A DNA stretch of 64,000 nucleotides from assembly GCF_028290495.1 (NCBI RefSeq), contig NZ_JAQGJT010000026.1, positions 17,898 to 81,897 on the forward strand. The letters run 5' to 3'. The stretch is from Tardiphaga sp. GTDB lineage: Bacteria; Pseudomonadota; Alphaproteobacteria; Rhizobiales; Xanthobacteraceae. Made by a program: the position numbers and the translations under genes. Shown one piece after another: positions 1 through 64,000 of the stretch; position 1 is the stretch's first letter; every line of letters begins with the position of its first letter. The notes below the pieces were generated by a model, which made no database searches, was not told the DNA's origin, and was given only the letters and a program-made list of their open reading frames with translations.

Positions 1-3000
1 ATTAGGGTGTAGCGTCGCGACGATTCGACCGATCGGGTCATAAAAAAGCGTTGCGCTCACGCCTACCCGAACGCCGAAGCGGAAATCGTGTGTGTCGTCG
101 AAGAACGGCTCGTAGGCGCGGACCGGGTTGCCCTTGTTGTTGAGAATCGCCCAACCGCTGCAGGTCCAGCGCGGATCGACGGTTGGACCTCCCGGAGCAA
201 GCGAACCCGTTTCCGCCTGAACCTTCTGCTGAATCTCTCGACCGAAGCCATCACTGTAGCTGAACGAAATTTGAAGCGAGGACGCTTCGCCTGAGGCCAG
301 ATCGCTCTTATGCGTCTCACGCGCGATTGTCGCGGCGTAAACCGGTGCCGGCGTGCCGACGTTCCGAGCATAGCGGCCTACGTCGTACACGATGCGCTTT
401 GTGGCGTCGCCGAGAAAAGCAGCCGCGTTGCTGCGCGGATCGGCGAAGAATTGCGTGATCTGTTGCGACGTGAGATCGGCCGAGAATCCTGAAAGCGAAT
501 CGCCGAGGTTTTCGCCTTCCTTTCCCATGACCGAGATGCCGACAACTAGGCCGAGCGCATCGAACGCGGCCTGCGACTGGTTTCCATTCGGGTCGGTTAC
601 CAGGGAGGGATGCAGCACGCGATAGTCGTTGCGCGCTGCGACAACATTCTGCAAGGGGTCGCTGGCCGAGACCATCAGCAGGTCGTAGCCGTCATAGTCG
701 ACCGTGGTCGCGGCGCCGAATGGATCGACGAAGTTGCGGGGGAGGAAGAAGTGCTCGCGGGCTTCGGCGAGCTCGGCTGCAGCGGTGGTCGCGGGCGCCG
801 CTGGATTTGCAGCCTTGCTCAGGAATACGCGTCCCTGAGGTGCCCACCAATTGCCATCGCTGTCGAGATCGACATAGCCCCCTTGGTCTGGCCCGGCCCC
901 GCCGAGCACGGCTGCGGCGCCCGGAAGCAGGTTTTCCGTTGTCCCGCCAATGGCGCGCTGGAAGCATTGCACAAGCAGGCCGGGCGTGAAGGCTTGCGAA
1001 TAACCGTCGAAGGGCAGCGCCAGAGATTCGAGCTTACCGAGCGTCAGAAGGCCGGTCATATCGTTTTTGCGATATAGCAGGCGATCGCGCTTCACCGCGC
1101 GGCGGTAGGGAACATTGTCCGTTGCGCCTGCCGCATCGAAATCCTGGTAAGGCAGGTCATGCGCGCCGTCGCCGGCCTGGGACAGCTTGCTCTCGAGCTC
1201 CCCGAACGAAAATCGCGCAGTTGCTATGCCTGGCGTACCCTGCGGCGCGACCTTGATAAGTTCGTAAGTGACAGTTTCAGCTGGGAGAGGAGTGCGATAG
1301 GCGCCATCGCCGTCGATCGCATTGGTGTAGCTGCGCTCTGTCGAGGTGACGTGAAGCGTCTTCTGGCTGGCGCGATCCTCCGGCTTGATCGCCGGATCGG
1401 GATCGTCGTGGCGCCGGCCATAGGCAATCTCAGCGGAGCGTTGCTCGTTGCCGAACTGATCCACCGCGAGAATCATTGAATGGGTGATACGCGGATCGGA
1501 TACCAACGTGGTACCGATCGAATAGAGCACACGATCATAGTGGAAGTTGACCGATTCACGCGGGTGAGCGAAAAACACAGCGTTGGTGTTTGAACCAAAT
1601 CCCTGCACACGCACGAGAGTGTAATTTCTTTCGACGACACTGTAGGGACGATCGGCGGCGCCAGTGCCGTCAAGCGCATAGATTTCTGTACGCAGCATGG
1701 AACCCCTGAGCGCGCGCAGAGCCTCGCGCATCTCGTCGGCGGTAACGTCCTCCGGCAGCACCGAATCCGGCAGCAGCGATGCGCTGAAATCGGCATCGCC
1801 AAGCCTACCCGTGACATTGGCAGAATCGCCTTCACGGTAGTATTCGTAGGCGTATTGACGAGATACGCGATCGCCGCCGATATAGACGCCGGTGTGAAAC
1901 CAGGTCTTGGTGCAGACGGTTGGCACATAAGAGGCGGCGTCTATGTTCGTCGCTGCCGGGAAGGCTCCATCGGCGCTAAGAACGCCGAGCTCTTCGGTAT
2001 CGAACTGCTCCACCAGGCCGAACCCGCGAAATTCGCGTTCTGTCCCGTCGTAATAACCGTGGTGATAGGCGTAGCGAGAGACGAAGCGGTTGCGGCTGAC
2101 GCGATCACACGTCTCGATCCGATCCACCACATGCACCACGAAGGGCAGGCGCGTGATCCAGGGGCGCCCAGCTTCGCGGTCGGCGAGGTAGAACTTGGTT
2201 GACGGCGAGTATTGAACGTTGGTTTCAGCTCCAAGATTGTTGACCGATCTGACCAGCAAGTTCGGCTTCTGCCCGCCCGCGAGATCGATGTAGCGGAGCG
2301 GGCTGCGTGAGTCGGTTGGTAAGGGCGATGACCACACTAGGCATGCCGTGCCACTGCCGAGTAGATCGACGACCGAAACGGCCGCAATGTTGTCGATGTG
2401 CGGGAAGCGGCTTAATACGCGCGCCGCGCTCCAGCCGTTTCCCGCCTGGTTGTAATAGAGCGTAGCGCCTGCGGCACTGAGATAGACGATGTCGGCGCAA
2501 CCGGTGCCGTCGACATCCGCCAGTCGGAGTCGCCTTGCGTCGAACTGCTCGACGCGGTCGAACCATGGTGACGCGTTCATCGTGACTTTGGCACCGAAGC
2601 GGCCATACCCGATGTTGGGCCAGTAGCAGGTTTCTCCGTTCCGGATGCGCACGAGATCGGTGAGGCCGTCGCCGCTCATGTCGGCGAGGAAGATGGATTG
2701 CGTTCCGTCTTCAAACAGCAGGCGAGGCCCGACTTCCTCGTCATCCGGGGTGCTGACCTTCCGTGCCGCGCCGAAACCGTCTGCGCCCTCCGACGGATAC
2801 CAGGTGAAGACGCTCTGCTCAGTGATGAAGACGTCGGCGAGGCCGTCGCCATCGAGATCGACGATGCGCAGGTTCGGATCGTGCCACGAGATATTTGGAA
2901 GATGACTGAACGGCCGAAACGGATCGAGGTTCTCGCCATGCCGGCGAGCATAGCCGGGCGTCGGGCCTTCGAACTCGACGAGATCGACCTGACCGTCGCC

Positions 3001-4467
3001 ATCCACGTCAAGCCATTGCTGCCGGTGCCCTGAAAGTTGCGCCCCTGACGGGCGACGCGCCACCGGCACGGCTGGATAGAAATGGCCACCGCCGCGATTG
3101 CGCTTGTAGTACCAGGCGGCGCCTTGTTCGGTGAGAACGCCCGAGATACCTTCGCCGTCGAGATCCATCCAGGCATATTCGTGGCCGTCCAGCCCTACCG
3201 GAAGCTGGGTGAGGTCGCCGGAATCCAGTTCGCGTACGTCCTCCTGGATTGCCGAATCGCTGTACTCAAAAGAGGAAGGCGGAAACGCACCATTGCGATA
3301 CGTAGTGCCGTTGCGCACATACCCGTGTTGGGTCGCGGACGCGAGCAGCGAGCCCACGGGATTGCCGCGTTTTGCATCGTCGGGCTCGTTGCGCGAATTT
3401 CGGTAGGCAAGGTTGAGCGAGCGCACCAGACAGTCCGACCCCACGTCCAGCTCGGCGGGAAATTGATGAAACATCAGAATGCGCTGACAAAGCCGATAGC
3501 TGCGCACCTCAAATGCGGCGCGGTAGGTTGAGAAAGGATCGTTGCGGCAAAGCCAGGAACCAGTATCGGTCGGTCTCGGCGCGTCGGCATCGTGTTCGCC
3601 ATAATCGAACACGAGGTCAAATGCCCAATCGGCATTGCTGATGTCGGCGCTTGCAAGGAAGGCCGGCCGGTTTCCGTCTCCATCCAGGAGTGGAACCCGA
3701 TTCCCGTAACGTACGCGCTTGATGTAGCGTTGTACGGCGCGTCGCGGATCGCTCGTCGCGCCACGATTGCGCTCGCTTACAAGCGTCAGGTCGACGCCGG
3801 TCGCATCCTCGGGCTTGTACTCGTAAACAATCCCGTTTCCCTTATCGTCGCGGGACTCGGCGATGAGCCAGCTGAAGATGTGGACTGAATCGTGAGGGTC
3901 GGTGATACGCGAATTCTCATCCTTGCCGTAGACGACGAGCATGTTCTCGCGTGATACCGTCCTCCAATGGACGTCGCCGTCACTAAATCGGCGCCAACGC
4001 TCAATGCGAATGAACGCGCCCTCGACGCGCGGAAGATAGCGACGGACGGAGTAGCCGTCCTCCACTCGTTCGTCATAAAGCATGATGCCGGCATTGCTGC
4101 TCTTGAGCGCCGGAACCAAATCTTCTGCACCGGATAGGACAAAGATGTCCGGGTCGTCCCACTCGCGGTACTGCGGCAGACCCTTATCGGTCTTGCACGC
4201 GATGTTGGGCAAAGAGAGATGCCAGCCGATGCCGAAAGGGCCGTTGCCGCGGCCGGAATCGTAGGCAAGCTCCAGTTGCGGTTCGAAGCCCGCACGGCCA
4301 CCGCTAACCGATAGCGGCAAGCCGAAGACTGCAGTTCCGGTGGCGGCGCCGACAGAGAATTTCTCGCCGATGCCGCGAATGGCTCCCCCACCTTTGGGAA
4401 GCTCTATCTGGGCCGGCCGGAAGGCGGCTCCTTCCACCGAGTTGCTGTGGTCCGCCTGCGCTGCCAT
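1..4467 (-). CDS. Tc toxin B component (SpvB/TcdB-like), 3' end outside window
   Basis: One frame stays open on the minus strand from ATG 4467 to the left edge: 1,489 codons and no stop. The N-terminus carries the SpvB signature (LPKGGGAIRGIGEKFSV, then GFEPQLELAYDSG and GPFGIGWHLSLP). FG-GAP/VCBS-type calcium-like repeats follow, for example DVDGDGQVDLVEFEG, DLDGDGLADVF and DMSGDGLTDLVRIRNG (about residues 460-620). The TcdB middle/N region comes at about 640-830 (RFPHIDNIAAVSVVDLLGSG, then REFRGFGLVEQFDTE), the middle/C region at about 880-1060, and the Rhs-like shell start near the edge (DPIGRIVATLHPN). In the family the B subunit joins the TcA injector to the TcC toxin cocoon. Typical TcB length is about 1,450-1,500 residues, so the gene is either nearly complete or a longer B-C fusion. 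ATG 4467 is the first start after an in-frame TGA, with GGGGAG 12 nt upstream. No TcA gene lies immediately upstream. Confidence 0.93.
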   Translation of the reverse strand, partial: MAAQADHSNSVEGAAFRPAQIELPKGGGAIRGIGEKFSVGAATGTAVFGLPLSVSGGRAGFEPQLELAYDSGRGNGPFGIGWHLSLPNIACKTDKGLPQYREWDDPDIFVLSGAEDLVPALKSSNAGIMLYDERVEDGYSVRRYLPRVEGAFIRIERWRRFSDGDVHWRTVSRENMLVVYGKDENSRITDPHDSVHIFSWLIAESRDDKGNGIVYEYKPEDATGVDLTLVSERNRGATSDPRRAVQRYIKRVRYGNRVPLLDGDGNRPAFLASADISNADWAFDLVFDYGEHDADAPRPTDTGSWLCRNDPFSTYRAAFEVRSYRLCQRILMFHQFPAELDVGSDCLVRSLNLAYRNSRNEPDDAKRGNPVGSLLASATQHGYVRNGTTYRNGAFPPSSFEYSDSAIQEDVRELDSGDLTQLPVGLDGHEYAWMDLDGEGISGVLTEQGAAWYYKRNRGGGHFYPAVPVARRPSGAQLSGHRQQWLDVDGDGQVDLVEFEGPTPGYARRHGENLDPFRPFSHLPNISWHDPNLRIVDLDGDGLADVFITEQSVFTWYPSEGADGFGAARKVSTPDDEEVGPRLLFEDGTQSIFLADMSGDGLTDLVRIRNGETCYWPNIGYGRFGAKVTMNASPWFDRVEQFDARRLRLADVDGTGCADIVYLSAAGATLYYNQAGNGWSAARVLSRFPHIDNIAAVSVVDLLGSGTACLVWSSPLPTDSRSPLRYIDLAGGQKPNLLVRSVNNLGAETNVQYSPSTKFYLADREAGRPWITRLPFVVHVVDRIETCDRVSRNRFVSRYAYHHGYYDGTEREFRGFGLVEQFDTEELGVLSADGAFPAATNIDAASYVPTVCTKTWFHTGVYIGGDRVSRQYAYEYYREGDSANVTGRLGDADFSASLLPDSVLPEDVTADEMREALRALRGSMLRTEIYALDGTGAADRPYSVVERNYTLVRVQGFGSNTNAVFFAHPRESVNFHYDRVLYSIGTTLVSDPRITHSMILAVDQFGNEQRSAEIAYGRRHDDPDPAIKPEDRASQKTLHVTSTERSYTNAIDGDGAYRTPLPAETVTYELIKVAPQGTPGIATARFSFGELESKLSQAGDGAHDLPYQDFDAAGATDNVPYRRAVKRDRLLYRKNDMTGLLTLGKLESLALPFDGYSQAFTPGLLVQCFQRAIGGTTENLLPGAAAVLGGAGPDQGGYVDLDSDGNWWAPQGRVFLSKAANPAAPATTAAAELAEAREHFFLPRNFVDPFGAATTVDYDGYDLLMVSASDPLQNVVAARNDYRVLHPSLVTDPNGNQSQAAFDALGLVVGISVMGKEGENLGDSLSGFSADLTSQQITQFFADPRSNAAAFLGDATKRIVYDVGRYARNVGTPAPVYAATIARETHKSDLASGEASSLQISFSYSDGFGREIQQKVQAETGSLAPGGPTVDPRWTCSGWAILNNKGNPVRAYEPFFDDTHDFRFGVRVGVSATLFYDPIGRIVATLHPN

Positions 4468-4573
4468 GGCTCAGCATCGCTCCCCACAATCTCGGAGATC
4501 TACAACTATACGTTTAGTTCGCCCCGACCGTCAAATGGAATTTCCAAAATCACGGAAATTCTTAACCAGCGTT

Positions 4574-4750
4574 TCAAAGAGTTGGACAAATTGGGTCTAA
4601 GACGACTGAACTAATATCAATGAACGCCTCCAAACTTGCGCCGAATTGCGTGTTAGTGGGGACGATGACATCAAGCGTGATACCGAAGTAGCCATCAACG
4701 CCCGCCGGCGTGACGTTGGCATTTAGCGCTGTAGGCGCTTGATCGCTCAT
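4574..4750 (-). CDS. 58-residue protein upstream of the Tc toxin gene
   Basis: A short frame starting MSDQAPTALNANVTPAG ends 106 nt before the Tc toxin start on the same strand. ATG 4750 is preferred over the upstream ATG 4762 and GTG 4774 because GGAGGG sits 5 nt before it. The sequence is neutral to acidic and rich in Thr, Val and Ile, without a signal peptide or obvious membrane segment. It could be a small accessory protein co-transcribed with the toxin gene. It could also be a remnant of a larger upstream gene such as tcA, since canonical tc operons place a TcA gene here. I do not recognise a family. The strong ribosome binding site argues for real translation. Confidence 0.5.
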   Translation of the reverse strand: MSDQAPTALNANVTPAGVDGYFGITLDVIVPTNTQFGASLEAFIDISSVVLDPICPTL

Positions 4751-5021
4751 GAAGCCCTCCATCAGATTGGACACGCCAATTTAACGGGAAAGAGCGACGC
4801 TCCGTAAATCTGGATTTTCTTGAACGGGCTGTTGCCCGATCGGCAACAGTCGCCTTTTTGGCCGGGGTCTAGAGCTTAGAATCCGATTAAAAGGCGGGAA
4901 TAGATGCACAGGTGTGAAAAATTAGTAACCTTTTTGTATCAAAAGAGAGCATTTAGTATCTGTTTCAATTTGCTCGGTTTTGCTTCAAGGCAAAGGTAGA
5001 ATCCTGGCCTAAAAGAAGTGG

Positions 5022-5516
5022 ATGGGAACCGATCCGAAACCTTGGGCCGAAGCATTTGTTTCTGAGATGAGCGTGGACGGCGAACGTATCCCGTTCGAAC
5101 GCGTGCTTGCTCATCACCTCGATGCTATTTCCAAGCTGCGTTCCGCGTCGGGTATGACGTGGCGCAGCGTCGCGTCCCTTCTCGCCCGCGCTGGGGCACG
5201 TCGCGCGGACGGCAGTCCCATATCGGCCGATCAGTTGCGTGTCGGCCATGCCCGGCTGGTTCGCCATGCCGCGAAAGCAGTCAACGGCCCGCCGCTAAGA
5301 AGCCCCCCTCTAGTCGACAATCAACGCGTTGTAAGGACGGAGCCCTCGTCCGTTGCCGAGCTTCCGAAGTCACGCCCGCCTCGCGGCGCCAATTCGACGG
5401 CAACCGAAACCGCCTCGCCAGACCTCCGGTCGCCTTCGAGCGATCGCGAAAACGTTTCTGATGACGAAATAGCGTTGGCCCTCTCGCGTCTTACCAGATT
5501 ACCCTTCAGACCGTGA
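5022..5516 (+). CDS. Hypothetical 164-residue protein with a possible N-terminal helix-turn-helix
   Basis: The N-terminal 90 residues look ordered: a helical stretch (FERVLAHHLDAISKLRSASG), then MTWRSVASLLARAG and SPISADQLRVGHARL. That pattern resembles short DNA-binding or relaxosome-accessory proteins that decide whether a unit is used 'if W..VA..L', as seen on rhizobial mobile elements. The remaining 75 residues are Ser/Pro/Arg-rich and probably disordered. The start follows AAGAAGTGG. It reads divergently from the Tc toxin unit across an AT-rich 271-bp gap and in the same direction as the giant ATPase gene 208 bp downstream. It could regulate either one. The function is not established; the helix-turn-helix idea is inference from spacing of hydrophobic residues only. 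Confidence 0.6.
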   Translation: MGTDPKPWAEAFVSEMSVDGERIPFERVLAHHLDAISKLRSASGMTWRSVASLLARAGARRADGSPISADQLRVGHARLVRHAAKAVNGPPLRSPPLVDNQRVVRTEPSSVAELPKSRPPRGANSTATETASPDLRSPSSDRENVSDDEIALALSRLTRLPFRP

Positions 5517-5724
5517 GGCAACTGCCACGACGGTTAGCCGCAGGGACGCAAGCTGCTTCAAGAAATATGGGGTCGCCGGCCACGGCGCTGACTTGCAGAC
5601 GTCTTTGCCACCCAGACCGGCTAGATTTTACAAAATAGCCGATTGTCGCTTGATGCAGTTGGATTATTGGGGGTAGCCCGCCTTCTGCGTTGCACGCCGA
5701 ACAAATACGGAACACAATATCGGC

Positions 5725-8700
5725 GTGTCCACACCGCCTCAAATTGCACCGCCCGCAGCGACGGGTAATGCCGGCCCGCAATTCGAGGCTAGCGTTGGTG
5801 CGTTCTATCTTCTCTCACTTCTCGCAGGGAGTGAGCCGCGCGGGCTACCGGGCGCGACGATCCGAACTGTCGAATTCCAGCGTCGCGGTTCAGGCCACCC
5901 CCTTGATGACGTCATCATAAAAGCTGTGAACGCTGACGGCTCAGCAGCAGTACTTGAGATTCAAGCCAAGCGGACGCTGACTTTCATCGCGTCCGACGAT
6001 GAATTCAAAGATGTCGTTTCGCAGATGTGGGAGGCTGCGCAAAATCCTGAGTTCGGGAAGATCCGGTATGAACTAGCCGCGGCCATTGCAAGGACCACGA
6101 CGCGGGTCGAATTGGCTTGCCAGGAAGTCTTGCATTGGGCGCGGCAGCTACCCGATTCAGCGACTTTTAAAGCGCATATCGACCGCGAGAAATTTTCGTC
6201 GAAAGACATGCGCGACTTCGTCAAGGTGTTCAGCGCCAATCTTGCCCTGGCGGGCGCGCCGACAGACGATGAGACGGTTTGGCAGCTGCTGCGCAGCTTC
6301 CAGATCCTACCGTTCGATTTCGAATCGCCCGGTTCGGATTACGCGCATCGCGCGCGTGAACGAGCGCGCTTGGTGCTGCTTAACCACCAGGCCGAACGTG
6401 CGGCCGACCTTTGGCCGGTCCTGATCCACCACGCTGGCGTGAGCGCTAGAGCAGGCGGCGCGTTAGACAGGCCATCGTTAGCCACCTCACTCAACACGCA
6501 ACATGGATATCAATTTGATCAGCGTGCGGATTTGCGGGCCGTGGACAACCGCCTGGCGGAAGCGGCTGAACACGCACTAGCCGAAATCAAAGATCAGGTC
6601 GGCGGGGTGAGGCTCGCCCGTACCGAACTGGTCGACGGGGTTTATGCCGCGCTCGAACAGAACCGCGTGGTGCATCTCGTGGGCGAGGCCGGCACGGGCA
6701 AATCGTCGATCCTGAAGCATGTCGCACGTCGCGTTCAGCTGGAAGGCCGCATCATTATCCTGCGCAATGGCCGGATCATCCCGGGCGGCTGGCTAACGAT
6801 GGCACACACCATTGGGTGTCCGGTATCGCGCGACGAGCTCTTCAACGAGTTGGGCTGCGGCGGCGGAGCCACGCTCTTTATCGACAACATCGACCAGATC
6901 GACGACCCGGGCGATTGGGCAACCGTCTCGGATCTTCTCATAAGCGTTGCACGAAATCCGGGCTGGCGCGCCGTAGTTACGGGCGGCCTTGGAAATGATG
7001 AATGGAAAAGCAAAGTCTCGGAACAGGTAAGGACTGTCGGTATTGCTGCGCTTGATGTGGGCGCCATCACGGACGACGAAGTCGTCGTTCTTTCCGAGGA
7101 AAATCACGCGCTCGCGATCATACTAAGCGCCGATCATCCCGCGAAAGGCATCGCCCGGAATCTGTTTTATCTGTCGCGCATGATTGAACTTGGCGCGGGC
7201 CTGGCCGGCGCAGCGACCAGCATTGCAAGCGAAGTTAATTTGGCCCGGCTGTGGTGGCGCTACGGCGGTGGCCGCGCGGAGGATGCGGACAGGTTTTTCC
7301 GGTTAAAAGTTTTGCGAATGATTGGCGCCCAAGTGATTGCGAACCCTGGCCGTACGGTGTTCAACGTCGATGAATTCGAGTCGTCGACCGTTGTCGCGCT
7401 CCTGAGATTCGACAGTCTGCAGGAAGACATTAAGGGCGCAACGGTCAGTTACCGGCACGACGTGCTGCGCGATTGGACCGTCGGTTTCATGCTGCATGAA
7501 AATCGAGCCCTGCTAAGCGCGGTGCCTATGGAAGGGCCGATTGCAGTTGGCCTGGCCCGCTGCCTCGAAATAGCGGCGCGGCTTGCGCTTGACACTGACG
7601 CCACCGGCGCCACTTGGCTGACCTTGCTTGCCACGGTCGAAAGGCCGGGCGTTCATGGAAGTTGGAAGCGCCCGGTTCTGCTTGCACTGCCTCGCTCTGA
7701 ACAGGCTTTAGCGCTGTTCATGGGCCTGAAGTCCGTATTGCTCGAATCCGGAGGCCGCCGTCTGAGCGAGATCATCAGGCTGATGATCGCGGTCGAGTCG
7801 ACTCCGTTGGTCAAAGTCATCGCGCGTATCCAGCCTGCGGTCGCGATCCCGCCGGGTGTCGAAGACCTGATCGTGCCGAAGGGGATGGGCTGGACCTGGC
7901 TCGTGCTGTGGCTTGTTGGAGAAGCGGATGCATTGCCTTCTCAAGTCATTCCGGACGTCGTCAAGGTGTTTCAGGCGTGGCTGATTTCGACGCAGAGCCA
8001 ATCTCCGGAAATAAATGCGCAAATCGTGGGTCTGCTGTTCGGCTGGCTGGCGTTGATCGAAGATGAAATGGTGCCCCGCTCGTACAAGCACATCAGCGAA
8101 GCGCCGCCGCCTCTGCGAATTCCACATCTGACAGACGTGCGCGACGAAATTCGCATGAACGTGTTCAGTTTCGCGCGCCTAAATCCGGCTGCCGCTGCAG
8201 GCTATCTCTCGGCTCTTGATCCAGACGCCGTCCGGCATCGCGAGGCGCAAGCCATCCTGCGCGCTCCGGGATCGCTGGCGCAAGCTGCACCCACCGAACT
8301 AGCGAATTTTGTGCTGGGAACACTCATCGAGAAAGACGACCCGGACGACTGGTATGGCGGGCGGCGCAACCGGTATGGACCGTTTGGCGCGAACGACCAC
8401 CTGTTTACGCAGGCTTCGCCGTCCCAAGGCCCGTTCCTCGATCTTCTCGAGCACGCGCCTGCTGACGGGCTCAGGCTAATCCGTGCGCTCGTCGAGCACG
8501 CCACCCGTTGGTGGCGGGAGCAGTATATTGAGGCGCGACGGCCTTTCCCCAGGGTCACCATCCCTTTTCCCGACGGATCGAAGTCGTTCGAGGGTGATCA
8601 ATCGATCTATCATTGGGCTCGCAGCGTCGCGCCTTCGACGATCACCGCATCGGCGTTGATGGCGCTCGAAGCCTGGGGACATCAGCAGATCGAGGCAGGA

Positions 8701-10944
8701 CGTCCTTTCGCGGATGTCTTGCACGATGTCCTTGGCCCGGATGGATCAAGCATCGCTTTAGTATCCGTCGCGGTTGATCTCGTGCTGTCGCATTGGCCGA
8801 AGTCACGCGACGCGGCATGGCCGATTGTGGCCACGCCGGAGATACTAGTATTTGATAACGCGCGGCACCTGCGGGACCTGACAGGCGTTGATCGGATGAG
8901 TTTGTTCGAACAAGAGGCGAGCACGGCGCGCGTGAAGCGCGCTGATCTTGACGCCAAACCGTCAAGGCGCGCCCAACTGACCGATACGATTGGCCAGTAC
9001 CTGTTCCGTGGAGAGCCAAAACAACTGGAAGAGCTTCGTAACGCGCTGGAGCGCGCCAGGAACGAGATTAAGCAGAAGCCAATTGAGAACGAAGACCCGA
9101 TCAACGGGTTGGGCGCCACGGCTGATCGCGCGCAGCGCATGACAATTCCTGAACATTGGCCTGTGATCAAAGTGAGACTGCAAGACGGCTCAGAGGCTGA
9201 AGTTCGCCAGTTTCAGCTTGATCCCGAGGAGCTCCGGCTGAAAGAGATCAAGGGCGCTGATGCGGACGTTAATGTGGAACATCTCAGCCTGCGCATGAAG
9301 GTGAAGGATGCTTTGTTTGGGCGTAACAAGTCGACGCCCGCCATTGTGCGCGAAGGCATTGTCTGGGCAAAGACGCAGGTCGCCGATGATGCTGGACCAT
9401 CTGAAGAGGACGATGAAAGCGACAGCGACTTTAGCAAAGAATGGGATCGCCGGGTTGTGGTAATGGCTGCAGCGCTTGCTGCGCGTGACTATGAGTCGTC
9501 AGATCGCGCCGATGTCATGGTGTGGGTAAGGTCGGTACTTCAAACGGCCTCATCCGTAAAAGATAAGGAATATCGCGGAAACGACCAGATCGAACATAAC
9601 GCCACGGCAATCGCCGTCCTGGGTTTAGTTGCGCTATATCTAAGGAATAGAGATATCGCGACGCGCGATATGCTCATGCGGCTTGCCTGCGACGAGCACC
9701 CCGCCGTGGAACGGGCACTCGGCCAACACTTTTTTGATCTCGCGGGTGTCGATGAGCGGCTGCCTTGCGCGCTGGTTCGCATCTTCATGACGAACACCGT
9801 TCATCCGCATCGAACGGACAGCGACGATGAAGTCGGGGTGAATCAGCGCAATCGCCGGGAAAGGATCGAGGCGGCGATTGCTGCGGAGCAGCGGTGGCTT
9901 GATGGCGCAGAACGTGAACCCACTTGGCCCGACTTGCCGGACTGGTGGTCGCGACCGCGTCGCGGACTCCGGCTCGGAGACTGGACGCCGGATGAGAATG
10001 ACGACCTTACCGAAAGCAAACCCGAAGATTACGTGGACGAACAAGCGCTGGGGATGATGATAAGCCATCTCGATCGCTTCACCACGGGCGTGTTGCCTCC
10101 ATGGATTGTCGCGCTGTGTCAGCACATGATGCAGTGGACATGCGAAGCCAATGAACCGCACGGGGCCGGGGATCACGATCAGGATCACCGCCCATCAACC
10201 TGGAATCTGCACTTTTTCGAGTTCGCCGGGATATTGTCTGTCGCGCTGCCCCACCGCGATGTCGTGACCATGTTTTTGGCCCCGATCATGGAATTCAGGG
10301 ACGAGTCTTTCTATGACGCCATGGCGCCGTTCGTCCGGGGTTTTGATCGCGCAACGCTGGCAATAGACACCAAAACGCCTGAGAACCCGGCGCAAGTCCG
10401 TCGGTTATTGGCTAACCGCATCAAACAGGGTTGGAATTTTCGGCGCTATGAAAGAGAGAAGACATTCTCAAGCGAGCGCCATGCCGGCGACGCGTTAACT
10501 GCCATCTTCTACCAAGCTTCGTCTTTCGTCAATAACGGCAGGCCAAGCACTCCAACCAACTGGGGCGGGTTGGATGCTACTATTTCGACTTTGACGGAGC
10601 TCGTCACCGGAGCCGGATCCTCCGGCTATCTCGCGGTCTTATTCTTGAATTTAATCAGCTCGTCACCTCGCGCCGCGCTGCTTCTTTATGTCGTGAAGGC
10701 AATGACGGCTTGGTGCGCGTCCTACGGCGCCGATACCAATTTTTGGTCTGAAAAAGACATCGGCGGCCGGACTTGCAGCTGGCTTGCTCGCACGTTCGAC
10801 GCCGACCCGCAAGCGACAGCGGCGCTTCCCGACGTTTCTGAGGATATCCTCAGGTGCCTTGATATTCTCGTCAGGGCTGGAGTCACGCAGGCAGCCGAGA
10901 TCGAGGAGCGATTTACCGGGATAGCCAGCAGCATGTCCGCATAG
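5725..10944 (+). CDS. Giant nuclease-STAND NTPase, putative anti-phage sensor
   Basis: 1739 residues. At the N-terminus (about 14-110) GPQFEASVGAFYLLSLL, LDDVI (Asp61/62) and LEIQAKR (Glu78, Gln80, Lys82) match the order of a PD-(D/E)xK restriction-like fold of the Cap4/DUF4297 or Mrr kind, with a QxK catalytic motif. A P-loop NTPase follows: Walker A GEAGTGKSS near residue 320 and Walker B TLFIDNID near 384. The remaining roughly 1,100 residues are mostly helical, without recognisable enzymatic motifs; an acidic stretch (EEDDESDSD) sits near residue 1230. The effector, STAND NTPase, long sensor order is that of Avs-type defence proteins, which recognise phage proteins and activate a nuclease. 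That is analogy, not proof. The annotated start is GTG 5725 with a poor ribosome binding site (GGA 13 nt upstream); no in-frame ATG lies nearby. It is cargo of the mobile element. Confidence 0.85.
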   Translation: MSTPPQIAPPAATGNAGPQFEASVGAFYLLSLLAGSEPRGLPGATIRTVEFQRRGSGHPLDDVIIKAVNADGSAAVLEIQAKRTLTFIASDDEFKDVVSQMWEAAQNPEFGKIRYELAAAIARTTTRVELACQEVLHWARQLPDSATFKAHIDREKFSSKDMRDFVKVFSANLALAGAPTDDETVWQLLRSFQILPFDFESPGSDYAHRARERARLVLLNHQAERAADLWPVLIHHAGVSARAGGALDRPSLATSLNTQHGYQFDQRADLRAVDNRLAEAAEHALAEIKDQVGGVRLARTELVDGVYAALEQNRVVHLVGEAGTGKSSILKHVARRVQLEGRIIILRNGRIIPGGWLTMAHTIGCPVSRDELFNELGCGGGATLFIDNIDQIDDPGDWATVSDLLISVARNPGWRAVVTGGLGNDEWKSKVSEQVRTVGIAALDVGAITDDEVVVLSEENHALAIILSADHPAKGIARNLFYLSRMIELGAGLAGAATSIASEVNLARLWWRYGGGRAEDADRFFRLKVLRMIGAQVIANPGRTVFNVDEFESSTVVALLRFDSLQEDIKGATVSYRHDVLRDWTVGFMLHENRALLSAVPMEGPIAVGLARCLEIAARLALDTDATGATWLTLLATVERPGVHGSWKRPVLLALPRSEQALALFMGLKSVLLESGGRRLSEIIRLMIAVESTPLVKVIARIQPAVAIPPGVEDLIVPKGMGWTWLVLWLVGEADALPSQVIPDVVKVFQAWLISTQSQSPEINAQIVGLLFGWLALIEDEMVPRSYKHISEAPPPLRIPHLTDVRDEIRMNVFSFARLNPAAAAGYLSALDPDAVRHREAQAILRAPGSLAQAAPTELANFVLGTLIEKDDPDDWYGGRRNRYGPFGANDHLFTQASPSQGPFLDLLEHAPADGLRLIRALVEHATRWWREQYIEARRPFPRVTIPFPDGSKSFEGDQSIYHWARSVAPSTITASALMALEAWGHQQIEAGRPFADVLHDVLGPDGSSIALVSVAVDLVLSHWPKSRDAAWPIVATPEILVFDNARHLRDLTGVDRMSLFEQEASTARVKRADLDAKPSRRAQLTDTIGQYLFRGEPKQLEELRNALERARNEIKQKPIENEDPINGLGATADRAQRMTIPEHWPVIKVRLQDGSEAEVRQFQLDPEELRLKEIKGADADVNVEHLSLRMKVKDALFGRNKSTPAIVREGIVWAKTQVADDAGPSEEDDESDSDFSKEWDRRVVVMAAALAARDYESSDRADVMVWVRSVLQTASSVKDKEYRGNDQIEHNATAIAVLGLVALYLRNRDIATRDMLMRLACDEHPAVERALGQHFFDLAGVDERLPCALVRIFMTNTVHPHRTDSDDEVGVNQRNRRERIEAAIAAEQRWLDGAEREPTWPDLPDWWSRPRRGLRLGDWTPDENDDLTESKPEDYVDEQALGMMISHLDRFTTGVLPPWIVALCQHMMQWTCEANEPHGAGDHDQDHRPSTWNLHFFEFAGILSVALPHRDVVTMFLAPIMEFRDESFYDAMAPFVRGFDRATLAIDTKTPENPAQVRRLLANRIKQGWNFRRYEREKTFSSERHAGDALTAIFYQASSFVNNGRPSTPTNWGGLDATISTLTELVTGAGSSGYLAVLFLNLISSSPRAALLLYVVKAMTAWCASYGADTNFWSEKDIGGRTCSWLARTFDADPQATAALPDVSEDILRCLDILVRAGVTQAAEIEERFTGIASSMSA

Positions 10945-10968
10945 CGCGATACGCAACGGACGCTTTCG

Positions 10969-11184
10969 ACCCTTCCAGGGTCCGGACCGCATAGCATCCG
11001 ATGTCTTCAGCGCGTTGCTGGCTGACACCAGCCTCAACGCCCATACCCGCGACCTCCTGTTCGATTCAGGAGGAGCTTTGAGAAGGTTTTGGCCGACCTC
11101 CAGGTCTCAACAGACCCTCATGACCAAAAGCGGTACGACGCTCTTATCACAGCGGTGGCGGGGATAGCCAAGGTCCATCTATGA
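10969..11184 (+). pseudogene. Frameshifted gene remnant between the giant ATPase and traD
   Basis: Two overlapping frames each give protein-like sequence for part of this stretch. The first reads SDVFSALLADTSLNAHTRDLLFDSGGA. After about 11074 natural sequence continues only in the next frame as FEKVLADLQVSTDPHD and then ITAVAGIAKVHL before a TGA at 11182-11184. Together they look like the C-terminal end of one gene that has lost its 5' part and gained a frameshift. I do not recognise the family. It ends 1 nt from the convergent stop of the traD-like gene. The judgement rests on how protein-like the two frames read, so it is tentative. Confidence 0.35.
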
Positions 11185-11185
11185 G

Positions 11186-12871
11186 CTAGAATCGGGTCCA
11201 GGCGGCCGCAACAAACCCTTCGCCTTTCACACTCCATCTGGTTGCCGGCCAGTCAAGTCGGTGGGCGGCACCGGCGTAGTGCACGATCGCCCTGATGTAT
11301 TCCCTGTTAGTATTGGGCTCGAACAACCCGAAATCGCGAGCGAACTGGGCGGCGGTGACAATGGGCTTGGTTTCGTCCTTTGTTATGAATTTCCGCTTAT
11401 CGCCCTGCCCAGGATTTTTGTTCGGCGCTTGCCAACGGATCGCACGCGACCCGAGAGTATTTGAGGCATCGGCGGCGCCGTCGCCGGCGGTAAGCCGGCT
11501 ATAGATCTTGATCTGAAAAAGATCAGAAAGGAGGACCGATTCGTCCTGGTATAGCAGCCGCAATTGCTCCATGGACTGAACGGCGGCGACGCAGATCAAG
11601 CCTTTCTCCCTCGCGACGGAAAGCGCCGTGGCCAGACCCTCAATTTTGCCTAGAGAAAAGAACTCGTCCAGAATGAGGGTGGTACGGCGAGATTGGTCGA
11701 TCGCCATGGATGCGTCGGAAACCCCCTTGCAGATACGGCGCAGCACGCCGCCGCAGACCGACGTCGACATCGCCTCGAAGTTTGGTGAAGTCTGAACGAT
11801 GACGATTTTGGGGCCGGCATAGTTTGTGGCAAGCCACCTTTTGATGGAGAAATGCTTTTCCGGCGGCAGGCCCGCCCAAGCGTAAGCCATTGGGCGCAGG
11901 GTCGTAAGTGCCGCGGACAGCAACGTTGACATGATGCTTTGGACGGTCTTGTCGGCGCCGTCGGCACCGCTGGCAAGCAAGGGGCTGGCGCTGAGATTAA
12001 TGTTCGCGATCTTCAGGCGGAGATCTTCCGGGCTACTTAGAAGCTCCAAAAGGAGGTCGAGCGGTCCCCACTTCTGGCCTTTTTCGACCGAGATGGCATT
12101 GATAGTGTCGGTCAAGATGAGGCGAGCGGAATCCGACCAGAACGGTTGGTCAGAAGACGGGATGACATCGCGGGCAAACTCTGCGGCTGCAGCAGGACCG
12201 TCCAAATCTGCCCCGATGTCCCAAGCCCAGCCGTCCCGATGGGACGGCGAAATCAGAACCACATCGCGAAGGTCGAAGCTCCGGGTCACGTCGCCCTTGT
12301 TGCAGTGGATGACCGTGCGGTCGCCCCGTTGGATCGTCTGGGTGGCGATCGCCCGCACGATATTGGATTTACCGTGGCCGGAGGCGCCAACCACCAAGAG
12401 ATTTCGGCTTTCCAGTGTAAACGGCAGGTTGAGATAGGGGGCCAACCAGAAACCTTTGGTCGCCGCTCCTGCTTCTCTCCTGAAGCTCCATTGCAGTTTC
12501 ATGCGCGCATCTTCGTCGTAGTAGACGTGGGGGTCGGCATCGTCGACCGTCTGGAACGGCTCCGTCCACGGCGTCCGATCTTTCGCCTCGAGGCTCGTCA
12601 TGTAGCCGGCGACAATGCTGATGCCGAGCGCAACGAGCAAAATCGGCCGGTGCGCGACGATGTAGGTCCAGAGCTTGGAACCATCAGTCAGAGCGGCAAG
12701 TGCGACCATCCACTCGGACCAAACATAATGGTCGCCGATGGATCCCGCGACCAGCAGCACGACGATGACCAGCGGAAGTATGATTCCGGCAACGAGGAGC
12801 CCGATAGTAGTGGCCACGAACGGGTGCGGACGCGGCTTGAGGCCGACTTGCAGATATGTGAAAAGACCCAT
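11186..12871 (-). CDS. traD: Conjugative coupling protein, VirD4/TraD family
   Basis: 561 residues. Two membrane segments lie near the N-terminus (about 20-45 and 70-90), followed by a RecA-like motor with Walker A GASGHGKSN near residue 158 and Walker B TTLILDEFF near 390. The segment DSARLILTDTI and the C-terminal FARDFGLFEPN fit TraD/TraG-type type IV coupling proteins that bind DNA. Such proteins hand the relaxase-DNA complex to a type IV secretion channel at the inner membrane. It is the last gene of a minus-strand set (ParA-like, membrane protein, traD) with a 43-bp gap before it. The relaxase partner is at 19057-21699. No VirB/Trb channel genes are in the window, so the channel is encoded further left or supplied by a helper. 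Confidence 0.88.
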   Translation of the reverse strand: MGLFTYLQVGLKPRPHPFVATTIGLLVAGIILPLVIVVLLVAGSIGDHYVWSEWMVALAALTDGSKLWTYIVAHRPILLVALGISIVAGYMTSLEAKDRTPWTEPFQTVDDADPHVYYDEDARMKLQWSFRREAGAATKGFWLAPYLNLPFTLESRNLLVVGASGHGKSNIVRAIATQTIQRGDRTVIHCNKGDVTRSFDLRDVVLISPSHRDGWAWDIGADLDGPAAAAEFARDVIPSSDQPFWSDSARLILTDTINAISVEKGQKWGPLDLLLELLSSPEDLRLKIANINLSASPLLASGADGADKTVQSIMSTLLSAALTTLRPMAYAWAGLPPEKHFSIKRWLATNYAGPKIVIVQTSPNFEAMSTSVCGGVLRRICKGVSDASMAIDQSRRTTLILDEFFSLGKIEGLATALSVAREKGLICVAAVQSMEQLRLLYQDESVLLSDLFQIKIYSRLTAGDGAADASNTLGSRAIRWQAPNKNPGQGDKRKFITKDETKPIVTAAQFARDFGLFEPNTNREYIRAIVHYAGAAHRLDWPATRWSVKGEGFVAAAWTRF

Positions 12872-12914
12872 GGTGTGTTCCAGTCTGCTGAGAGGATTGG
12901 GCGGTGATGAGATG

Positions 12915-13448
12915 TCAGGCCATCAGCCGGAGAACGATGATGGCGCCGATGGTTAAGATCACCGCGGCGAGGAGCCCACGCGTGGTCGCCGCTGCCACGT
13001 AGGACGAGCGATAACGCTGCTGAGCTTGCCAGTTCTTCACGGCGACGACGGGTGCCTTTGCGCTTATCGACAAAGCCGCTTTCCACGGCAGCTTCATTTT
13101 GGTGCGCACCTTCGCGACAACGGCAGTAGCCTTTGTTGGGAGCGCGTGGCGCCCGGCCGGTGCCGCGACCTTCGCAACACCTGGGATGGCCCTGGTGGCC
13201 GCTGCCACGCCTACCTGTTGTTTGACGCGCGCCTTGAGCCGCTTGAAAAAGTATCGCGCGCCATCGTCTCCCCATTTGCGAAGGATCTTCGGATCGGCGG
13301 CTTTTGCCGAATCCAGCGTAAGCTCCACAAGGGCATTGGCCTCCCGCTTGATCTCCTCGGTACCTTCCTCAATGATGGTCTTAAAGGGAGGGATGGAGGC
13401 CCAAGCAGGCTTGGGAGCCGGCTCGGGATTGTTGATTGCGTCCGGCAT
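12915..13448 (-). CDS. Small tail-anchored membrane protein in the transfer operon
   Basis: 177 residues. The body is basic and Ala/Lys-rich with amphipathic helices (TEEIKREANALVEL, YFFKRLKARVKQQVG). The last 22 residues form a single hydrophobic segment (LLAAVILTIGAIIVLRLMA), so the protein is probably tail-anchored in the inner membrane facing the cytoplasm. ATG 13448 overlaps the stop of the ParA-like gene as TGATG, which implies translational coupling; a GTG one codon earlier is possible. Placed between a ParA-like ATPase and the coupling protein, it may link element positioning or DNA processing to the transfer machine. No family recognised. Confidence 0.7.
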   Translation of the reverse strand: MPDAINNPEPAPKPAWASIPPFKTIIEEGTEEIKREANALVELTLDSAKAADPKILRKWGDDGARYFFKRLKARVKQQVGVAAATRAIPGVAKVAAPAGRHALPTKATAVVAKVRTKMKLPWKAALSISAKAPVVAVKNWQAQQRYRSSYVAAATTRGLLAAVILTIGAIIVLRLMA

Positions 13449-14269
13449 CACGCACCACCCTTCGGCAGGTTGATGAGCTGCGACAGGGCGCCGTGCATCG
13501 ACCTGAAGAAGATCGTGACCGCACGCCGGGCGAGTTTGACGTCGCCGACCGGCTTCTTCAGGAGCTTGCTGCCCTCCGCAGGATCCATCGCCAGCGCTTT
13601 GAGGAACCGCAAACCGGCATTCTCATACGGCTCCCAAAATTCGGAGATGATCCCCGGCATCACCATCCGCGTGACGTGGTCGAGCAGCGGCTTCAGTTCC
13701 TTTGCGTACTGCTGTCCGGCGATACTGGCAGCAGACAGTTGGTCAAGCGGCTTACGTTCGAGCAGGTTCTCGACCAGGACCAGATGTGCGCTCGGAACCG
13801 CCTTCCGGAAGCGGCGGATCGTCTCGGCTGCGGATCCGATGGCGTCGGGTTCGGCCTGCACAAGCACGAACACCAGCATCGGCAGCTTCCACGTACCGAG
13901 ATCTTCATCGATTTCGACGTCGGTGAGATAGTTCGCGGTGTTTTCCACTTCGTCAGCGCCGATATCAAACAGCACCGAATTGCCGGCGGGTACCGCGGCT
14001 TGACATGCCGTGTAGAACGGGGTGAACGCCGTGCGCACCAGAGCCGGATCGTTCATGATCAGATCCGGATTGGGCCGCAGATCCACGACCCGCGCGCCGA
14101 GCATCTTGCTGAGCCGCTTTTTGTCGTCGGCCTGAAACACGCTGTAAGGATAACCGTTCAGCGTCAGCAGATCGGCGATGGTCGTCATCAAGTGGGTCTT
14201 GCCGGTACCGCCCTTTTTGGAAGCGGTAATCAATGCAACGGGCAGGCTCAGGGGGAACGACTTCGTCAT
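13448..14269 (-). CDS. ParA/MinD-like ATPase of the mobile element
   Basis: 273 residues with the deviant Walker A KKGGTGKTH near residue 19, the hallmark of ParA/MinD ATPases. The later NSVLFDIGADE has the place of a Walker B/A' region, and LVLVQAEPDAIGSAAETIRR fits the downstream Rossmann-like part. Such proteins segregate plasmids, or position conjugation or secretion components. There is no ParB gene beside it, so a role in transfer or element maintenance is as likely as segregation. AGAGG lies 8 nt before ATG 14269. A conserved 18-bp element shared with the 16332-17039 gene lies 66 bp upstream and probably marks its promoter. It starts a three-gene unit with the tail-anchored protein and traD. 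Confidence 0.85.
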   Translation of the reverse strand: MTKSFPLSLPVALITASKKGGTGKTHLMTTIADLLTLNGYPYSVFQADDKKRLSKMLGARVVDLRPNPDLIMNDPALVRTAFTPFYTACQAAVPAGNSVLFDIGADEVENTANYLTDVEIDEDLGTWKLPMLVFVLVQAEPDAIGSAAETIRRFRKAVPSAHLVLVENLLERKPLDQLSAASIAGQQYAKELKPLLDHVTRMVMPGIISEFWEPYENAGLRFLKALAMDPAEGSKLLKKPVGDVKLARRAVTIFFRSMHGALSQLINLPKGGA

Positions 14270-14334
14270 CGGAGGAACCTCTCATCAAGCCGGCGCCAAT
14301 CGCCGACGTGATGTCTTAACCGAGGCCGAGAGTC

Positions 14335-14352
14335 CCCCTCGCGAATGCAATC
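14335..14352 (-). promoter_or_regulatory. Copy A of an 18-bp repeat upstream of the ParA-like gene
   Basis: On the minus strand this reads GATTGCATTCGCGAGGGG. The same sequence with one difference (GATTGCATTCGCCAGGGG) lies upstream of another minus-strand element gene at 17087-17104. Both copies point the same way at a similar distance (66 and 48 bp) from the next start codon. A promoter or activator site common to element genes is the simplest reading. Confidence 0.55.
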
Positions 14353-14360
14353 ACCGCAAA

Positions 14361-14495
14361 TTATTTTGACAGCGGCGCATCGTGACGCTTAACCGGACGC
14401 CAAGCGGCCACGGACCAAGCAGTCGGCCGGTCGGCGCCGCAGGCCGCTGCCATGCGGCCGCATAGCCCGCGCAGCCTTTCCTTTGTACAATCCAT
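14361..14495 (-). CDS. Possible 44-residue protein
   Basis: A frame beginning MDCTKERLRGLCGRMAAACG and ending DAPLSK lies upstream of the shared 18-bp element. A GGAAAG stretch lies upstream at a long distance. Nothing is recognised in the protein; coding status is doubtful. The rest of 14270-14850 contains no gene I can defend. Confidence 0.2.
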   Translation of the reverse strand: MDCTKERLRGLCGRMAAACGADRPTAWSVAAWRPVKRHDAPLSK

Positions 14496-14850
14496 GTCGT
14501 TTTTCTTTCCGAACCGATAAAGAAAGAGACAGGAAGACATCAACATGGAAAGGCGACTGCGAACGGCATCCGAGGTCGAGTGGCGCTGGCGATTACCGTC
14601 TACTATTCATCGCAGCCCCGTTTTTGGGGTGGCAAGCTATGGTCCACGGCAATCGGCAAGCCGACATCGATCGATTGCGGGCTCAAGCGGATACAGCGAC
14701 GGCCAGTCCTTCTAACATTATTAGCTCACTGAGGATTGATGGCGGCGGAGGCGAAAGGGACCGTCGGTCGGCTGCGGCCGGCGGGCTTCGATGCCGCTTG
14801 ACAACCAGAAGTAATTCACTGCCCACTCGATAGGCCATGAGGGAGAGTGG

Positions 14851-14979
14851 ATGGCGAAGAAAGTCCAAAAATCGAAAAAATCCGCCGTCAAGAAAACAGC
14901 AAAGCGCAGTGTTGGATCGTCAGGACGTACAACCGACTGGCTAAAGCCACCGCCGACGCGCCCCAAAAAGAAAGTTTAG
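14851..14979 (+). CDS. 42-residue Lys-rich protein with TTDWLKPPP tail (gene 1 of the SLATT cluster)
   Basis: ATG 14851 follows GGGAG at 5 nt. The protein begins MAKKVQKSKKSAVKKT, very basic, and ends SGRTTDWLKPPPTRPKKKV. The next gene encodes a different small protein whose tail carries the same motif with Ile for Leu. The shared Thr-Thr-Asp-Trp-(Leu/Ile)-Lys-Pro-Pro-Pro block followed by lysines shows that the two are related at their C-termini and argues that both are translated. A stop and the next ATG are separated by a single base. The basic, disordered composition would suit a nucleic-acid or membrane-lipid binding peptide, or an inhibitor of the membrane protein downstream. Confidence 0.6.
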   Translation: MAKKVQKSKKSAVKKTAKRSVGSSGRTTDWLKPPPTRPKKKV

Positions 14980-14980
14980 C

Positions 14981-15136
14981 ATGTCCGAGGATCACGACAA
15001 GGATCAGCCCAAGAAGCCTGCGCCTACTACCACTCCGACGCCGCGACCTGCTCCGCAGCAGCCCGGCCATAGAGAACAGGCGAACGAGCATAAAACGACT
15101 GACTGGATCAAGCCGCCGCCGGACAAAAAGAAGTGA
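14981..15136 (+). CDS. 51-residue Pro/Lys-rich protein with TTDWIKPPP tail (gene 2 of the SLATT cluster)
   Basis: Starts MSEDHDKDQPKKPAP, continues with Thr/Pro and Gln/Pro-rich sequence, and ends HKTTDWIKPPPDKKK. The C-terminal block matches that of the preceding 42-residue protein, while the N-termini differ (acidic-mixed here, basic there). Its stop codon overlaps the GTG start of the SLATT-like gene (GTGA at 15133-15136), so the two are translationally coupled. The conserved tail may be the part that contacts the membrane protein. No known family is recognised. Confidence 0.62.
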   Translation: MSEDHDKDQPKKPAPTTTPTPRPAPQQPGHREQANEHKTTDWIKPPPDKKK

Positions 15137-15747
15137 GCGAATGGAATGATGGCGAATATCTCTATGCGTCGTTCGCCGTCGAGCGGGCACGTCGCTATCA
15201 TTCCAAGATGCTCGCCTACTATGAGTGGTGTTACTATTTGATCCGCGCGGCAACCGCCTTGACGGGCACAGCAAGTTTTTTCGTTGTTCTTGCGAAAGAC
15301 TTGGACATCGCGAAATACCTTACCGGGGTCGTCGCGGCTTCAGCAGCATTAGACTCTATTTTCCGCTTCAACCGAAAGGCACGCATTCATGATGCGCTTT
15401 GCCGTCGTTTCACAGATCTCAGCGGCAAGATTGCAGGGTGGGAGGCGACCCCAGCTAACCTCAAGAAAGCTCGGACGGCGCGGCTTCAGATTGAGAAGGA
15501 CGAGCGCCCAGTTCGACGCCTCATTGACCTTCAAGCACACAACGAGGAGCTTCGAGCGCGAGGCAGGCCGGAAAATCAATTGCTGCCACTAAGTTGGTTG
15601 CAGCGGAAATTTGGCTATATATGGACTTTTGGGCTGCCGCGGCTGGAAAGGTGGCGCGCGGTTTCCGAGGATTCCGGGACGATCGAAAAAGACGAGCCTG
15701 TAATTGTTAGTGCGCTGCCGCATGTCGACGAAGCTACACCGCAGTAG
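15133..15747 (+). CDS. SLATT-like two-TM effector protein
   Basis: 204 residues. An N-terminal helix ends in ERARRYHSKMLAYYEW, then come two hydrophobic segments at about 35-55 and 60-75 (LIRAATALTGTASFFVVL, YLTGVVAASAALDSIF). A cytoplasmic helical part follows, starting ARIHDALCRRFTDLSGKI. This is the architecture of SLATT domains: two membrane helices plus a helical hairpin, with the YH and H..L..F..L positions. SLATT proteins are predicted pore-forming effectors in nucleotide-signalling and other defence systems. Here there is no SMODS, SLOG or reverse transcriptase gene nearby. Instead two tiny coupled proteins lie upstream. GTG 15133 overlaps the previous stop. Assignment to SLATT is by pattern only. 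Confidence 0.72.
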   Translation: MSEWNDGEYLYASFAVERARRYHSKMLAYYEWCYYLIRAATALTGTASFFVVLAKDLDIAKYLTGVVAASAALDSIFRFNRKARIHDALCRRFTDLSGKIAGWEATPANLKKARTARLQIEKDERPVRRLIDLQAHNEELRARGRPENQLLPLSWLQRKFGYIWTFGLPRLERWRAVSEDSGTIEKDEPVIVSALPHVDEATPQ

Positions 15748-16064
15748 AGCAACTGTTTCAGACTTAATTTAAGCACCAACGTTTAAAGCGCATTGCTTCT
15801 GTCTAAAGGGAGCGATGTATGGCGACGTGATGCCTCCAAGTTGTCTGAGCGCCGGAACAGTTGTTCGATAAATGAGGGAATGACGGGCAATATCCCACAC
15901 GATCTTCAGCTTTGAATGCGCACTCAAGTCCGGCTTGAACTGCTGCCAGAACGTCGCCACCGGCCGCATCTTCCTGGCGCCTTCGCACGGCTTGTCGTCG
16001 TCGTCGTCCTACACATTGCCACAGTTCCGACAGACCACTGTCACTGCCGCCGCGGAGCAACGTT
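15748..16064. other. Gene-free stretch
   Basis: No convincing gene. The minus strand has a short frame ending near 15769 whose codons do not look protein-like. A degraded upstream part of the nuclease remnant described next may extend into the right half. Confidence 0.4.
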
Positions 16065-16171
16065 GGCCAGGCGTCCGTCATCGACAGCGGCACGTTCGAC
16101 ATCCGCGCGTCTGGATCCACCTATTGGGCGTCAACGCCCCAGAGGGCGCCCAGACATGCTTCAACGACGGA
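16065..16171 (+). pseudogene. Frameshifted staphylococcal-nuclease-like fragment
   Basis: One frame reads GQASVIDSGTFDIRA, the start of an SNase (thermonuclease) fold, normally GQASVIDGDTxEI. The continuation expected in that family, an arginine/leucine-rich strand and then GIDAPE, appears only in the next frame as VWIHLLGVNAPEGAQTC. A single-base shift near 16113 therefore separates the two halves. The rest of the domain, with its catalytic Arg/Glu residues, is not recognisable downstream. The fragment probably had a signal peptide upstream, now lost. It marks decay of a former cargo gene in the element. Confidence 0.6.
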
Positions 16172-16287
16172 AGCACCACGTTCTTCCCGAAAGCACCTCA
16201 ACTGGTTTGTGTCAGGGTGCATACAACGTCATGAAATCCGAATCATAAAGCCGCTCAATGGTATTTCCATCAGCAACAGCTATCGAC

Positions 16288-16317
16288 AAATTGGGCGCCC
16301 TAGCGGGCGCCCAATTT
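16288..16317. terminator. Hairpin terminator, usable from both sides
   Basis: Perfect 13-bp inverted repeat: AAATTGGGCGCCC, loop TAGC, then GGGCGCCCAATTT. It lies 14 bp past the stop of the minus-strand gene at 16332. The stem ends in A/T tracts on both sides, so it can end transcription on either strand. Confidence 0.75.
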
Positions 16318-16331
16318 CTGACCGGTCTCGA

Positions 16332-17039
16332 CTACGCAAGGGGCGGCAATGCGGGCATCGTCGCCTTCAGGCTGACCTGCCACAGCCGGAATGGCTTCGG
16401 AAGGCCGGGAGTATAGATAACCATGACTGCCTGCCTTGTGGCGACAACATCCTCGCAAATCGCGAACAGGCTTTTGGTCACCTTCATCCTGCCGGCGATA
16501 TCCTCAACATTGGAAATCCACTGCCGTCTGCCCAAGTAGCCACCCTCCGGCCGGATGTTCGAGCGCTCATTGAGGACGCGCTGCGCATCGTCCACGGTAA
16601 GAATGCGCCAGCCACAGCTCTGGATCGCAGCAATAACCGCGGCGCCAGACGGCAATGGCAGCAAGCCATCGCCACGAACCAACGTCGCACCTTTCTCCCG
16701 AAAACTCGGGAGGCTGTCTACACGGTGCGGCGCCAGAGCCATGAGAACCGGCTCATTGACGCGAACCAACGGTACATTCCCATTCGGAGCAAGAGACCGA
16801 TATTCCACGAAGTTGAGGCGCGGAAAGTCCCGGTAGCTTGCGTTGAGCATATAACAGTGCGGGTACCGGGCGACGATAGTATCGGCGATCGCCCTGGGGC
16901 AACAGTGGCGAATCCCGTTTCGCACGTTACGAATCGCCGTAGGCAGTGCGTACCTTCCGAGATCATCTTTCATCTCACTCAGCAAAGTACGGGTCATAAG
17001 AACGAAGGCAGCGAGAACCTCCTTGACGGTGCGTGACAT
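16332..17039 (-). CDS. Hypothetical 235-residue protein
   Basis: ATG 17039 is chosen because GGAGG lies 7 nt upstream; the frame is open a further 30 codons but without support. The N-terminus (MSRTVKEVLAAFVLMTRTLL) is amphipathic rather than a clear signal peptide. The middle holds YPHCYMLNASYRDFPRLNF and VRGDGLLPLPSG, and the C-terminus KVTKSLFAICEDVVATRQAVMVIY. No family or catalytic motif is recognised. An 18-bp element shared with the ParA-like gene lies 48 bp upstream, so the two are probably expressed together. A strong bidirectional hairpin ends the unit. Confidence 0.65.
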   Translation of the reverse strand: MSRTVKEVLAAFVLMTRTLLSEMKDDLGRYALPTAIRNVRNGIRHCCPRAIADTIVARYPHCYMLNASYRDFPRLNFVEYRSLAPNGNVPLVRVNEPVLMALAPHRVDSLPSFREKGATLVRGDGLLPLPSGAAVIAAIQSCGWRILTVDDAQRVLNERSNIRPEGGYLGRRQWISNVEDIAGRMKVTKSLFAICEDVVATRQAVMVIYTPGLPKPFRLWQVSLKATMPALPPLA

Positions 17040-17086
17040 TGTAACCTCCTGTTTGGGGAGGTTTGTTCTAAGCGCTATCGGAGACA

Positions 17087-17104
17087 CCCCTGGCGAATGC
17101 AATC
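17087..17104 (-). promoter_or_regulatory. Copy B of the 18-bp repeat upstream of the 235-residue gene
   Basis: Minus-strand GATTGCATTCGCCAGGGG matches copy A at 14335-14352 in 17 of 18 positions. It ends 48 bp before ATG 17039. A weaker likeness (CCATTCGCC followed by a C-run) lies at 18999 on the plus strand, about 49 bp before the relaxase start. Confidence 0.55.
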
Positions 17105-17126
17105 GGCCCCATGTTATGGGGCCGAT
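17102..17126 (-). terminator. Hairpin after the 551-residue gene
   Basis: Perfect 11-bp stem ATCGGCCCCAT / ATGGGGCCGAT with a 3-nt loop, 25 bp past the stop at 17152. It partly overlaps copy B of the 18-bp repeat, so the terminator of one gene and the promoter of the next are merged. Confidence 0.6.
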
Positions 17127-17151
17127 CAAAAATCAACTGCGCTTTATCGTA

Positions 17152-18807
17152 TCAAGCTAAGACCAATCCCTTAAAATAATCATCCTCGTCTCGCTGCATC
17201 CGCCACCGGCCATGCCATTGGGTTTGATAGAACGGTGGCAGGCTGACGAATGTAGACCTTAAGTCCAGCTCCGGAGAAATGCTCTGACACATACCCAGTT
17301 CAGCGTTAAACCGGAAATAAGTGTGATGCTCGTCCTCGGGAATTTCGTCGTTCACCACTTGGCCGTCGGCCGCCACGGAATCTTGCAGCGCAAGGAAAAC
17401 CGTTCGAACTTCGCCTGTCGACGCGATCTCCTCGGCGGCCTGAACAAACAGTGCCCGATCGGTTCTGTTCAGAAACGACATGCCTACTTCCAGACAGTTC
17501 TTGACCAGCAAGTGCTGGTCTGTTTCGCCCCCTGCGTGATGCAAAGCATTCAGGAACGTGCGGGCGGCGCTATAGTCGAAATCTCTCACCCTATGACGTT
17601 GCAGATGCCCTAGCCAAACCAGGCTTTCCAAGACATCCTCAAAGAACGATGGCAGTTCTGGACAAATTCCGGGTATAGTTGAACGTGCATTGACGCCGCC
17701 GAAAAACGCAAGAATGGCTGCATCAAGCGGTGCAAAGCAACGAGACACTGCATTCTGCTGGTCACTGTCGACCTGCGACAGCACGCGTGCGATCCTCCCG
17801 TCGAATTCAATAGCCGCCACCGTGATGGCGGCTCGCAATTCACCGATCCTTGCCGTGTCCGCTGGCGTTGAATGATCCAGTCGCATAAGACGCTGAATTT
17901 CTACATTCTCGTCAACCATCTTGTCGGCGACATCCGAACGTAGGCTATCAAGTTCGTCAAAAATGCTGGCTCCTAGCCGAAGAGCAGTCACCACACGATG
18001 ATACCAAGCACCCATCGCGGTCCCATCCAGATCGAAGCCAAAAGTACTTTTTGCGTCGCGCATCTCGTCGTCCACACGAGCATTGTTGGACTCAAAGATG
18101 TGCGGGCGTGTCTCCCTATATTCCAAGCCAAACGCACCCCGTTGTTTTGGCTTGTCGATGGTCTCGCGTGCAATAGTTCGTGCCGCTTCAAACTTGTAGC
18201 ACGTGATCGCTAAATATTTTGCGTTTGGATCACTTTGGGTGGGCCGTGAGACAATTACGTCGCGTTCGGCAACAAGATCGCCTTCTAAATCGACAAAGCA
18301 CGGGCGTCCCAGGGCATGCTCCATGAACTGCAGCGCGTGCGCATCTGACAGGGTGTAGTGTTGACCCCTAGGAAAACGATTGGGATAGCGACCATACTCA
18401 GCTTCGAGCAGGGGCTTGACGACGGCCTTGCCGATTACGGATTGGATCGCCATCGCCTGTCGCAATGCTCGCCCAACCGGACTTTTACGACTTCCCTTTC
18501 GGACGCCAGGAACAAACATGGCTGGAAGGCGCCAGATCGGCTTTCCAGCCATATAATTCAGACGATCGCGGCTAGAAACAGACACTTTCTCTGCAAGCAA
18601 GTCATCGAGCGAAATCCGAAACACTCGTACCGCGAAACCTGTGCACCAACATATTTCATCCGTGATGGCGACAACCTGTTGCTCGGTGAGGTCGTAGTAG
18701 GGGTTGATATATATTCTGGTATGATCCGCAATCCACGCGGCATCGTATAAAATACTGACGGCGTCCTTAAGAACGATAGGTGTTGGCTTTTCGGCGACTT
18801 GCGGCAT
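17152..18807 (-). CDS. Hypothetical 551-residue protein
   Basis: AGGA lies 6 nt before ATG 18807. The N-terminal 60 residues contain ILYDAAWIADHTRIYINPYYDLTEQQVVAITDEICWCTGFAVRVFR written here in part: IADHTRIYINPYYDLT suggests an alpha/beta domain. The middle has the acidic SKSTFGFDLDGTA-like segment (AKSTFGFDLDGTAMG), and the last third is helical (LESLVWLGHLQRHR, FLNALHHAGGETDQHLLVKN). No membrane segment, P-loop or nuclease motif is visible. Base composition is lower in GC than the core genes, as in the rest of the element. It is divergent from the relaxase gene across 249 bp. The function is unknown; cargo, possibly defence, is only a guess from location. Confidence 0.68.
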   Translation of the reverse strand: MPQVAEKPTPIVLKDAVSILYDAAWIADHTRIYINPYYDLTEQQVVAITDEICWCTGFAVRVFRISLDDLLAEKVSVSSRDRLNYMAGKPIWRLPAMFVPGVRKGSRKSPVGRALRQAMAIQSVIGKAVVKPLLEAEYGRYPNRFPRGQHYTLSDAHALQFMEHALGRPCFVDLEGDLVAERDVIVSRPTQSDPNAKYLAITCYKFEAARTIARETIDKPKQRGAFGLEYRETRPHIFESNNARVDDEMRDAKSTFGFDLDGTAMGAWYHRVVTALRLGASIFDELDSLRSDVADKMVDENVEIQRLMRLDHSTPADTARIGELRAAITVAAIEFDGRIARVLSQVDSDQQNAVSRCFAPLDAAILAFFGGVNARSTIPGICPELPSFFEDVLESLVWLGHLQRHRVRDFDYSAARTFLNALHHAGGETDQHLLVKNCLEVGMSFLNRTDRALFVQAAEEIASTGEVRTVFLALQDSVAADGQVVNDEIPEDEHHTYFRFNAELGMCQSISPELDLRSTFVSLPPFYQTQWHGRWRMQRDEDDYFKGLVLA

Positions 18808-19056
18808 GTCATTCCTATGAACGCGGTTAATTGATTGAAAATCCAGACGGGGGCTTCATCGGCCTTGCTGCATTAGTAGTCCGACATCCCTGCCGTCTGA
18901 CTGAAGGCTATTCCTCTAATTTGAATGAATCGCGTTTAAGGCGATCAGAGCCCGCGGCGCATCCCATGCGGAATGCAGCAAGCAAGTATTGCGGACTTCC
19001 ATTCGCCGCCCCCCTGACAATGCTGTGATTTGTAGAGGACCTCAATGGAGGTTCTC
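18808..19056. other. Divergent intergenic region, candidate oriT
   Basis: MobF relaxases usually act at an origin of transfer next to their own gene. This 249-bp gap upstream of the relaxase carries short inverted repeats (ATCGC/GCGAT around 18928-18942, CGCAT/ATGCG around 18958-18970). There is no nic sequence I can match to a known MobF site. It also holds both divergent promoters. Confidence 0.25.
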
Positions 19057-21699
19057 ATGGTTGCGACTCTCGCGGCTGGCACGACGGCGCGGTACTACAC
19101 CAAGCAGGCCGAGTACTATCTTGGAGGCGGTGAGCCTGCGTGTCGTTGGATTTCGGCGACTAACAATTTCGATGCAGTTCATGGCGCTACCGTCAACGCG
19201 GACGCGTTCGAGCGCTTGCACGACGGTCTTGACCAATCTGGCCAACCGTTGCTGAGCAGCGCCGGCTCTACCGGTGCAGCCGGTAATCGTGTTGCGGGCA
19301 TCGACCTCACGTTGTCGGCACCGAAGTCCGTCTCAATCGCCTATGCACTAGCTAACCGTAAGACGCGGAGCCAGATTGAACAGGCTCAGCAGCAGGCCTG
19401 CGAGGCGACGATCGCGTTTCTGGACCGGCATGCCGCGTTTGGACGACGTGGCAAGAATGGTCTCCATTTGGAAGCCGTGTCGCTGACGGTCGCCTCATTC
19501 CAGCAAGGAGAATCACGACCTGTCGTGCACGAAAACGGCGCGGTCTTCGCCGATCCCAATTTGCATAATCATCAGGTCATTCTGAACTGCGCGATCCGCA
19601 ATGACGGCACGATTGGTGCTTTGGATGCGCGCCAATTGTTCGCCTTCAAGATGGCTGCCGGCGCGGCCTATCATTTGGCGCTCGCTTCAAATCTTCAGCG
19701 TCTCGGCTTTGCGATCGGCGAAATCGGTAAAAACGGCATTTTCGAAATCGTCGATGAACGTGGTGGTCAGGAGGCGGAGCGCGGCGTCGAGCTCCGACGC
19801 TTCATGTCAGCTCGTCGCCAGGAAATTGAGCAAGCTTTGGCTGACGAGGGGCTGACGACGGCAAGCGCACCGGCGTTGGCTGCCGCCGTCGCGCTTGGTA
19901 CCCGGACCTCGAAGCAAGAAGAACGTCCCGGCGATCGCTTCGCGACGTGGGCTGAACAGGCGGCGCCCTTCGTCGATGTCGGGCGATATGTCTCGGACCT
20001 GCAGACGTATCGGGAGCTTGCCCTGGCTGAGCGCGAGGCGGTCATCGTCCAGCGCATGCTGGCATTGCCCAGCCAGCTGACAGAAACCGAAAGTCTTTTC
20101 GAGCAACGGCATCTGTTGGCGGCGATCGGAACGGCGCTGGTGGGAACGGGCGCCGGAGCGGATCGCATCGATTTAGAGGCGAAGCGCTTTATCGACGCCG
20201 GTCGTGTAGTCCAGCTCGGGCGCGACAAGCTGGGTCAGCCGATTTACTCAACGCCCGAACAGATCGCACTTGAACGCGAGCTGCTCGCGCTCACCGAACG
20301 TGTTCTCGGTCGCCGCCGCTCAGCCCCTGATGCCGCTCGCGTTGCGGCATTGTGCCGTGTCCGAGGGTTGACCGACGAGCAGACCAACGCTGCTCTTGCT
20401 GCAACGACTAACGCGTCCTTGGCGGTGTGTGAGGGCGCACCAGGTGCTGGCAAGAGCACGCTGATCGCAGCAGTCGCCTCAGCGTATCTCGAGCTCCCCG
20501 GAACGCGGCTGGTGGGAACGGCAGCCGCCTGGAATATCAGCAATCAGTTTTCTGCGCTCGGCATCGAATCGAAGGCCACAGACGCCTGGATCGCGACGGC
20601 AAAGGCGGGCGGCAAATTTCTAGATCGCAATTCCGTTCTGCTGATCGAGGAAGCAGGTTTGTTGTCGTCCAGCCAAATGTTTTCGGTGCTTTCAGAGGTC
20701 GAAAAGGCCGGCGCAAAGGCGATTCTCATCGGCGATCGGCAGCAGCTCCAAGCGGTTGGGTCCGGTAGCGGACTTATGATCGTCGCCAGTTTGGCGCATG
20801 CCACGCGCGTCGATGCGATTGTGCGTCAGCACGATGTCTGGGCGCGCGAGGCTGTTACCGATTTCACCAATGGCCGGGCGATCGAAGCCCTCAAAGCCTA
20901 CGATGAACGCGACTTGCTGACATTGGCCGCCGGAGAAAAAGCGGCGATCACTGCCTTGGTCGACGCTTGGCAGGAAACCCAGGCCGTCGTCTCCAATCCC
21001 GCGGCGCTGCTGATTGCCAAGACGAATGCGCAGGTGAACGCCATCAATGCGGAGGTTCGCGCCCGCCTGAAAGCGTCGAAGCTCATCCGAGGTCCGGAAC
21101 TGGCGGTGAACGCTGTTTCACGATCCGGAAATGCCCAGACGCTGCATTTCGCGATGGGTGACCGGGTCCGGTTTTCGCTGCGCCACGATGAACTCGGCGT
21201 CATTAACGGCACGATGGCGACGGTGACGCACATCGACAACACTGACGCGGTCGATCCCACCATGCATGTCGTCATTGGTGAGCGGTTGGCGCACTTCAAA
21301 CTCTCGGAGATTGCGGATGAGCTCGGCCGCGCGCGCCTGGGCCATGCTTATGCCACAACCATTTACGGTTGCCAGGGCGCCACGACCGAACACGCCTTTG
21401 TCCTGCTGAGCCCATCCATGAACCGCTCCGATATCGTCGTGGCATCGTCCCGGGCGCGCCAGCGGACCAAGCTGTTTCTGGACACTAAAGCGTGCGACGC
21501 GCAGCTCCGATTGGATCTGTCGCTTTCGGAACGCCGTGGCGCGCTCATTGAGCCAGAGCGGCGCCTGGAGTGGCTGGCTGCTCGGCTGAGCCGGTTGCAC
21601 GTGAAGACCTGCACGCTGGATCTCACAGTTGAGCTGGCCTCGCGCTCGCAGGCTTTGACCCGCCAGCTTGACCGGTCGGCGGGGTATGGCCGTGACTAA
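19057..21699 (+). CDS. MobF conjugative relaxase-helicase (TrwC/TraI type)
   Basis: 880 residues from ATG 19057, chosen over ATG 19045 because GGAGG lies 5 nt before it and the family starts MVATLAAG. The relaxase domain covers about 1-300: AEYYLGGGEP, DLTLSAPKSVSIAYAL, and the three-histidine motif at PNLHNHQVILNCA, preceded by an upstream His in VHENGAVF. The early paired tyrosines (RYYTKQAEYY) supply the nucleophile. An SF1 helicase follows, with Walker A GAPGAGKST near 470 and a later LLIEEAGLLSS and ILIGDRQQLQAVGSG. It ends with GHAYATTIYGCQGAT (motif V/VI). It nicks oriT, stays covalently bound and unwinds the strand for transfer with the coupling protein at 11186-12871. Confidence 0.95.
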   Translation: MVATLAAGTTARYYTKQAEYYLGGGEPACRWISATNNFDAVHGATVNADAFERLHDGLDQSGQPLLSSAGSTGAAGNRVAGIDLTLSAPKSVSIAYALANRKTRSQIEQAQQQACEATIAFLDRHAAFGRRGKNGLHLEAVSLTVASFQQGESRPVVHENGAVFADPNLHNHQVILNCAIRNDGTIGALDARQLFAFKMAAGAAYHLALASNLQRLGFAIGEIGKNGIFEIVDERGGQEAERGVELRRFMSARRQEIEQALADEGLTTASAPALAAAVALGTRTSKQEERPGDRFATWAEQAAPFVDVGRYVSDLQTYRELALAEREAVIVQRMLALPSQLTETESLFEQRHLLAAIGTALVGTGAGADRIDLEAKRFIDAGRVVQLGRDKLGQPIYSTPEQIALERELLALTERVLGRRRSAPDAARVAALCRVRGLTDEQTNAALAATTNASLAVCEGAPGAGKSTLIAAVASAYLELPGTRLVGTAAAWNISNQFSALGIESKATDAWIATAKAGGKFLDRNSVLLIEEAGLLSSSQMFSVLSEVEKAGAKAILIGDRQQLQAVGSGSGLMIVASLAHATRVDAIVRQHDVWAREAVTDFTNGRAIEALKAYDERDLLTLAAGEKAAITALVDAWQETQAVVSNPAALLIAKTNAQVNAINAEVRARLKASKLIRGPELAVNAVSRSGNAQTLHFAMGDRVRFSLRHDELGVINGTMATVTHIDNTDAVDPTMHVVIGERLAHFKLSEIADELGRARLGHAYATTIYGCQGATTEHAFVLLSPSMNRSDIVVASSRARQRTKLFLDTKACDAQLRLDLSLSERRGALIEPERRLEWLAARLSRLHVKTCTLDLTVELASRSQALTRQLDRSAGYGRD

Positions 21700-21955
21700 A
21701 CCGGCCCGCCCCAACATTCGACTGCGCCCCGGTCGCTCAGCTGTTCCCACAGCATCGCTAACGCGCGTTTGCAGCAAGAAGACCGTTCGGAAGGTTACCA
21801 CGAAGCTAAGGCCTTCCGATGCCGAGTTCTGGACGATCATCAATGAGCTTCCCGACCCGATCCCTGTCAATCGGCCGGAGCTCGATGCCATCGAAAGCTA
21901 CTTCGCAGAAATTCTCGATGCCGTTTTTGACCAATCGCGGAATTCCTTGCCGTGA
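21686..21955 (+). CDS. Small hypothetical protein coupled to the relaxase
   Basis: 89 residues. ATG 21686 lies inside the last codons of the relaxase (14-bp overlap), so the two are translated together. The N-terminal half is basic and Pro-rich (KPARPNIRLRPGRS). The C-terminal half is acidic and helical (DAEFWTIINELPDPIPVNRPELDAIESYF). No known family is recognised. An adaptor or a transfer-accessory protein would fit its place, but nothing in the sequence proves it. Confidence 0.6.
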   Translation: MAVTKPARPNIRLRPGRSAVPTASLTRVCSKKTVRKVTTKLRPSDAEFWTIINELPDPIPVNRPELDAIESYFAEILDAVFDQSRNSLP

Positions 21956-22009
21956 ATCTAGGGCTCCGCCAAGTCGTTTCCCGATCAGCCCAAAAAAGGA
22001 AGTTATGTC

Positions 22010-22246
22010 ATGCCCACCATGCTCGTCGCTAAAATCGCTATCAAATGTGCCATCTGGTTGGGAGCCGCTGACATCGACGCCGTCAACGTCAACACGCGGC
22101 TGGTGCTGGATCCTGCCCAAACTTGGCACCACGGATGCTCGTTGCCGGATTCATCCGGATGGCGCCCTATCTCCGAGCTGAGGAGATGTTTCGCAGGATG
22201 CTGCAGGAAAACACTGCTGCCGTCGACGAAGCGTTCCGCGTCTAGT
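22010..22246 (+). pseudogene. Frame-disrupted small gene before the integrase
   Basis: AGGAAG lies 7 nt before ATG 22010. Reading MPTMLVAKIAIKCAIWLGAA and on to VNVNTRLVLDPAQT is protein-like. Past about 22120 that frame turns unnatural, while the next frame gives LAPRMLVAGFIRMAPYLR and RRMLQENTAAVDEAFRV followed by TAG at 22244-22246. The two pieces read as one roughly 79-residue protein broken by a single-base shift. Family not recognised. The remaining gaps (21956-22009 and 22247-22375) hold nothing I can support. Confidence 0.4.
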
Positions 22247-22375
22247 AGGAACGCCGCTGCAAACAGTGGCTTCCGTACGGCTGATTTTAACCGTGCAAGC
22301 GACTGGAAAAATGAGGCCTTCCCATGAATCTGCGAGGCCGATAGACTCTCCACAGTACAGCGTAAGGAATAAAAT

Positions 22376-24277
22376 ATGGCACGCAAGAATCTCCAGGCGG
22401 CTGACGTCGAACTCGCTGTAGCTGCACCAAAGCCCCGTAATGTTCTGGTGTACAGCCGCGTCTCAACTTTGGCCCAGAGCCAGAATATGCTTTCGAGCTC
22501 GGACCAAATTTCCCAAATTTTGGGGCGATGTAAGCGTGACGGGGATAACGTTGTCGGCGTGTTCCGGGACGAGGGCGAAACGGCTACCAACATGAGACGG
22601 AGCGGCTTCGAGACCATGATTGCGCGTGCGACCGATGGGACTCGAACGATCGACGCAATTCTCGTGTTCTCTTTTTCCCGTGCGTTCCGCAATCAGGTCG
22701 AGCAGGAATTGACGGTGCAGACGCTGCGCAAGCATCGCGTCGAGTTGATCTCGTTCGCCGAACCCCTGACCAAAGATGATACTGGAGACATGTTCCGAAA
22801 GTTCATCGGAATCGTCAACGAATATCAATCCAAGGAAACATCGAGGGCAACCAGCCGCACGATGCTGGCCAATGCGAGGTTGGGCTATTCCAATGGCGGC
22901 AACATCCCGTTCGGATACAAGTCCGTCGACTCCGACATCATCGGCAACAAACAGAAGAAGCGGCTCGCCATCGAACCGGTTGAAGCGGAGGTGGTGCGGC
23001 TCGCCTTCGATCTCGCCAGAAACGGCGATGGCACCAGCGGACCGCTCGGCACAAAAAAGATCGCCTTATGGCTGAACGAGCGCGGCTACCGCTCCCGCAA
23101 GGGATCGCTGTTCGGCACCGGCACTGTTCACGAAATCCTGACCCGCGAGGCCTATACCGGCACCCGGCGCTTCAACGAATACGACCGCGGAGCTGGTGAG
23201 CGAAAGAAAGAGGCCGACATCGTCGAATACGATGTGCCTGAGATCATCAACCGAGCAGCTTTCGACGAGGTCCAGGCTTTGTTGGTCTCCCGACAACCCC
23301 GACTCAAGGGTCCACGGTTGGCCTCGGCGCCCTCGTTGCTTGGCGGTCTTGTTCGATGTGACTGCAAAACGTCCTGTGCGCTGACCACGGCGACCGGCAC
23401 ATCCCGCACCGGCAAGGTCCACACCTATTACAAATGCTGCCAGGCCATCAAACAGGGCCGCCACAAACAGGATAACGGCGCTTGCTGCGCAAACCGCAAG
23501 ATCGCCCGTCCGATCATCGAAAAGCTGGTCGTCGAGGCCCTGGTCGATCAGTTGCTCCAGCCTGAGCGGGTCACCGCCATCTTGATGACCCTCAAGGCCC
23601 GCAGAGACGGGCGCCAGGCGTCCGCTGATCAGCGCCTGACGGATCTGGCAAGGCAGGTTGCCGACACTGGGGAGCGGCTATCGCGGCTTTACGGGTCGAT
23701 CGAGGCTGGCACCATCGACGGGACCGACCCGGCTCTGAAAGATCGCGTGGCTGCGCTCAAGTCGGCCCGCGACAGCGCTTTGGAAGCCCTGGATTACGCA
23801 AAACGGTCCAGCGCCCTCCCGATCGAGATCGACCCCGTCGCAATCGACCGATTTGCCCGCCTGATGCGCGAACAGCTTATCTCGGGAGATGTGGCAGCCC
23901 GGAAGGCCTATCTGAGCGCCGTAGTCGACGCGATCGTCGTTTCCGACAACACCATCCGCATTATCGGGTCGAATGAAAACATTCGGGCCACCCTGGGTCC
24001 GAATGGCCAGCCGACGCCCGTGGTTCGTAAGTCTGTTCAGGAATGGTGCCCCTGGCCGGAATCGAACCAGCACTCCTTGCGGAACTCGATTTTGAGTCGA
24101 GCGCGTCTACCAATTCCGCCACAGGGGCCATCGCGCCGCCGCCAAGGCAGCGGTGCGAAGCGGGCGGAATATAGCGGGCGTTCCGTGCGGGTCAACCGGC
24201 ACGTGCCCGGCCATACACCCCAGTGTGATCGCATCCGCCTCGACAGGCTTTGGCGACCGGGATACGAGGCAGGCTGA
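22376..24277 (+). CDS. Large serine recombinase, element integrase
   Basis: 633 residues. The resolvase-type catalytic domain starts VLVYSRVSTLAQSQ, with the nucleophile Ser30, and continues DAILVFSFSRAFRN. The recombinase domain holds NGGNIPFGYKSV and GTVHEILTREAYTGTRR. A zinc-ribbon follows (VRCDCKTSC ... YKCCQ ... CCANRK, four or more cysteines), then a coiled coil (about 410-480). From about residue 556 the frame crosses the tRNA-Leu gene in antisense (WCPWPESNQHSLRNS) and only stops at 24277 in host DNA. The natural C-terminus in the excised element must differ. Large serine integrases usually cross short identical dinucleotide cores; use of a tRNA 3' end is less common. It integrates and, with a helper factor, excises the element. 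Confidence 0.93.
   Translation: MARKNLQAADVELAVAAPKPRNVLVYSRVSTLAQSQNMLSSSDQISQILGRCKRDGDNVVGVFRDEGETATNMRRSGFETMIARATDGTRTIDAILVFSFSRAFRNQVEQELTVQTLRKHRVELISFAEPLTKDDTGDMFRKFIGIVNEYQSKETSRATSRTMLANARLGYSNGGNIPFGYKSVDSDIIGNKQKKRLAIEPVEAEVVRLAFDLARNGDGTSGPLGTKKIALWLNERGYRSRKGSLFGTGTVHEILTREAYTGTRRFNEYDRGAGERKKEADIVEYDVPEIINRAAFDEVQALLVSRQPRLKGPRLASAPSLLGGLVRCDCKTSCALTTATGTSRTGKVHTYYKCCQAIKQGRHKQDNGACCANRKIARPIIEKLVVEALVDQLLQPERVTAILMTLKARRDGRQASADQRLTDLARQVADTGERLSRLYGSIEAGTIDGTDPALKDRVAALKSARDSALEALDYAKRSSALPIEIDPVAIDRFARLMREQLISGDVAARKAYLSAVVDAIVVSDNTIRIIGSNENIRATLGPNGQPTPVVRKSVQEWCPWPESNQHSLRNSILSRARLPIPPQGPSRRRQGSGAKRAEYSGRSVRVNRHVPGHTPQCDRIRLDRLWRPGYEAG
24030..24060. other. Probable right attachment junction of the element
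   Basis: The integrase gene runs up to and into the 3' end of tRNA-Leu, while core chromosomal genes begin immediately beyond the tRNA 5' end. The junction should therefore fall at or near the tRNA 3' end. The partner copy of the core is not in the window, so the exact crossover cannot be fixed. Confidence 0.5.
24044..24128 (-). tRNA. tRNA-Leu (anticodon CAA)
   Basis: On the minus strand the sequence folds into a class II tRNA: acceptor GCCCCTG pairing with CAGGGGC, D-arm with GGAATTGGTAGAC, anticodon stem CTCGA/TCGAG with loop CTCAAAA (anticodon CAA), a short variable arm and the T-arm GGTTCGATTCC. The discriminator is A and the 3' CCA is encoded (24044-24046). It forms the right border of the integrated element, which abuts its 3' end. 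The gene is complete. Confidence 0.95.
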
Positions 24278-24291
24278 ACCCGGAGAATGCC

Positions 24292-24834
24292 GTGACCGCC
24301 GCAACCACCATGAAGCCCGCGCAAGCCCGCGGCGAGTCTGATCCGGCGCTGCTGGCGGCCTCCGCTGTCGGCGTTATCGCCGCGGCGACGCTGGCAGGGG
24401 CCTGGTTCTTCCAGCTGGTGCTGGACATCCTGCCCTGTCCGCTCTGCCTCGAGCAGCGTTATGCCTATTATCTGGCGGTGCCGCTTGCCGCTCTGGTGGC
24501 GATCGCCGCGGCGAAACGGGCGCCGCGCGCGGTGCTGATCGGGGGCCTGCTTCTGCTCGCGCTGGCGGCGCTCGGCAATGCCGGCCTTGGCGCCTACCAT
24601 GCCGGCGTCGAATGGGGTTTTTGGCCGGGGCCGACCGATTGCACCGGGCCGGTCGGCAATCTGGGCAGCGCCGGCAGCCTGCTGTCGCGCCTCGACAGCG
24701 TCAAGGTGATCCGCTGCGACGAGGTCCAGTTCCGCTTCCTGGGCGTCTCGCTGGCCGGCTACAACGTGCTGATATCGCTGCTGATGGCGGCGATTGCCGC
24801 GTTGGGCACGGCCAGAACCGCGAAGGCGCTCTAA
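24292..24834 (+). CDS. dsbB: Disulfide bond formation protein B
   Basis: 180 residues, four membrane helices. The first periplasmic loop has PCPLCLEQRYAYYL with the CxxC that passes electrons to quinone. The second loop has the paired cysteines in GPTDCTGP and VIRCDEVQFRFLGVSLAGYN. This is the DsbB family: it reoxidises DsbA-type thiol oxidases. GTG 24292 is preferred because GGAG lies 7 nt upstream; ATG 24310 is the alternative. It converges on the AbrB-type gene with a 4-bp overlap. A DsbA-like protein is encoded at 33880-34557. Confidence 0.9.
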   Translation: MTAATTMKPAQARGESDPALLAASAVGVIAAATLAGAWFFQLVLDILPCPLCLEQRYAYYLAVPLAALVAIAAAKRAPRAVLIGGLLLLALAALGNAGLGAYHAGVEWGFWPGPTDCTGPVGNLGSAGSLLSRLDSVKVIRCDEVQFRFLGVSLAGYNVLISLLMAAIAALGTARTAKAL

Positions 24835-25895
24835 TCGTCGATATCGTCCTGCGCCTTGCCGAACAGGTGCACGATGCCCGGCGTGACGATCGAGACGTAG
24901 ACGAAGCGTGACAGATGATGCGCGCCGACAAATACGGGGTCGATGTGCAGCGTCAGCGCCAGCGCCAGCATGGCGTCCATGGCCCCCGGCGCGAAGGCGA
25001 CCACGATGTCGCTCAGTTTGACATTCGTGGTCAGCGCAATCGCAGCGACAAACACCGACGAAATCGCGATCGCCACGGCGAACGAGCCCAGCGCTGCATA
25101 GAGATGACTGAGGACGGTGCGCGGGCTGATCTTGCCGAAGCGCGAGCCGATCAGCGTGCCGATGCCGGTGAGGGCTGCGATATAGGCCCATTGCGGCAGC
25201 GCGCCTTCGACCAGGCCGGTGCCGTGCAGGATCGACGACGCCATCATCGCGCCGAACATCCAGCTTGCCGGAAACCGGATCCAGCGCATCAGCAGCGATA
25301 CCGCGACCGCGGCCACGGCGAGTTCGGCGAGCGCCAGCGCGGTGGCCGGCTCGCCGCGCGACGGCAGCGGGCCGTGGCCGATCAGCCCGGTGGCGGCGAG
25401 CAGCAGCGGCACCGCGGCCGTGAGGATCATGACGCGGAAGATCTGCACCACGGCGATGCCCGGCACATCGGCATTGCGCTCGGTCGCCAGCATGATGATC
25501 TGCGACAGTGCGCCCGGGCTGCCGGCGAGCAGCGCCGAGGTGCGGTCCCAGCCGTGGAACCGCTGCAGATAGAGGCTGCTGCCGAAGGTTGAACAGAAGG
25601 TGGCGACGGCCAGCAGCGCGATGGTCAGCGGATAGGCGCTGAGGTTCTTCACCATCGTGGGCGACACCATCGATCCCAGCGACAGGCCGAGCGTCATAAG
25701 GATCACATGCGCCATCGGCTGTGGCAGCCCGACGGGGCGGCCGGACATGCCGAACAGCGCCACCGCGATCATCGCGCCAGAGATCAGCCCGCCCGGCAAT
25801 TCCGCGACATAGAACAACGTCGCGCCGACCGCGCCGACGGCCAGCGTCTGCAGCGTGGTGATGTTTTGCGAGAGGGTAGGAAGTGCAAGTGGCAT
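24831..25895 (-). CDS. AbrB-type integral membrane protein
   Basis: 354 residues with about ten hydrophobic segments arranged as two repeats. GGLISGAMIAVALFG in the first half matches the duplicated 'AbrB family' transmembrane module (also misnamed ammonia monooxygenase or transcriptional regulator). GSPGALSQIIML and FAPGAMDAMLALALTLHIDPVFVGAHH in the two halves are the family hallmarks. The substrate is unknown; members are thought to be transporters. The names containing 'transcriptional regulator' used for this family should not be taken literally. Confidence 0.8.
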   Translation of the reverse strand: MPLALPTLSQNITTLQTLAVGAVGATLFYVAELPGGLISGAMIAVALFGMSGRPVGLPQPMAHVILMTLGLSLGSMVSPTMVKNLSAYPLTIALLAVATFCSTFGSSLYLQRFHGWDRTSALLAGSPGALSQIIMLATERNADVPGIAVVQIFRVMILTAAVPLLLAATGLIGHGPLPSRGEPATALALAELAVAAVAVSLLMRWIRFPASWMFGAMMASSILHGTGLVEGALPQWAYIAALTGIGTLIGSRFGKISPRTVLSHLYAALGSFAVAIAISSVFVAAIALTTNVKLSDIVVAFAPGAMDAMLALALTLHIDPVFVGAHHLSRFVYVSIVTPGIVHLFGKAQDDIDD

Positions 25896-26023
25896 TCGCG
25901 CGCGGACTCAGATGACCCCGCCTTATGGCAAAGTCCGGCGCAGCCTACAAATGCGCTTTGCTGGTCGCCGCGTCTGCCCGGCGCTGTTACGCTGCGTCGG
26001 GCAGAGAGGGAATCAAGCTGACG

Positions 26024-26302
26024 TCAGCTCTTGCCGCCGGTCTTCTTGCAGTCAGAGCGAAACTTGTGGCGTTCCTTGCCGTGCAATCCCTTGGCGTCGG
26101 CTTGCTTGGAGCACTCCAGCGACACTTCGGTGCGCGGCTTCGCGGTCTTGGCTTCCGACTTGGCCTCCGGGGCTGTCTTCGCGACCGGGGCGGATTTGGT
26201 CATCGGCGTGGGGGCTGGCGCCGGGCTCTGCGCGGAGGCGGCGCCGATCAGCATCAGCGAAGCGAAGGCGGCGATAGCTGCGCGGGAAGAGAACTTCATC
26301 AT
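26024..26302 (-). CDS. Secreted PsiF-repeat protein
   Basis: 92 residues. ATG 26302 or 26299 follows GAGGTG at 5-8 nt. A signal peptide (MKFSSRAAIAAFASLMLIGAASAQ) is followed by a Pro/Ala/Lys-rich linker and one PsiF-type motif near the C-terminus: SLECSKQADAKGLHGKER, then a second Cys in FRSDCKK. PsiF repeats occur in small periplasmic proteins, first found under phosphate starvation in E. coli; their function is unclear. Only one repeat is present instead of two. Confidence 0.75.
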   Translation of the reverse strand: MMKFSSRAAIAAFASLMLIGAASAQSPAPAPTPMTKSAPVAKTAPEAKSEAKTAKPRTEVSLECSKQADAKGLHGKERHKFRSDCKKTGGKS

Positions 26303-26493
26303 GGGGGCACCTCGGGTTGAAGAGGCGGCAAGCGTCGCGCCGACGGGCTGAATGGCGGGTGAATGAAAAGCCGCGTGCACCGCAACCGCGATCACGATAA
26401 TTTGCCATAATGCCGGCCGCCGGCGTTGCCCCCCGCCATCGTCGCGCTAGGATGGCATTGTCAATTCATCGTGTGTCGAGGGAGTGAACGATC

Positions 26494-26997
26494 ATGAAGA
26501 CAAGCAAGATCCTGTCCTGCGCCATCGCGGCATCCGGCCTGGCCATGCTGGCGTTGAGCCCGGCGCAGGCACTGACCATGTCGGAATGCAGCGCCAAATA
26601 CAAAGCGGCGCAGACCGCCGGCACGCTGGCCGGCCAGAAGTGGAATGATTTCCGGAAGGCGCAGTGCGGCACTGACGCCGCCGCCACGCCGGCCGCCGTG
26701 ACCACCACGGCCCCGCCCGCCGCCACGCCTGCGCCGAAAGCCGCCGAGGCCAAGCCCGCCGCGCCGAAGCCCGCGGCAACGGCTGCGGCCGCGCCGGTGG
26801 CAACCGGCCCGGCCACCTTCCCAACGGCGATCGATCCGAAATACGCCAAGGAAACGGCCGGCAAGGCCCGCATGCACACCTGCGTCGACATGTACAACGC
26901 CAACAAGTCGGGCACCGGCAATGGCGGCCTGAAGTGGATCCAGAAGGGCGGCGGCTATTACAGCGAATGCACCAAGAAGCTGAAAGGCGCGGCGTAA
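26494..26997 (+). CDS. Secreted Ala/Pro-rich protein with two cysteine motifs
   Basis: 167 residues: signal peptide ending SPAQA, a first module with TMSECSAKYKAAQTAGTLAGQKWNDF-type pattern (ECSAKYKAA ... WNDFRKAQC), an Ala/Pro/Lys linker of about 60 residues, and a second module (MHTCVDMYNANKSGTGNGGLKW ... CTKKLKGAA in outline). Each module has two cysteines spaced by about 30 residues, likely disulfide-bonded in the periplasm. Similar small proteins are common in Bradyrhizobium and its relatives. The function is unknown. ATG 26494 follows GAGGGAGTGAACGATC. Confidence 0.72.
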   Translation: MKTSKILSCAIAASGLAMLALSPAQALTMSECSAKYKAAQTAGTLAGQKWNDFRKAQCGTDAAATPAAVTTTAPPAATPAPKAAEAKPAAPKPAATAAAAPVATGPATFPTAIDPKYAKETAGKARMHTCVDMYNANKSGTGNGGLKWIQKGGGYYSECTKKLKGAA

Positions 26998-27082
26998 GCG
27001 CCGGCCAGGAAGCCGTCCGCGTTTCAAGTCCGAAGTAGCCTGCCTTGCACAGAGTGCGTGATGGCCGGGGATTACTCGCCCG

Positions 27083-28375
27083 TCACGCCGGCTGTTTTTC
27101 CATTTCCTCGCCGAAGTCGATCGGGTGCAGCAGCGCCTTGTGCAGCTGGTCGCGGTCGAGTTCGCCTTCCCAGCGGCTGATCACGATGGTCGCGACGCCG
27201 TTGCCGATCAGGTTGGTCAGCGCGCGGCACTCGCTCATGAACTTGTCTATGCCGACAATGATGGCCAGCGACGTGATCGGAATATCGGGGATGATCGACA
27301 GCGTGGCGGCGAGCGTGACGAACCCCGCGCCGGTGACGCCGGAGGCGCCCTTCGAGGTCAGCATTGCCACCACCAGCACCGTCGCCATCTGGCCGTAGGT
27401 CAGGTGCGTGTTGGTGGCCTGAGCCAGAAACAGCGTCGCCAGCGTCATGTAGATGTTGGTGCCGTCGAGGTTGAAGCTGTAGCCGGTCGGGATCACCAGT
27501 CCGACCACCGGCTTCGATGCGCCGAGCGCTTCCATCTTGGTGATCATGCGCGGCAGCACGGTCTCCGACGAGCTGGTGCCGAGCACGATCAGCAGTTCAT
27601 CCTTGATATAGGCGATGAAGCGCAGGATCGAGAAGCCGAAGGCACGCGCGATGGCGCCGAGCACCAGCAGCACGAACAGCAGCGAGGCGAGATAGAAGGT
27701 GAAGATCAGATATCCGAGATTGACCAGCGCGCCCAATCCGAACGAGCCGATCGTGAATGCCATCGCGCCGAACGCGCCGATCGGCGCCAGTTGAACGATC
27801 ATGCCGATGATGCGGAAGAACATCTTGCCGGCGAGGTCAATTCCGCGAGTGATCTGCTCGCCGGGCTTTCCCATATGGGAAATGGCGAAGCCGCTCAGGA
27901 TGGCGACCAGCAGCACCTGCAGCAGGTCGCCCTTGGCCAGAGAGTCGAAGTAGGAGCTCGGGATGATTGCCAGCAGGTGCGTAACGAAGTTCTCTTCCTT
28001 GGCACGGCTGACATAGCTGGCGACCGATTTCGGATCGAGCGTGGCGGGATCGATGTTGAAGCCGGTGCCGGGCTGCAGGAAATGGCCGACCAGAAGGCCG
28101 ATCACCAGCGCCAGCGTCGAGACGGTCTCGAAATACAGCAGGGTCTTGCCGCCGATCCGGCCGACCTTGCTCATGTCGCCGATCGAGGCGATGCCGTGGA
28201 CCACCGTGCAGAAGATCGCGGGTGCGATCATCATCTTGATCAGCGCGATGAAGCCGTCACCGAGCGGCTTCAGTGCCTTGCCCGCATCCGGATAGAAGTA
28301 TCCGAGCGTCACGCCGAGGATGATCGCGATGATCACCTGAACGTAGAGGATGCGGTACCAGGCTTGCTTGGCCAT
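27083..28375 (-). CDS. dctA: C4-dicarboxylate transporter DctA
   Basis: 430 residues, a full-length DAACS (glutamate/dicarboxylate:cation symporter) protein. It begins [21 protein letters not shown], and the family signatures appear: serine-rich [13 protein letters not shown] in the first re-entrant loop and [19 protein letters not shown] in TM7. It imports succinate, malate and fumarate with protons or sodium across the inner membrane. In rhizobia this feeds bacteroids. No DctBD pair lies beside it. A short gap of 55 bp separates it from the yghU-like gene upstream, on the same strand. Confidence 0.95.
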
Positions 28376-28430
28376 GACGATGGTCCTTTGGGCAGTGCTT
28401 CCGAAAAGGAGGGAGAGGGCGACGACCGCC

Positions 28431-29306
28431 TCAGGTTGCCTCGGCCAGCTTGTCTTGTGTCCTGGTCTCGAAATCGGAGGCGTCGTGCCGTTCGTGCAAT
28501 TGCTCGGACAGCGGGCCCGAGGTCCGGTTCACTATCCGGCCGCGCTTCACGGCAGGACGGCCGGCGATCGCCTTGGTCCAGCGCTGCAGGTTTTTATAGG
28601 ACTTCACGTCGAGGAATTCAGCGGAGTCGCCGTAGAGCAGGCCCAGCGCCAGGCCGCCGTACCAGGGAAATACCGCAATATCGGCGATCGAATAATCCTT
28701 GCCCGCCAGATACTCATTGTCCGCGAGGCGGCGGTCGAGTACGTCGAGCTCGCGTTTGACCTCCATCGCAAAACGGTCGATGGCGTATTCGATCTTGGTC
28801 GGCGCATAGGCATAGAAATGGCCGAAACCGCCGCCGAGATAGGGCGCGCTGCCCATCTGCCAGAACAGCCACGACAGCGTCTCCGTGCGGGCCGGCCCGC
28901 TACGCGGCAGGAAAGCGCCGAACTTCTCGGCCAGATGCATTAGGATCGAACCGGACTCGAACACCCGGACCGGGGTCGGCCCGGAGCGGTCCATCAGCGC
29001 CGGGATCTTGGAGTTCGGATTGATCTCGACGAAGCCCGAGCCGAACTGGTTGCCATCGATCCTGATCAGCCAGGCGTCATATTCCGCGCCGCGGAAGTCC
29101 CGCGCCAGCAGCTCTTCCAGCATGATCGTGACCTTCTGCCCGTTCGGCGTGGCCAGCGAATAGAGCTGCAGCGGATGCTTTCCGACCGGCAGTTCCTTGT
29201 CATGGGTCGGTCCGGCGATCGGCCGGTTGGTGCTGGCGAACTTGCCGCCATTTTCCTTGATCCAGGTCCAGACTTTGGGCGGGGAGTACGAGGTGGGATC
29301 GGTCAT
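28431..29306 (-). CDS. yghU: Glutathione S-transferase family disulfide-bond oxidoreductase
   Basis: 291 residues from ATG 29306 (a TTG one codon earlier is also open). The N-terminal extension ([26 protein letters not shown]) is typical of the YghU/YfcG Nu-class. The thioredoxin-like domain has [18 protein letters not shown], with Thr/Asn instead of a catalytic Cys, and [11 protein letters not shown]. The helical domain carries [14 protein letters not shown]. Proteins of this class reduce disulfides with two bound glutathiones. No divergent genes. Confidence 0.88.
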
Positions 29307-29521
29307 CAATGGGCTCCGGCCGCCGGATGGCTCTGCCGCTGGCCACGCTCACGAAGATGAGTGGCGGGCGGCTCCGACGGTATAGGTGATAAAAATCATA
29401 GCGGGCCCTCTGAAAAACAAGAGGCGGAATTGCAGCCCGGTGGGTTGATGGAACAAGCAGGCAGCCTGCTACCGGCCCGGTGCGGCACCCTTTGGCGAGA
29501 TCCCCGGAGGTAACTTCCCCG

Positions 29522-31408
29522 CTACCCTGCTCCGAAGGCCACGGCCACGTTGTAGGTCATCAGGCTGGCGATGTAGGCCAGTGCGAACATGTAAAGGAAG
29601 GTGACGACCATCCAGCCGGTGCTGCCGGTCTCGCGGCGGATCACGGCCAGCGTCGAGGCGCATTGCGGGGCGAAGATGAACCAGGCCAGCAGCGACAAGG
29701 CGGTGGCGAGACTCCATTTGGCGGCCAGCACCTGGCCGATCTGGTCGGCGGCTTCCTTGCCGCCTTCGATCGCGTAGACGGTGCCCAGGGCTGCGACCGC
29801 GACTTCGCGCGCCGCCATGCCGGGGATCAGGGCGACCGCGATCTGCCAGTTGAAACCGAGCGGCGCCAGTACCGGCTCGAGGATTTTCCCGATCATCGCG
29901 GCGAGGCTGTAGTTGATCGCCGGGCCCTCGGCGCCGGCGGGCGGCTGCGGGAACGAGGCCAGGAACCAGATCAGCACCATCATCGACAGGATCGTGGTGC
30001 CGGCGCGCTGCAGGAACATCTTGGCGCGGGTGTAGACGCCGATTGCGATCGAGCGCACGCGCGGCAGCTTGTAGTCCGGCAGTTCGAGCATGAAGGGCGC
30101 GGGCTGGTAGTCGCGCCACATGAAGAACTTGATGACGAACGACACGCCCAGTGCGCTGGCGATGCCGACGGCATACAGCCCGAACATCACCAGCCCCTGC
30201 AGGTTGAGGATGCCCCAGACGTCGGTCGCCGGAATGAAGGCGGAGATGATCAGCGTATAGACCGGTATCCGCGCCGAGCAGGTCATCAGCGGCGCGATCA
30301 GGATGGTGGTAAGGCGGTCGCGCCGGTTGTCGATCACCCGCGTTGCCATGATGCCAGGGATCGCGCAGGCGAAGCTCGACAGCAGCGGGATGAAGGCGCG
30401 GCCATGCAGTCCGGCGCCGCCCATGATGCGGTCCATCAGGAACGCGGCGCGGGCCATGTAGCCGAAATCTTCCAGCAGCAGGATGAACAGGAAGATGATG
30501 ATGATCTGCGGCAGGAACACCAGCACGCTGCCGACGCCGGAGATCACGCCGTTCTGCAGGAAGCTTTGCAGCAGCCCGTCGGGCAATATGTCATGCACCA
30601 GCGCGCCCAGCGCCGAAAAACTGTTTGCCAGAAATTCCATCAGCGGCTGCGCCCAGCTGAACACCGCCTGGAACATGACGAACAGGATCAGCGCGAGAAT
30701 CACCAGCCCGCCGACCGGATGCAACACCACGGCATCGACCCGCGTGGTCAGTGAATCCGGCTTCGTCGGCAGCGTGACCGTTTCCCGGATGATCCTGTCG
30801 GCCTCGCGCTGTAGCGCCTTGAGGTCGGAGATTCCGAGCGGTTTCCAGGTGTTGTCGACGCTCGCGGGCGGCGCATGCGCCGCGAATTCCTCGGTGCGCG
30901 CGATAAGTTCGGCGGTGCCGCCCTTGCGCACCGCAATCGAGGTCACGACCGGCACGCCGAGCGCCGCCGACAGTGCCTCGATATCGACCGACACGCCGCG
31001 GCGCTGCGCGATGTCGAACATGTTCAGCACCAGCAGCAGCGGCCGGCCGGTGCGCTTGAGTTCGAGGACCAGCCGGAAGGTCAGTCGCAGGTTGGTGGAA
31101 TCCGCGACGCACAGCACCAGGTCGGGCAGCGTCTCGCCGGGGTACTTGCCGAGCACGACGTCCCTGGTGATTTCCTCGTCGGGGCTGCGGCCGCGCAGCG
31201 AATAGGTGCCGGGCAGGTCGACAAGCGATATCTGCCGGCCGGTCGGCGTGACGAAGGCGCCGGTCTTGCGCTCGATGGTGACGCCGGCATAGTTCGCGAC
31301 CTTCTGCCTGCTGCCGGTCAGCGCGTTGAACAGCGAGGTCTTGCCGCTGTTCGGCGCCCCCACCAATGCGAGATGGATCGAGCGGGGATCGAGGGCAAGG
31401 TTGCTCAT
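29522..31408 (-). CDS. feoB: Ferrous iron transporter FeoB
   Basis: 628 residues. The N-terminal G domain has G1 GAPNSGKTS, the switch GVTIERKTG, G3 DLPGTYSL and G4 NMFD. About nine to ten membrane segments follow, including two Gate motifs with conserved cysteines (SFACAIPGIMATR and LIAPLMTCSARIPVY). It imports Fe(II). ATG 31408 overlaps the FeoA stop (ATGA). The protein is somewhat shorter than the 770-residue E. coli FeoB but has both gates. No FeoC gene is seen. Confidence 0.95.
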   Translation of the reverse strand: MSNLALDPRSIHLALVGAPNSGKTSLFNALTGSRQKVANYAGVTIERKTGAFVTPTGRQISLVDLPGTYSLRGRSPDEEITRDVVLGKYPGETLPDLVLCVADSTNLRLTFRLVLELKRTGRPLLLVLNMFDIAQRRGVSVDIEALSAALGVPVVTSIAVRKGGTAELIARTEEFAAHAPPASVDNTWKPLGISDLKALQREADRIIRETVTLPTKPDSLTTRVDAVVLHPVGGLVILALILFVMFQAVFSWAQPLMEFLANSFSALGALVHDILPDGLLQSFLQNGVISGVGSVLVFLPQIIIIFLFILLLEDFGYMARAAFLMDRIMGGAGLHGRAFIPLLSSFACAIPGIMATRVIDNRRDRLTTILIAPLMTCSARIPVYTLIISAFIPATDVWGILNLQGLVMFGLYAVGIASALGVSFVIKFFMWRDYQPAPFMLELPDYKLPRVRSIAIGVYTRAKMFLQRAGTTILSMMVLIWFLASFPQPPAGAEGPAINYSLAAMIGKILEPVLAPLGFNWQIAVALIPGMAAREVAVAALGTVYAIEGGKEAADQIGQVLAAKWSLATALSLLAWFIFAPQCASTLAVIRRETGSTGWMVVTFLYMFALAYIASLMTYNVAVAFGAG

Positions 31409-31680
31409 CACAGCACGACGACGGCCATGGCCTCGCGCCTGCGCAATGCGATGGTGACGTTATTGACGCGGACCGCGATCGGGTCGCGCCGGATCGCGCC
31501 CTCGTGCAGGATTTCGACCCGGGCGCCCTCGACGAAGCCCATTTCGATCAGCTGGCTCTCCAGTTCGTGCGCCGTCAGCGACGAGCCACCTTCCTGAATG
31601 TGCAGTCGCTGGATGATCCCGCAGAAGCCGCGGGGCGCCTTGCCGAGAACGAGCGGGGTTGAATTGGCTGCGATGTCCAT
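31408..31680 (-). CDS. feoA: FeoA accessory protein of ferrous iron uptake
   Basis: 90 residues forming one SH3-like FeoA domain: GFCGIIQRLH, then LIEMGFVEGARVEILHEG and VNNVTIALRRREA. FeoA acts with FeoB at the membrane. The start is set at ATG 31680 instead of a longer frame to 31716, because the protein then begins just before the domain. Coupled to feoB by stop/start overlap. An iron-control-type box lies 51 bp upstream (31732-31746). Confidence 0.92.
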   Translation of the reverse strand: MDIAANSTPLVLGKAPRGFCGIIQRLHIQEGGSSLTAHELESQLIEMGFVEGARVEILHEGAIRRDPIAVRVNNVTIALRRREAMAVVVL

Positions 31681-31731
31681 GGCCAAGCTTCTTCCAAGCG
31701 GGGCCGATGCGGTCAAGCCGGAAGCGGCGTC

Positions 31732-31746
31732 TTAGAACGATTGTAA
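31732..31746. promoter_or_regulatory. Irr-type iron control element upstream of feoAB
   Basis: TTAGAA-CGA-TTGTAA: a 6-3-6 inverted repeat with one mismatch. It has the same layout as the perfect box at 46989-47003. Irr of Bradyrhizobium binds such TTAGAA/TTCTAA boxes. Here it would place feoAB under iron-responsive control. Confidence 0.55.
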
Positions 31747-31827
31747 AAACACGATTTAGCCAGTGGATGGCCGCGCGTGACATCGACGGCGACGCGGGCG
31801 ATAAAGCTGGAACTTTGCGGAGCCTCT

Positions 31828-32238
31828 ATGATTGCCAGCCTTTGTCTTATTTTACTGTGCCAGCTGGCCGGCGAAATCGTCGTTCGCGCTCTGGCGCTGC
31901 CGATGCCCGGCCCCGTGGTCGGGATGTTGCTGTTGCTGATCCTGCTGCTGGCGCGTGACCGTTTCGGCTTCCTCGCGCGTGGGCCGCTGCAAGGCGGCGG
32001 CGTCGAGAACGGCGCCAAGGGACTGCTGGCGCATCTGTCGCTTTTGTTCGTGCCGGCTGGCGTCGGCGTCGTGCAGAAGCTCGATCTGCTCGCCGAACAC
32101 GGGCTGGTGATCGCAGCAGTGCTGGCGATCTCGGTGCTGATCACGCTGCTGGTGACGGTGGCGACCTTCCTGCTGGTAGGCCGGCTGATGACGCACAGAC
32201 GGCCCCAAGAACCGTTCAATGAACGGCCAATGCCATGA
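31828..32238 (+). CDS. LrgA/CidA family membrane protein
   Basis: 136 residues, four membrane helices. The start ATG 31828 follows GGAG; the frame is open upstream but without a start signal. PMPGPVVGMLLLLILL is the family hallmark, and GAKGLLAHLSLLFVPAGVGVV follows. LrgA/CidA are holin-like proteins, also implicated in pyruvate uptake. Its last bases overlap the start of the lrgB-like gene, so the pair is one operon. Confidence 0.88.
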   Translation: MIASLCLILLCQLAGEIVVRALALPMPGPVVGMLLLLILLLARDRFGFLARGPLQGGGVENGAKGLLAHLSLLFVPAGVGVVQKLDLLAEHGLVIAAVLAISVLITLLVTVATFLLVGRLMTHRRPQEPFNERPMP

Positions 32239-32957
32239 CCCCCAATCCGTTCTCGCTCTGGGTCTATCTCTCGCAGACGCCGCTGCTGTGGCTGACGGTG
32301 ACGCTGCTGGTCTATGCCTCCGCCGACGCGCTGTCGCAGGCCACCGGCCGGCATCCCTTTGCCAATCCGGTGTTTCATTCGATGTGGATGCTGGCGGCCT
32401 TCCTGCTGCTCACCGGCACCTCCTACAACACCTATTTCGGGGGCGCGCAGTTCGTCCACTTCCTGCTCGGGCCGGCCACGGTGGCGCTGGCGGTGCCGCT
32501 GTACGAGAACCGCAAAACCGTCGCGCTGGCGATCCTGCCAATGCTGGTGGCGCTGGTGGTCGGCTGCGCCACGGCCATCGTCTCGGTGGTGCTGCTGGCA
32601 AAGGCATTCGGCCTGCCGCGCGATATTACGCTGGCGCTGGCGCCGAAGTCGGTGACGGCCGCCGTTGCGATGGGTATCAGCGAATCGCAGGGCGCCGACG
32701 CCTCGCTGACGGCGGTAGCGGTGATCCTCACGGGCATCATGGGCGCGATCATCGTCACTCCGCTGATGAACCGCATGGGCATCACCGATTACCGAGCCCG
32801 CGGCTTCGCGGTGGGGCTTGCGTCGCACGGCATCGGCACGGCGCGCGCGTTTCAGGTCGATGCGGTGGCCGGGGTGTTCGCCGGGATCGCGATGAGCCTC
32901 AACGCGCTGGTGACCTCGCTGCTGGTGCCGATCGCCGTCACGCTGCTGCTGCGCTGA
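32235..32957 (+). CDS. LrgB/CidB family membrane protein
   Basis: 240 residues with about six to seven hydrophobic segments. The signature parts are GPATVALAVPLYENRK, PKSVTAAVAMGISESQGA and LASHGIGTARAFQVD. It is the partner of the LrgA-like protein just upstream (ATGACC shares bases with that gene's TGA). The pair acts at the inner membrane, in murein hydrolase control in Gram-positives and in small-acid transport in plants and bacteria. Confidence 0.88.
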   Translation: MTPNPFSLWVYLSQTPLLWLTVTLLVYASADALSQATGRHPFANPVFHSMWMLAAFLLLTGTSYNTYFGGAQFVHFLLGPATVALAVPLYENRKTVALAILPMLVALVVGCATAIVSVVLLAKAFGLPRDITLALAPKSVTAAVAMGISESQGADASLTAVAVILTGIMGAIIVTPLMNRMGITDYRARGFAVGLASHGIGTARAFQVDAVAGVFAGIAMSLNALVTSLLVPIAVTLLLR

Positions 32958-33069
32958 TGGCGATCACGCAATTGCACGGCGTACCCATCGCAGTTGTGAT
33001 GACGCCGGCATGGAGCCATCGGGCAAAGCTGGCTATGGTCGCGCCTTCGCCAACAAGAAACGTCCATCC

Positions 33070-33849
33070 ATGATCACCATGATGCAAGGCGCGCTGGGAC
33101 TGGTATCGGGTGTGCTGGTCGGCTTTTCGCTGGGGCTGGTCGGCGGTGGCGGCTCGATCCTCGCGGTGCCGCTGATGGTCTACGTCGTCGGCGTGCCCGA
33201 CGCCCATGTCGCAATCGGCACCAGCGCCATCGCGGTGGCGGCCAATGCGGCGATCAATCTCGGAAATCATTCGCGCAGCGGCAACGTGCACTGGTCCTGC
33301 GCCCTGCTGTTCGCCGCAGCCGGCATCGCCGGCGCGATCGGCGGCTCGACGCTAGGCAAGCTGGTCGACGGCAACAACCTGCTGGTGATGTTCGCGCTCC
33401 TGATGCTGGTGATCGCCGGGCTGATGTTGCGGACGCGGTCGAATGCCGGGCTGGCCCGGGTCGACATCAGCATGGCCAACATGCCGGCGCTGATGGCGCT
33501 GGGGCTCGTGACCGGCACCTTGTCCGGTTTCTTCGGTATTGGCGGCGGCTTCCTGATCGTGCCGGCCTTGATGCTGGCGACCGGGATGGCCATCATGAGC
33601 GCGATTGCGTCGTCGCTGGTCGCGGTTACCGCCTTTGGGATCACGACGGCTGCAAACTATGCCCTGTCCGGCATGATTTCGTGGTGGCTTGCGTTGGTGG
33701 TTGTCCTCGGCGGCATCGTCGGCGGTCTGGCCGGTTCCGGTTCGGCGCGTCATTTATCGCTGCGCCCCGGCGCGCTCAACATCGTGTTTGCGTCTATCAT
33801 TATTGTGGTGGCGCTCTATATGTTGGCGCGCAACATCTACGTTATCTGA
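33070..33849 (+). CDS. TauE/SafE family exporter
   Basis: 259 residues, about eight membrane helices in two repeats. Repeat one starts LVSGVLVGFSLGLVGGGGSILAVPLM written in part (GLVGGGGSILAVPL) and repeat two has GTLSGFFGIGGGFLIVPALM in part (FGIGGGFLIVPAL). These glycine-rich motifs are diagnostic. The family exports sulfite or sulfoacetate or carries other organic anions. ATG 33070 is taken as start, since the upstream 20 codons lack a ribosome binding site. Followed after 30 bp by a DsbA-like gene. Confidence 0.85.
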   Translation: MITMMQGALGLVSGVLVGFSLGLVGGGGSILAVPLMVYVVGVPDAHVAIGTSAIAVAANAAINLGNHSRSGNVHWSCALLFAAAGIAGAIGGSTLGKLVDGNNLLVMFALLMLVIAGLMLRTRSNAGLARVDISMANMPALMALGLVTGTLSGFFGIGGGFLIVPALMLATGMAIMSAIASSLVAVTAFGITTAANYALSGMISWWLALVVVLGGIVGGLAGSGSARHLSLRPGALNIVFASIIIVVALYMLARNIYVI

Positions 33850-33879
33850 CGGCGGCGGGCGCATCGCCGGGAGCTTTGC

Positions 33880-34557
33880 ATGAGCGATATCATCGACCCG
33901 TCCCGATCTTCCGCCGGCCGCACCACGCGCCGTGGCGCACTGGGCCTGCTCGGCGCCGGCGCTGTTCTGCTCGGCTTTGCGCCGGTTGCAGCTGTCGCCG
34001 CCAATGGCGACGAGAAGGTGCTCAACGAGGCCTTGGTGCTGCGCGACCCCGATATCCCGGTCGCCGGCAATCCTGATGGCGACATCACTATCGTTGAATA
34101 TTTCGATTTCCAGTGCCCGTATTGCCGCAAGCTGGCGCCGGAGTTGAATGCCGCGGTGAAGCAGGATGGCCGCGTCCGGCTGGTGCACAAGGACTGGCCG
34201 ATTCTCGGGCCGGTCTCGGTCTATGCGGCGCGGCTGGTGCTGGCGACCAGGTACCAGAACAAGTTCGTCGAGGCGCATGACGCGGTGATCAGCCTTGACG
34301 TCAAGCTGACCGAATCCGGTACCCGCGACCGGCTCGCCAAGGCCGGCATCGATGTCGATCGTGCGGTGGCCGATCTGCTGGCCCATCAGGAGGCGATTGC
34401 CGCGACGCTGAAGCGCACCGATGAGCAGGCCACGGCATTCGGCTTCAACGGCACCCCGGCCTTCATCATCGGCAAATTTCGCGTCCCCGGTCCGCTCACC
34501 CAGGAGCAGTTCGGCCAGGCGATCGCAGATGCCCGCAAGGCGAACGCGAAGAAATAG
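33880..34557 (+). CDS. DsbA-family thiol:disulfide oxidoreductase
   Basis: 225 residues. It begins with a twin-arginine-like export signal (TTRRGALGLLGAGAVLL). The thioredoxin-fold domain has the active site FDFQCPYCRKLAPEL (CPYC) and the cis-Pro loop FGFNGTPAFIIG. This matches the DsbA/BdbD (ScsC-like) group of periplasmic oxidases or isomerases. A perfect terminator hairpin follows 21 bp after the stop. The tauE gene lies just upstream in the same direction. Confidence 0.88.
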   Translation: MSDIIDPSRSSAGRTTRRGALGLLGAGAVLLGFAPVAAVAANGDEKVLNEALVLRDPDIPVAGNPDGDITIVEYFDFQCPYCRKLAPELNAAVKQDGRVRLVHKDWPILGPVSVYAARLVLATRYQNKFVEAHDAVISLDVKLTESGTRDRLAKAGIDVDRAVADLLAHQEAIAATLKRTDEQATAFGFNGTPAFIIGKFRVPGPLTQEQFGQAIADARKANAKK

Positions 34558-34578
34558 CGCGCCAAAATACCCGAACGC

Positions 34579-34610
34579 AAAACGCCCGCGTCATCCGACG
34601 CGGGCGTTTT
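34579..34610. terminator. Rho-independent terminator after the DsbA-like gene
   Basis: Perfect 14-bp stem AAAACGCCCGCGTC / GACGCGGGCGTTTT with loop ATCC. The T-tract on the plus strand follows the stem, and A-tracts on the other side let it also end the converging small gene at 34631. Confidence 0.88.
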
Positions 34611-34630
34611 GTATTTTCGGCTGGGGTCGA

Positions 34631-34837
34631 TCAGTTCGACGTCAGCTTGACCCAGTCCTTCTGGGTGCGTGTCTTGAGCGCGTCCCATTCGCTGGCGGCG
34701 ACGTCCCAATTGACGATGGTCCGGCGCTCCAGCGCGACCTCGCCATTGGCGACCGACGATGTCGACATCGAATCGTGGATATAGATGCCGCCAGTCAGCA
34801 GCAGCGCACCCAAAATCATTCCCGCAAACATCCGCAT
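34631..34837 (-). CDS. Small membrane-anchored hypothetical protein
   Basis: 68 residues from ATG 34837, the likely start, since it places the hydrophobic segment first (MRMFAGMILGALLLTGGIYI). The rest is soluble and periplasmic: NGEVALERRTIVNWDVAA, then EWDALKTRTQKDWVKL. Similar one-helix proteins are frequent in Bradyrhizobium-type genomes. The function is unknown. Confidence 0.6.
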   Translation of the reverse strand: MRMFAGMILGALLLTGGIYIHDSMSTSSVANGEVALERRTIVNWDVAASEWDALKTRTQKDWVKLTSN

Positions 34838-34918
34838 CGCACATTCTCCCGTGAGCGTGAACAACGCGACGGCCGGGAGAATGGTTCCCCGGTTGCTAGG
34901 CGGCGGGCCTTATGTGGA

Positions 34919-35602
34919 TCAGGACGCCGAGGCGCGGCCGCCCTGGATGACGACGACGCGGCTGCCGGTTTTGACGCGGCTGTAGAGATCGACGATGTCC
35001 TGGTTCATCAGCCGGATGCACCCGCTGGAGACGGCATGGCCGATGGTCTGCGGCTCGGTGGTGCCGTGGATCCGGAACATGGTGTCGCGGTCGCCCTGGT
35101 AGAGGTACATCGCACGCGGGCCGAGCGGATTGTCGATGCCGCCGTCCATACCGCTGGCCATATGGCGGTAGCGCGCCGGTTCGCGGTTCATCATGTTCTC
35201 GGTCGGGCTCCAGTGCGGCCATTCCGCCTTGCGCTTGATGACGGCATTGCCCGCGAAAGCGAGGCCGGCCTTGCCGACGCCGATGCCGTAGCGCATTGCG
35301 CGGCCATTGCCCTCAATGAGGTAGAGATGTCGCGCGGCAGTATCGACGACGATGGTGCCGGCGGGCTCACGGCTGCGATATTCGACGGGCTGGCGCAGCA
35401 TCGCCGGTTCGATCTCGCTGATGTCGATCGCCGGCAGCACATGGCCGCCGTCATTCAGCTCGGCATATTTCGCGGAACCGCCGCCAGCAAAAACGCCCGG
35501 CGCCATCGCGCCATTGCCCGCGCAACCGGCCAGCGAGGCCGATACCATCAAAAGCGCCAGCAAGCGCAACCCGCGTGATCCGCCAAAACCCGTCATCGTC
35601 AT
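34919..35602 (-). CDS. L,D-transpeptidase lipoprotein (YkuD fold)
   Basis: 227 residues. A lipobox LAGC lies at the end of the signal peptide, so the protein is anchored. The YkuD domain occupies the C-terminal 130 residues: TIVVDTAARHLYLIEG at its start, then MFRIHGTTEPQTIG and the catalytic SSGCIRLMNQDI with the nucleophile Cys and upstream His. It cross-links peptidoglycan or attaches proteins to it. Start ATG 35602 or 35596. Confidence 0.9.
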   Translation of the reverse strand: MTMTGFGGSRGLRLLALLMVSASLAGCAGNGAMAPGVFAGGGSAKYAELNDGGHVLPAIDISEIEPAMLRQPVEYRSREPAGTIVVDTAARHLYLIEGNGRAMRYGIGVGKAGLAFAGNAVIKRKAEWPHWSPTENMMNREPARYRHMASGMDGGIDNPLGPRAMYLYQGDRDTMFRIHGTTEPQTIGHAVSSGCIRLMNQDIVDLYSRVKTGSRVVVIQGGRASAS

Positions 35603-35764
35603 TCCCAGTCGTCACTGCATTTTTGAGCCGCCTCTGCGAGGCCGTTCATTCGCCCCATCGGTTGGGGCCTGCAGCTTCGTTAAGGAAGTGACATTCGTGT
35701 TAACGGGCCTGCGGCGTGGCCTTTTGCGCATTGCTGTGGTGATCAGGCCACAACGTCTGCCACC

Positions 35765-37231
35765 TCAGGATGTCTTTGGAAGCTGATGCGTCCCGAATCG
35801 CTCCACCATCGTCTCGCTGGCCTGGTTCAACCCGATCACTTCGACGTCGGCGCCGTGGCGGCGCAACTTCAGCACGATGTCATCCAGCGCGCCGATCGCG
35901 CTGATGTCCCAGAAGTGCGCGGCGCTGACGTCGATGCGCACATGCGCCGGCACGTCCTGGTAATCCACCGCATCGATCAGGCTTTGTGCCGAGGCGAAGA
36001 ACACCTGACCTGCAATGCGATAGGTGATCGCCTGGCCGTCCGCGGCGCGCTCCGTGCTGACGCCGAGCAACCGCGCCACCTTGGCGGCGAAGAACACGCC
36101 GCTCAGCACCACGCCGCCGAGCACGCCCATCGACAGGTCGCCGGTGACCACCACGACGCTCACCACGGTCAGCATCACCACGCTGGAACTCAGCGGATGC
36201 GAGCGCAGATTGGTGACCGAAGACCACGAGAAGGTCGAGATCGATACCATGATCATCACGGCGACGAGGGCGGCCATCGGGATCTGTTTGACCCAGTCGC
36301 CGAGCACCACGATCAGGAACAGCAGCAGGCAGCCGGCGAAAAAGGTCGACAGCCGTGTTCGCGCGCCCGCGGTGACGTTGATCACCGATTGCCCGATCAT
36401 CGCGCAACCGCCCATCGCGCCGAGAAAGCCGGTGACGAAATTGGCGACGCCCTGGCCGACGCATTCGCGATTCTTGTTGCTGGACGTGTCGGTCATGTCG
36501 TCGACGATCGAGGCCGTCAGCAGCGATTCCAACAGGCCGACCGCCGCCATCGTCAGCGAATAGGGCAGGATGATCCGCAGCGTTTCCCAGTTGAAAGGCA
36601 CCTGCGGCAGCGCGAAGAACGGCAGCGAGGAGGGCAGTTCGCCCATGTCGCCGACAGTGCGCAGCTTGATGCCGGAGAACAGCGTGAAGGCGGTGAGCAC
36701 GATAATGCTGACCAGCGCGGAAGGCACGCGCTTCGTCACAAAGGGAAACAGATAGATGATGCCGAGCCCGCCGGCGACCATCGCATAGGTTTCCCAGCCG
36801 ACGTGGATCAGCTGTGGCAGTTGCGCCATGAAGATCAGGATCGCCAGCGCATTGACGAAACCGGTCATCACCGAACGCGAGACGAATTTCATCAGGAGGC
36901 CGAGCCGCAGCGCGCCGGCGGCGATCTGGATCAACCCCATCAGCACGGTGGCGGCGAACAGATATTGCAGGCCGTGGTCGCGCACCAAAGTGATCATCAG
37001 CACCGCGGTGGAGGCCGTGGCGGCGGAGATCATCGCGGGCCGGCCACCGACGATGGCCGTGACCACCGCGATCGAGAACGAGGCGTAGAGCCCGATCTTG
37101 GGATCGACGCCGGCGACGATCGAGAACCCGATGGCCTCCGGAATCAGCGCCAGCGCGACCAGCGTGCCGGACAACAATTCGGTGGGGATATTGCTCAGCC
37201 ACTCGCGGCGGAACCGTTGGACAAACGTCAT
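35765..37231 (-). CDS. SulP family anion transporter with STAS domain
   Basis: 488 residues from ATG 37231 (the frame is open 38 codons earlier but unsupported). The transport core has about 11-14 helices: LALIPEAIGFSIVAGVDPKIGLYASF in part (IPEAIGFSIVAGV), SATGS-like SAATASTAVLM, and ENRECVGQGVANFVTG (NRECVGQGVANF). The C-terminal STAS domain (ITYRIAGQVFFASAQSLI onward) ends near VIGLNQASETMVERFG. SulP proteins carry sulfate, bicarbonate or other anions. No carbonic anhydrase gene is fused or next to it. Confidence 0.9.
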   Translation of the reverse strand: MTFVQRFRREWLSNIPTELLSGTLVALALIPEAIGFSIVAGVDPKIGLYASFSIAVVTAIVGGRPAMISAATASTAVLMITLVRDHGLQYLFAATVLMGLIQIAAGALRLGLLMKFVSRSVMTGFVNALAILIFMAQLPQLIHVGWETYAMVAGGLGIIYLFPFVTKRVPSALVSIIVLTAFTLFSGIKLRTVGDMGELPSSLPFFALPQVPFNWETLRIILPYSLTMAAVGLLESLLTASIVDDMTDTSSNKNRECVGQGVANFVTGFLGAMGGCAMIGQSVINVTAGARTRLSTFFAGCLLLFLIVVLGDWVKQIPMAALVAVMIMVSISTFSWSSVTNLRSHPLSSSVVMLTVVSVVVVTGDLSMGVLGGVVLSGVFFAAKVARLLGVSTERAADGQAITYRIAGQVFFASAQSLIDAVDYQDVPAHVRIDVSAAHFWDISAIGALDDIVLKLRRHGADVEVIGLNQASETMVERFGTHQLPKTS

Positions 37232-37540
37232 GCGGGAAAGACCGATATGGCCAGCGCGGCGACGGGCGATGCCCGGTCGGCCAGAAGCAGAAGTTGCCCG
37301 TATGCGCTGAAGGGTTTCCGGGGGATAGGCGCCCGGCCGAGCCACCCGATCAGATCGGGTCCGACGACGTCGGCAACCTGCCTTTGCGGGCCTGTGAGAT
37401 CAAGCGCGAATTTGCGGCATAGGCTCGATATTGCGAGCCGTAATGCGAGGCAGTTGCAGTTGTGAAATGCGCCTTGCATCGCTGGCGTCAGCATATTAGA
37501 GCACACAGCCGCGCACGGCCGCGTCCCTCAATGAGCATTC
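37232..37540. other. Divergent promoter region
   Basis: 309 bp between the sulP and CDF starts. I see no gene and no strong repeat. It should hold both divergent promoters. Confidence 0.5.
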
Positions 37541-38431
37541 ATGATGACAAGCGTTCGCAGTCTGGCGCAGGGCAGTATTGCCGTGGGGTTCGTGGTTCTC
37601 GGGCTGAAATATCTCGCCTGGCATCTCACCGGCAGCGTCGCGCTGTTGTCGGACGCGATCGAGAGCATCGTCAATGTCTTGACCGCGGTTGTGGCGCTGA
37701 TGGCGATCAGCCTCAGCGCCAAGCCCGCCGATGAGGAACATCCCTACGGTCATCACAAGGCGGAGTATTTTTCCGCGGTGCTGGAGGGCGTGCTGATTGT
37801 GCTCGCCGCGATCCTGATCCTGCGCGAAGCCTATTTCAGCTACCTCGCGCCGCGCGCACTCGATGCGCCGTGGCTCGGTCTCGTCGTCAATGCGGTGGCA
37901 ACGGTGATCAATGCCGGCTGGGCCTGGGCGCTGATCCATCGCGGCCGGCAATTGCGTTCGCCGGCGCTGACGGCCGATGGCCGGCATCTGCTCACCGACG
38001 TGGTGTCGTCGATCGGCGTGCTCGGCGGCGTCGGCGTCGCCGCTTTGAGCGGCATTGCGATTCTAGATCCGATCCTGGCGGCGCTGGTGGCGCTGAACAT
38101 CCTGTGGGCTGGCTGGGGCCTGATGAAGGAATCGCTGAGCGGCCTGATGGACGAGGCGATCCCGCCGACGACGCTGGCCGCGATCAGGAAGATCATTTCG
38201 ACGGAGTCGGTCGGCGCGATCGAGGCGCATGACCTGCGGACCCGCCGTGCCGGGCGCATGACCTTCATCGATTTCCATCTGGTGGTGTCCGGCGCCACCT
38301 CGGTCAGCGCCGCGCACGAGATCTGCGACAATCTTGAGCGCGCGATCCGGCAGGAAATCGGCGAGGCGCTGATCACCATCCACGTCGAACCCGACAATAA
38401 GGCCAAGCACGCCGGGATCGTGGTGCTGTAG
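37541..38431 (+). CDS. Cation diffusion facilitator (CDF) metal pump
   Basis: 296 residues. Five to six membrane helices precede a cytoplasmic ferredoxin-like domain. Metal-site residues are visible as LLSDAIESIVN in TM2, HPYGHHKAEYFSA in the loop, and GRHLLTDVVSS in TM5 (His and Asp). The C-terminal domain has MTFIDFHLVVSG and ITIHVEPD. It exports a divalent metal (Zn, Fe or Mn) for protons. It is distinct from the His-loop DmeF-type CDF at 47359-48624. ATG 37541 or the next codon. Confidence 0.88.
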   Translation: MMTSVRSLAQGSIAVGFVVLGLKYLAWHLTGSVALLSDAIESIVNVLTAVVALMAISLSAKPADEEHPYGHHKAEYFSAVLEGVLIVLAAILILREAYFSYLAPRALDAPWLGLVVNAVATVINAGWAWALIHRGRQLRSPALTADGRHLLTDVVSSIGVLGGVGVAALSGIAILDPILAALVALNILWAGWGLMKESLSGLMDEAIPPTTLAAIRKIISTESVGAIEAHDLRTRRAGRMTFIDFHLVVSGATSVSAAHEICDNLERAIRQEIGEALITIHVEPDNKAKHAGIVVL

Positions 38432-38502
38432 GCTGGTCCGTTCTCCGGTCGCCCCTTTGACAGGTACCCCCGCCGTGGTAATCGGAAGGTGAGGGCAATC
38501 CT

Positions 38503-38871
38503 TTGAAGCAGCATTCGCACAGACGCTGGTTTGGCACCGTGGCATCGCTCGCCGCGGCCTATGCGCTTGTGCTCAATGTCGTGCTGTCCAGTCTGCTGCT
38601 GGCATCGGTGTCGCCGGCCGCCTATGCCGCCGGCTTCGAGATCTGCGCCGTCAATCCCGACCATGGTGACGCCGGCAAGACCTCCGGCCAGGTCGCCGTG
38701 CATTGCCCGGTCTGCGTCTTCAGCCACGCGCCCGGTGCGCCGCCGCAGCCGACGCAGTTCCTCACCGCGCGGATCGCTATCACCATCGCGCCGAGCGCCG
38801 CCCGCGAGGCTGCCGTCGTCGCGCGCCTTGCCGCCACCGACCACCAGGCCCGCGCCCCGCCACTGAGCTGA
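38503..38871 (+). CDS. DUF2946-like secreted protein of the copper-uptake cluster
   Basis: 122 residues starting at TTG 38503 (GAGGG about 9 nt upstream). A hydrophobic signal segment (SLAAAYALVLNVVLSSLLLA) precedes FEICAVNPDHGD and VAVHCPVCVFSH, the His-Cys-Pro-x-Cys motif of DUF2946 proteins. These commonly accompany copper TonB receptors. The TonB receptor gene starts 61 bp downstream. The cysteines could bind copper in the periplasm; that is inference. Confidence 0.72.
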   Translation: MKQHSHRRWFGTVASLAAAYALVLNVVLSSLLLASVSPAAYAAGFEICAVNPDHGDAGKTSGQVAVHCPVCVFSHAPGAPPQPTQFLTARIAITIAPSAAREAAVVARLAATDHQARAPPLS

Positions 38872-38932
38872 CGTTCCCGCGCGAAAATCTTCGCGCGCCA
38901 TCCTCGTCATTTCAGTCCGGTGGAGATCACCC

Positions 38933-41125
38933 ATGTTACCTGTGTCCCTACGGCTGCGCAGCGTATTGCTGGCATCCGCAGCTGCGCTCGTATCCGGCGC
39001 CGCTCACGCGCAGGCCGGCCCGCAAACCGTGCTGCCGGCGGTCACCGTCCATGCCCCGCAGCCGAAACACGTCGCAGCCGTGCGTCCGGCGCGCCGTGCC
39101 GACACCGCTTCGCGCGCCTCGCGTCGGCCTGTTGCGAGATCCCAGCAGCCCGCGCAAGCCCCGGGCGTGCCCGGCGCGCTCACCGTGGCTACCGCGCAGC
39201 AGGCGCTGCGCGAGATCCAGCAGACGCCGGGCGGCGTGGCTTTGGTGACGGCGGAGGCGTGGAAGAATTCGACCGTCGGGAACACCGTCAAGGATATCCT
39301 GGATTACGTGCCGGGCGTGATCGTGCAGCCGAAATGGGGCGACGACACAAGGCTGTCGATCCGCGGATCCGGCCTGTCGCGCAATTTTCATCTGCGCGGC
39401 GTGCAGCTTTATATGGACGGCATTCCGATCAACACCGCGGACGGCTACGGCGATTTCCAGGAGATCGACCCGACCGCCTATAAATATGTCGAGGTGTTCA
39501 AGGGCGGCAACGCGCTGCGCTTCGGCGCCAATTCGCTCGGCGGCGCGATCAATTTCGTCACCCCGACCGGCCGCGATCCCTTCGTGAACAGCGCCAGTAT
39601 CGACATGGGCGCGTTCGGCTATCGTCGCGTTCAGGCCAGCGCCGGCGGCGCCAACGGCCCGTGGGACGGCTTTCTCACCGCCTCAACACAGGCCGCCGAC
39701 GGCTATCGCGACCACAGCGACGGCCACTCCACCCGCGTCAGCGGCAATGTCGGCTACCAATTCTCACCGGATTTCGAGACCCGCTTCTATCTCAACGCCA
39801 ACGAGGTCCGGCAGCGGATTCCGGGCAGCGTGACCAAGACATCGGCTCTGGACAATCCGACGGCGGCGCTGGCCGGCAATGTCACCGGCGACCAGCAGCG
39901 TAACATCGACACGGTGCGCCTCGCCAACAAGACCACGATCCGCTTCGACGACACCACGCTGGAGTTCGGCGCCTTCGGCGTCGACCGCCATCTGATGCAC
40001 CCGATCTTCCAGTATCTCGATTATCGCTACCGGGATTACGGCGGTTTCGCCAAGGTCACCGACGACCGCAACATCGGCGGCTTCCGCAACGTGTTCGTTG
40101 CCGGCGTCAACGTCATCAACGGCTCGATCGACAATACGCAATACGCCAATGTCGGCGGCCAGAAAGGCACGCTGCTGTCGTCGTCCGTCGATTCGTCGAA
40201 GAATACGTCGGTCTATGCCGAGAACTCGTTCTACTTCCTGCCGACTGTGGCGGCGATCGCCGGCACCCAGTTCCTCTACGCGACGCGCGACCGCAGAGAT
40301 CGCTATCTTGCCGATGGCGACCAATCCGGCTCTACGGAATTCAACCTGTGGAGCCCGAAGGCCGGGCTGCTGTGGCAGATCGACAAGGGCTGGCAGGCCT
40401 ATGCGAATGTTTCGCGCAGCGCCGAGGTGCCGAGCTTCGGTGAAAGCTCGGTCGGGCCGGGGATTCCAACCATCCCCTTCACCAGCATTCAGCCGCAACG
40501 CGCTACGACCTATGAGATCGGCACGCGCGGCCGAAGGCCGGACCTGACCTGGGAACTGACCGGCTACCGCGCCGAAATCTCCGATGAGTTGCTGTGCCTG
40601 TACAGCGCATTCGGCAATTGCAACGTCACCAATGCCGACCGCACGGTGCATCAGGGCATCGAGGCCGGCCTCGGCATTGCCGTGATGAAGGGCCTGTTCG
40701 CGGTCGGCGAGCAGCCCGACAGGCTTTGGCTCAACCTAGCCTATACGTTGAACGACTTCCGCTTCGATAACGATGCGGTGTACGGCAACAACCTGCTGCC
40801 CGGCGCGCCCCGCCATTACCTCCGCGCCGAATTGCTCTACAAGCATGCCAACGGCTTCTACATTGGTCCCAATCTCGAATGGGTGCCGGAAGCCTATTAT
40901 GTCGACAGCGCCAACACGCTGAAGACCGAACCCTATGCGATCTGGGGCCTCAAGGCGGGCGTCGACAACGGCGGCACCTATTCCGGCTACATCGAGGCGC
41001 GCAATATCGCCAACACTGCCTACATCTCCTCCGCCAGCATCATCGACAGGGCCAATGCGAGTTCGACGCTGTTCGAGCCGGGCAGCGGCCGCGCCGTCTA
41101 TGCCGGCATAAAGGCTCGGTGGTGA
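38933..41125 (+). CDS. TonB-dependent outer-membrane receptor, probably for copper
   Basis: 730 residues: signal peptide ending AAHAQA, an unusually long Ala/Pro/Arg-rich linker (to about residue 85), plug domain with DILDYVPGVIVQPKWG and LSIRGSGLSRNFHLRG, and a beta-barrel ending in YAGIKARW with the terminal Trp. Substrate prediction comes from neighbours: a DUF2946-like gene upstream and a DUF1775-PCuAC fusion downstream, both tied to copper handling. Iron siderophore uptake cannot be excluded from the barrel alone. Confidence 0.88.
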   Translation: MLPVSLRLRSVLLASAAALVSGAAHAQAGPQTVLPAVTVHAPQPKHVAAVRPARRADTASRASRRPVARSQQPAQAPGVPGALTVATAQQALREIQQTPGGVALVTAEAWKNSTVGNTVKDILDYVPGVIVQPKWGDDTRLSIRGSGLSRNFHLRGVQLYMDGIPINTADGYGDFQEIDPTAYKYVEVFKGGNALRFGANSLGGAINFVTPTGRDPFVNSASIDMGAFGYRRVQASAGGANGPWDGFLTASTQAADGYRDHSDGHSTRVSGNVGYQFSPDFETRFYLNANEVRQRIPGSVTKTSALDNPTAALAGNVTGDQQRNIDTVRLANKTTIRFDDTTLEFGAFGVDRHLMHPIFQYLDYRYRDYGGFAKVTDDRNIGGFRNVFVAGVNVINGSIDNTQYANVGGQKGTLLSSSVDSSKNTSVYAENSFYFLPTVAAIAGTQFLYATRDRRDRYLADGDQSGSTEFNLWSPKAGLLWQIDKGWQAYANVSRSAEVPSFGESSVGPGIPTIPFTSIQPQRATTYEIGTRGRRPDLTWELTGYRAEISDELLCLYSAFGNCNVTNADRTVHQGIEAGLGIAVMKGLFAVGEQPDRLWLNLAYTLNDFRFDNDAVYGNNLLPGAPRHYLRAELLYKHANGFYIGPNLEWVPEAYYVDSANTLKTEPYAIWGLKAGVDNGGTYSGYIEARNIANTAYISSASIIDRANASSTLFEPGSGRAVYAGIKARW

Positions 41126-41160
41126 TCACCATGTTCAAGAATCCAACCCAAGGAGCTTCC

Positions 41161-42108
41161 ATGAAGAACCTCTCCACGCTGGCGATCGCCGCCGGTCTCA
41201 CGGCACTTGCGGTTCCCGCTTACGCCCATGTGTTCCTGCAGAGCGGCGACGGCACGCTGGGGGCGTCCTACCGCGCCGTGCTGGCGGTGCCGCATGGCTG
41301 CAAGGCCTCCGCGACGACGAAGGTCACAGTGAAAATTCCCGAGGGCATGATCGCAGTGAAGCCGATGCCGAAGCCGGGCTGGAGCATCGAGACGAAGAAG
41401 GGCGCCTACGCCAAGACCTATGACTTCATGCACGGCATGAAAGCCTCCGACGGCGTGCAGGAGATCAGCTGGACCGGTAAGCTCGACAACGACTTCTACG
41501 ACGAGTTCGTGTTCACGAGTTTCCTGCCGGAATCGTTGAAGACCGACGCGCCGCTTTATCTGCCGACGCTGCAGACCTGCGAGACCGGCTCCGAGAACTG
41601 GGCGGAAATCCCTGCCGCCGGGCAGGATCCGCATGCGATGAAATCACCGGCCCCGATGCTGCGGCTGGCGGCCTCCACCCAGCCTGCGATGGAGGGGATG
41701 GTTCATGCCGGCAATCTGATGATCACCGCGCCATGGACCCGCGCGACGCCGCCCGGCGCCAAGCTGGCCGGCGGCTATCTCACGGTGATGAACATGGGCA
41801 AGGAAAGCGACCGCCTGACCGGCGGCAGCTTCGGCGCCGGCGGCCGCATCGAGGTGCATGAGATGAGCATGACCGACGGCGTGATGAAGATGCGCGAAGT
41901 CGGCGGCGGCCTCGAGATCAAGCCCGGCGCGACCGTGAAACTCGAGCCCGGTGGTTATCATTTGATGCTGCTGAACCTCGCCGCGCCGTTGAAGCAGGGC
42001 GACAAGGTCAAGGCACAGCTGACGTTCGAGAAGGCCGGCCGGGTCGATGTCGAACTCGACGTCGCCGGCATCGGCGCCTCGGCTCCCGCCGGCGGCCACG
42101 CGCACTGA
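41161..42108 (+). CDS. DUF1775 (YcnI)-PCuAC fusion, periplasmic copper chaperone
   Basis: 315 residues. ATG 41161 is chosen by GGAG 7 nt upstream; the frame is open further. The signal peptide ends PAYA, and the mature protein begins AHVFLQSG, where the first His is the copper ligand of DUF1775/YcnI. A PCuAC domain follows from about residue 185: ITAPWTRATPPGAKLAGGYLTV in part, HEMSMTDGVMKM and GGYHLMLLNL carrying the H(M)x10Mx21HxM copper motif. Most genomes encode these as two proteins. It would hand periplasmic copper to cytochrome oxidase assembly. Confidence 0.9.
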   Translation: MKNLSTLAIAAGLTALAVPAYAHVFLQSGDGTLGASYRAVLAVPHGCKASATTKVTVKIPEGMIAVKPMPKPGWSIETKKGAYAKTYDFMHGMKASDGVQEISWTGKLDNDFYDEFVFTSFLPESLKTDAPLYLPTLQTCETGSENWAEIPAAGQDPHAMKSPAPMLRLAASTQPAMEGMVHAGNLMITAPWTRATPPGAKLAGGYLTVMNMGKESDRLTGGSFGAGGRIEVHEMSMTDGVMKMREVGGGLEIKPGATVKLEPGGYHLMLLNLAAPLKQGDKVKAQLTFEKAGRVDVELDVAGIGASAPAGGHAH

Positions 42109-42217
42109 GTGCCATAGACCCTCGCCCCGCCAGAGCGGAGCGAGGGCGCGCACGGCCGGCGCGCATCCCTTGCCCGGCCAACGCCATCTATTGCCTTTGT
42201 TTTCCCATAGACAATTC

Positions 42218-42241
42218 AATTTTGTATACATATACAAAATT
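42218..42241. promoter_or_regulatory. Perfect palindrome abutting the GntR start codon
   Basis: Half-site AATTTTGTATA, 2-nt centre CA, then TATACAAAATT: an 11-2-11 perfect inverted repeat ending 1 nt before ATG 42243. GntR/FCD regulators bind AT-rich palindromes of this kind, so autoregulation of the downstream operon is likely. No Shine-Dalgarno fits between it and the ATG. Confidence 0.7.
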
Positions 42242-42242
42242 G

Positions 42243-42932
42243 ATGAGCCCGATTGCCGCCCGCCCCTATCTGCGAGACGAGGTCTATTCCGCGCTGAAGG
42301 TCAGCCTTGGGCTGCGCGCAGCGGGGATCACTGCGCCGGTGCGGGTACGGGAGGAGGAACTCGCCGCCGAGCTGGGCGTCAGCCGGACGCCGGTGCGGGA
42401 GGCGATGCGGCGGCTGGAGCAGGAGGGACTTATTGCATTCCGCCCGCGCCGCGGCGCGCGGCTGATGCCGACCTCGCTGCCGGAATATCTGGAGTGGCTG
42501 GCCATTCGCGAGATGCTGGAAGGACTTGCGGCCCGCGAGGTGGCGAGCCACGGCTCCGCCGATGTCGGCGCGCGGCTGCGCGCGGTGTTCGCCGGCTTCG
42601 ACGAGGCGGGCGCCCTGGCGCGCCCGGGGGATTATGCGGCGGCCAACACCGCCTTCCATGCCCTGCTGGTGCGTGAAAGCCGCAATACGCTGCTGGAAAA
42701 GACCTGGGACTCCTTCGGTCATCTCAAGATGGCCGGGCTGCGTTTCATTGAGCGGCTGAACCGCGGCTCGCAATCCTTTCACGAGCATTTCGACATCATC
42801 GACGCCATCGACGCCCGTGATCCCGACCGCGCGGAGGCCGTGGCGCGCAGCCATGTCCGCGTGCTCCGCGATCAGGCGGCGGCGTCGCTCACCCAATTCG
42901 ACATCCCCGAACCCCACGGAAGCAACACATGA
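42243..42932 (+). CDS. GntR family regulator, FCD subfamily
   Basis: 229 residues from ATG 42243; the longer frame from TTG 42222 would translate the palindrome. The winged helix-turn-helix domain has EEELAAELGVSRTPVREAMRRLEQEGLI in part (AAELGVSRTPVREAMRRL). The C-terminal FCD ligand domain has a helical bundle with the metal/ligand residues in NTAFHALLV and FHEHFDIIDAI. It likely represses the following catabolic genes until a small acid is bound. Its stop overlaps the next start by 4 bp. Confidence 0.9.
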   Translation: MSPIAARPYLRDEVYSALKVSLGLRAAGITAPVRVREEELAAELGVSRTPVREAMRRLEQEGLIAFRPRRGARLMPTSLPEYLEWLAIREMLEGLAAREVASHGSADVGARLRAVFAGFDEAGALARPGDYAAANTAFHALLVRESRNTLLEKTWDSFGHLKMAGLRFIERLNRGSQSFHEHFDIIDAIDARDPDRAEAVARSHVRVLRDQAAASLTQFDIPEPHGSNT

Positions 42933-43825
42933 TCTTTCTGACCTTCGCTGCGGCCGATGGTTGCCGCCTCGGCCTCGTGATCGGCGGGCAGGGGGTGCTC
43001 GATCTCACCGCCGCCTGGCCTTCGAGCCAGACCGCGCCGCGCCATGTCGGCGATCTCGCTGAAGCCGGCGACGCCGGCATTGCCATCGTCCGCGATCTGC
43101 AATCTGCAGCCGCGACCAAGGACCTGTTGCCGCGCGCCTCGCTCAAGATCCTGGCGCCGATCCCGCGGCCGAAGAAGAACGTGTTCTGCGTCGGCCGTAA
43201 CTACAAGGAACACATCGACGAAGGCATGCGTGCGCAGGGCAAGGCGCCGGTGCCGCTGCCGGTCGTGCCGGAATTCTTCACCAAGCCGCCGACCGCCGTG
43301 ATCGCCGACGGCGACACCATCCCGCAGCATGCCAACGTCACCGCGCAGCTCGATTATGAAGTCGAGCTCGCCGTCATCATCGGCACCAAGGGCACCAATA
43401 TCGCCGCCGCCGATGCGTATTCGCATGTGTTCGGCTATTCGATCATCAACGACATCACCGGGCGCGACACGCAGCGCCGCTATGGCCAGTGGTTCAAGGG
43501 CAAGGGCCTCGACCGCTCCTGCCCGTTCGGGCCGGTGGTGGTGCACGCCTCGGCGATCGGCGACGTCGAAGATCTGCGCATCTTCAGCACGGTCAATGGC
43601 GAACTCCGCCAGGACAGCCGCACCAGCCGGATGATCTTCGATATTCCTGACATCATCGAACACCTGTCGCGCGGCCTGACGCTGGAGCCGGGCGACGTGA
43701 TCGCCACCGGCACGCCTTCCGGCGTCGGCTACGCGATGGAGCCGCCGCGCTTCCTGGTGGACGGCGACAGCGTGACCGCCGAGATCGAAGGCATCGGCAT
43801 CCTGCGCAACACGATCACGGCGTAA
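42929..43825 (+). CDS. Fumarylacetoacetate hydrolase family protein
   Basis: 298 residues. The domain begins IPRPKKNVFCVGRNYKEHI and has LDYEVELAVIIGTKG with the metal-binding acidic residues, GQWFKGKGLDRSCPFGPVV and TGTPSGVGYAMEPP. The family cleaves C-C bonds of acyl pyruvates, or acts as decarboxylase or isomerase on aromatic catabolites. The exact substrate is not evident; it probably degrades the compound bound by the GntR regulator and imported with the Bug-type protein downstream. Confidence 0.88.
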   Translation: MIFLTFAAADGCRLGLVIGGQGVLDLTAAWPSSQTAPRHVGDLAEAGDAGIAIVRDLQSAAATKDLLPRASLKILAPIPRPKKNVFCVGRNYKEHIDEGMRAQGKAPVPLPVVPEFFTKPPTAVIADGDTIPQHANVTAQLDYEVELAVIIGTKGTNIAAADAYSHVFGYSIINDITGRDTQRRYGQWFKGKGLDRSCPFGPVVVHASAIGDVEDLRIFSTVNGELRQDSRTSRMIFDIPDIIEHLSRGLTLEPGDVIATGTPSGVGYAMEPPRFLVDGDSVTAEIEGIGILRNTITA

Positions 43826-43853
43826 TCAAAAAAATACCTGAGAGGACACCGAC

Positions 43854-44753
43854 ATGAGCGAAGCCGAGACCTTCCGCGTGCAGCGCGCGACTTCCGATTT
43901 CCGCTGGCCGAACGGCGCGCGGATCGCGGTGGTCTTCAACCTCGCTTATGAAGCGTGGTCGCCCGGCAAGGCGCCGGGCATCGGGCCGATGGGCAATGTG
44001 CTGCAGCCGGGCTTCTTCGATACCAATGCGCATTCCTGGGCCAGCTACGGCGCGGTGCGCGGCATCCAGCGTCTGACCCGGATCGCGGCCGCCAACGGCG
44101 TCAAGGCCAGCATCATGGTCAACGCCGTGCTGGCCGAAACCCATCCGGCCGTGCTGGCTGAACTGCATGCCGCCGGTCACGAGATCGTCGCGCATTCCTA
44201 CGGCATGGACGTGATCCCGGTCTATTTCGACGAGGCCGGCGAGCGCGCCAACATCCGCCGCACCACCGACCTGATCGCCGGGATCACCGGCGAGCGTCCG
44301 CTGGGCTGGATCAGCCCGCGCGGCACCGGAAGCCTGATCAGCCCGCGGCTGCTCGCCGAGGAAGGCTATGTCTGGTTCGGCGATTGCAACGACGACGACC
44401 TGCCGGCAATCATTGCGGCATCTGACGCTGTCGATAGTCCGCGTATCGTTGCGATCCCGCTGACGATGGACGTCAACGACCTGCCGCACAGCATCCGTTA
44501 CGGTAATGCGCCGGCGGCGCTGGTCGAGCAGTTCCGCGCCATCCTCGACAATGCCCCTCGCGCCGACGATGCGCCGTTCATGCTCGATGTCACCGCACAT
44601 ACCCATGCGTTCGGGCGTCCCGCCGGAGCCTGGGCCTATGACGCGATGATCAAGCTGGCGCTTGAGCGCGATGACATCTGGATCGGCACGCGCATGGAGA
44701 TCGCCCGGCACGCGCTGGCGCAGGGTCAGATGTTCAAGGACCAGACGACCTAA
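43854..44753 (+). CDS. Polysaccharide deacetylase-fold amidohydrolase (PuuE-like)
   Basis: 299 residues. NodB-fold features: IAVVFNLAYEAW at strand one, HEIVAHSYGMDVIPVYF, ISPRGTGSLISPRLLAEEGYVWFGD in part, and HTHAFGRPAGAW. Members include allantoinase PuuE, cytosine-type deaminases and other non-sugar amidases. The canonical HxxxH metal pair is seen only partly, so the reaction is uncertain. GAGGACACC lies upstream of ATG 43854. Third gene of the GntR cluster. Confidence 0.75.
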   Translation: MSEAETFRVQRATSDFRWPNGARIAVVFNLAYEAWSPGKAPGIGPMGNVLQPGFFDTNAHSWASYGAVRGIQRLTRIAAANGVKASIMVNAVLAETHPAVLAELHAAGHEIVAHSYGMDVIPVYFDEAGERANIRRTTDLIAGITGERPLGWISPRGTGSLISPRLLAEEGYVWFGDCNDDDLPAIIAASDAVDSPRIVAIPLTMDVNDLPHSIRYGNAPAALVEQFRAILDNAPRADDAPFMLDVTAHTHAFGRPAGAWAYDAMIKLALERDDIWIGTRMEIARHALAQGQMFKDQTT

Positions 44754-44815
44754 CTCTCGCTCCTGTCAAAAGAGCGGCGCACAAGCGCCAGAACGATCAT
44801 CTTGAAGGAAACGCC

Positions 44816-45793
44816 ATGTCATCCGTCGTCACCCGTCCGGCCCTTGCCGCCTTGTTTGCAGCAGCAACCATCGCAGCGGTTGTTCCGGCGAATGCCCAGC
44901 AGCCCTATCCGTCGCAGCCGGTGAAGCTGGTGGTGGCGTTTGCGCCGGGCGGGCCGGCGGATCTTATTGCCCGCATTCTCGGCCAGAAGCTGAACGAGCA
45001 CTGGAAGCAGCCGGTGGTGATCGAGAACCGCGGCGGCGCCGGCGGCAATATCGCCGCGGGCGTCGTCGCCAAGATGGAGCCGAACGGCTACAACGTGCTG
45101 GTTACGACCAGCGCCTTTGCCGTCAATCCGAGCCTGTCCTCGAAGGCTGGCTACAACCCGGCCGATTTCAATACGGCGATCGTCGCGGCGACGACGCCGA
45201 ACCTGATCGTCGGCGCCCCAGGCCTGAAGGCCAAGACGCTGCGCGACGTGATCGAGGCGTCGAAGACCGAGAACTTCACCTATGGCACCGCGGGTGTCGG
45301 GACCACGCCGCATCTGTCGGCGGAAAAGATTTTCCGCCTCAATGCCAAGGTGACGATCGTGCACGCGCCGTTCACCGGCGCGGGGCCGGCGCTGAATTCG
45401 GTGATGGGCGGGCATACCGCGCTTGCCAGCGTGGCGCTGCCGGCGGCGATGGAACTGGTCAAGGGCGGCCAGGTCAAGGCGCTGGCCGTCACCAGCCGCG
45501 ACCGCATGATGTCGCTGCCGGGCGTGCCCACCGCGCGTGAACTCGGCCTCAGCGACGACGAGGACGCCACCTGGGTGGCATTCCTGGTGCCGGCTGCAAC
45601 GCCGCCCGCCATCGTCGAGAAGCTGAATGACGATATCAATATGGCGCTGGCCGATGCCGGCGTGCGCGAGCAGTTCGAACGCATCGGCTTCAGCGCGATC
45701 GGCGGCACGTCCGCGGAGTCGCAGACCTATGTGCGTTCCGAGATCAGCAAATGGGGCGAGATCATCCGCAAGCTCGACCTGAAGCAGGAATAG
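44816..45793 (+). CDS. Bug/TctC-type periplasmic substrate-binding protein
   Basis: 325 residues: signal peptide ending PANAQQ, then YPSQPVKLVVAFAPGGPADLIARI in part (VVAFAPGGPADLIARI), the Bug family N-terminal pattern; IENRGGAGGNIAAGVVA and GAPGLKAKTLRDVIE-like continue it. These proteins bind carboxylates or other small acids; no TctAB membrane genes are adjacent, so the channel is encoded elsewhere or the protein is a sensor. It closes the GntR cluster. An rRNA-like GGAAACGCC lies before ATG 44816. Confidence 0.85.
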   Translation: MSSVVTRPALAALFAAATIAAVVPANAQQPYPSQPVKLVVAFAPGGPADLIARILGQKLNEHWKQPVVIENRGGAGGNIAAGVVAKMEPNGYNVLVTTSAFAVNPSLSSKAGYNPADFNTAIVAATTPNLIVGAPGLKAKTLRDVIEASKTENFTYGTAGVGTTPHLSAEKIFRLNAKVTIVHAPFTGAGPALNSVMGGHTALASVALPAAMELVKGGQVKALAVTSRDRMMSLPGVPTARELGLSDDEDATWVAFLVPAATPPAIVEKLNDDINMALADAGVREQFERIGFSAIGGTSAESQTYVRSEISKWGEIIRKLDLKQE

Positions 45794-45831
45794 TTCGCGG
45801 GCGCGCGTGAGGATGCATTATCAATGCATTC

Positions 45832-46803
45832 TCAGTGCATCTTTGGCGCCTTTAGCATTCTGGCGCGGTCGGTGGACACCAGCTCGACATCGAATGTGTC
45901 GCCGCCGCGGTACAGCGTCAGCGGCACGTCGATGCCGGCAGGGCCGAGCGCCCATAGCGCGCGGTAGAACTCCGCGGAGTCCGCGACATCCTCGCCGTTG
46001 ACGGCGAGGATGACGTCGCCGGTCTTCAGTTCCGCGCGCGCCGCAGGGCCGCGCGCGGCGAGCCCGACCACCACCACCTTGTCCTCGACCTCGGCGGCAT
46101 AGAGCCCGAGCCACGGCCGCGCGGGGCGGTTGACCCGGCCGAACTTGAGGAGATCATCGAGTATTGGTTTCAGCAGGTCGATCGGCACCACCATGTTGAG
46201 GTGTTCGCTCTTGCCGCCATGCTCGCGCTCGATCTGCAGCGAGCCGATGCCGATCAATTCGCCATGGGCGTTGATCAGCGCAGCACCGCCCCAGTTCGGA
46301 TGCGCGGGGTGGGTGAAGATCGCGTCGTCCAGCAGATATTCCCAGTAGCCGGCGAATTCCTGCACGGCGGCGATCTTGCCGGCGACCGAGCGGGTCCGCC
46401 CGCCGACGCCGCCGATCACCACGGCATCGCCGATCTTCGCATTGTCGGAGACCCCGAGCGGCAAGGGGGTGATGTCGAGTTCGCCGAGCACCTGGACCAG
46501 GCCGAAGCCGGTTTCCTGGTCGACGGCGAGCGCATGGCCCGGCACCACGCGGCCATCGCCGAGATGCAGCCAGATCGTCTCCGCCTCGGTGATCAGATAG
46601 CCGATCGTCAGCACCAGCCCCTTGTCGATCAGCACGCCGTTGCCGGCGCGCTCGGTGCCCAGCGTCTGCGCGGTTAAGGCGTCCTCCGGAATGATGCAAT
46701 GCAGCCCGACCACGGCCTCCAGCGCGCGCTCCAGATCGAACCCAAATTCCTCTACGCGCGGCTGCACGGCGGCCGGCACCTTCCATTCGGTCAGTGAGGG
46801 CAT
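45832..46803 (-). CDS. HtrA-like PDZ protein with lost catalytic triad
   Basis: 323 residues, no signal peptide. The fold is S1C trypsin-like plus one PDZ domain (ARPWLGLYAAEVEDKVVVVG onward, in part). Alignment by eye to HtrA shows all three catalytic positions replaced. The usual TNxHVV reads TIGYLIT (His to Tyr), the ETDLAVL region reads ETGFGLV (Asp to Gly), and GNSGGPL reads NWGGAAL (Ser to Trp). It is therefore probably a pseudoprotease acting as a scaffold or sensor in the cytoplasm. It lies 24 nt after the truncated mbfA frame and the iron control box at 46989-47003, so it may now be iron-responsive. Confidence 0.85.
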   Translation of the reverse strand: MPSLTEWKVPAAVQPRVEEFGFDLERALEAVVGLHCIIPEDALTAQTLGTERAGNGVLIDKGLVLTIGYLITEAETIWLHLGDGRVVPGHALAVDQETGFGLVQVLGELDITPLPLGVSDNAKIGDAVVIGGVGGRTRSVAGKIAAVQEFAGYWEYLLDDAIFTHPAHPNWGGAALINAHGELIGIGSLQIEREHGGKSEHLNMVVPIDLLKPILDDLLKFGRVNRPARPWLGLYAAEVEDKVVVVGLAARGPAARAELKTGDVILAVNGEDVADSAEFYRALWALGPAGIDVPLTLYRGGDTFDVELVSTDRARMLKAPKMH

Positions 46804-46827
46804 GGAGGGATCTCCTGTTGGCTGGTG

Positions 46828-46968
46828 TCAGTGCGCAAGGTCCAATATGTGCATGGCCGCGGCAAAATTCCAGCGATGCGTTTGCCCTGCGTGTGCGCCA
46901 TCTTCCTCTCCGGACGCGAGCGCACCGGCGAGAATTTCCCGCTCGGTCAACTCGGCAAATGTCTTCAT
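46828..46968 (-). pseudogene. Truncated mbfA (ferritin-like/Vit1) remnant
   Basis: 46 codons starting MKTFAELTEREILAGAL and then EEDG, the beginning of the erythrin-VIT (membrane-bound ferritin A) family, normally about 320 residues with EREILALAI and EEED. After Gly the sequence leaves the family pattern and stops at 46828. An intact Irr box lies upstream, as for real mbfA genes. The gene has been cut by deletion. Confidence 0.65.
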
Positions 46969-46988
46969 TTCGGAGCCGATCATTCTTA

Positions 46989-47003
46989 TTAGAATCATTC
47001 TAA
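46989..47003. promoter_or_regulatory. Perfect Irr-type iron control element
   Basis: TTAGAA-TCA-TTCTAA, a perfect 6-3-6 inverted repeat. It lies 21 bp upstream of the mbfA remnant and about 186 bp from the HtrA-like gene. It matches the iron control element bound by Irr in Bradyrhizobium. Confidence 0.75.
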
Positions 47004-47048
47004 GGTAATTTAAGCTCGCAAAGGTGACTCGTCAACGCTTGAATTACC

Positions 47049-47065
47049 ATAGGGGGGTAGGCTAT
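47049..47065. promoter_or_regulatory. G-tract operator of the dmeR/RcnR type
   Basis: ATAGGGGGGTAGGCTAT: a G6 tract flanked by partial inverted ATA/TAT sequence, the pattern of RcnR/CsoR family sites. It ends 8 nt before ATG 47074, so bound repressor would cover the translation start region. Confidence 0.6.
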
Positions 47066-47073
47066 ACGGTCTT

Positions 47074-47352
47074 ATGAGCCATACGGTCAGAGAAAAGAAA
47101 AAGCTGCTCGCGCGGGTCCGCCGGATCAAGGGGCAGGTGGAGGCAATCGAGCGCGCTCTCGGCGAGGAAGCCGAATGCGAGCGCATCATGCACATGATCG
47201 CCGGCATCCGCGGAAGCGTCGCCGGCCTCATGGCTGAAGTGGTCGAGGACCACATCCGCACGCACCTTGTCGATCCCACGAAGAACCCGGGCGCGCTTAA
47301 CGCCGACGCCGCGGATCAACTGATCGAAGTCGTCCACAGGTACCTGAAGTAA
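47074..47352 (+). CDS. dmeR: Ni/Co-responsive repressor DmeR (RcnR/CsoR family)
   Basis: 92 residues, all-helical. His3, Cys35, His60 and His64 sit exactly where RcnR binds Ni(II) or Co(II) (MSHTVREKK, AECERIMH, VVEDHIRTH). FrmR has Pro/Cys but no His3, so a metal sensor is preferred over a formaldehyde sensor. The next gene, 6 bp away, encodes a His-loop CDF pump, the arrangement of dmeRF operons in rhizobia. It likely represses itself and dmeF until Ni or Co is present. Confidence 0.85.
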   Translation: MSHTVREKKKLLARVRRIKGQVEAIERALGEEAECERIMHMIAGIRGSVAGLMAEVVEDHIRTHLVDPTKNPGALNADAADQLIEVVHRYLK

Positions 47353-47358
47353 CACGCC

Positions 47359-48624
47359 ATGACAGATATCCATGCAGAAGACCGTGCCGGTTCGCACGAC
47401 CACGTCTTTCTCGGCCCGGACCACGACAAGGCCGAGCGCCGGACATGGGTGGTCATCGCGCTTTGCACGGTCATGATGATCGCCGAAATAATCGGAGGCG
47501 CGATGTTCGGATCGCTGGCGCTGGTGGCAGACGGGCTGCACATGTCCACACATGCCGGCGCTTTGCTGCTGGCAGCATTGGCCTATACGTACGCGCGCAA
47601 ATATGCGGGCGACCGCAATTTCACCTTCGGCACCGGAAAGTTCGGAGATCTTGCCGGTTACAGCAGCGCGATTGTATTGGCGATGATCGCCTTGCTGATC
47701 GGCTACGAAGCGGTCTCACGCTTCTTAAATCCGGTCGCCATCAGCTTCGAGGAAGCTATTCCGATCGCCGTGCTGGGTCTCGCGGTCAACGTCGCCAGTG
47801 CCTGGCTGCTGTCCGGCGGCCATCACCACGGACACGACCACGCTCATTCACATGGTCCCGATGAGGCGCATACGCACGGCGAGGAAGTTAGAAGCATCGA
47901 CATCGGCGGCAGCACAATCGAACTTGAAATTTTCGAAGAAGGCGTTCCGCCGCGCTTCCGGATCCGGGTTCCCGAAGCTTCTGCATTGCAGGTGTCCGGG
48001 ATTACCATTGAGACGATACGCCCGGATGTCGCTAGCCAGGTGTTCGCCTTTGTCGATCGCGGAGACTATCTGGAGTCGGTCAACGATATTCCCGAACCGC
48101 ACGCATTCCTGGCCAAGGTTCGGATCATGGAGGCGGGTCGGTCCCGAGAATTCCAAACCACCTTCGCCGAACACGATCACGGCTCTACGGGCGGCGCCCA
48201 TCACCGCGACAACAACATGCGCGCCGCGGTCGTCCACGTGGTCGCGGACGCGGCCGTCTCCGTCCTTGTGATTGCAGGTCTGCTGATGGCGCGCGCATTC
48301 GGATGGCTCTGGATGGATCCGCTTGCGGGCCTGATCGGAGCCGTTGTGATCGCGAATTGGTCGTTCGGTCTTTTGCGCGACACGGGCGGTATTCTGCTCG
48401 ACCGGGTTCCCGATCAGAAGGTATTCGAACGGGTCCGGAAGACGGTCGAGTGCGATGGCGACCGGGTCACCGATCTGCATCTGTGGCGTCTGGGCCCCGG
48501 CCATCTCGGTGCCATCGTTTCAGTTGTGACGCCAAATGGGCGCGGCTCCGATTACTATCTTGCCAGGTTGGCGAGTTTTCACGATTTGTCGCATGTGACC
48601 GTCGAAGTCCGGGCAGTCGCCTAG
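47359..48624 (+). CDS. dmeF: Ni/Co efflux CDF transporter DmeF
   Basis: 421 residues, longer than usual CDF proteins because of a His-rich cytoplasmic loop (GGHHHGHDHAHSHGPDEAHTHG) and an inserted soluble segment of about 100 residues (about 170-290). Metal-site residues occur in LVADGLHMSTHAG and VHVVADAAVSV. DmeF proteins export Ni(II) and Co(II). Translated from the same message as dmeR. Confidence 0.88.
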   Translation: MTDIHAEDRAGSHDHVFLGPDHDKAERRTWVVIALCTVMMIAEIIGGAMFGSLALVADGLHMSTHAGALLLAALAYTYARKYAGDRNFTFGTGKFGDLAGYSSAIVLAMIALLIGYEAVSRFLNPVAISFEEAIPIAVLGLAVNVASAWLLSGGHHHGHDHAHSHGPDEAHTHGEEVRSIDIGGSTIELEIFEEGVPPRFRIRVPEASALQVSGITIETIRPDVASQVFAFVDRGDYLESVNDIPEPHAFLAKVRIMEAGRSREFQTTFAEHDHGSTGGAHHRDNNMRAAVVHVVADAAVSVLVIAGLLMARAFGWLWMDPLAGLIGAVVIANWSFGLLRDTGGILLDRVPDQKVFERVRKTVECDGDRVTDLHLWRLGPGHLGAIVSVVTPNGRGSDYYLARLASFHDLSHVTVEVRAVA

Positions 48625-48713
48625 TCGTCCCGGTCACGTAACTGTCAGCAAGTAGCCGGCTGATCTGCATCACGACGTCGTCAGCGTTACCGACTATCAA
48701 TCCGGGCCTTTCT

Positions 48714-49142
48714 GTGGGAACTTGGGGTGTGAAAATCAAAGTCACCATACGTCGGATGCTGTCGATCCTGATGATCGCAGGACTTGCACTGGCGCCCGTA
48801 TCTCGCCCGGTTATGGCGGAATCGTCCGCTGACGTGCCGATGGCGGCCATGTCGGACGAGACGATCGCGCCATCGATGGCCCAAGAATCGATGGCCCAAG
48901 AGATGGCCGGGGAGATGGCCAGCGATATGCCCTGCTGCCCGTCGAAGGCGGCGGTGCCCAGCGGTTGTGACAAGTGTGTCTTCATGGCAGCCTGCATGAC
49001 TAAATGCTTCGCCGGCGTCTCGGAAGCCGCGTTTGAGCCGGTGTTCACGACCGCGGGCTCGCTCTCGCTTCCGCAGAACGACTTTTGGCCTGATGGCTTG
49101 GGCCATCCGCCTCCAGACCACCCCCCGCGTACCTCGATCTGA
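48714..49142 (+). CDS. Small periplasmic Met/Cys-rich protein before cus genes
   Basis: 142 residues. A signal-like segment (MLSILMIAGLALAPVSRPVMA) is followed by methionines repeated every few residues (MAQESMAQEMAGEMASDM) and then MPCCPSKAAVPSGCDKCVF with five cysteines. Met-rich plus Cys clusters suit Cu(I)/Ag(I) binding in the periplasm, consistent with the CusBA genes downstream. Several starts are possible (GTG 48714, GTG 48729, ATG 48756); the longest is given. It is not a recognised family. Confidence 0.6.
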   Translation: MGTWGVKIKVTIRRMLSILMIAGLALAPVSRPVMAESSADVPMAAMSDETIAPSMAQESMAQEMAGEMASDMPCCPSKAAVPSGCDKCVFMAACMTKCFAGVSEAAFEPVFTTAGSLSLPQNDFWPDGLGHPPPDHPPRTSI

Positions 49143-49234
49143 TCGGCGCCTGGCGCCGCCGCTGCTGCGCGCTTGAAGCGCGTAGTCGACACGTGCCGCT
49201 CGCGGCACATCAGATTTTATCGAGGATCGAATCC

Positions 49235-49642
49235 ATGAAGACAATTAACCTTCCGCGCGCCCTCCGGGCGTCGCTGGTTGCTGCCGCATTGGGCGGAGCA
49301 AGTACGGCCGCATTGGCGGATATCAAGGACTACAAGTTCGAACTCGTCGATCAAACCATCCAGGCGGGTCCCGACAAGGTCGTCACGGTCCGGCTCATGA
49401 ACACCAAGACCGGCAAGCTGGTCCCGGACGCCGTCATTTTTGCGACCCGTCTCGATATGGCGCCGGATGGAATGCAGGAGATGGTGACCAGGATTGTATC
49501 GGTTCCGGGAGCCGAGCCGGGGACCTACAAGTTCAAGGCCACCTTCGGTATGGCCGGCCGCTGGCAACTCTCTCTGGGCGCCAAGGTCCAAGGCGAAACC
49601 GGGACGGTCGAAAACAAGTTCGTCATCACGGCTCAGAAATGA
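49235..49642 (+). CDS. FixH/YtkA-like periplasmic protein
   Basis: 135 residues from ATG 49235, since the signal peptide then starts MKTINLPRALRASLVAA. The mature beta-sandwich has DYKFELVDQTIQAGPDKVVTV and TYKFKATFGMAGRWQLSLGAKV in part, typical of the FixH/YtkA domain often found with copper or RND efflux genes. It overlaps the CusB-type gene by 4 bp, so it belongs to that operon. Confidence 0.75.
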   Translation: MKTINLPRALRASLVAAALGGASTAALADIKDYKFELVDQTIQAGPDKVVTVRLMNTKTGKLVPDAVIFATRLDMAPDGMQEMVTRIVSVPGAEPGTYKFKATFGMAGRWQLSLGAKVQGETGTVENKFVITAQK

Positions 49643-51057
49643 ACCGGGCTGTTCTCGCAGGCACGGCCGCCGCGTTCATCGCGGCGGCCGGAGGCGGATT
49701 CATCATCGCGGAGCGCCCGTGGACGCCCGCGTCTGTTGTCGTTCCTGCCGCGTCGGCGGAGGAGACCGGCGCTCCGATCTATTTTCAGGACCCGGACGGA
49801 AAGCCGACGTACTCACTGACGCCGAAGAAGACGGCGGCAGGGCGCGACTATCGCGCCGTTCCGATTGGCGCCGACGTCAGCTTTGAAGACCTCCCGGCCG
49901 AGAACGCGCTGACGCCAATGCCGGCGTCGGATGGCGCCGACGCGAGCCGCAAGATCAAGTTCTATCGCAATCCGATGGGGCTTCCAGATATGTCACCGGT
50001 GCCGAAGAAGGACTCCATGGGGATGGATTACATCCCGGTGTTCGAGGGCGAGGATTCCGACGACGGATCGATCAAGCTGTCGCCTCGCAAGATTCAGCGC
50101 ACAGGAGTGAAATCCGAACCCGCCGCCTCCCGGGTGATCCAGACAACGATCCGCGCGCCCGGGACAATCCAGCTCGACGAGCGGCGTGTCTCCGTAATCT
50201 CGATGCGCGCGGAAAGCTGGATCCAGAAGGTTGCCGACGTCACCACCGGTACGAAAGTCCGCAAGGGCCAGCCGCTGATGGACATCTACAGTCCGGCAAT
50301 TTCGTCGGCGGCGGCTGAGTACGTCTCGACGATCAGTTCGCGTGCAACGGGCGGCGAGGGATCATACGGGCGCGGATCCCGCCAGCGCGTCATGAACCTT
50401 GATGTTCCGGAGTCGGCGATCGCTGAAATGGAGAAAACCCGCATTGTCCCGATCTCCATTGCGTGGGCCGCGCCGCGGGACGGCATCGTCCTGGAGCGCA
50501 ACGCGATCGAGGGTATGAGGGCGCAAGCCGGCGACGTGCTCTTTCGGGTGGCGGACACGTCGACCATCTGGGCCACGATAGATGTCGCGGAGCGCGATCT
50601 TGGCGCCATAGCGGTTGGGCAACCTGTCACGGTCCGGGCGCGCAGCTTCTCCGGGCGGGAGTTCGCCGGGACGATCAGCGTGGTCTATCCGCAGGTCAAC
50701 CGCGAGACCCGCACGGCCCGGGTCCGCATCGAACTGGGGAACGCCGATCTCGCTCTGCTCCCGGATATGTACGTTGACGCCGCGATCAGCACCGGGGCCC
50801 CTGAACCCGTGATCTCCATTCCGGAAAGCGCCGTGCTCGACACCGGCAGCCGGCAGGCGGTGTTCATCGACAGGGGCGATGGCCGCTTTGAGCCGCGCGC
50901 AGTCAAGCTCGGCCGCCGCGGCGGCGGCTATGTCGAAGTGCGGGAGGGCATTGGCGACGGTGAACCGGTCGTGGTGTCGGCCAACTTCCTGATCGACGCG
51001 GAGAGCAACCTGAAGGCCGCTCTCAAGGGCTTTTCCGAGGCGGGGAGCCAGCCATGA
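49639..51057 (+). CDS. cusB: CusB-type periplasmic adaptor of an RND metal pump
   Basis: 472 residues. After an N-terminal membrane anchor come a heavy-metal-binding domain (FYRNPMGLPDMSPVPKKDSMGMDYIPVF in part; NPMGLPDMSPVPKK, DSMGMDYIPV), the lipoyl/coiled-coil hairpin (TIRAPGTIQLDERRVSVI) and beta-barrel (DLGAIAVGQPVTVRARSFSGREF in part). It bridges the RND pump and an outer-membrane channel and can pass Cu(I)/Ag(I) to CusA. No CusC gene is near. Overlaps the next gene by 4 bp. Confidence 0.9.
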   Translation: MNRAVLAGTAAAFIAAAGGGFIIAERPWTPASVVVPAASAEETGAPIYFQDPDGKPTYSLTPKKTAAGRDYRAVPIGADVSFEDLPAENALTPMPASDGADASRKIKFYRNPMGLPDMSPVPKKDSMGMDYIPVFEGEDSDDGSIKLSPRKIQRTGVKSEPAASRVIQTTIRAPGTIQLDERRVSVISMRAESWIQKVADVTTGTKVRKGQPLMDIYSPAISSAAAEYVSTISSRATGGEGSYGRGSRQRVMNLDVPESAIAEMEKTRIVPISIAWAAPRDGIVLERNAIEGMRAQAGDVLFRVADTSTIWATIDVAERDLGAIAVGQPVTVRARSFSGREFAGTISVVYPQVNRETRTARVRIELGNADLALLPDMYVDAAISTGAPEPVISIPESAVLDTGSRQAVFIDRGDGRFEPRAVKLGRRGGGYVEVREGIGDGEPVVVSANFLIDAESNLKAALKGFSEAGSQP

Positions 51058-54000
51058 TCGCCCGCATCATCGCATGGTCGGCCCACAACCTGCTCCTGGT
51101 GCTGTTCGGCACCGGCTTCGCCGTTGCCGCCGGAATTTATGCGCTGGCCCATCTGCCGCTCGATGCCATCCCTGACCTCTCCGATACCCAGGTGATCGTC
51201 TACACGGAGTATCCCGGCCAGGCGCCGCAGGTGATCGAAGACCAGGTCACCTATCCGCTGACCACCGCGATGCTGACCGTTCCGAAGTCGAAGGTGGTCC
51301 GCGGCTTTTCATTCTTCGGCGTTTCTTTCGTCTACGTCATCTTTGAGGACGGGACCGACATCTACTGGGCGCGTTCCAGGGTCCTTGAGTTCCTGAATGG
51401 CGCCGCCTCGCGACTGCCCGCCGGCGTCACGCCGACGATGGGGCCGGACGCTACCGGAGTCGGCTGGGTCTACCAGTACGCGGTCATGTCTAAGGAACTG
51501 AACCTTGCCGACACGCGGGCTATCCAGGACTGGAATCTGAAGTTCGCGCTCGCAAAGGCGGAGGGCGTCGCCGAGGTCGCCAGCGTCGGCGGCTTCGTCA
51601 AGCAGTACAACGTCGTTCTCGATCCGCTGCGGATGCGCGACCTCGGCATCACCATGCAGAAGATGCGCGACGCCATCCGCGCCAGCAACGCCGACGTCGG
51701 CGGCCGCACCGTGGAGCTTTCGGAATTCGAGTACGTCATCCGGGGCAAGGGCTACCTGAAATCGATCAATGACCTCGGCAATGTCGTGCTCAAGACCAAC
51801 AACGGCACGCCGGTGCTGCTGCGCGATGTCGCGCGGGTCGAACTCGGTCCCGACGAGCGGCGAGGCATCACGGAGCTTAACGGCGAAGGCGAGGTGGCCA
51901 GCGGTATCGTGCTGCAGCGCTTCGGCGTCAACGCGCTCGACGTCATCGAGAACGTCAAGAAGCGGTTCAAGGAAATCGCCAGCAGCCTTCCGAAGTCCGT
52001 TGAGATTGTTGCAGTCTACGACCGTTCGAACCTGATCAACGCGGCTATAGCCACTCTCAAACACACACTGCTTGAGGAAAGCGTCGTAGTCGCGCTGGTC
52101 TGCGTCGTTTTCCTGCTGCACGTCAGGAGCGCGCTGGTCGCGATCCTGATGCTTCCGGTCGGCGTTCTGATGGCGTTCGGCGCCATGAAGTTGCTTGGAC
52201 TGGGGTCCAACATCATGAGTCTGGGGGGCATCGCCATCGCGATCGGCGCCATGGTCGACGCCGCCATCGTGATGATCGAGAACGCCCACAAGCATCTCGA
52301 GCGGGCCGCTCCCGGAAAATCGCGTGTCGACGTCCTGATCGAGGCGGCCTCCGAAGTGGGCCCGGCGCTGTTCTTCAGCCTACTGATCATCACCGTGTCG
52401 TTCATGCCGATCTTCACGCTGGAATCGCAGGAAGGGCGGCTGTTCAGCCCGCTGGCATTCACCAAGACGTTTTCGATGGCCGCCGCGGCCATCCTGTCGG
52501 TGACGCTGGTCCCGGCGTTGATGATCCTGTTCGTCCGCGGCCGGATTATCCCGGAGCGCAAGAATCCCCTCAACCGCTTCCTGATCTGGATATATCGACC
52601 CGTCATCAAGGGCGTCATGCGGGCAAAGACGCTGGTCTTGCTGCTTGCGGCCGCAGTCCTCGCGGTGAGCATCTGGCCGGCAAGCCGGCTCGGTACCGAG
52701 TTCATGCCCAGTCTGAACGAGGGCACGTTGATGTACATGCCGACGACGCTGCCTGGCATCTCCGTGACCAAGGCGGGCGAACTGCTTCAGATGCAGGACC
52801 GGATCATCCGGTCGTTCCCGGAGGTGGCGTCCGTCTATGGCAAGGCGGGGCGTGCCGCGACCGCGACGGATCCGGCGCCTTCCGAGATGTTCGAGACGAT
52901 CGTCAATCTCAAGCCCAAGGAGGAATGGCGTCCGGGCCTGACGGTCGATGGGCTGATCGCCGAGATGGACAAGGCGCTGCAGTTTCCGGGGGTGTCGAAT
53001 GCGTGGACCATGCCGATCAAGGCCCGCATCGATATGCTCTCCACCGGCATCAGGACGCCGATCGGCGTCAAGGTGATCGGAACTGACCTGGTCGAGATCG
53101 ATCGGCTCGCCAAACAGATCGAGCAGGTTATGAAGGCAGTCCCTGGCACGTCGTCCGCCTACGCCGAGCGCGGCATCGGCGGCTACTACCTCGATGTGAC
53201 GCCGGATCGGGAGGCGCTGGCGCGCTATGGCATCATGATCCAGGACGTCCAGGACGTGATTGCGACGGCGCTGGGCGGGCAGACCGTGACGACCACCGTG
53301 GAGGGCCGTCAGCGCTTCTCCGTCAACATGCGTTATCCACGCGACCTCCGGGACAGCCCGCAGGCCATCGCCAGCGACGTGCTCGTCCCCATGCCCGGAG
53401 GTGGTGCGGTTCCGCTCGGCGAGGTGGCCAAGGTCGCGCCGGCGAGGGGGCCGACATCGATCCGGACCGAAAACGGGCAGTTGGCGACCTACATCTATGT
53501 CGACATCCGCGACCGCGACCGCGACCTCGGCGGCTACGTGGCCGACGCAAAGCGCGCCGTCCAGGCCAGCATCCAGTTTCCGCCGGGTTATTACGTGATG
53601 TGGAGCGGTCAGTACGAATATCTCGAACGCGCCACGGCGCGCCTCAAGATCGTCGTGCCGGTGACCCTGCTGATCATCTTTCTCCTGCTGTACCTGAACT
53701 CCCGGTCGATCACAGAAACCTTGATTGTGATGCTGTCGCTGCCATTCGCGATGGTCGGCGGCCTCTGGCTCATGTGGTGGCTGGGCTTCAATCTCTCGGT
53801 GGCCGTCGCGGTCGGCTTCATCGCCCTGGCTGGCGTTGCCGCCGAAACCGGCGTGGTGATGCTGATGTACCTCAACCAGGCCTTGGCGGCGATCCAGGTA
53901 CGGCGGGACGCCGAGGGCCGGCCCCTGACGCGTAACGATCTGTACGATGCCATCATGGAGGGAGCCGTCGAGCGCGTCCGTCCGAAGATGATGACGGTGG

Positions 54001-54236
54001 TGGCCATCATGGCAGGCCTGCTGCCGATCATGTGGAGCACGGGAACCGGCTCGGAGATCATGCAACGCATCGCGGTCCCAATGATCGGCGGCATGATCTC
54101 ATCGACGCTCCTGACGCTGATCGTCATTCCGGCGATCTTCGGGCTGGTCAAAGGTTTCCGACTTTCGTCAGCCGATACCGAAGCGAAAGCAGGAGGGGCT
54201 AAACGGTATTCCGCGTCTTTTTCAGAAACCCTCTGA
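51054..54236 (+). CDS. cusA: CusA/CzcA heavy-metal RND pump
   Basis: 1060 residues, 12 membrane helices and two large periplasmic loops. The N-terminal YAL-HLPLDAIPDLSDTQVIV region (HLPLDAIPDLSDTQV) is typical of heavy-metal RND pumps. Methionines of the CusA cleft are present: NEGTLMYMPTTLPGI and RIDMLSTGIRTPIGVKV. That favours Cu(I)/Ag(I) over Zn/Co/Cd. Proton-relay acid Asp in VDAAIVMIENAHKH is kept. It ends with GSEIMQRIAVPMIGGM and a final hydrophilic tail. Confidence 0.92.
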   Translation: MIARIIAWSAHNLLLVLFGTGFAVAAGIYALAHLPLDAIPDLSDTQVIVYTEYPGQAPQVIEDQVTYPLTTAMLTVPKSKVVRGFSFFGVSFVYVIFEDGTDIYWARSRVLEFLNGAASRLPAGVTPTMGPDATGVGWVYQYAVMSKELNLADTRAIQDWNLKFALAKAEGVAEVASVGGFVKQYNVVLDPLRMRDLGITMQKMRDAIRASNADVGGRTVELSEFEYVIRGKGYLKSINDLGNVVLKTNNGTPVLLRDVARVELGPDERRGITELNGEGEVASGIVLQRFGVNALDVIENVKKRFKEIASSLPKSVEIVAVYDRSNLINAAIATLKHTLLEESVVVALVCVVFLLHVRSALVAILMLPVGVLMAFGAMKLLGLGSNIMSLGGIAIAIGAMVDAAIVMIENAHKHLERAAPGKSRVDVLIEAASEVGPALFFSLLIITVSFMPIFTLESQEGRLFSPLAFTKTFSMAAAAILSVTLVPALMILFVRGRIIPERKNPLNRFLIWIYRPVIKGVMRAKTLVLLLAAAVLAVSIWPASRLGTEFMPSLNEGTLMYMPTTLPGISVTKAGELLQMQDRIIRSFPEVASVYGKAGRAATATDPAPSEMFETIVNLKPKEEWRPGLTVDGLIAEMDKALQFPGVSNAWTMPIKARIDMLSTGIRTPIGVKVIGTDLVEIDRLAKQIEQVMKAVPGTSSAYAERGIGGYYLDVTPDREALARYGIMIQDVQDVIATALGGQTVTTTVEGRQRFSVNMRYPRDLRDSPQAIASDVLVPMPGGGAVPLGEVAKVAPARGPTSIRTENGQLATYIYVDIRDRDRDLGGYVADAKRAVQASIQFPPGYYVMWSGQYEYLERATARLKIVVPVTLLIIFLLLYLNSRSITETLIVMLSLPFAMVGGLWLMWWLGFNLSVAVAVGFIALAGVAAETGVVMLMYLNQALAAIQVRRDAEGRPLTRNDLYDAIMEGAVERVRPKMMTVVAIMAGLLPIMWSTGTGSEIMQRIAVPMIGGMISSTLLTLIVIPAIFGLVKGFRLSSADTEAKAGGAKRYSASFSETL

Positions 54237-54247
54237 CTAGGCGAAAT

Positions 54248-54267
54248 GGGCGTCCTCTCGGACGCCC
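54248..54267 (+). terminator. Hairpin after cusA
   Basis: Perfect 8-bp stem GGGCGTCC / GGACGCCC with loop TCTC, 11 bp after the stop. It lacks a clear T-tract. Confidence 0.5.
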
Positions 54268-54487
54268 GCCGCACCCGACGCCCCGCTTCTGATCAGCGAG
54301 GTCGTATCGGCCAGGTCGCTGAACGAACCAGGGGGAATATGAATTGTGGGTCGCCAAGGGCCCAGAGAAGTTTGGCGGGTTGCCTCCATAGTTGAGGCGA
54401 TTTCGACCCGTGGCAGCGCAGATTCGTCACGTCCCTATGGGGCGTTTTACTCACATATGAGTGGCACGACAGCCACGCGCCCGCCTG

Positions 54488-55045
54488 CTACGGATCCAGC
54501 TCTGTATCCCAGTACAGATAGTCCAGCCAGCTATCGTGCAGATAGTTCGGCGGGAACAGCCGGCCGTTGCGGTGCAACTGGTGCACCGTGGGGGAGAATG
54601 CGGTCTGCCGCGGGAACATGCGCGCCTGCTGCGTCGTCATGTCGGCCTTGCGCAGGTTGCAGGGCGAGCAGGCCGCGACGACGTTCTCCCAGGTGGTCTG
54701 GCCCCCCTTCGAGCGCGGGACGATGTGGTCGAAGGTGAGGTCGTCGTGATTGCCGCAATACTGGCAGGTAAAGCGGTCGCGCAGGAACACGTTGAAGCGC
54801 GTGAACGCGGGGTGTGTCGTCGGCTTGACGAAGGATTTCAGGGACACCACGCTGGGCAGCTGGATCTCGAACGACGGGCTGTGCACCGCGTGATCGTAGT
54901 GCTCAACGATATTGACGCGGTCGAGGAACACCGCCTTGATCGCATCCTGCCACGACCACAGTGACAGTGGATAATAGCTCAGCGGCCGGAAGTCCGCGTT
55001 GAGGACGAGTACCGGCCAACCACCTTGCGAGACATGTGCGTTCAA
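54488..55045 (-). CDS. HNH endonuclease
   Basis: 185 residues. The N-terminus PVLVLNADFRPLSYYPLSLW is the pattern of the widespread bacterial HNH group. The HNH core is CQYCGNHDDLTFDHIVPRSKGG followed by CSPCNLRKAD (two CxxC zinc pairs and the catalytic DH). Its biological role is unproven; copies sit in the core genome of many alphaproteobacteria, not only in mobile elements. Confidence 0.88.
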   Translation of the reverse strand: MNAHVSQGGWPVLVLNADFRPLSYYPLSLWSWQDAIKAVFLDRVNIVEHYDHAVHSPSFEIQLPSVVSLKSFVKPTTHPAFTRFNVFLRDRFTCQYCGNHDDLTFDHIVPRSKGGQTTWENVVAACSPCNLRKADMTTQQARMFPRQTAFSPTVHQLHRNGRLFPPNYLHDSWLDYLYWDTELDP

Positions 55046-55161
55046 CTAACGCTCCTGACCCCACCCCGACGCTGCGAAGCAGCCAACGCCGTCATACTAC
55101 AGGCAGCGTGACGGCGTTGTGAAGGGTGTTGGTGGGGTGCTCCCCGGCGGCATCTGCCCGA
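55046..55161. other. Gene-free stretch
   Basis: No gene and no strong repeat seen in this part of the gap between the HNH and HxlR genes. Confidence 0.4.
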
Positions 55162-55260
55162 TCAGGCACTCGGTACCGTGCCGCCGTCGATGACATCCTC
55201 GGTTCCGGTGATGGCGGAAACGCGTTTCGAGGCCAGAAAGGCGACGAGGTCTGCGATTTT
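55162..55260 (-). pseudogene. C-terminal fragment of a short-chain dehydrogenase
   Basis: Minus-strand frame reading [19 protein letters not shown] then [10 protein letters not shown] and stop. This is the end of the SDR fold (ADxVAFLAS ... G...DGG). The rest of the gene is missing. It lies next to an HxlR-type regulator, whose relatives often control such enzymes. Confidence 0.65.
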
Positions 55261-55443
55261 CGTTCTACTCAAATACCAATCGGACGTGAACCAGAGCAGC
55301 AAATCGTTTGATAGTCGCGCGCCGTCACTACGGCAGCGGCTGGCGGAACCGATCGAGGAAGCCGCTGGAATCTCCAGCGAAATGTCCGCTCGCGTCCAGC
55401 GCCTCGGCGATGGCCGGGCCGATGCCGCCTTCGGGAAAGGACC

Positions 55444-55944
55444 TCATCGCCCGGCGCTGCTGCGGCTGCCCGATGGCGGTCGACGGCGTGGTTTCGACAG
55501 CGCCTCGGCGGCTTTGCGGACCGTGGTGTCGGCAAAGCTCAATGCGCCGCCCTCGCGGGAGGGCAGCACCAGCCGTGCAACAGGCCGGCCGGATCGATCC
55601 AGCAGTTCCGAGCGCGCCTCGCCCGGCGCATACAGATGGGCTTCGCCCCATTGCCGCAGGCTGACGACGACATGAAACAGCCCGCGCCCCTTGTCCGTCA
55701 GTGCATACTCGCTGAACGCACTGCCATCGGACGCCGGCACGACGTCCAGCACGCCATGTTCGACCAGGCTGCGCAGCCGCGTGCTCAGGATGCCCTTGGC
55801 GATGCCGAGGTTCTTCTGGAATTCGCCGAAGCGACGGATGCCGTCGAAGGCGTCGCGGACAATGAGCAGCGACCACCAGTCGCCGATCGCGTCCAGCGCA
55901 CGCGCCACCGGGCATTCCGCGGCCGCCAATGTCCTGCGTTTCAC
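55444..55944 (-). CDS. HxlR family winged-helix regulator
   Basis: 166 residues. MKRRTLAAAECPVARALDAIGDWWSLLIVRDA in part (CPVARALDAIGDWWSLLI) is the HxlR N-terminal signature with the conserved Cys. The wing region LSTRLRSLVEHGVLDVVP follows. It has a longer C-terminal tail than usual. It is divergent from the MFS gene across a 92-bp gap with a perfect palindrome at 56005-56021, probably its operator. Redox or small-molecule sensing through the Cys is possible. Confidence 0.88.
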   Translation of the reverse strand: MKRRTLAAAECPVARALDAIGDWWSLLIVRDAFDGIRRFGEFQKNLGIAKGILSTRLRSLVEHGVLDVVPASDGSAFSEYALTDKGRGLFHVVVSLRQWGEAHLYAPGEARSELLDRSGRPVARLVLPSREGGALSFADTTVRKAAEALSKPRRRPPSGSRSSAGR

Positions 55945-56004
55945 CCTCGGCTTCCTTCCTTCGATGTGGTCCTAAATTAAGACTGGACGGCGCATTCCGC
56001 AACT

Positions 56005-56021
56005 GGTTCTATAATAGAACC
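56005..56021. promoter_or_regulatory. Palindromic operator over a TATAAT box
   Basis: GGTTCTAT-A-ATAGAACC, an 8-1-8 perfect palindrome. It contains CTATAAT, a likely -10 box for the MFS gene. HxlR binding here would block that promoter directly. Confidence 0.7.
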
Positions 56022-56036
56022 AAATGGAGATGCCCC

Positions 56037-57290
56037 GTGAGTCCTTGCACCGACGAAGAAATCCGCCCGCAGGAGATGCCGCCCGCGCTGTCGCAGCGGG
56101 TTATCTGGTTGTTTGCGGTGGCCTGCGGCGTCAGCGTCGCCAACGTCTATCTCGCGCAGCCGCTGCTGGATTCGATGGCGCATGATCTGGCGATCGACCC
56201 GGCGGTCATCGGGATCGTCATGACGTTGACCCAGATCGGCTACGCGCTCGGACTGATCTTCATCGTTCCGCTCGGCGACCTGATCGACCGCCGCCGGCTG
56301 ATCCTCGGGCAGACCGTGCTGTCGGCCATCGCGCTGGCCGTCGTCGGCCTTGTTCAGAATGCGGTCGTCGTGTTGATCGCCCTCGTGGCCGTCGGACTGC
56401 TGGCGGTGGTGGTGCAGGTTCTGGTGGCGTTCACCGCCACACTTGCCGCGCCGGCGTCGCGCGGCCGCGCGGTCGGCACCGTCACCAGCGGCGTGGTGAT
56501 CGGCATTCTGCTCGCCCGCGTATTCGCCGGCGCACTCGCCGATTTCGGCGGATGGCGGCTGGTCTATCTCGTATCAGCCGGACTGATGCTGTCGCTGGCG
56601 GTTCTGCTGAACCATGCGATGCCCGCTCATCGCCAGCCGCGAGGCGCCGCATCCTATACGGCGCTGCTGCGTTCGACCGCCATGCTGTTCGTCGAAGAAC
56701 CGCTGTTGCGCCTTCGTGCGACCTTCGCGCTGCTGACCTTCGCCGCGATGAATGTGTTCTGGTCCTCGATCGTCCTGCTGCTCAGTTCCCCACCCTGGTC
56801 GTTGCCGCACAGTGCGATCGGACTGCTCGGCCTCGCCGGCGTCGCAGGGGCGCTGGCGGCCAGCAGCGCGGGGCGGCTGGCGGATCGCGGTTTCGCTACA
56901 GTCGTGACCGGCGGCGCGCTGATCCTGATGCTGGCAAGCTGGGCGCCGCTGGCGCTGGCGCCCTCGTCGATGCTGGCCCTCATCGTCGGCGTGATCGTCA
57001 TCGACCTCGCGGTGCAGGCGGTGCATGTCACCAACCAGAGCCTGATTTTCGCTGCGCGGCCGGAAGCGCACAGCCGTCTGGTCGGCGGCTACATGGTGTT
57101 CTATTCGATCGGCAGTGCGTGCGGCTCGATTTCATCGACCTTCATCTATGCCAGGGCCGGCTGGTACGGCGTCTGTGCTCTCGGCGCGGCGATCAGCGCC
57201 TGTGCGCTTGTCCTGTGGGTATTCACCACTTTGCGACGGCGGCGCTCAACATCGGAGTGCCCCGGCACTCCGGCGACGGCGGGCAACTGA
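56037..57290 (+). CDS. MFS drug or metabolite exporter
   Basis: 417 residues from GTG 56037, chosen since GGAG lies 8 nt upstream and since the frame before it would read through the operator. Twelve hydrophobic segments; ANVYLAQPLLDSMAHDL in TM1, GYALGLIFIVPLGDLIDRRRL gives the cytoplasmic motif A (LGDLIDRRR), typical of the 12-TM DHA1-type MFS exporters. The divergent HxlR gene likely controls it. Confidence 0.85.
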   Translation: MSPCTDEEIRPQEMPPALSQRVIWLFAVACGVSVANVYLAQPLLDSMAHDLAIDPAVIGIVMTLTQIGYALGLIFIVPLGDLIDRRRLILGQTVLSAIALAVVGLVQNAVVVLIALVAVGLLAVVVQVLVAFTATLAAPASRGRAVGTVTSGVVIGILLARVFAGALADFGGWRLVYLVSAGLMLSLAVLLNHAMPAHRQPRGAASYTALLRSTAMLFVEEPLLRLRATFALLTFAAMNVFWSSIVLLLSSPPWSLPHSAIGLLGLAGVAGALAASSAGRLADRGFATVVTGGALILMLASWAPLALAPSSMLALIVGVIVIDLAVQAVHVTNQSLIFAARPEAHSRLVGGYMVFYSIGSACGSISSTFIYARAGWYGVCALGAAISACALVLWVFTTLRRRRSTSECPGTPATAGN

Positions 57291-57296
57291 GCGGGG

Positions 57297-57935
57297 TCAC
57301 ACGCCCTCACGCTTCTTGATGGCGTGATAGTAACTCCACCACAGATGCGCGGCGGCGCCGCGCAACGGGCGCCAGGGTTCGGCGATCGGCGCCATCTGCT
57401 TCACCGTCGGTCGCGCGGGTAGTCCGAGCCCGACCTTGATCGACTCCTGGATGGCGACGTCGCCGGCCGGCCAGGCGTCGCCGTGGCCGAGACAGAACAA
57501 CAGATAGACGTCCGCCGTCCACGGCCCGATGCCGTGCAGTTTCGTCAGCGTGTTATGCGCGGCGTCGGCGTCTTCCTCGGCGAGCACGTCGAGATTGAGC
57601 CGGTCGGCGGCAAGTTCGCGCGCCACGCCCTTCAGCGTCTTGATCTTGGCTGCCGACAGGCCGAGGCGGCCGAGTCGGTCGGCACGAGCTTTGCGCAAGG
57701 CGTCGGGGTGAAACGGCGCGAACGCGCCGGACACCCGGCCCCAGATAGCGGAGGCGGAGGCGACGGAAACCTGCTGGCCGCAGACGATCTGCGCCAACCC
57801 CTCGAACCCCGGCGCGCGGCGTCGCAGCGCCGGCATGCCGGCAACCTGCAGGATGGGCTGCAACCGCGGGTCGAGCCTGACCAGCGCCGTTATGGCGTCG
57901 TCAAGGTCGGCCTGGCTGTTGAGGTGCACGGTCAT
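57297..57935 (-). CDS. AlkA-type DNA-3-methyladenine glycosylase (HhH-GPD)
   Basis: 212 residues. The helix-hairpin-helix is KLHGIGPWTADVYLLF, then the catalytic Asp in WPAGDVAIQESI. Another signature is GLAQIVCGQQVSVASASAIW. The enzyme removes alkylated bases during base-excision repair. It lacks the extra N-terminal domain of E. coli AlkA, as many short family members do. Convergent with the MFS gene, 6 bp apart. Confidence 0.9.
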   Translation of the reverse strand: MTVHLNSQADLDDAITALVRLDPRLQPILQVAGMPALRRRAPGFEGLAQIVCGQQVSVASASAIWGRVSGAFAPFHPDALRKARADRLGRLGLSAAKIKTLKGVARELAADRLNLDVLAEEDADAAHNTLTKLHGIGPWTADVYLLFCLGHGDAWPAGDVAIQESIKVGLGLPARPTVKQMAPIAEPWRPLRGAAAHLWWSYYHAIKKREGV

Positions 57936-57972
57936 CGCGATCTAGGATCATCACGTCCCGCGGAAGAGTTCA

Positions 57973-58848
57973 ATGCCACCCGTTTTCCGTTTTGCGCCCA
58001 GTCCCAACGGTTACCTGCATCTGGGCCATGCCCGGTCGGCGCTGCTGAATTTCGATCTGGCGCAGCAGGCCGGTGGCAGGCTGCTGCTGCGGATCGAGGA
58101 TATCGACCGCGCCCGCTGCAACCCGCACTTCGAGGCGGCGATCTTCGAGGATCTGGATTGGCTGGGGATCACCTGGGAGACCCCGGTGCGGCGGCAGTCC
58201 GAGCATTTTGCGCAATACCGCGCCGCTGCCGACCGGCTGGCGCGCGCCGGGCTGCTGTATCCCTCCTTCGAGAGCCGCGCCGGGATCGCCCGGCTGGTTG
58301 CCGAGGAACAGGCGCGGGGCAAGTGGCCGCACGATCCCGATGGCGTGCCGCTCTATCCCGGCGTGGCGAGAACGCTGACGCCGAAAGCCGTCGCGGAATT
58401 GCGGCTGGCCGGCGCGCCGACTGCCTTGCGGCTGGATATGGATGAAGCCTGTCGCAGGGCCCGGGAACTCGATTGGACCGAACTGGGCGCCGGCCCGTCC
58501 GGCGAGACCGACGCGGTGCTGGCCCGGCCACAGGCCTGGGGTGACGTCATCCTCGCCCGCAAGGAAACACCGACCAGCTATCACCTCTCGGTGGTGATCG
58601 ATGACGCGCTGCAGGGCGTCACCGACGTGGTGCGCGGCCAGGACCTGTTCTGGTCGACCAGCGTGCACCGGCTGTTGCAGGCGCTGCTCGGCCTGCCGCA
58701 GCCGGTCTACCGGCATCACGCGCTGGTGCGCGATGAGAGCGGCGCCAAGCTGGCGAAGTCGAACGGCGCCATCAGCCTGCGGGAGCTGCGTGCGCAGGGC
58801 CTCGGCGCGGCCGACATTCGCCGCATGGCCGGGTTGCCCGCGGCCTGA
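57973..58848 (+). CDS. gluQ: Glutamyl-Q tRNA(Asp) synthetase
   Basis: 291 residues, a truncated GluRS-like protein without anticodon-binding domain. FAPSPNGYLHLGHARSALL is the HIGH region and GAKLAKSNGA the KMSKS-like loop; RIEDIDRARCN and WSTSVHRLLQALLG support it. It glutamylates queuosine-34 of tRNA-Asp. The usual zinc ligands (YPCxCSR) read YPSFESR here, so the zinc site is lost. Confidence 0.93.
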   Translation: MPPVFRFAPSPNGYLHLGHARSALLNFDLAQQAGGRLLLRIEDIDRARCNPHFEAAIFEDLDWLGITWETPVRRQSEHFAQYRAAADRLARAGLLYPSFESRAGIARLVAEEQARGKWPHDPDGVPLYPGVARTLTPKAVAELRLAGAPTALRLDMDEACRRARELDWTELGAGPSGETDAVLARPQAWGDVILARKETPTSYHLSVVIDDALQGVTDVVRGQDLFWSTSVHRLLQALLGLPQPVYRHHALVRDESGAKLAKSNGAISLRELRAQGLGAADIRRMAGLPAA

Positions 58849-58944
58849 GCGTGTCCCGCGACTTTCAGGGGACGCATCAGGTCGGCGGCGTGACTCTTGA
58901 AGTCCTGCCGTGGCATGATGGCGTGGGGATCGGGTGGAAGATAC

Positions 58945-60195
58945 ATGGCGCCAGTAAAGCGCCCGCCGCAGCCGCTGCGGAAGCGCACCAAACGGACATT
59001 GAAGAAGCGCGCCGTGAAAACGACGGCTGCGAAGTCGCATGCCAAGCGCAGCGCCGTGCGTGCCGGTTCGATGGTCGAAGCCGCACTTGCCGCCTTCGCC
59101 CATGAGGTCCGTACGCCGCTTACAGGCATCCTTGCGGTCAGCGACCTGCTTGCCACGTCCGATCTCGACGAACGCGAGCGGCGCTGGGTCGATACCATCA
59201 AGGCCGGCGCCGAACATCTCGCGGGCCTTGCGACCCTGTTCGTCGATGCCGCCCGCAGCAGCAACTCCCGGCTCGAAGTCCGCGAGGACTTCTTCGACCT
59301 GCGCGCGCTGGCGCGAAACTCCGGTGACTCGCTGGCTGGCCGGGCCGCCGCCAAGGGGCTGCAATCCTCGGTGAAGATTTCCGAAAAGCTGCCGGTGTTT
59401 GTGAACGGCGATCCCGTTCGGTTGCGCGCCGCGCTGGAAAACCTGATCGACAACGCCGTCAAATTCACCGACCGCGGCAGCGTCACGCTGAGTGTCAGCC
59501 GGGTGCGGGCTCCGGGCAAGGTCGGGGTCGCCTTTGCGATTGCCGACAGCGGCATCGGCCTGTCGCTGGCCGAAATCAAGAAGCTGTTCCGGCCGTTCTC
59601 GCAGGCCAATGTCAGCATCGCCTCGCGGTTCGGCGGGGCCGGGCTCGGCCTGTCCTCAGTGAAGCAACTCGCGCGCGCGATGGGCGGTGACATCGTGGTG
59701 GCGCAGCGACCAGGCGGCGGCACCGTCTTCACGCTGACGGTGACGCTCGCCAAGGCCAAAGGGCCGATCAGCATTTTGTCCGACTTTGACGGCGAAGATT
59801 ATTCCGGACCGCATGAGCCGCTGCGCGTCCTCAGCGTCGAGGACAATCCGTTCGGCCGCGTCGTGCTCAATGCGATCCTCACCGAACTCGGCCACCAGGC
59901 CGAATTTATCGGCCGCGGCGAGGCCGCCGCCGAGCGCGTTCGGCAGGGCGCCTTTGGTGCGGTCCTGATGGACATGGTGCTGCCGGGCATCAATGGCATC
60001 GAGGCAATCCGGCAAATCCGCGGGCTCGGCACCGCGCAGAGCCGGGTTGCCATCATCGGCGTGTCCGGGCGCGGCGAAGACGAGGCGGCGTCGCTGGCCG
60101 CCGGCGCTGACGCCTTCCTGATCAAGCCTGTGTCTCCACGGGCGCTAGCGACTGCGCTGCTTGAAGCGAGACGCCGCGTGGCAGCCGCGACTTGA
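58945..60195 (+). CDS. Soluble hybrid histidine kinase with receiver
   Basis: 416 residues from ATG 58945. A Lys/Arg-rich N-terminal tail (RKRTKRTLKKRAVK) replaces any sensor or membrane segment. The H-box FAHEVRTPLTGI, the N-box LIDNAVKFTD, DSGIGLS, FRPFSQAN and GGAGLGLSS form the kinase. A receiver follows (LRVLSVEDNP, phospho-Asp in LMDMVLPG, LIKPVS). No partner response regulator is next to it. Its last 74 bp overlap the convergent yihY gene. Confidence 0.88.
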   Translation: MAPVKRPPQPLRKRTKRTLKKRAVKTTAAKSHAKRSAVRAGSMVEAALAAFAHEVRTPLTGILAVSDLLATSDLDERERRWVDTIKAGAEHLAGLATLFVDAARSSNSRLEVREDFFDLRALARNSGDSLAGRAAAKGLQSSVKISEKLPVFVNGDPVRLRAALENLIDNAVKFTDRGSVTLSVSRVRAPGKVGVAFAIADSGIGLSLAEIKKLFRPFSQANVSIASRFGGAGLGLSSVKQLARAMGGDIVVAQRPGGGTVFTLTVTLAKAKGPISILSDFDGEDYSGPHEPLRVLSVEDNPFGRVVLNAILTELGHQAEFIGRGEAAAERVRQGAFGAVLMDMVLPGINGIEAIRQIRGLGTAQSRVAIIGVSGRGEDEAASLAAGADAFLIKPVSPRALATALLEARRRVAAAT

Positions 60196-61015
60196 TGATT
60201 GCGGCGTTGAGTTCGCCGCCAAACACGAAGATCGCGGCGATGAAATACAGGAACACCAGCGCGATGATCACCGAGGCCAGCCCGGCATACATCGTCACAT
60301 AATTGTTGGCGAAGCGCGCCAGGTACATGCCGAAGCCGATGCCCGAGACCAATGACGCCAGCATCGTGAAGATGATGCCCGGCAGGATTTGCAGGAAGCT
60401 GCGGCGGCCGGCCGGCAGCCACGCATGCAGAATGAACAGCGCGCAGATCATGGCGACGATGGTGATGCCGTAGCGGGTGACGTTGAGCAGCTTCTCGTTG
60501 TTCTCAATCATCAGCGGGACGTAGAGGCGGACGATTTCCAGCACCAACGGTCCGAGCACGATCAGGAACGCCATCGCCAGAGCGGTGAAGGCGGCGACCA
60601 GCGTGTAGCCGATCGATTCCAGCCGCAGCCAGTACCAGCGCCGCGGTTCGATCACCGCATAGGCCCGGTTCAGCGCCACCCGCAGGCTTTCGACGCCATT
60701 GGAGGCGAAATACAGCGCCAGCACGAGGCCGATGGTCAGGGCGTCGCCGCGCGTCGTGGTGAGCACATCGTGGATCTGCCCCGACAGCGTTCCCGCCACC
60801 TGGTCCGGCCAAATTTCCAGCATCAGGCCGACGGCCTGGTCGGCGAGTCCTTTCGAGCCAAAAAAACCGGCCAGCGAGGCCAGCACGATCAGGAACGGGA
60901 ACAGCGCCATCAGCGTCGACAGCGCGATATGGCTGGCGATCGCCCAGCCGTCATCGGCGAGAAACGTATAGAAGGCGTCCAGCCCGACATCGAAAACGTA
61001 GCGAATCTGCCTCAC
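60122..61015 (-). CDS. YihY/BrkB family inner-membrane protein
   Basis: 297 residues. YTFLADDGWAIASHIALSTLMALFPFLI in part (DGWAIASHIALS) and FGVESL-type SNGVESLRVALNRAY are the UPF0761/YihY hallmarks. Six hydrophobic segments follow the family. Its activity is unknown (once misnamed ribonuclease BN). Convergent with the histidine kinase, overlapping by 74 bp. Confidence 0.88.
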   Translation of the reverse strand: MRQIRYVFDVGLDAFYTFLADDGWAIASHIALSTLMALFPFLIVLASLAGFFGSKGLADQAVGLMLEIWPDQVAGTLSGQIHDVLTTTRGDALTIGLVLALYFASNGVESLRVALNRAYAVIEPRRWYWLRLESIGYTLVAAFTALAMAFLIVLGPLVLEIVRLYVPLMIENNEKLLNVTRYGITIVAMICALFILHAWLPAGRRSFLQILPGIIFTMLASLVSGIGFGMYLARFANNYVTMYAGLASVIIALVFLYFIAAIFVFGGELNAAIIKSRLPRGVSLQAAQSLAPVETQA

Positions 61016-61163
61016 ATCTCACCTGGTTCGGGCAACCGTTGGGTTCTGCCGGCGGCGACGCTACTATTTGATATCTACGGGAAAAAGGCCAGTTGGTTGC
61101 AGCGTGGCCATGATTTTCCCGGCAGTCATGGCGAAGCCGGGAGCGCGGTGTTATGTAGCGGCC

Positions 61164-61358
61164 ATGACAACCTTTCTGGGCAATATCCTCCTTCCGGTCG
61201 CGGCCGGCGCGGTCGCGCTGGTGCTGCTACTCGGCCTGTTCAATTTGATGCGCGGCGGCTCGCCGAATCGTTCGCAAAAGCTCATGCGCTGGCGCGTGGT
61301 GCTGCAATTCGTCGCCATCGTCATTACGATGGCGACGGTGTGGGCGATGGGGCGCTAA
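61164..61358 (+). CDS. Twin-TM HIG1-like small membrane protein
   Basis: 64 residues. Two hydrophobic helices flank a basic loop: FLGNILLPVAAGAVALVLLLGLFNLM in part, GSPNRSQKLMRWRV, then LQFVAIVITMATVWA. This is the HIG1/'twin transmembrane' pattern common in alphaproteobacteria, linked to cytochrome oxidase assembly in mitochondria. ATG 61164 is the first sensible start. It precedes the adenosyltransferase gene by 83 bp. Confidence 0.75.
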   Translation: MTTFLGNILLPVAAGAVALVLLLGLFNLMRGGSPNRSQKLMRWRVVLQFVAIVITMATVWAMGR

Positions 61359-61441
61359 TTCAACTCGGTCTCGTGCCGCGGATGCGGCGCCGTGCACCGC
61401 TGTTGCGGCGCGCCCGGGACAAGGATGTCAGGAAATAAACG

Positions 61442-62014
61442 ATGGTCGTTCTCAATAAAATCTACACCCGCACCGGCGACGACGGGACCACGGGGCTGGG
61501 CTCCGGCGAGCGGCGGCCGAAATACGACCTGCGGATCGAAGCCTATGGCACCGTGGACGAGACCAACGCCGCGCTCGGCGTGGTACGGCTGCATCTGGCG
61601 GCAGCGCCGCAACTCGACGCCATGCTGGCGGCGATCCAGAACGACCTGTTCGACCTCGGCGCCGACCTCGCGGTGCCGGAGCGCAACGGCAAGGCCGAGC
61701 GGCTGCGGATGGTGGCGAACCAGGTCGACCGGCTGGAGCATGATATTGACGCCGTCAACGCGCCGCTCTCCGACCTGACCTCCTTCGTGCTGCCGGGCGG
61801 CACCCCCGCCGCGGCGTATCTGCACGTCGCCCGCACCATCTGCCGGCGCGCCGAGCGGATCATGGTGGAACTTGCCGCCCGGCCCGATGAGCCGGTCTCC
61901 GCCCCTGCGATCCAGTACATGAACCGGCTGTCGGACTTCCTGTTTGTCGCCAGCCGGTCGGTCAACGACAATGGCGCCGGGGACGTGCTCTGGGTGCCCG
62001 GCAAGAACCAGTAG
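61442..62014 (+). CDS. PduO-type ATP:cob(I)alamin adenosyltransferase
   Basis: 190 residues. NKIYTRTGDDGTTGLGSGER is the nucleotide-binding N-terminus, AYGTVDETNAALGVVR follows, and ARTICRRAERIMVEL carries the catalytic Arg pair. It makes adenosylcobalamin from cob(I)alamin and ATP. No cobalamin operon is nearby; in relatives it often sits upstream of etfBA. Confidence 0.92.
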   Translation: MVVLNKIYTRTGDDGTTGLGSGERRPKYDLRIEAYGTVDETNAALGVVRLHLAAAPQLDAMLAAIQNDLFDLGADLAVPERNGKAERLRMVANQVDRLEHDIDAVNAPLSDLTSFVLPGGTPAAAYLHVARTICRRAERIMVELAARPDEPVSAPAIQYMNRLSDFLFVASRSVNDNGAGDVLWVPGKNQ

Positions 62015-62083
62015 CAAGAATCGCTATAAGGACCGCCAAAAGCGGGCATCAGGGACCCGCGATTTTCGATTCTCGCGCGTTGA

Positions 62084-62099
62084 CCCCGGTTGGCCGGGG
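62084..62099 (+). terminator. Possible terminator before etfB
   Basis: Stem CCCCGG / CCGGGG with loop TTGG followed by CTTT. Short stem, so moderate support. Confidence 0.4.
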
Positions 62100-62165
62100 C
62101 TTTAGGTTCCGCGCCCAAGCTTTAGGTGCGTCGAAAACCGACGAAACTCACACGAAAGAGGATCG

Positions 62166-62915
62166 ATGAAGATTCTGGTGCCGGTCAAGCGCGTGGTCGA
62201 TTACAACGTCAAGGTTCGCGTCAAGAGCGACGGAACCGGCGTTGAACTCGCCAACGTCAAGATGTCGATGAATCCGTTCGACGAAATTGCCGTCGAGGAA
62301 GCCCTGCGCCTGAAAGAGGCCGGCAAGGCGACCGAAGTGGTCGTTGTCTCGATCGGCCCCGCGCAGGCGTCGGAAACCATCCGCACCGGCCTCGCGATGG
62401 GCGCTGACCGCGGTATCCTGGTGAAGGTCGATGGTATCGTCGAGCCGCTGGCGGTCGCCAAGATCCTCAAGGCCATCGTCACCGAGGAAGCCCCCGGCCT
62501 GGTCATTCTCGGCAAGCAGGCGATCGATGACGACAGCAACCAGACCGGCCAGATGCTGGCAGCCTTGCTCGGCTGGTCGCAGGCGACCTTTGCCTCCAAG
62601 CTGGAAGTCGATGGTTCCGATTTCATCGTGTCGCGCGAAGTCGATGGCGGCTCGCAGACCGTGAAGCTCAAGGGGCCGGCGATCGTGACGACCGATCTGC
62701 GCCTCAACGAGCCGCGCTACGCCAGCCTGCCCAACATCATGAAGGCGAAGAAGAAGCCGATCGCCGACAAGACCGCGCAAGACTATGGCGTCGATGTCAC
62801 CCCGCATCTTGAGATCATCAAGACGACGGAACCCGAGGGCCGCAAGGCCGGCGTCAAGGTCAAGGACGTCGCCGAGCTGATTTCCAAACTCAAGACCGAA
62901 GCCGGGGTGATCTGA
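62166..62915 (+). CDS. etfB: Electron transfer flavoprotein beta subunit
   Basis: 249 residues. [19 protein letters not shown] is the usual start; [32 protein letters not shown] and the signature [21 protein letters not shown] in part ([14 protein letters not shown]) confirm EtfB. It holds AMP and, with EtfA, carries electrons from acyl-CoA dehydrogenases to ETF:quinone oxidoreductase. GAAAGAGGATCG precedes ATG 62166. Confidence 0.96.
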
Positions 62916-63862
62916 TGACCACGCTTTTGATTGCCGAACACGAACACGACATCCTCAAGGATTCCACCAACAAGGCACTGACCGCCGCTACCGCGCTCGG
63001 CGCCGAGGTCCATGTCCTGGTTGCCGGCGGCGGCGAAGGCACCAAGGCCGCGGCTGACAAGGCTGCCAAGCTGGCCGGCGTTACCAAGGTGCTGGTTGCG
63101 GACGACGCGCTGTATGCCCATGATCTCGCCGAGCCGCTGGCTGCCCTGATCGTGTCGCTGGCGCCCGGCTATGACGCCTTCGTGGCGCCCGCCACCTCGC
63201 GTTTCAAGAATGTGATGCCGCGCGTCGCCGCCCTGCTCGACGTGATGCAGGTGTCGGAAATCACCAAGGTGATCTCCCCCGACACCTTCGAACGCCCGAT
63301 CTATGCCGGCAACGCGATCCAGACCGTGAAGTCCAGGGACGCCAAGAAGGTGATCACCGTGCGCACCTCGACCTTCGCCGCCGCGGCGGGTGAGGGCGGC
63401 AGCGCCACGGTGGAAGCCGCGGCCACCGCCGCTGATCCCGCGCTCTCCGCCTTCGTCGGCGAGGAAGTCGCCAAGAGCGACCGTCCGGAACTGACCTCGG
63501 CAAAGATCATCGTCTCCGGTGGCCGTGCCATGGCGAGCCGTGAGAATTTCGCCAAATACATCGAGCCGCTGGCCGACAAGCTCGGCGCCGGCGTCGGCGC
63601 CTCGCGCGCCGCAGTGGATGCCGGCTATGCGCCCAACGACTGGCAGGTTGGCCAGACCGGCAAGGTGGTGGCCCCCGAACTCTATATCGCCATCGGCATC
63701 TCCGGTGCGATCCAGCATCTCGCCGGCATGAAGGACTCCAAGGTGATCGTCGCGATCAACAAGGATGAAGACGCGCCGATCTTCCAGGTCGCCGATTACG
63801 GCCTGGTCGCCGACCTCTACCAGGCGGTGCCGGAATTGACCGAAGCGCTCGGCAAGCTGTAA
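62915..63862 (+). CDS. etfA: Electron transfer flavoprotein alpha subunit
   Basis: 315 residues. FAD-binding C-terminal half: [34 protein letters not shown] in part, [21 protein letters not shown] and [20 protein letters not shown]. The start overlaps the etfB stop (TGATG), so both are made from one transcript. Partner of EtfB in beta-oxidation electron flow. Confidence 0.96.
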
Positions 63863-63968
63863 CGCCGATTAAGGACATCGGCCGGATCAACAGACACCGG
63901 CCGGTGTTTATGCAAGAATGGCGGCCGGCTGCGACACCCGCGGCCGAGCACCCCGATGAGATGACAAG

Positions 63969-64000
63969 ATGGCGATGATCAAGAAAGTCGGCGTGATCGG
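63969..64000 (+). CDS. 3-hydroxyacyl-CoA dehydrogenase, 5' end only
   Basis: Only the first ten codons fall in the window: MAMIKKVGVIG, the start of an NAD-binding Rossmann fold. In this group a 3-hydroxybutyryl-CoA dehydrogenase follows etfBA, and the N-terminus fits it (KKVGVIGAG type). The call rests on ten residues and gene order. Confidence 0.6.
   Translation, partial: MAMIKKVGVI

Follow-up and report, generated by a model that had tools for sequence, protein, structure and literature searches.

The Avs (AVAST) proteins Avs1 to Avs4 recognise the terminase, the portal or another phage protein, after which their nucleases cleave both phage and host DNA (as stated in PMC12931631). The closest described system for the locus presented here is Avs4 (AVAST type 4; EcAvs4, PDB 8dgf); the E. 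coli copy examined is likewise plasmid-borne, with an integrase gene nearby. The N-terminal nuclease of EcAvs4 is Mrr-like. A further group of nucleases that matters here is the Cap4/DUF4297 type, whose known partners are SAVED, HerA, LmuB or HamB; the D...QxK residues of these enzymes are catalytic.

The window analysed here, i.e. the whole stretch of 64,000 nucleotides of Tardiphaga sp. DNA, contains at 5725..10944 (plus strand) a gene for an Avs4-related protein of 1739 aa, recognised by its intact reading frame, its relatives and a match to the NCBIfam model NF041815. The protein consists of a predicted nuclease, a STAND NTPase and a long helical sensor. We consider it likely that this divergent protein is a single-gene anti-phage alarm with a Cap4-type nuclease.

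Gene and start codon

The open reading frame starts with GTG and has no internal stops, in line with the sequence-only reading, which had described one complete gene of 1739 residues at these positions. Relatives of about 1730-1780 aa (48-90% identity) back the long start, which is also supported because the consensus of 35 chosen relatives begins near residue 1. Note that the database copy of the same protein (P0002, 1672 aa) begins at residue 68 and therefore lacks Asp61 and Asp62. Two further family records, P0106 and P0107, lack these positions as well; in all three cases the start was probably called too late.

N-terminal nuclease domain

Residues 1-262 (5725..6510, plus strand) form a predicted PD-(D/E)xK nuclease domain of the Cap4/DUF4297 type. 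The nuclease fold is present in the predicted model (mean pLDDT 87), and its part comprising residues 12-262 matches the solved nucleases of HerA-DUF (9c1m), LmuA (9hr5), Cap4 (6wam) and Hachiman (8zue). Furthermore, the catalytic-type residues Asp61, Asp62, Gln80 and Lys82 (5905..5970, plus strand) are identical in all 36 rows of an alignment made of the query and 35 relatives chosen from the 120 matches listed, and they are retained in 21 of 21 hand-chosen N-terminal domains (L005, L039-L042 and L049 left out) down to 20% identity. Among the 130 rows of at least 1650 aa, query included (26 of 156 rows being shorter, and P0002 being omitted), Lys82 is found in 128, Asp62 in 128 and Gln80 in 125.

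The assignment to the Cap4 type is a prediction from fold and motif, because the sequence searches of Pfam and PDB gave no nuclease match: none of the 21 N-terminal domains matched Pfam DUF4297/Cap4 at E values up to 1, and the nuclease profile found no solved nuclease in PDB. The domain thus resembles the Cap4/DUF4297 nucleases in predicted fold and in the D...QxK residues, but, unlike them, it is fused to a STAND sensor. The Cap4/Mrr-like nuclease with Asp62, Gln80 and Lys82 that the sequence-only reading had placed at the N-terminus, and the nuclease fold for which it had proposed to look there, are accordingly borne out at the level of the predicted structure and the conserved residues.

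NTPase and sensor

The P-loop NTPase, likewise recognised from the sequence beforehand, is a STAND NTPase covering residues 291-500 (6595..7224, plus strand). In its Walker A motif GEAGTGKS (residues 320-327, 6682..6705, plus strand), Gly320, Gly323, Gly325 and Lys326 show no variation in the alignments of near as well as remote rows (36 of 36 chosen and 15 of 15 remote rows), and Lys326 is present in all 130 rows of at least 1650 aa, query included. Asp387 in the Walker B region (residues 382-391, 6868..6897, plus strand) is conserved without exception in the 15 remote rows, EcAvs4 among them. The domain after the NTPase (residues 501-600, 7225..7524, plus strand) carries an HD...W motif common to EcAvs4 (RHDVLRDW, residues 577-584), of which His578, Asp579 and Trp584 are identical in the same number of divergent rows, again including EcAvs4. 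Residues 601-1739 (7525..10941, plus strand) make up the helical sensor, predicted to have the Avs4 fold. Its best conserved block, residues 881-1060 (8365..8904, plus strand), is also where the Avs4 models match best, as it overlaps the matches of NF041815 (891-1099) and of the PADLOC Avs4 model (873-1099); residues 1061-1739 are the least conserved part of the sensor (0.18-0.20 across 15 remote rows).

Searches of Pfam and PDB with the single protein returned almost solely P-loop matches, and the link to Avs4 surfaced once profiles and the models of PADLOC and NCBIfam were used. The best NCBIfam match is Avs4 (NF041815; E 4.8e-13, in three stretches); among the relatives, L043 (identical to P0122 from Thalassospira) matches this model at 6.3e-28 and L046 at 1.5e-11. 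A search of PDB with the 36-row profile placed Avs4 (8dgf_A) first, with an E value of 1.7e-7 for the whole chain and three collinear stretches (285-343, 640-778 and 882-1058), none of which is significant alone (E 0.17, 1.3 and 6.6). Comparison with EcAvs4 by hhalign gave E 2.9e-8 over 691 columns. For a nine-member profile containing no Avs4 sequence, the hhalign alignment spanned 929 columns in NTPase and sensor of EcAvs4 (E 4.5e-19) and 1321 columns of a relative from Haliscomenobacter (E 5e-27); five of five shuffled EcAvs4 sequences and one reversed one gave no match to this profile (E 0.33-0.85). In the structure comparison, Avs4 ranks first for both halves of the model in both programs used, and the predicted sensor follows the Avs4 fold over its entire length. 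Avs3 (8dgc) is absent among the best 50 VIA-align matches for the sensor half and from the profile search of PDB, an absence that excludes nothing.

The protein thus has the architecture of the AVAST/Avs proteins, i.e. an N-terminal effector, a STAND NTPase with intact Walker motifs and a C-terminal helical sensor, in the order that the sequence-only reading had compared with Avs-type phage sensors. Its impression that the C-terminal region is unlike the characterised Avs groups did not hold, given the Avs4 fold of the model and the alignment with EcAvs4. In fact, NTPase, HD...W motif and sensor are homologous to those of Avs4 by sequence and predicted fold, NTPase and sensor being collinear as well. 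On the other hand, the NF041815 score is 47.3 bits, compared to a curated cut-off of 1500 bits, and for the nuclease domain of about 262 aa no counterpart was found by sequence at the N-terminus of EcAvs4 (hhalign probability 0.1 for the 21 N-termini against EcAvs4 residues 1-192 and 1-250, a comparison of sequences and not of folds). As the protein falls short of Avs4 on these two counts and agrees with it in engine and sensor, we file it as Avs4-related rather than as Avs4, in a neighbouring branch that so far carries no label. The proposal of an undescribed group therefore stands insofar as the protein lies outside the Avs4 cut-off and has another effector, but not in the sense of an unrelated new Avs type.

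In PADLOC, the 1739-aa protein matches the candidate family PDC-M54A more strongly than Avs4 (2.8e-9 vs 1.2e-6), and so do L046, L038 and L047, whereas Avs4 wins for L043. In this protein and in four relatives, parts of the first 640 residues match the first 640 positions of PDC-M54A (127-418 in the 1739-aa protein, up to residue 634 in one relative), and no match was reported beyond about residue 640. The term PDC-M54 was not found in the open-licence literature searched. The PADLOC Avs4 model matched four of the five relatives tested. The remaining one, the remote member L042 (7027-12492, genome G095), matches neither Avs4 nor PDC-M54A; Gln80 and Lys82 of its nuclease are replaced, and its effector is possibly inactive or different.

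Relatives and phylogeny

A protein search yielded 165 relatives at E values up to 0.001 among 7987 scored candidates; many of the 120 matches listed are full length with 48-90% identity. Where database names were shown, they read mostly 'hypothetical protein', 'ATP-binding protein' or transporter ATPase. The distribution is sporadic: with two candidates scored for each genome, alignments of more than 300 residues were obtained in six of the 248 family genomes and nine of the 398 phylum genomes (the Tardiphaga sp. genome counted in each set), and the raw tallies of 18 and 14 include short, mostly P-loop matches. Among 18 genomes of the genus, a long match is present solely in the Tardiphaga sp. 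genome itself, and one other (G140) has a 63-residue N-terminal match. Relatives were also detected in 26 of 72,556 plasmid records; in eight, the match covers 80% of the query or more. The PADLOC Avs4 model matched five of 299 genomes, in three of them (G526, G377 and G408) at members of the family of the 1739-aa protein; the Tardiphaga sp. genome gave no match in this search. A search for more Avs4 sequences in the class of G356 found one in 78 genomes, the one already known, and the Avs5 model (NF041814) gave two weak matches in 200 genomes.

For a quick tree, 43 rows were gathered, of which P0148 was dropped for want of a recognisable Walker A pattern; neither L041 nor L065 was included. 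The 1739-aa protein belongs to a branch of 18 rows with 100% support, apart from EcAvs4. Because the tree is a quick one with only 70-73% support for its deepest forks, our claim is limited to this separateness at the sequence level. Of the phylogeny with Avs1-Avs5 envisaged in the sequence-only reading, the tree covers EcAvs4 and contains no Avs1, Avs2 or Avs3 sequences.

Genomic context

The gene lies in a likely island inserted at a tRNA-Leu gene, in agreement with the mobile element suspected beforehand. This island encodes a TraD/TrwB-like coupling protein (11186..12871, minus strand; PF10412, 2e-43), a ParA-like ATPase (13448..14269, minus strand; PF01656, 7.1e-5, below the Pfam cut-off), a TrwC-type relaxase (19045..21699, plus strand; PF08751, 2.9e-55) and a large serine recombinase (22376..24277, plus strand; PF00239 and PF07508). 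The tRNA-Leu(CAA) gene (24044..24128, minus strand) is likely the right end, as judged from the change in G+C content (0.52-0.62 to its left and 0.62-0.67 to its right, up to 30 kb). The left end was not placed, because no second copy of the tRNA-Leu 3' end turned up when the window, the first 19 kb of the contig and the Tardiphaga sp. genome were searched for one; solely the tRNA itself was found. Note also that the recombinase frame passes through the tRNA-Leu gene on the opposite strand; the end of this frame is therefore probably supplied by host DNA flanking the insertion.

PADLOC found no match among seven neighbours in the window. A fixed partner gene was considered and rejected: no neighbour family is common to more than four of 28 loci (26 of the family of the 1739-aa protein and two Avs4-type), and the protein therefore probably acts without one. 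Of the two largest common neighbour families (four loci each), one occurs beside the near relatives L039, L040, L041 and L044, and the other includes an annotated ABC-transporter ATPase. Nine annotated plasmid loci carrying a full-length gene were compared; transposase, integrase or recombinase genes lie within 7-9 kb in six of them, and named toxin-antitoxin, restriction or abortive-infection genes in two. Large mutually related proteins of 1554 and 1370 aa (L063, 13326-17990, and L004, 2365-6477) are encoded near two family members. On the contig studied here, to the left of the window, a Pfam scan revealed at L051, 5005-14253, Tc toxin A-type domains in one gene and RHS repeats in the gene next to it.

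Proposed function

In the mechanism that we favour, the sensor with its predicted Avs4 fold would bind a protein of the phage packaging machinery, the portal being the most likely one; assembly would then be driven by the STAND NTPase, and the predicted Cap4-type nuclease would cut phage and host DNA and thereby stop the infection. DNA cleavage, oligomerisation and cell death or arrest are inferred here by homology. The portal is the first ligand candidate because the sole solved structure clear of the background is Avs4 with portal, and we hold it somewhat probable that the portal alone is the ligand. The same machine may nevertheless respond to the large terminase or to another non-portal phage protein. 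The identity of the sensor to Avs4 is just about 13%, so the similarity in fold leaves the ligand unfixed; residues 1061-1739 are its least conserved part, and among the Avs groups known so far the terminase, the portal and another phage protein all occur as triggers (PMC12931631). On balance we regard such a different trigger as rather unlikely, though it comes next after the portal.

Two other readings concern the role of the protein as a whole. The position of the gene among coupling-protein, relaxase and recombinase genes and the occurrence of relatives on plasmids would suit a protein that protects the island from rival plasmids or mobile DNA of other kinds instead of from phages, but engine and sensor are those of a sensor of phage proteins, and to our knowledge plasmids lack both portal and terminase; we consider this role improbable. 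Large STAND ATPases also serve as regulators, and a housekeeping ATPase without any role in defence would be in keeping with this general property of the class. Against it speak the sporadic distribution of the long alignments in family and phylum, with the Tardiphaga sp. genome alone among those of its genus, the intact nuclease motif and the mobility genes near six of the nine annotated plasmid loci, which make it the least credible of the explanations, with hardly any probability left to it.

A family of at least 165 database relatives is thus seen to have the engine and the sensor of a characterised phage detector. It lies far below the curated Avs4 threshold, and the database copy of the 1739-aa protein (P0002) is devoid of the Asp pair of the nuclease. 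If our reading is right, soil bacteria such as Bradyrhizobium, Rhizobium and Sinorhizobium would be added to those with Avs4-type sensing, and the question of whether portals of rhizobial phages act as the trigger would become directly testable. No description of an Avs4-type engine and sensor combined with a Cap4-type nuclease was found in titles and abstract starts of the open-licence literature, and an earlier description is possible.

Possible exchange of effector domains

In the relative encoded by the Haliscomenobacter hydrossis plasmid pHALHY01 (L067, 2208-8211), an Avs4-type engine and sensor are fused to a trypsin-like domain: Trypsin_2 takes the place of the nuclease (E 7.2e-6), its 27.2 bits narrowly missing the curated cut-off of 27.6. 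The preceding gene encodes a metallo-beta-lactamase, a match that narrowly passes its cut-off (E 8.3e-5). This arrangement is reminiscent of the gated pairing of nuclease and protease known from AVAST and Hachiman (PMC12799240), but is built on an Avs4-type sensor. It is an even question whether portal sensing is a widespread exchangeable module, in which the Avs4-type engine and sensor have come to be combined with three or more killing devices that are unrelated to each other, i.e. the Mrr-like nuclease in E. coli, the Cap4-type nuclease in the large proteobacterial branch of the 1739-aa protein and the trypsin-like protease with its metallo-beta-lactamase partner in Haliscomenobacter. If so, one conserved part of the phage would be watched by receptors that kill differently.

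The weaker relative P0155 carries a phosphorylase-superfamily domain before its NTPase. Furthermore, plasmid pAt of Agrobacterium tumefaciens (L065, 6385-9671) encodes a 560-aa protein in which the same nuclease domain (40% identity) is joined to another C-terminal part; its gene directly follows one annotated as a trypsin-like serine protease.
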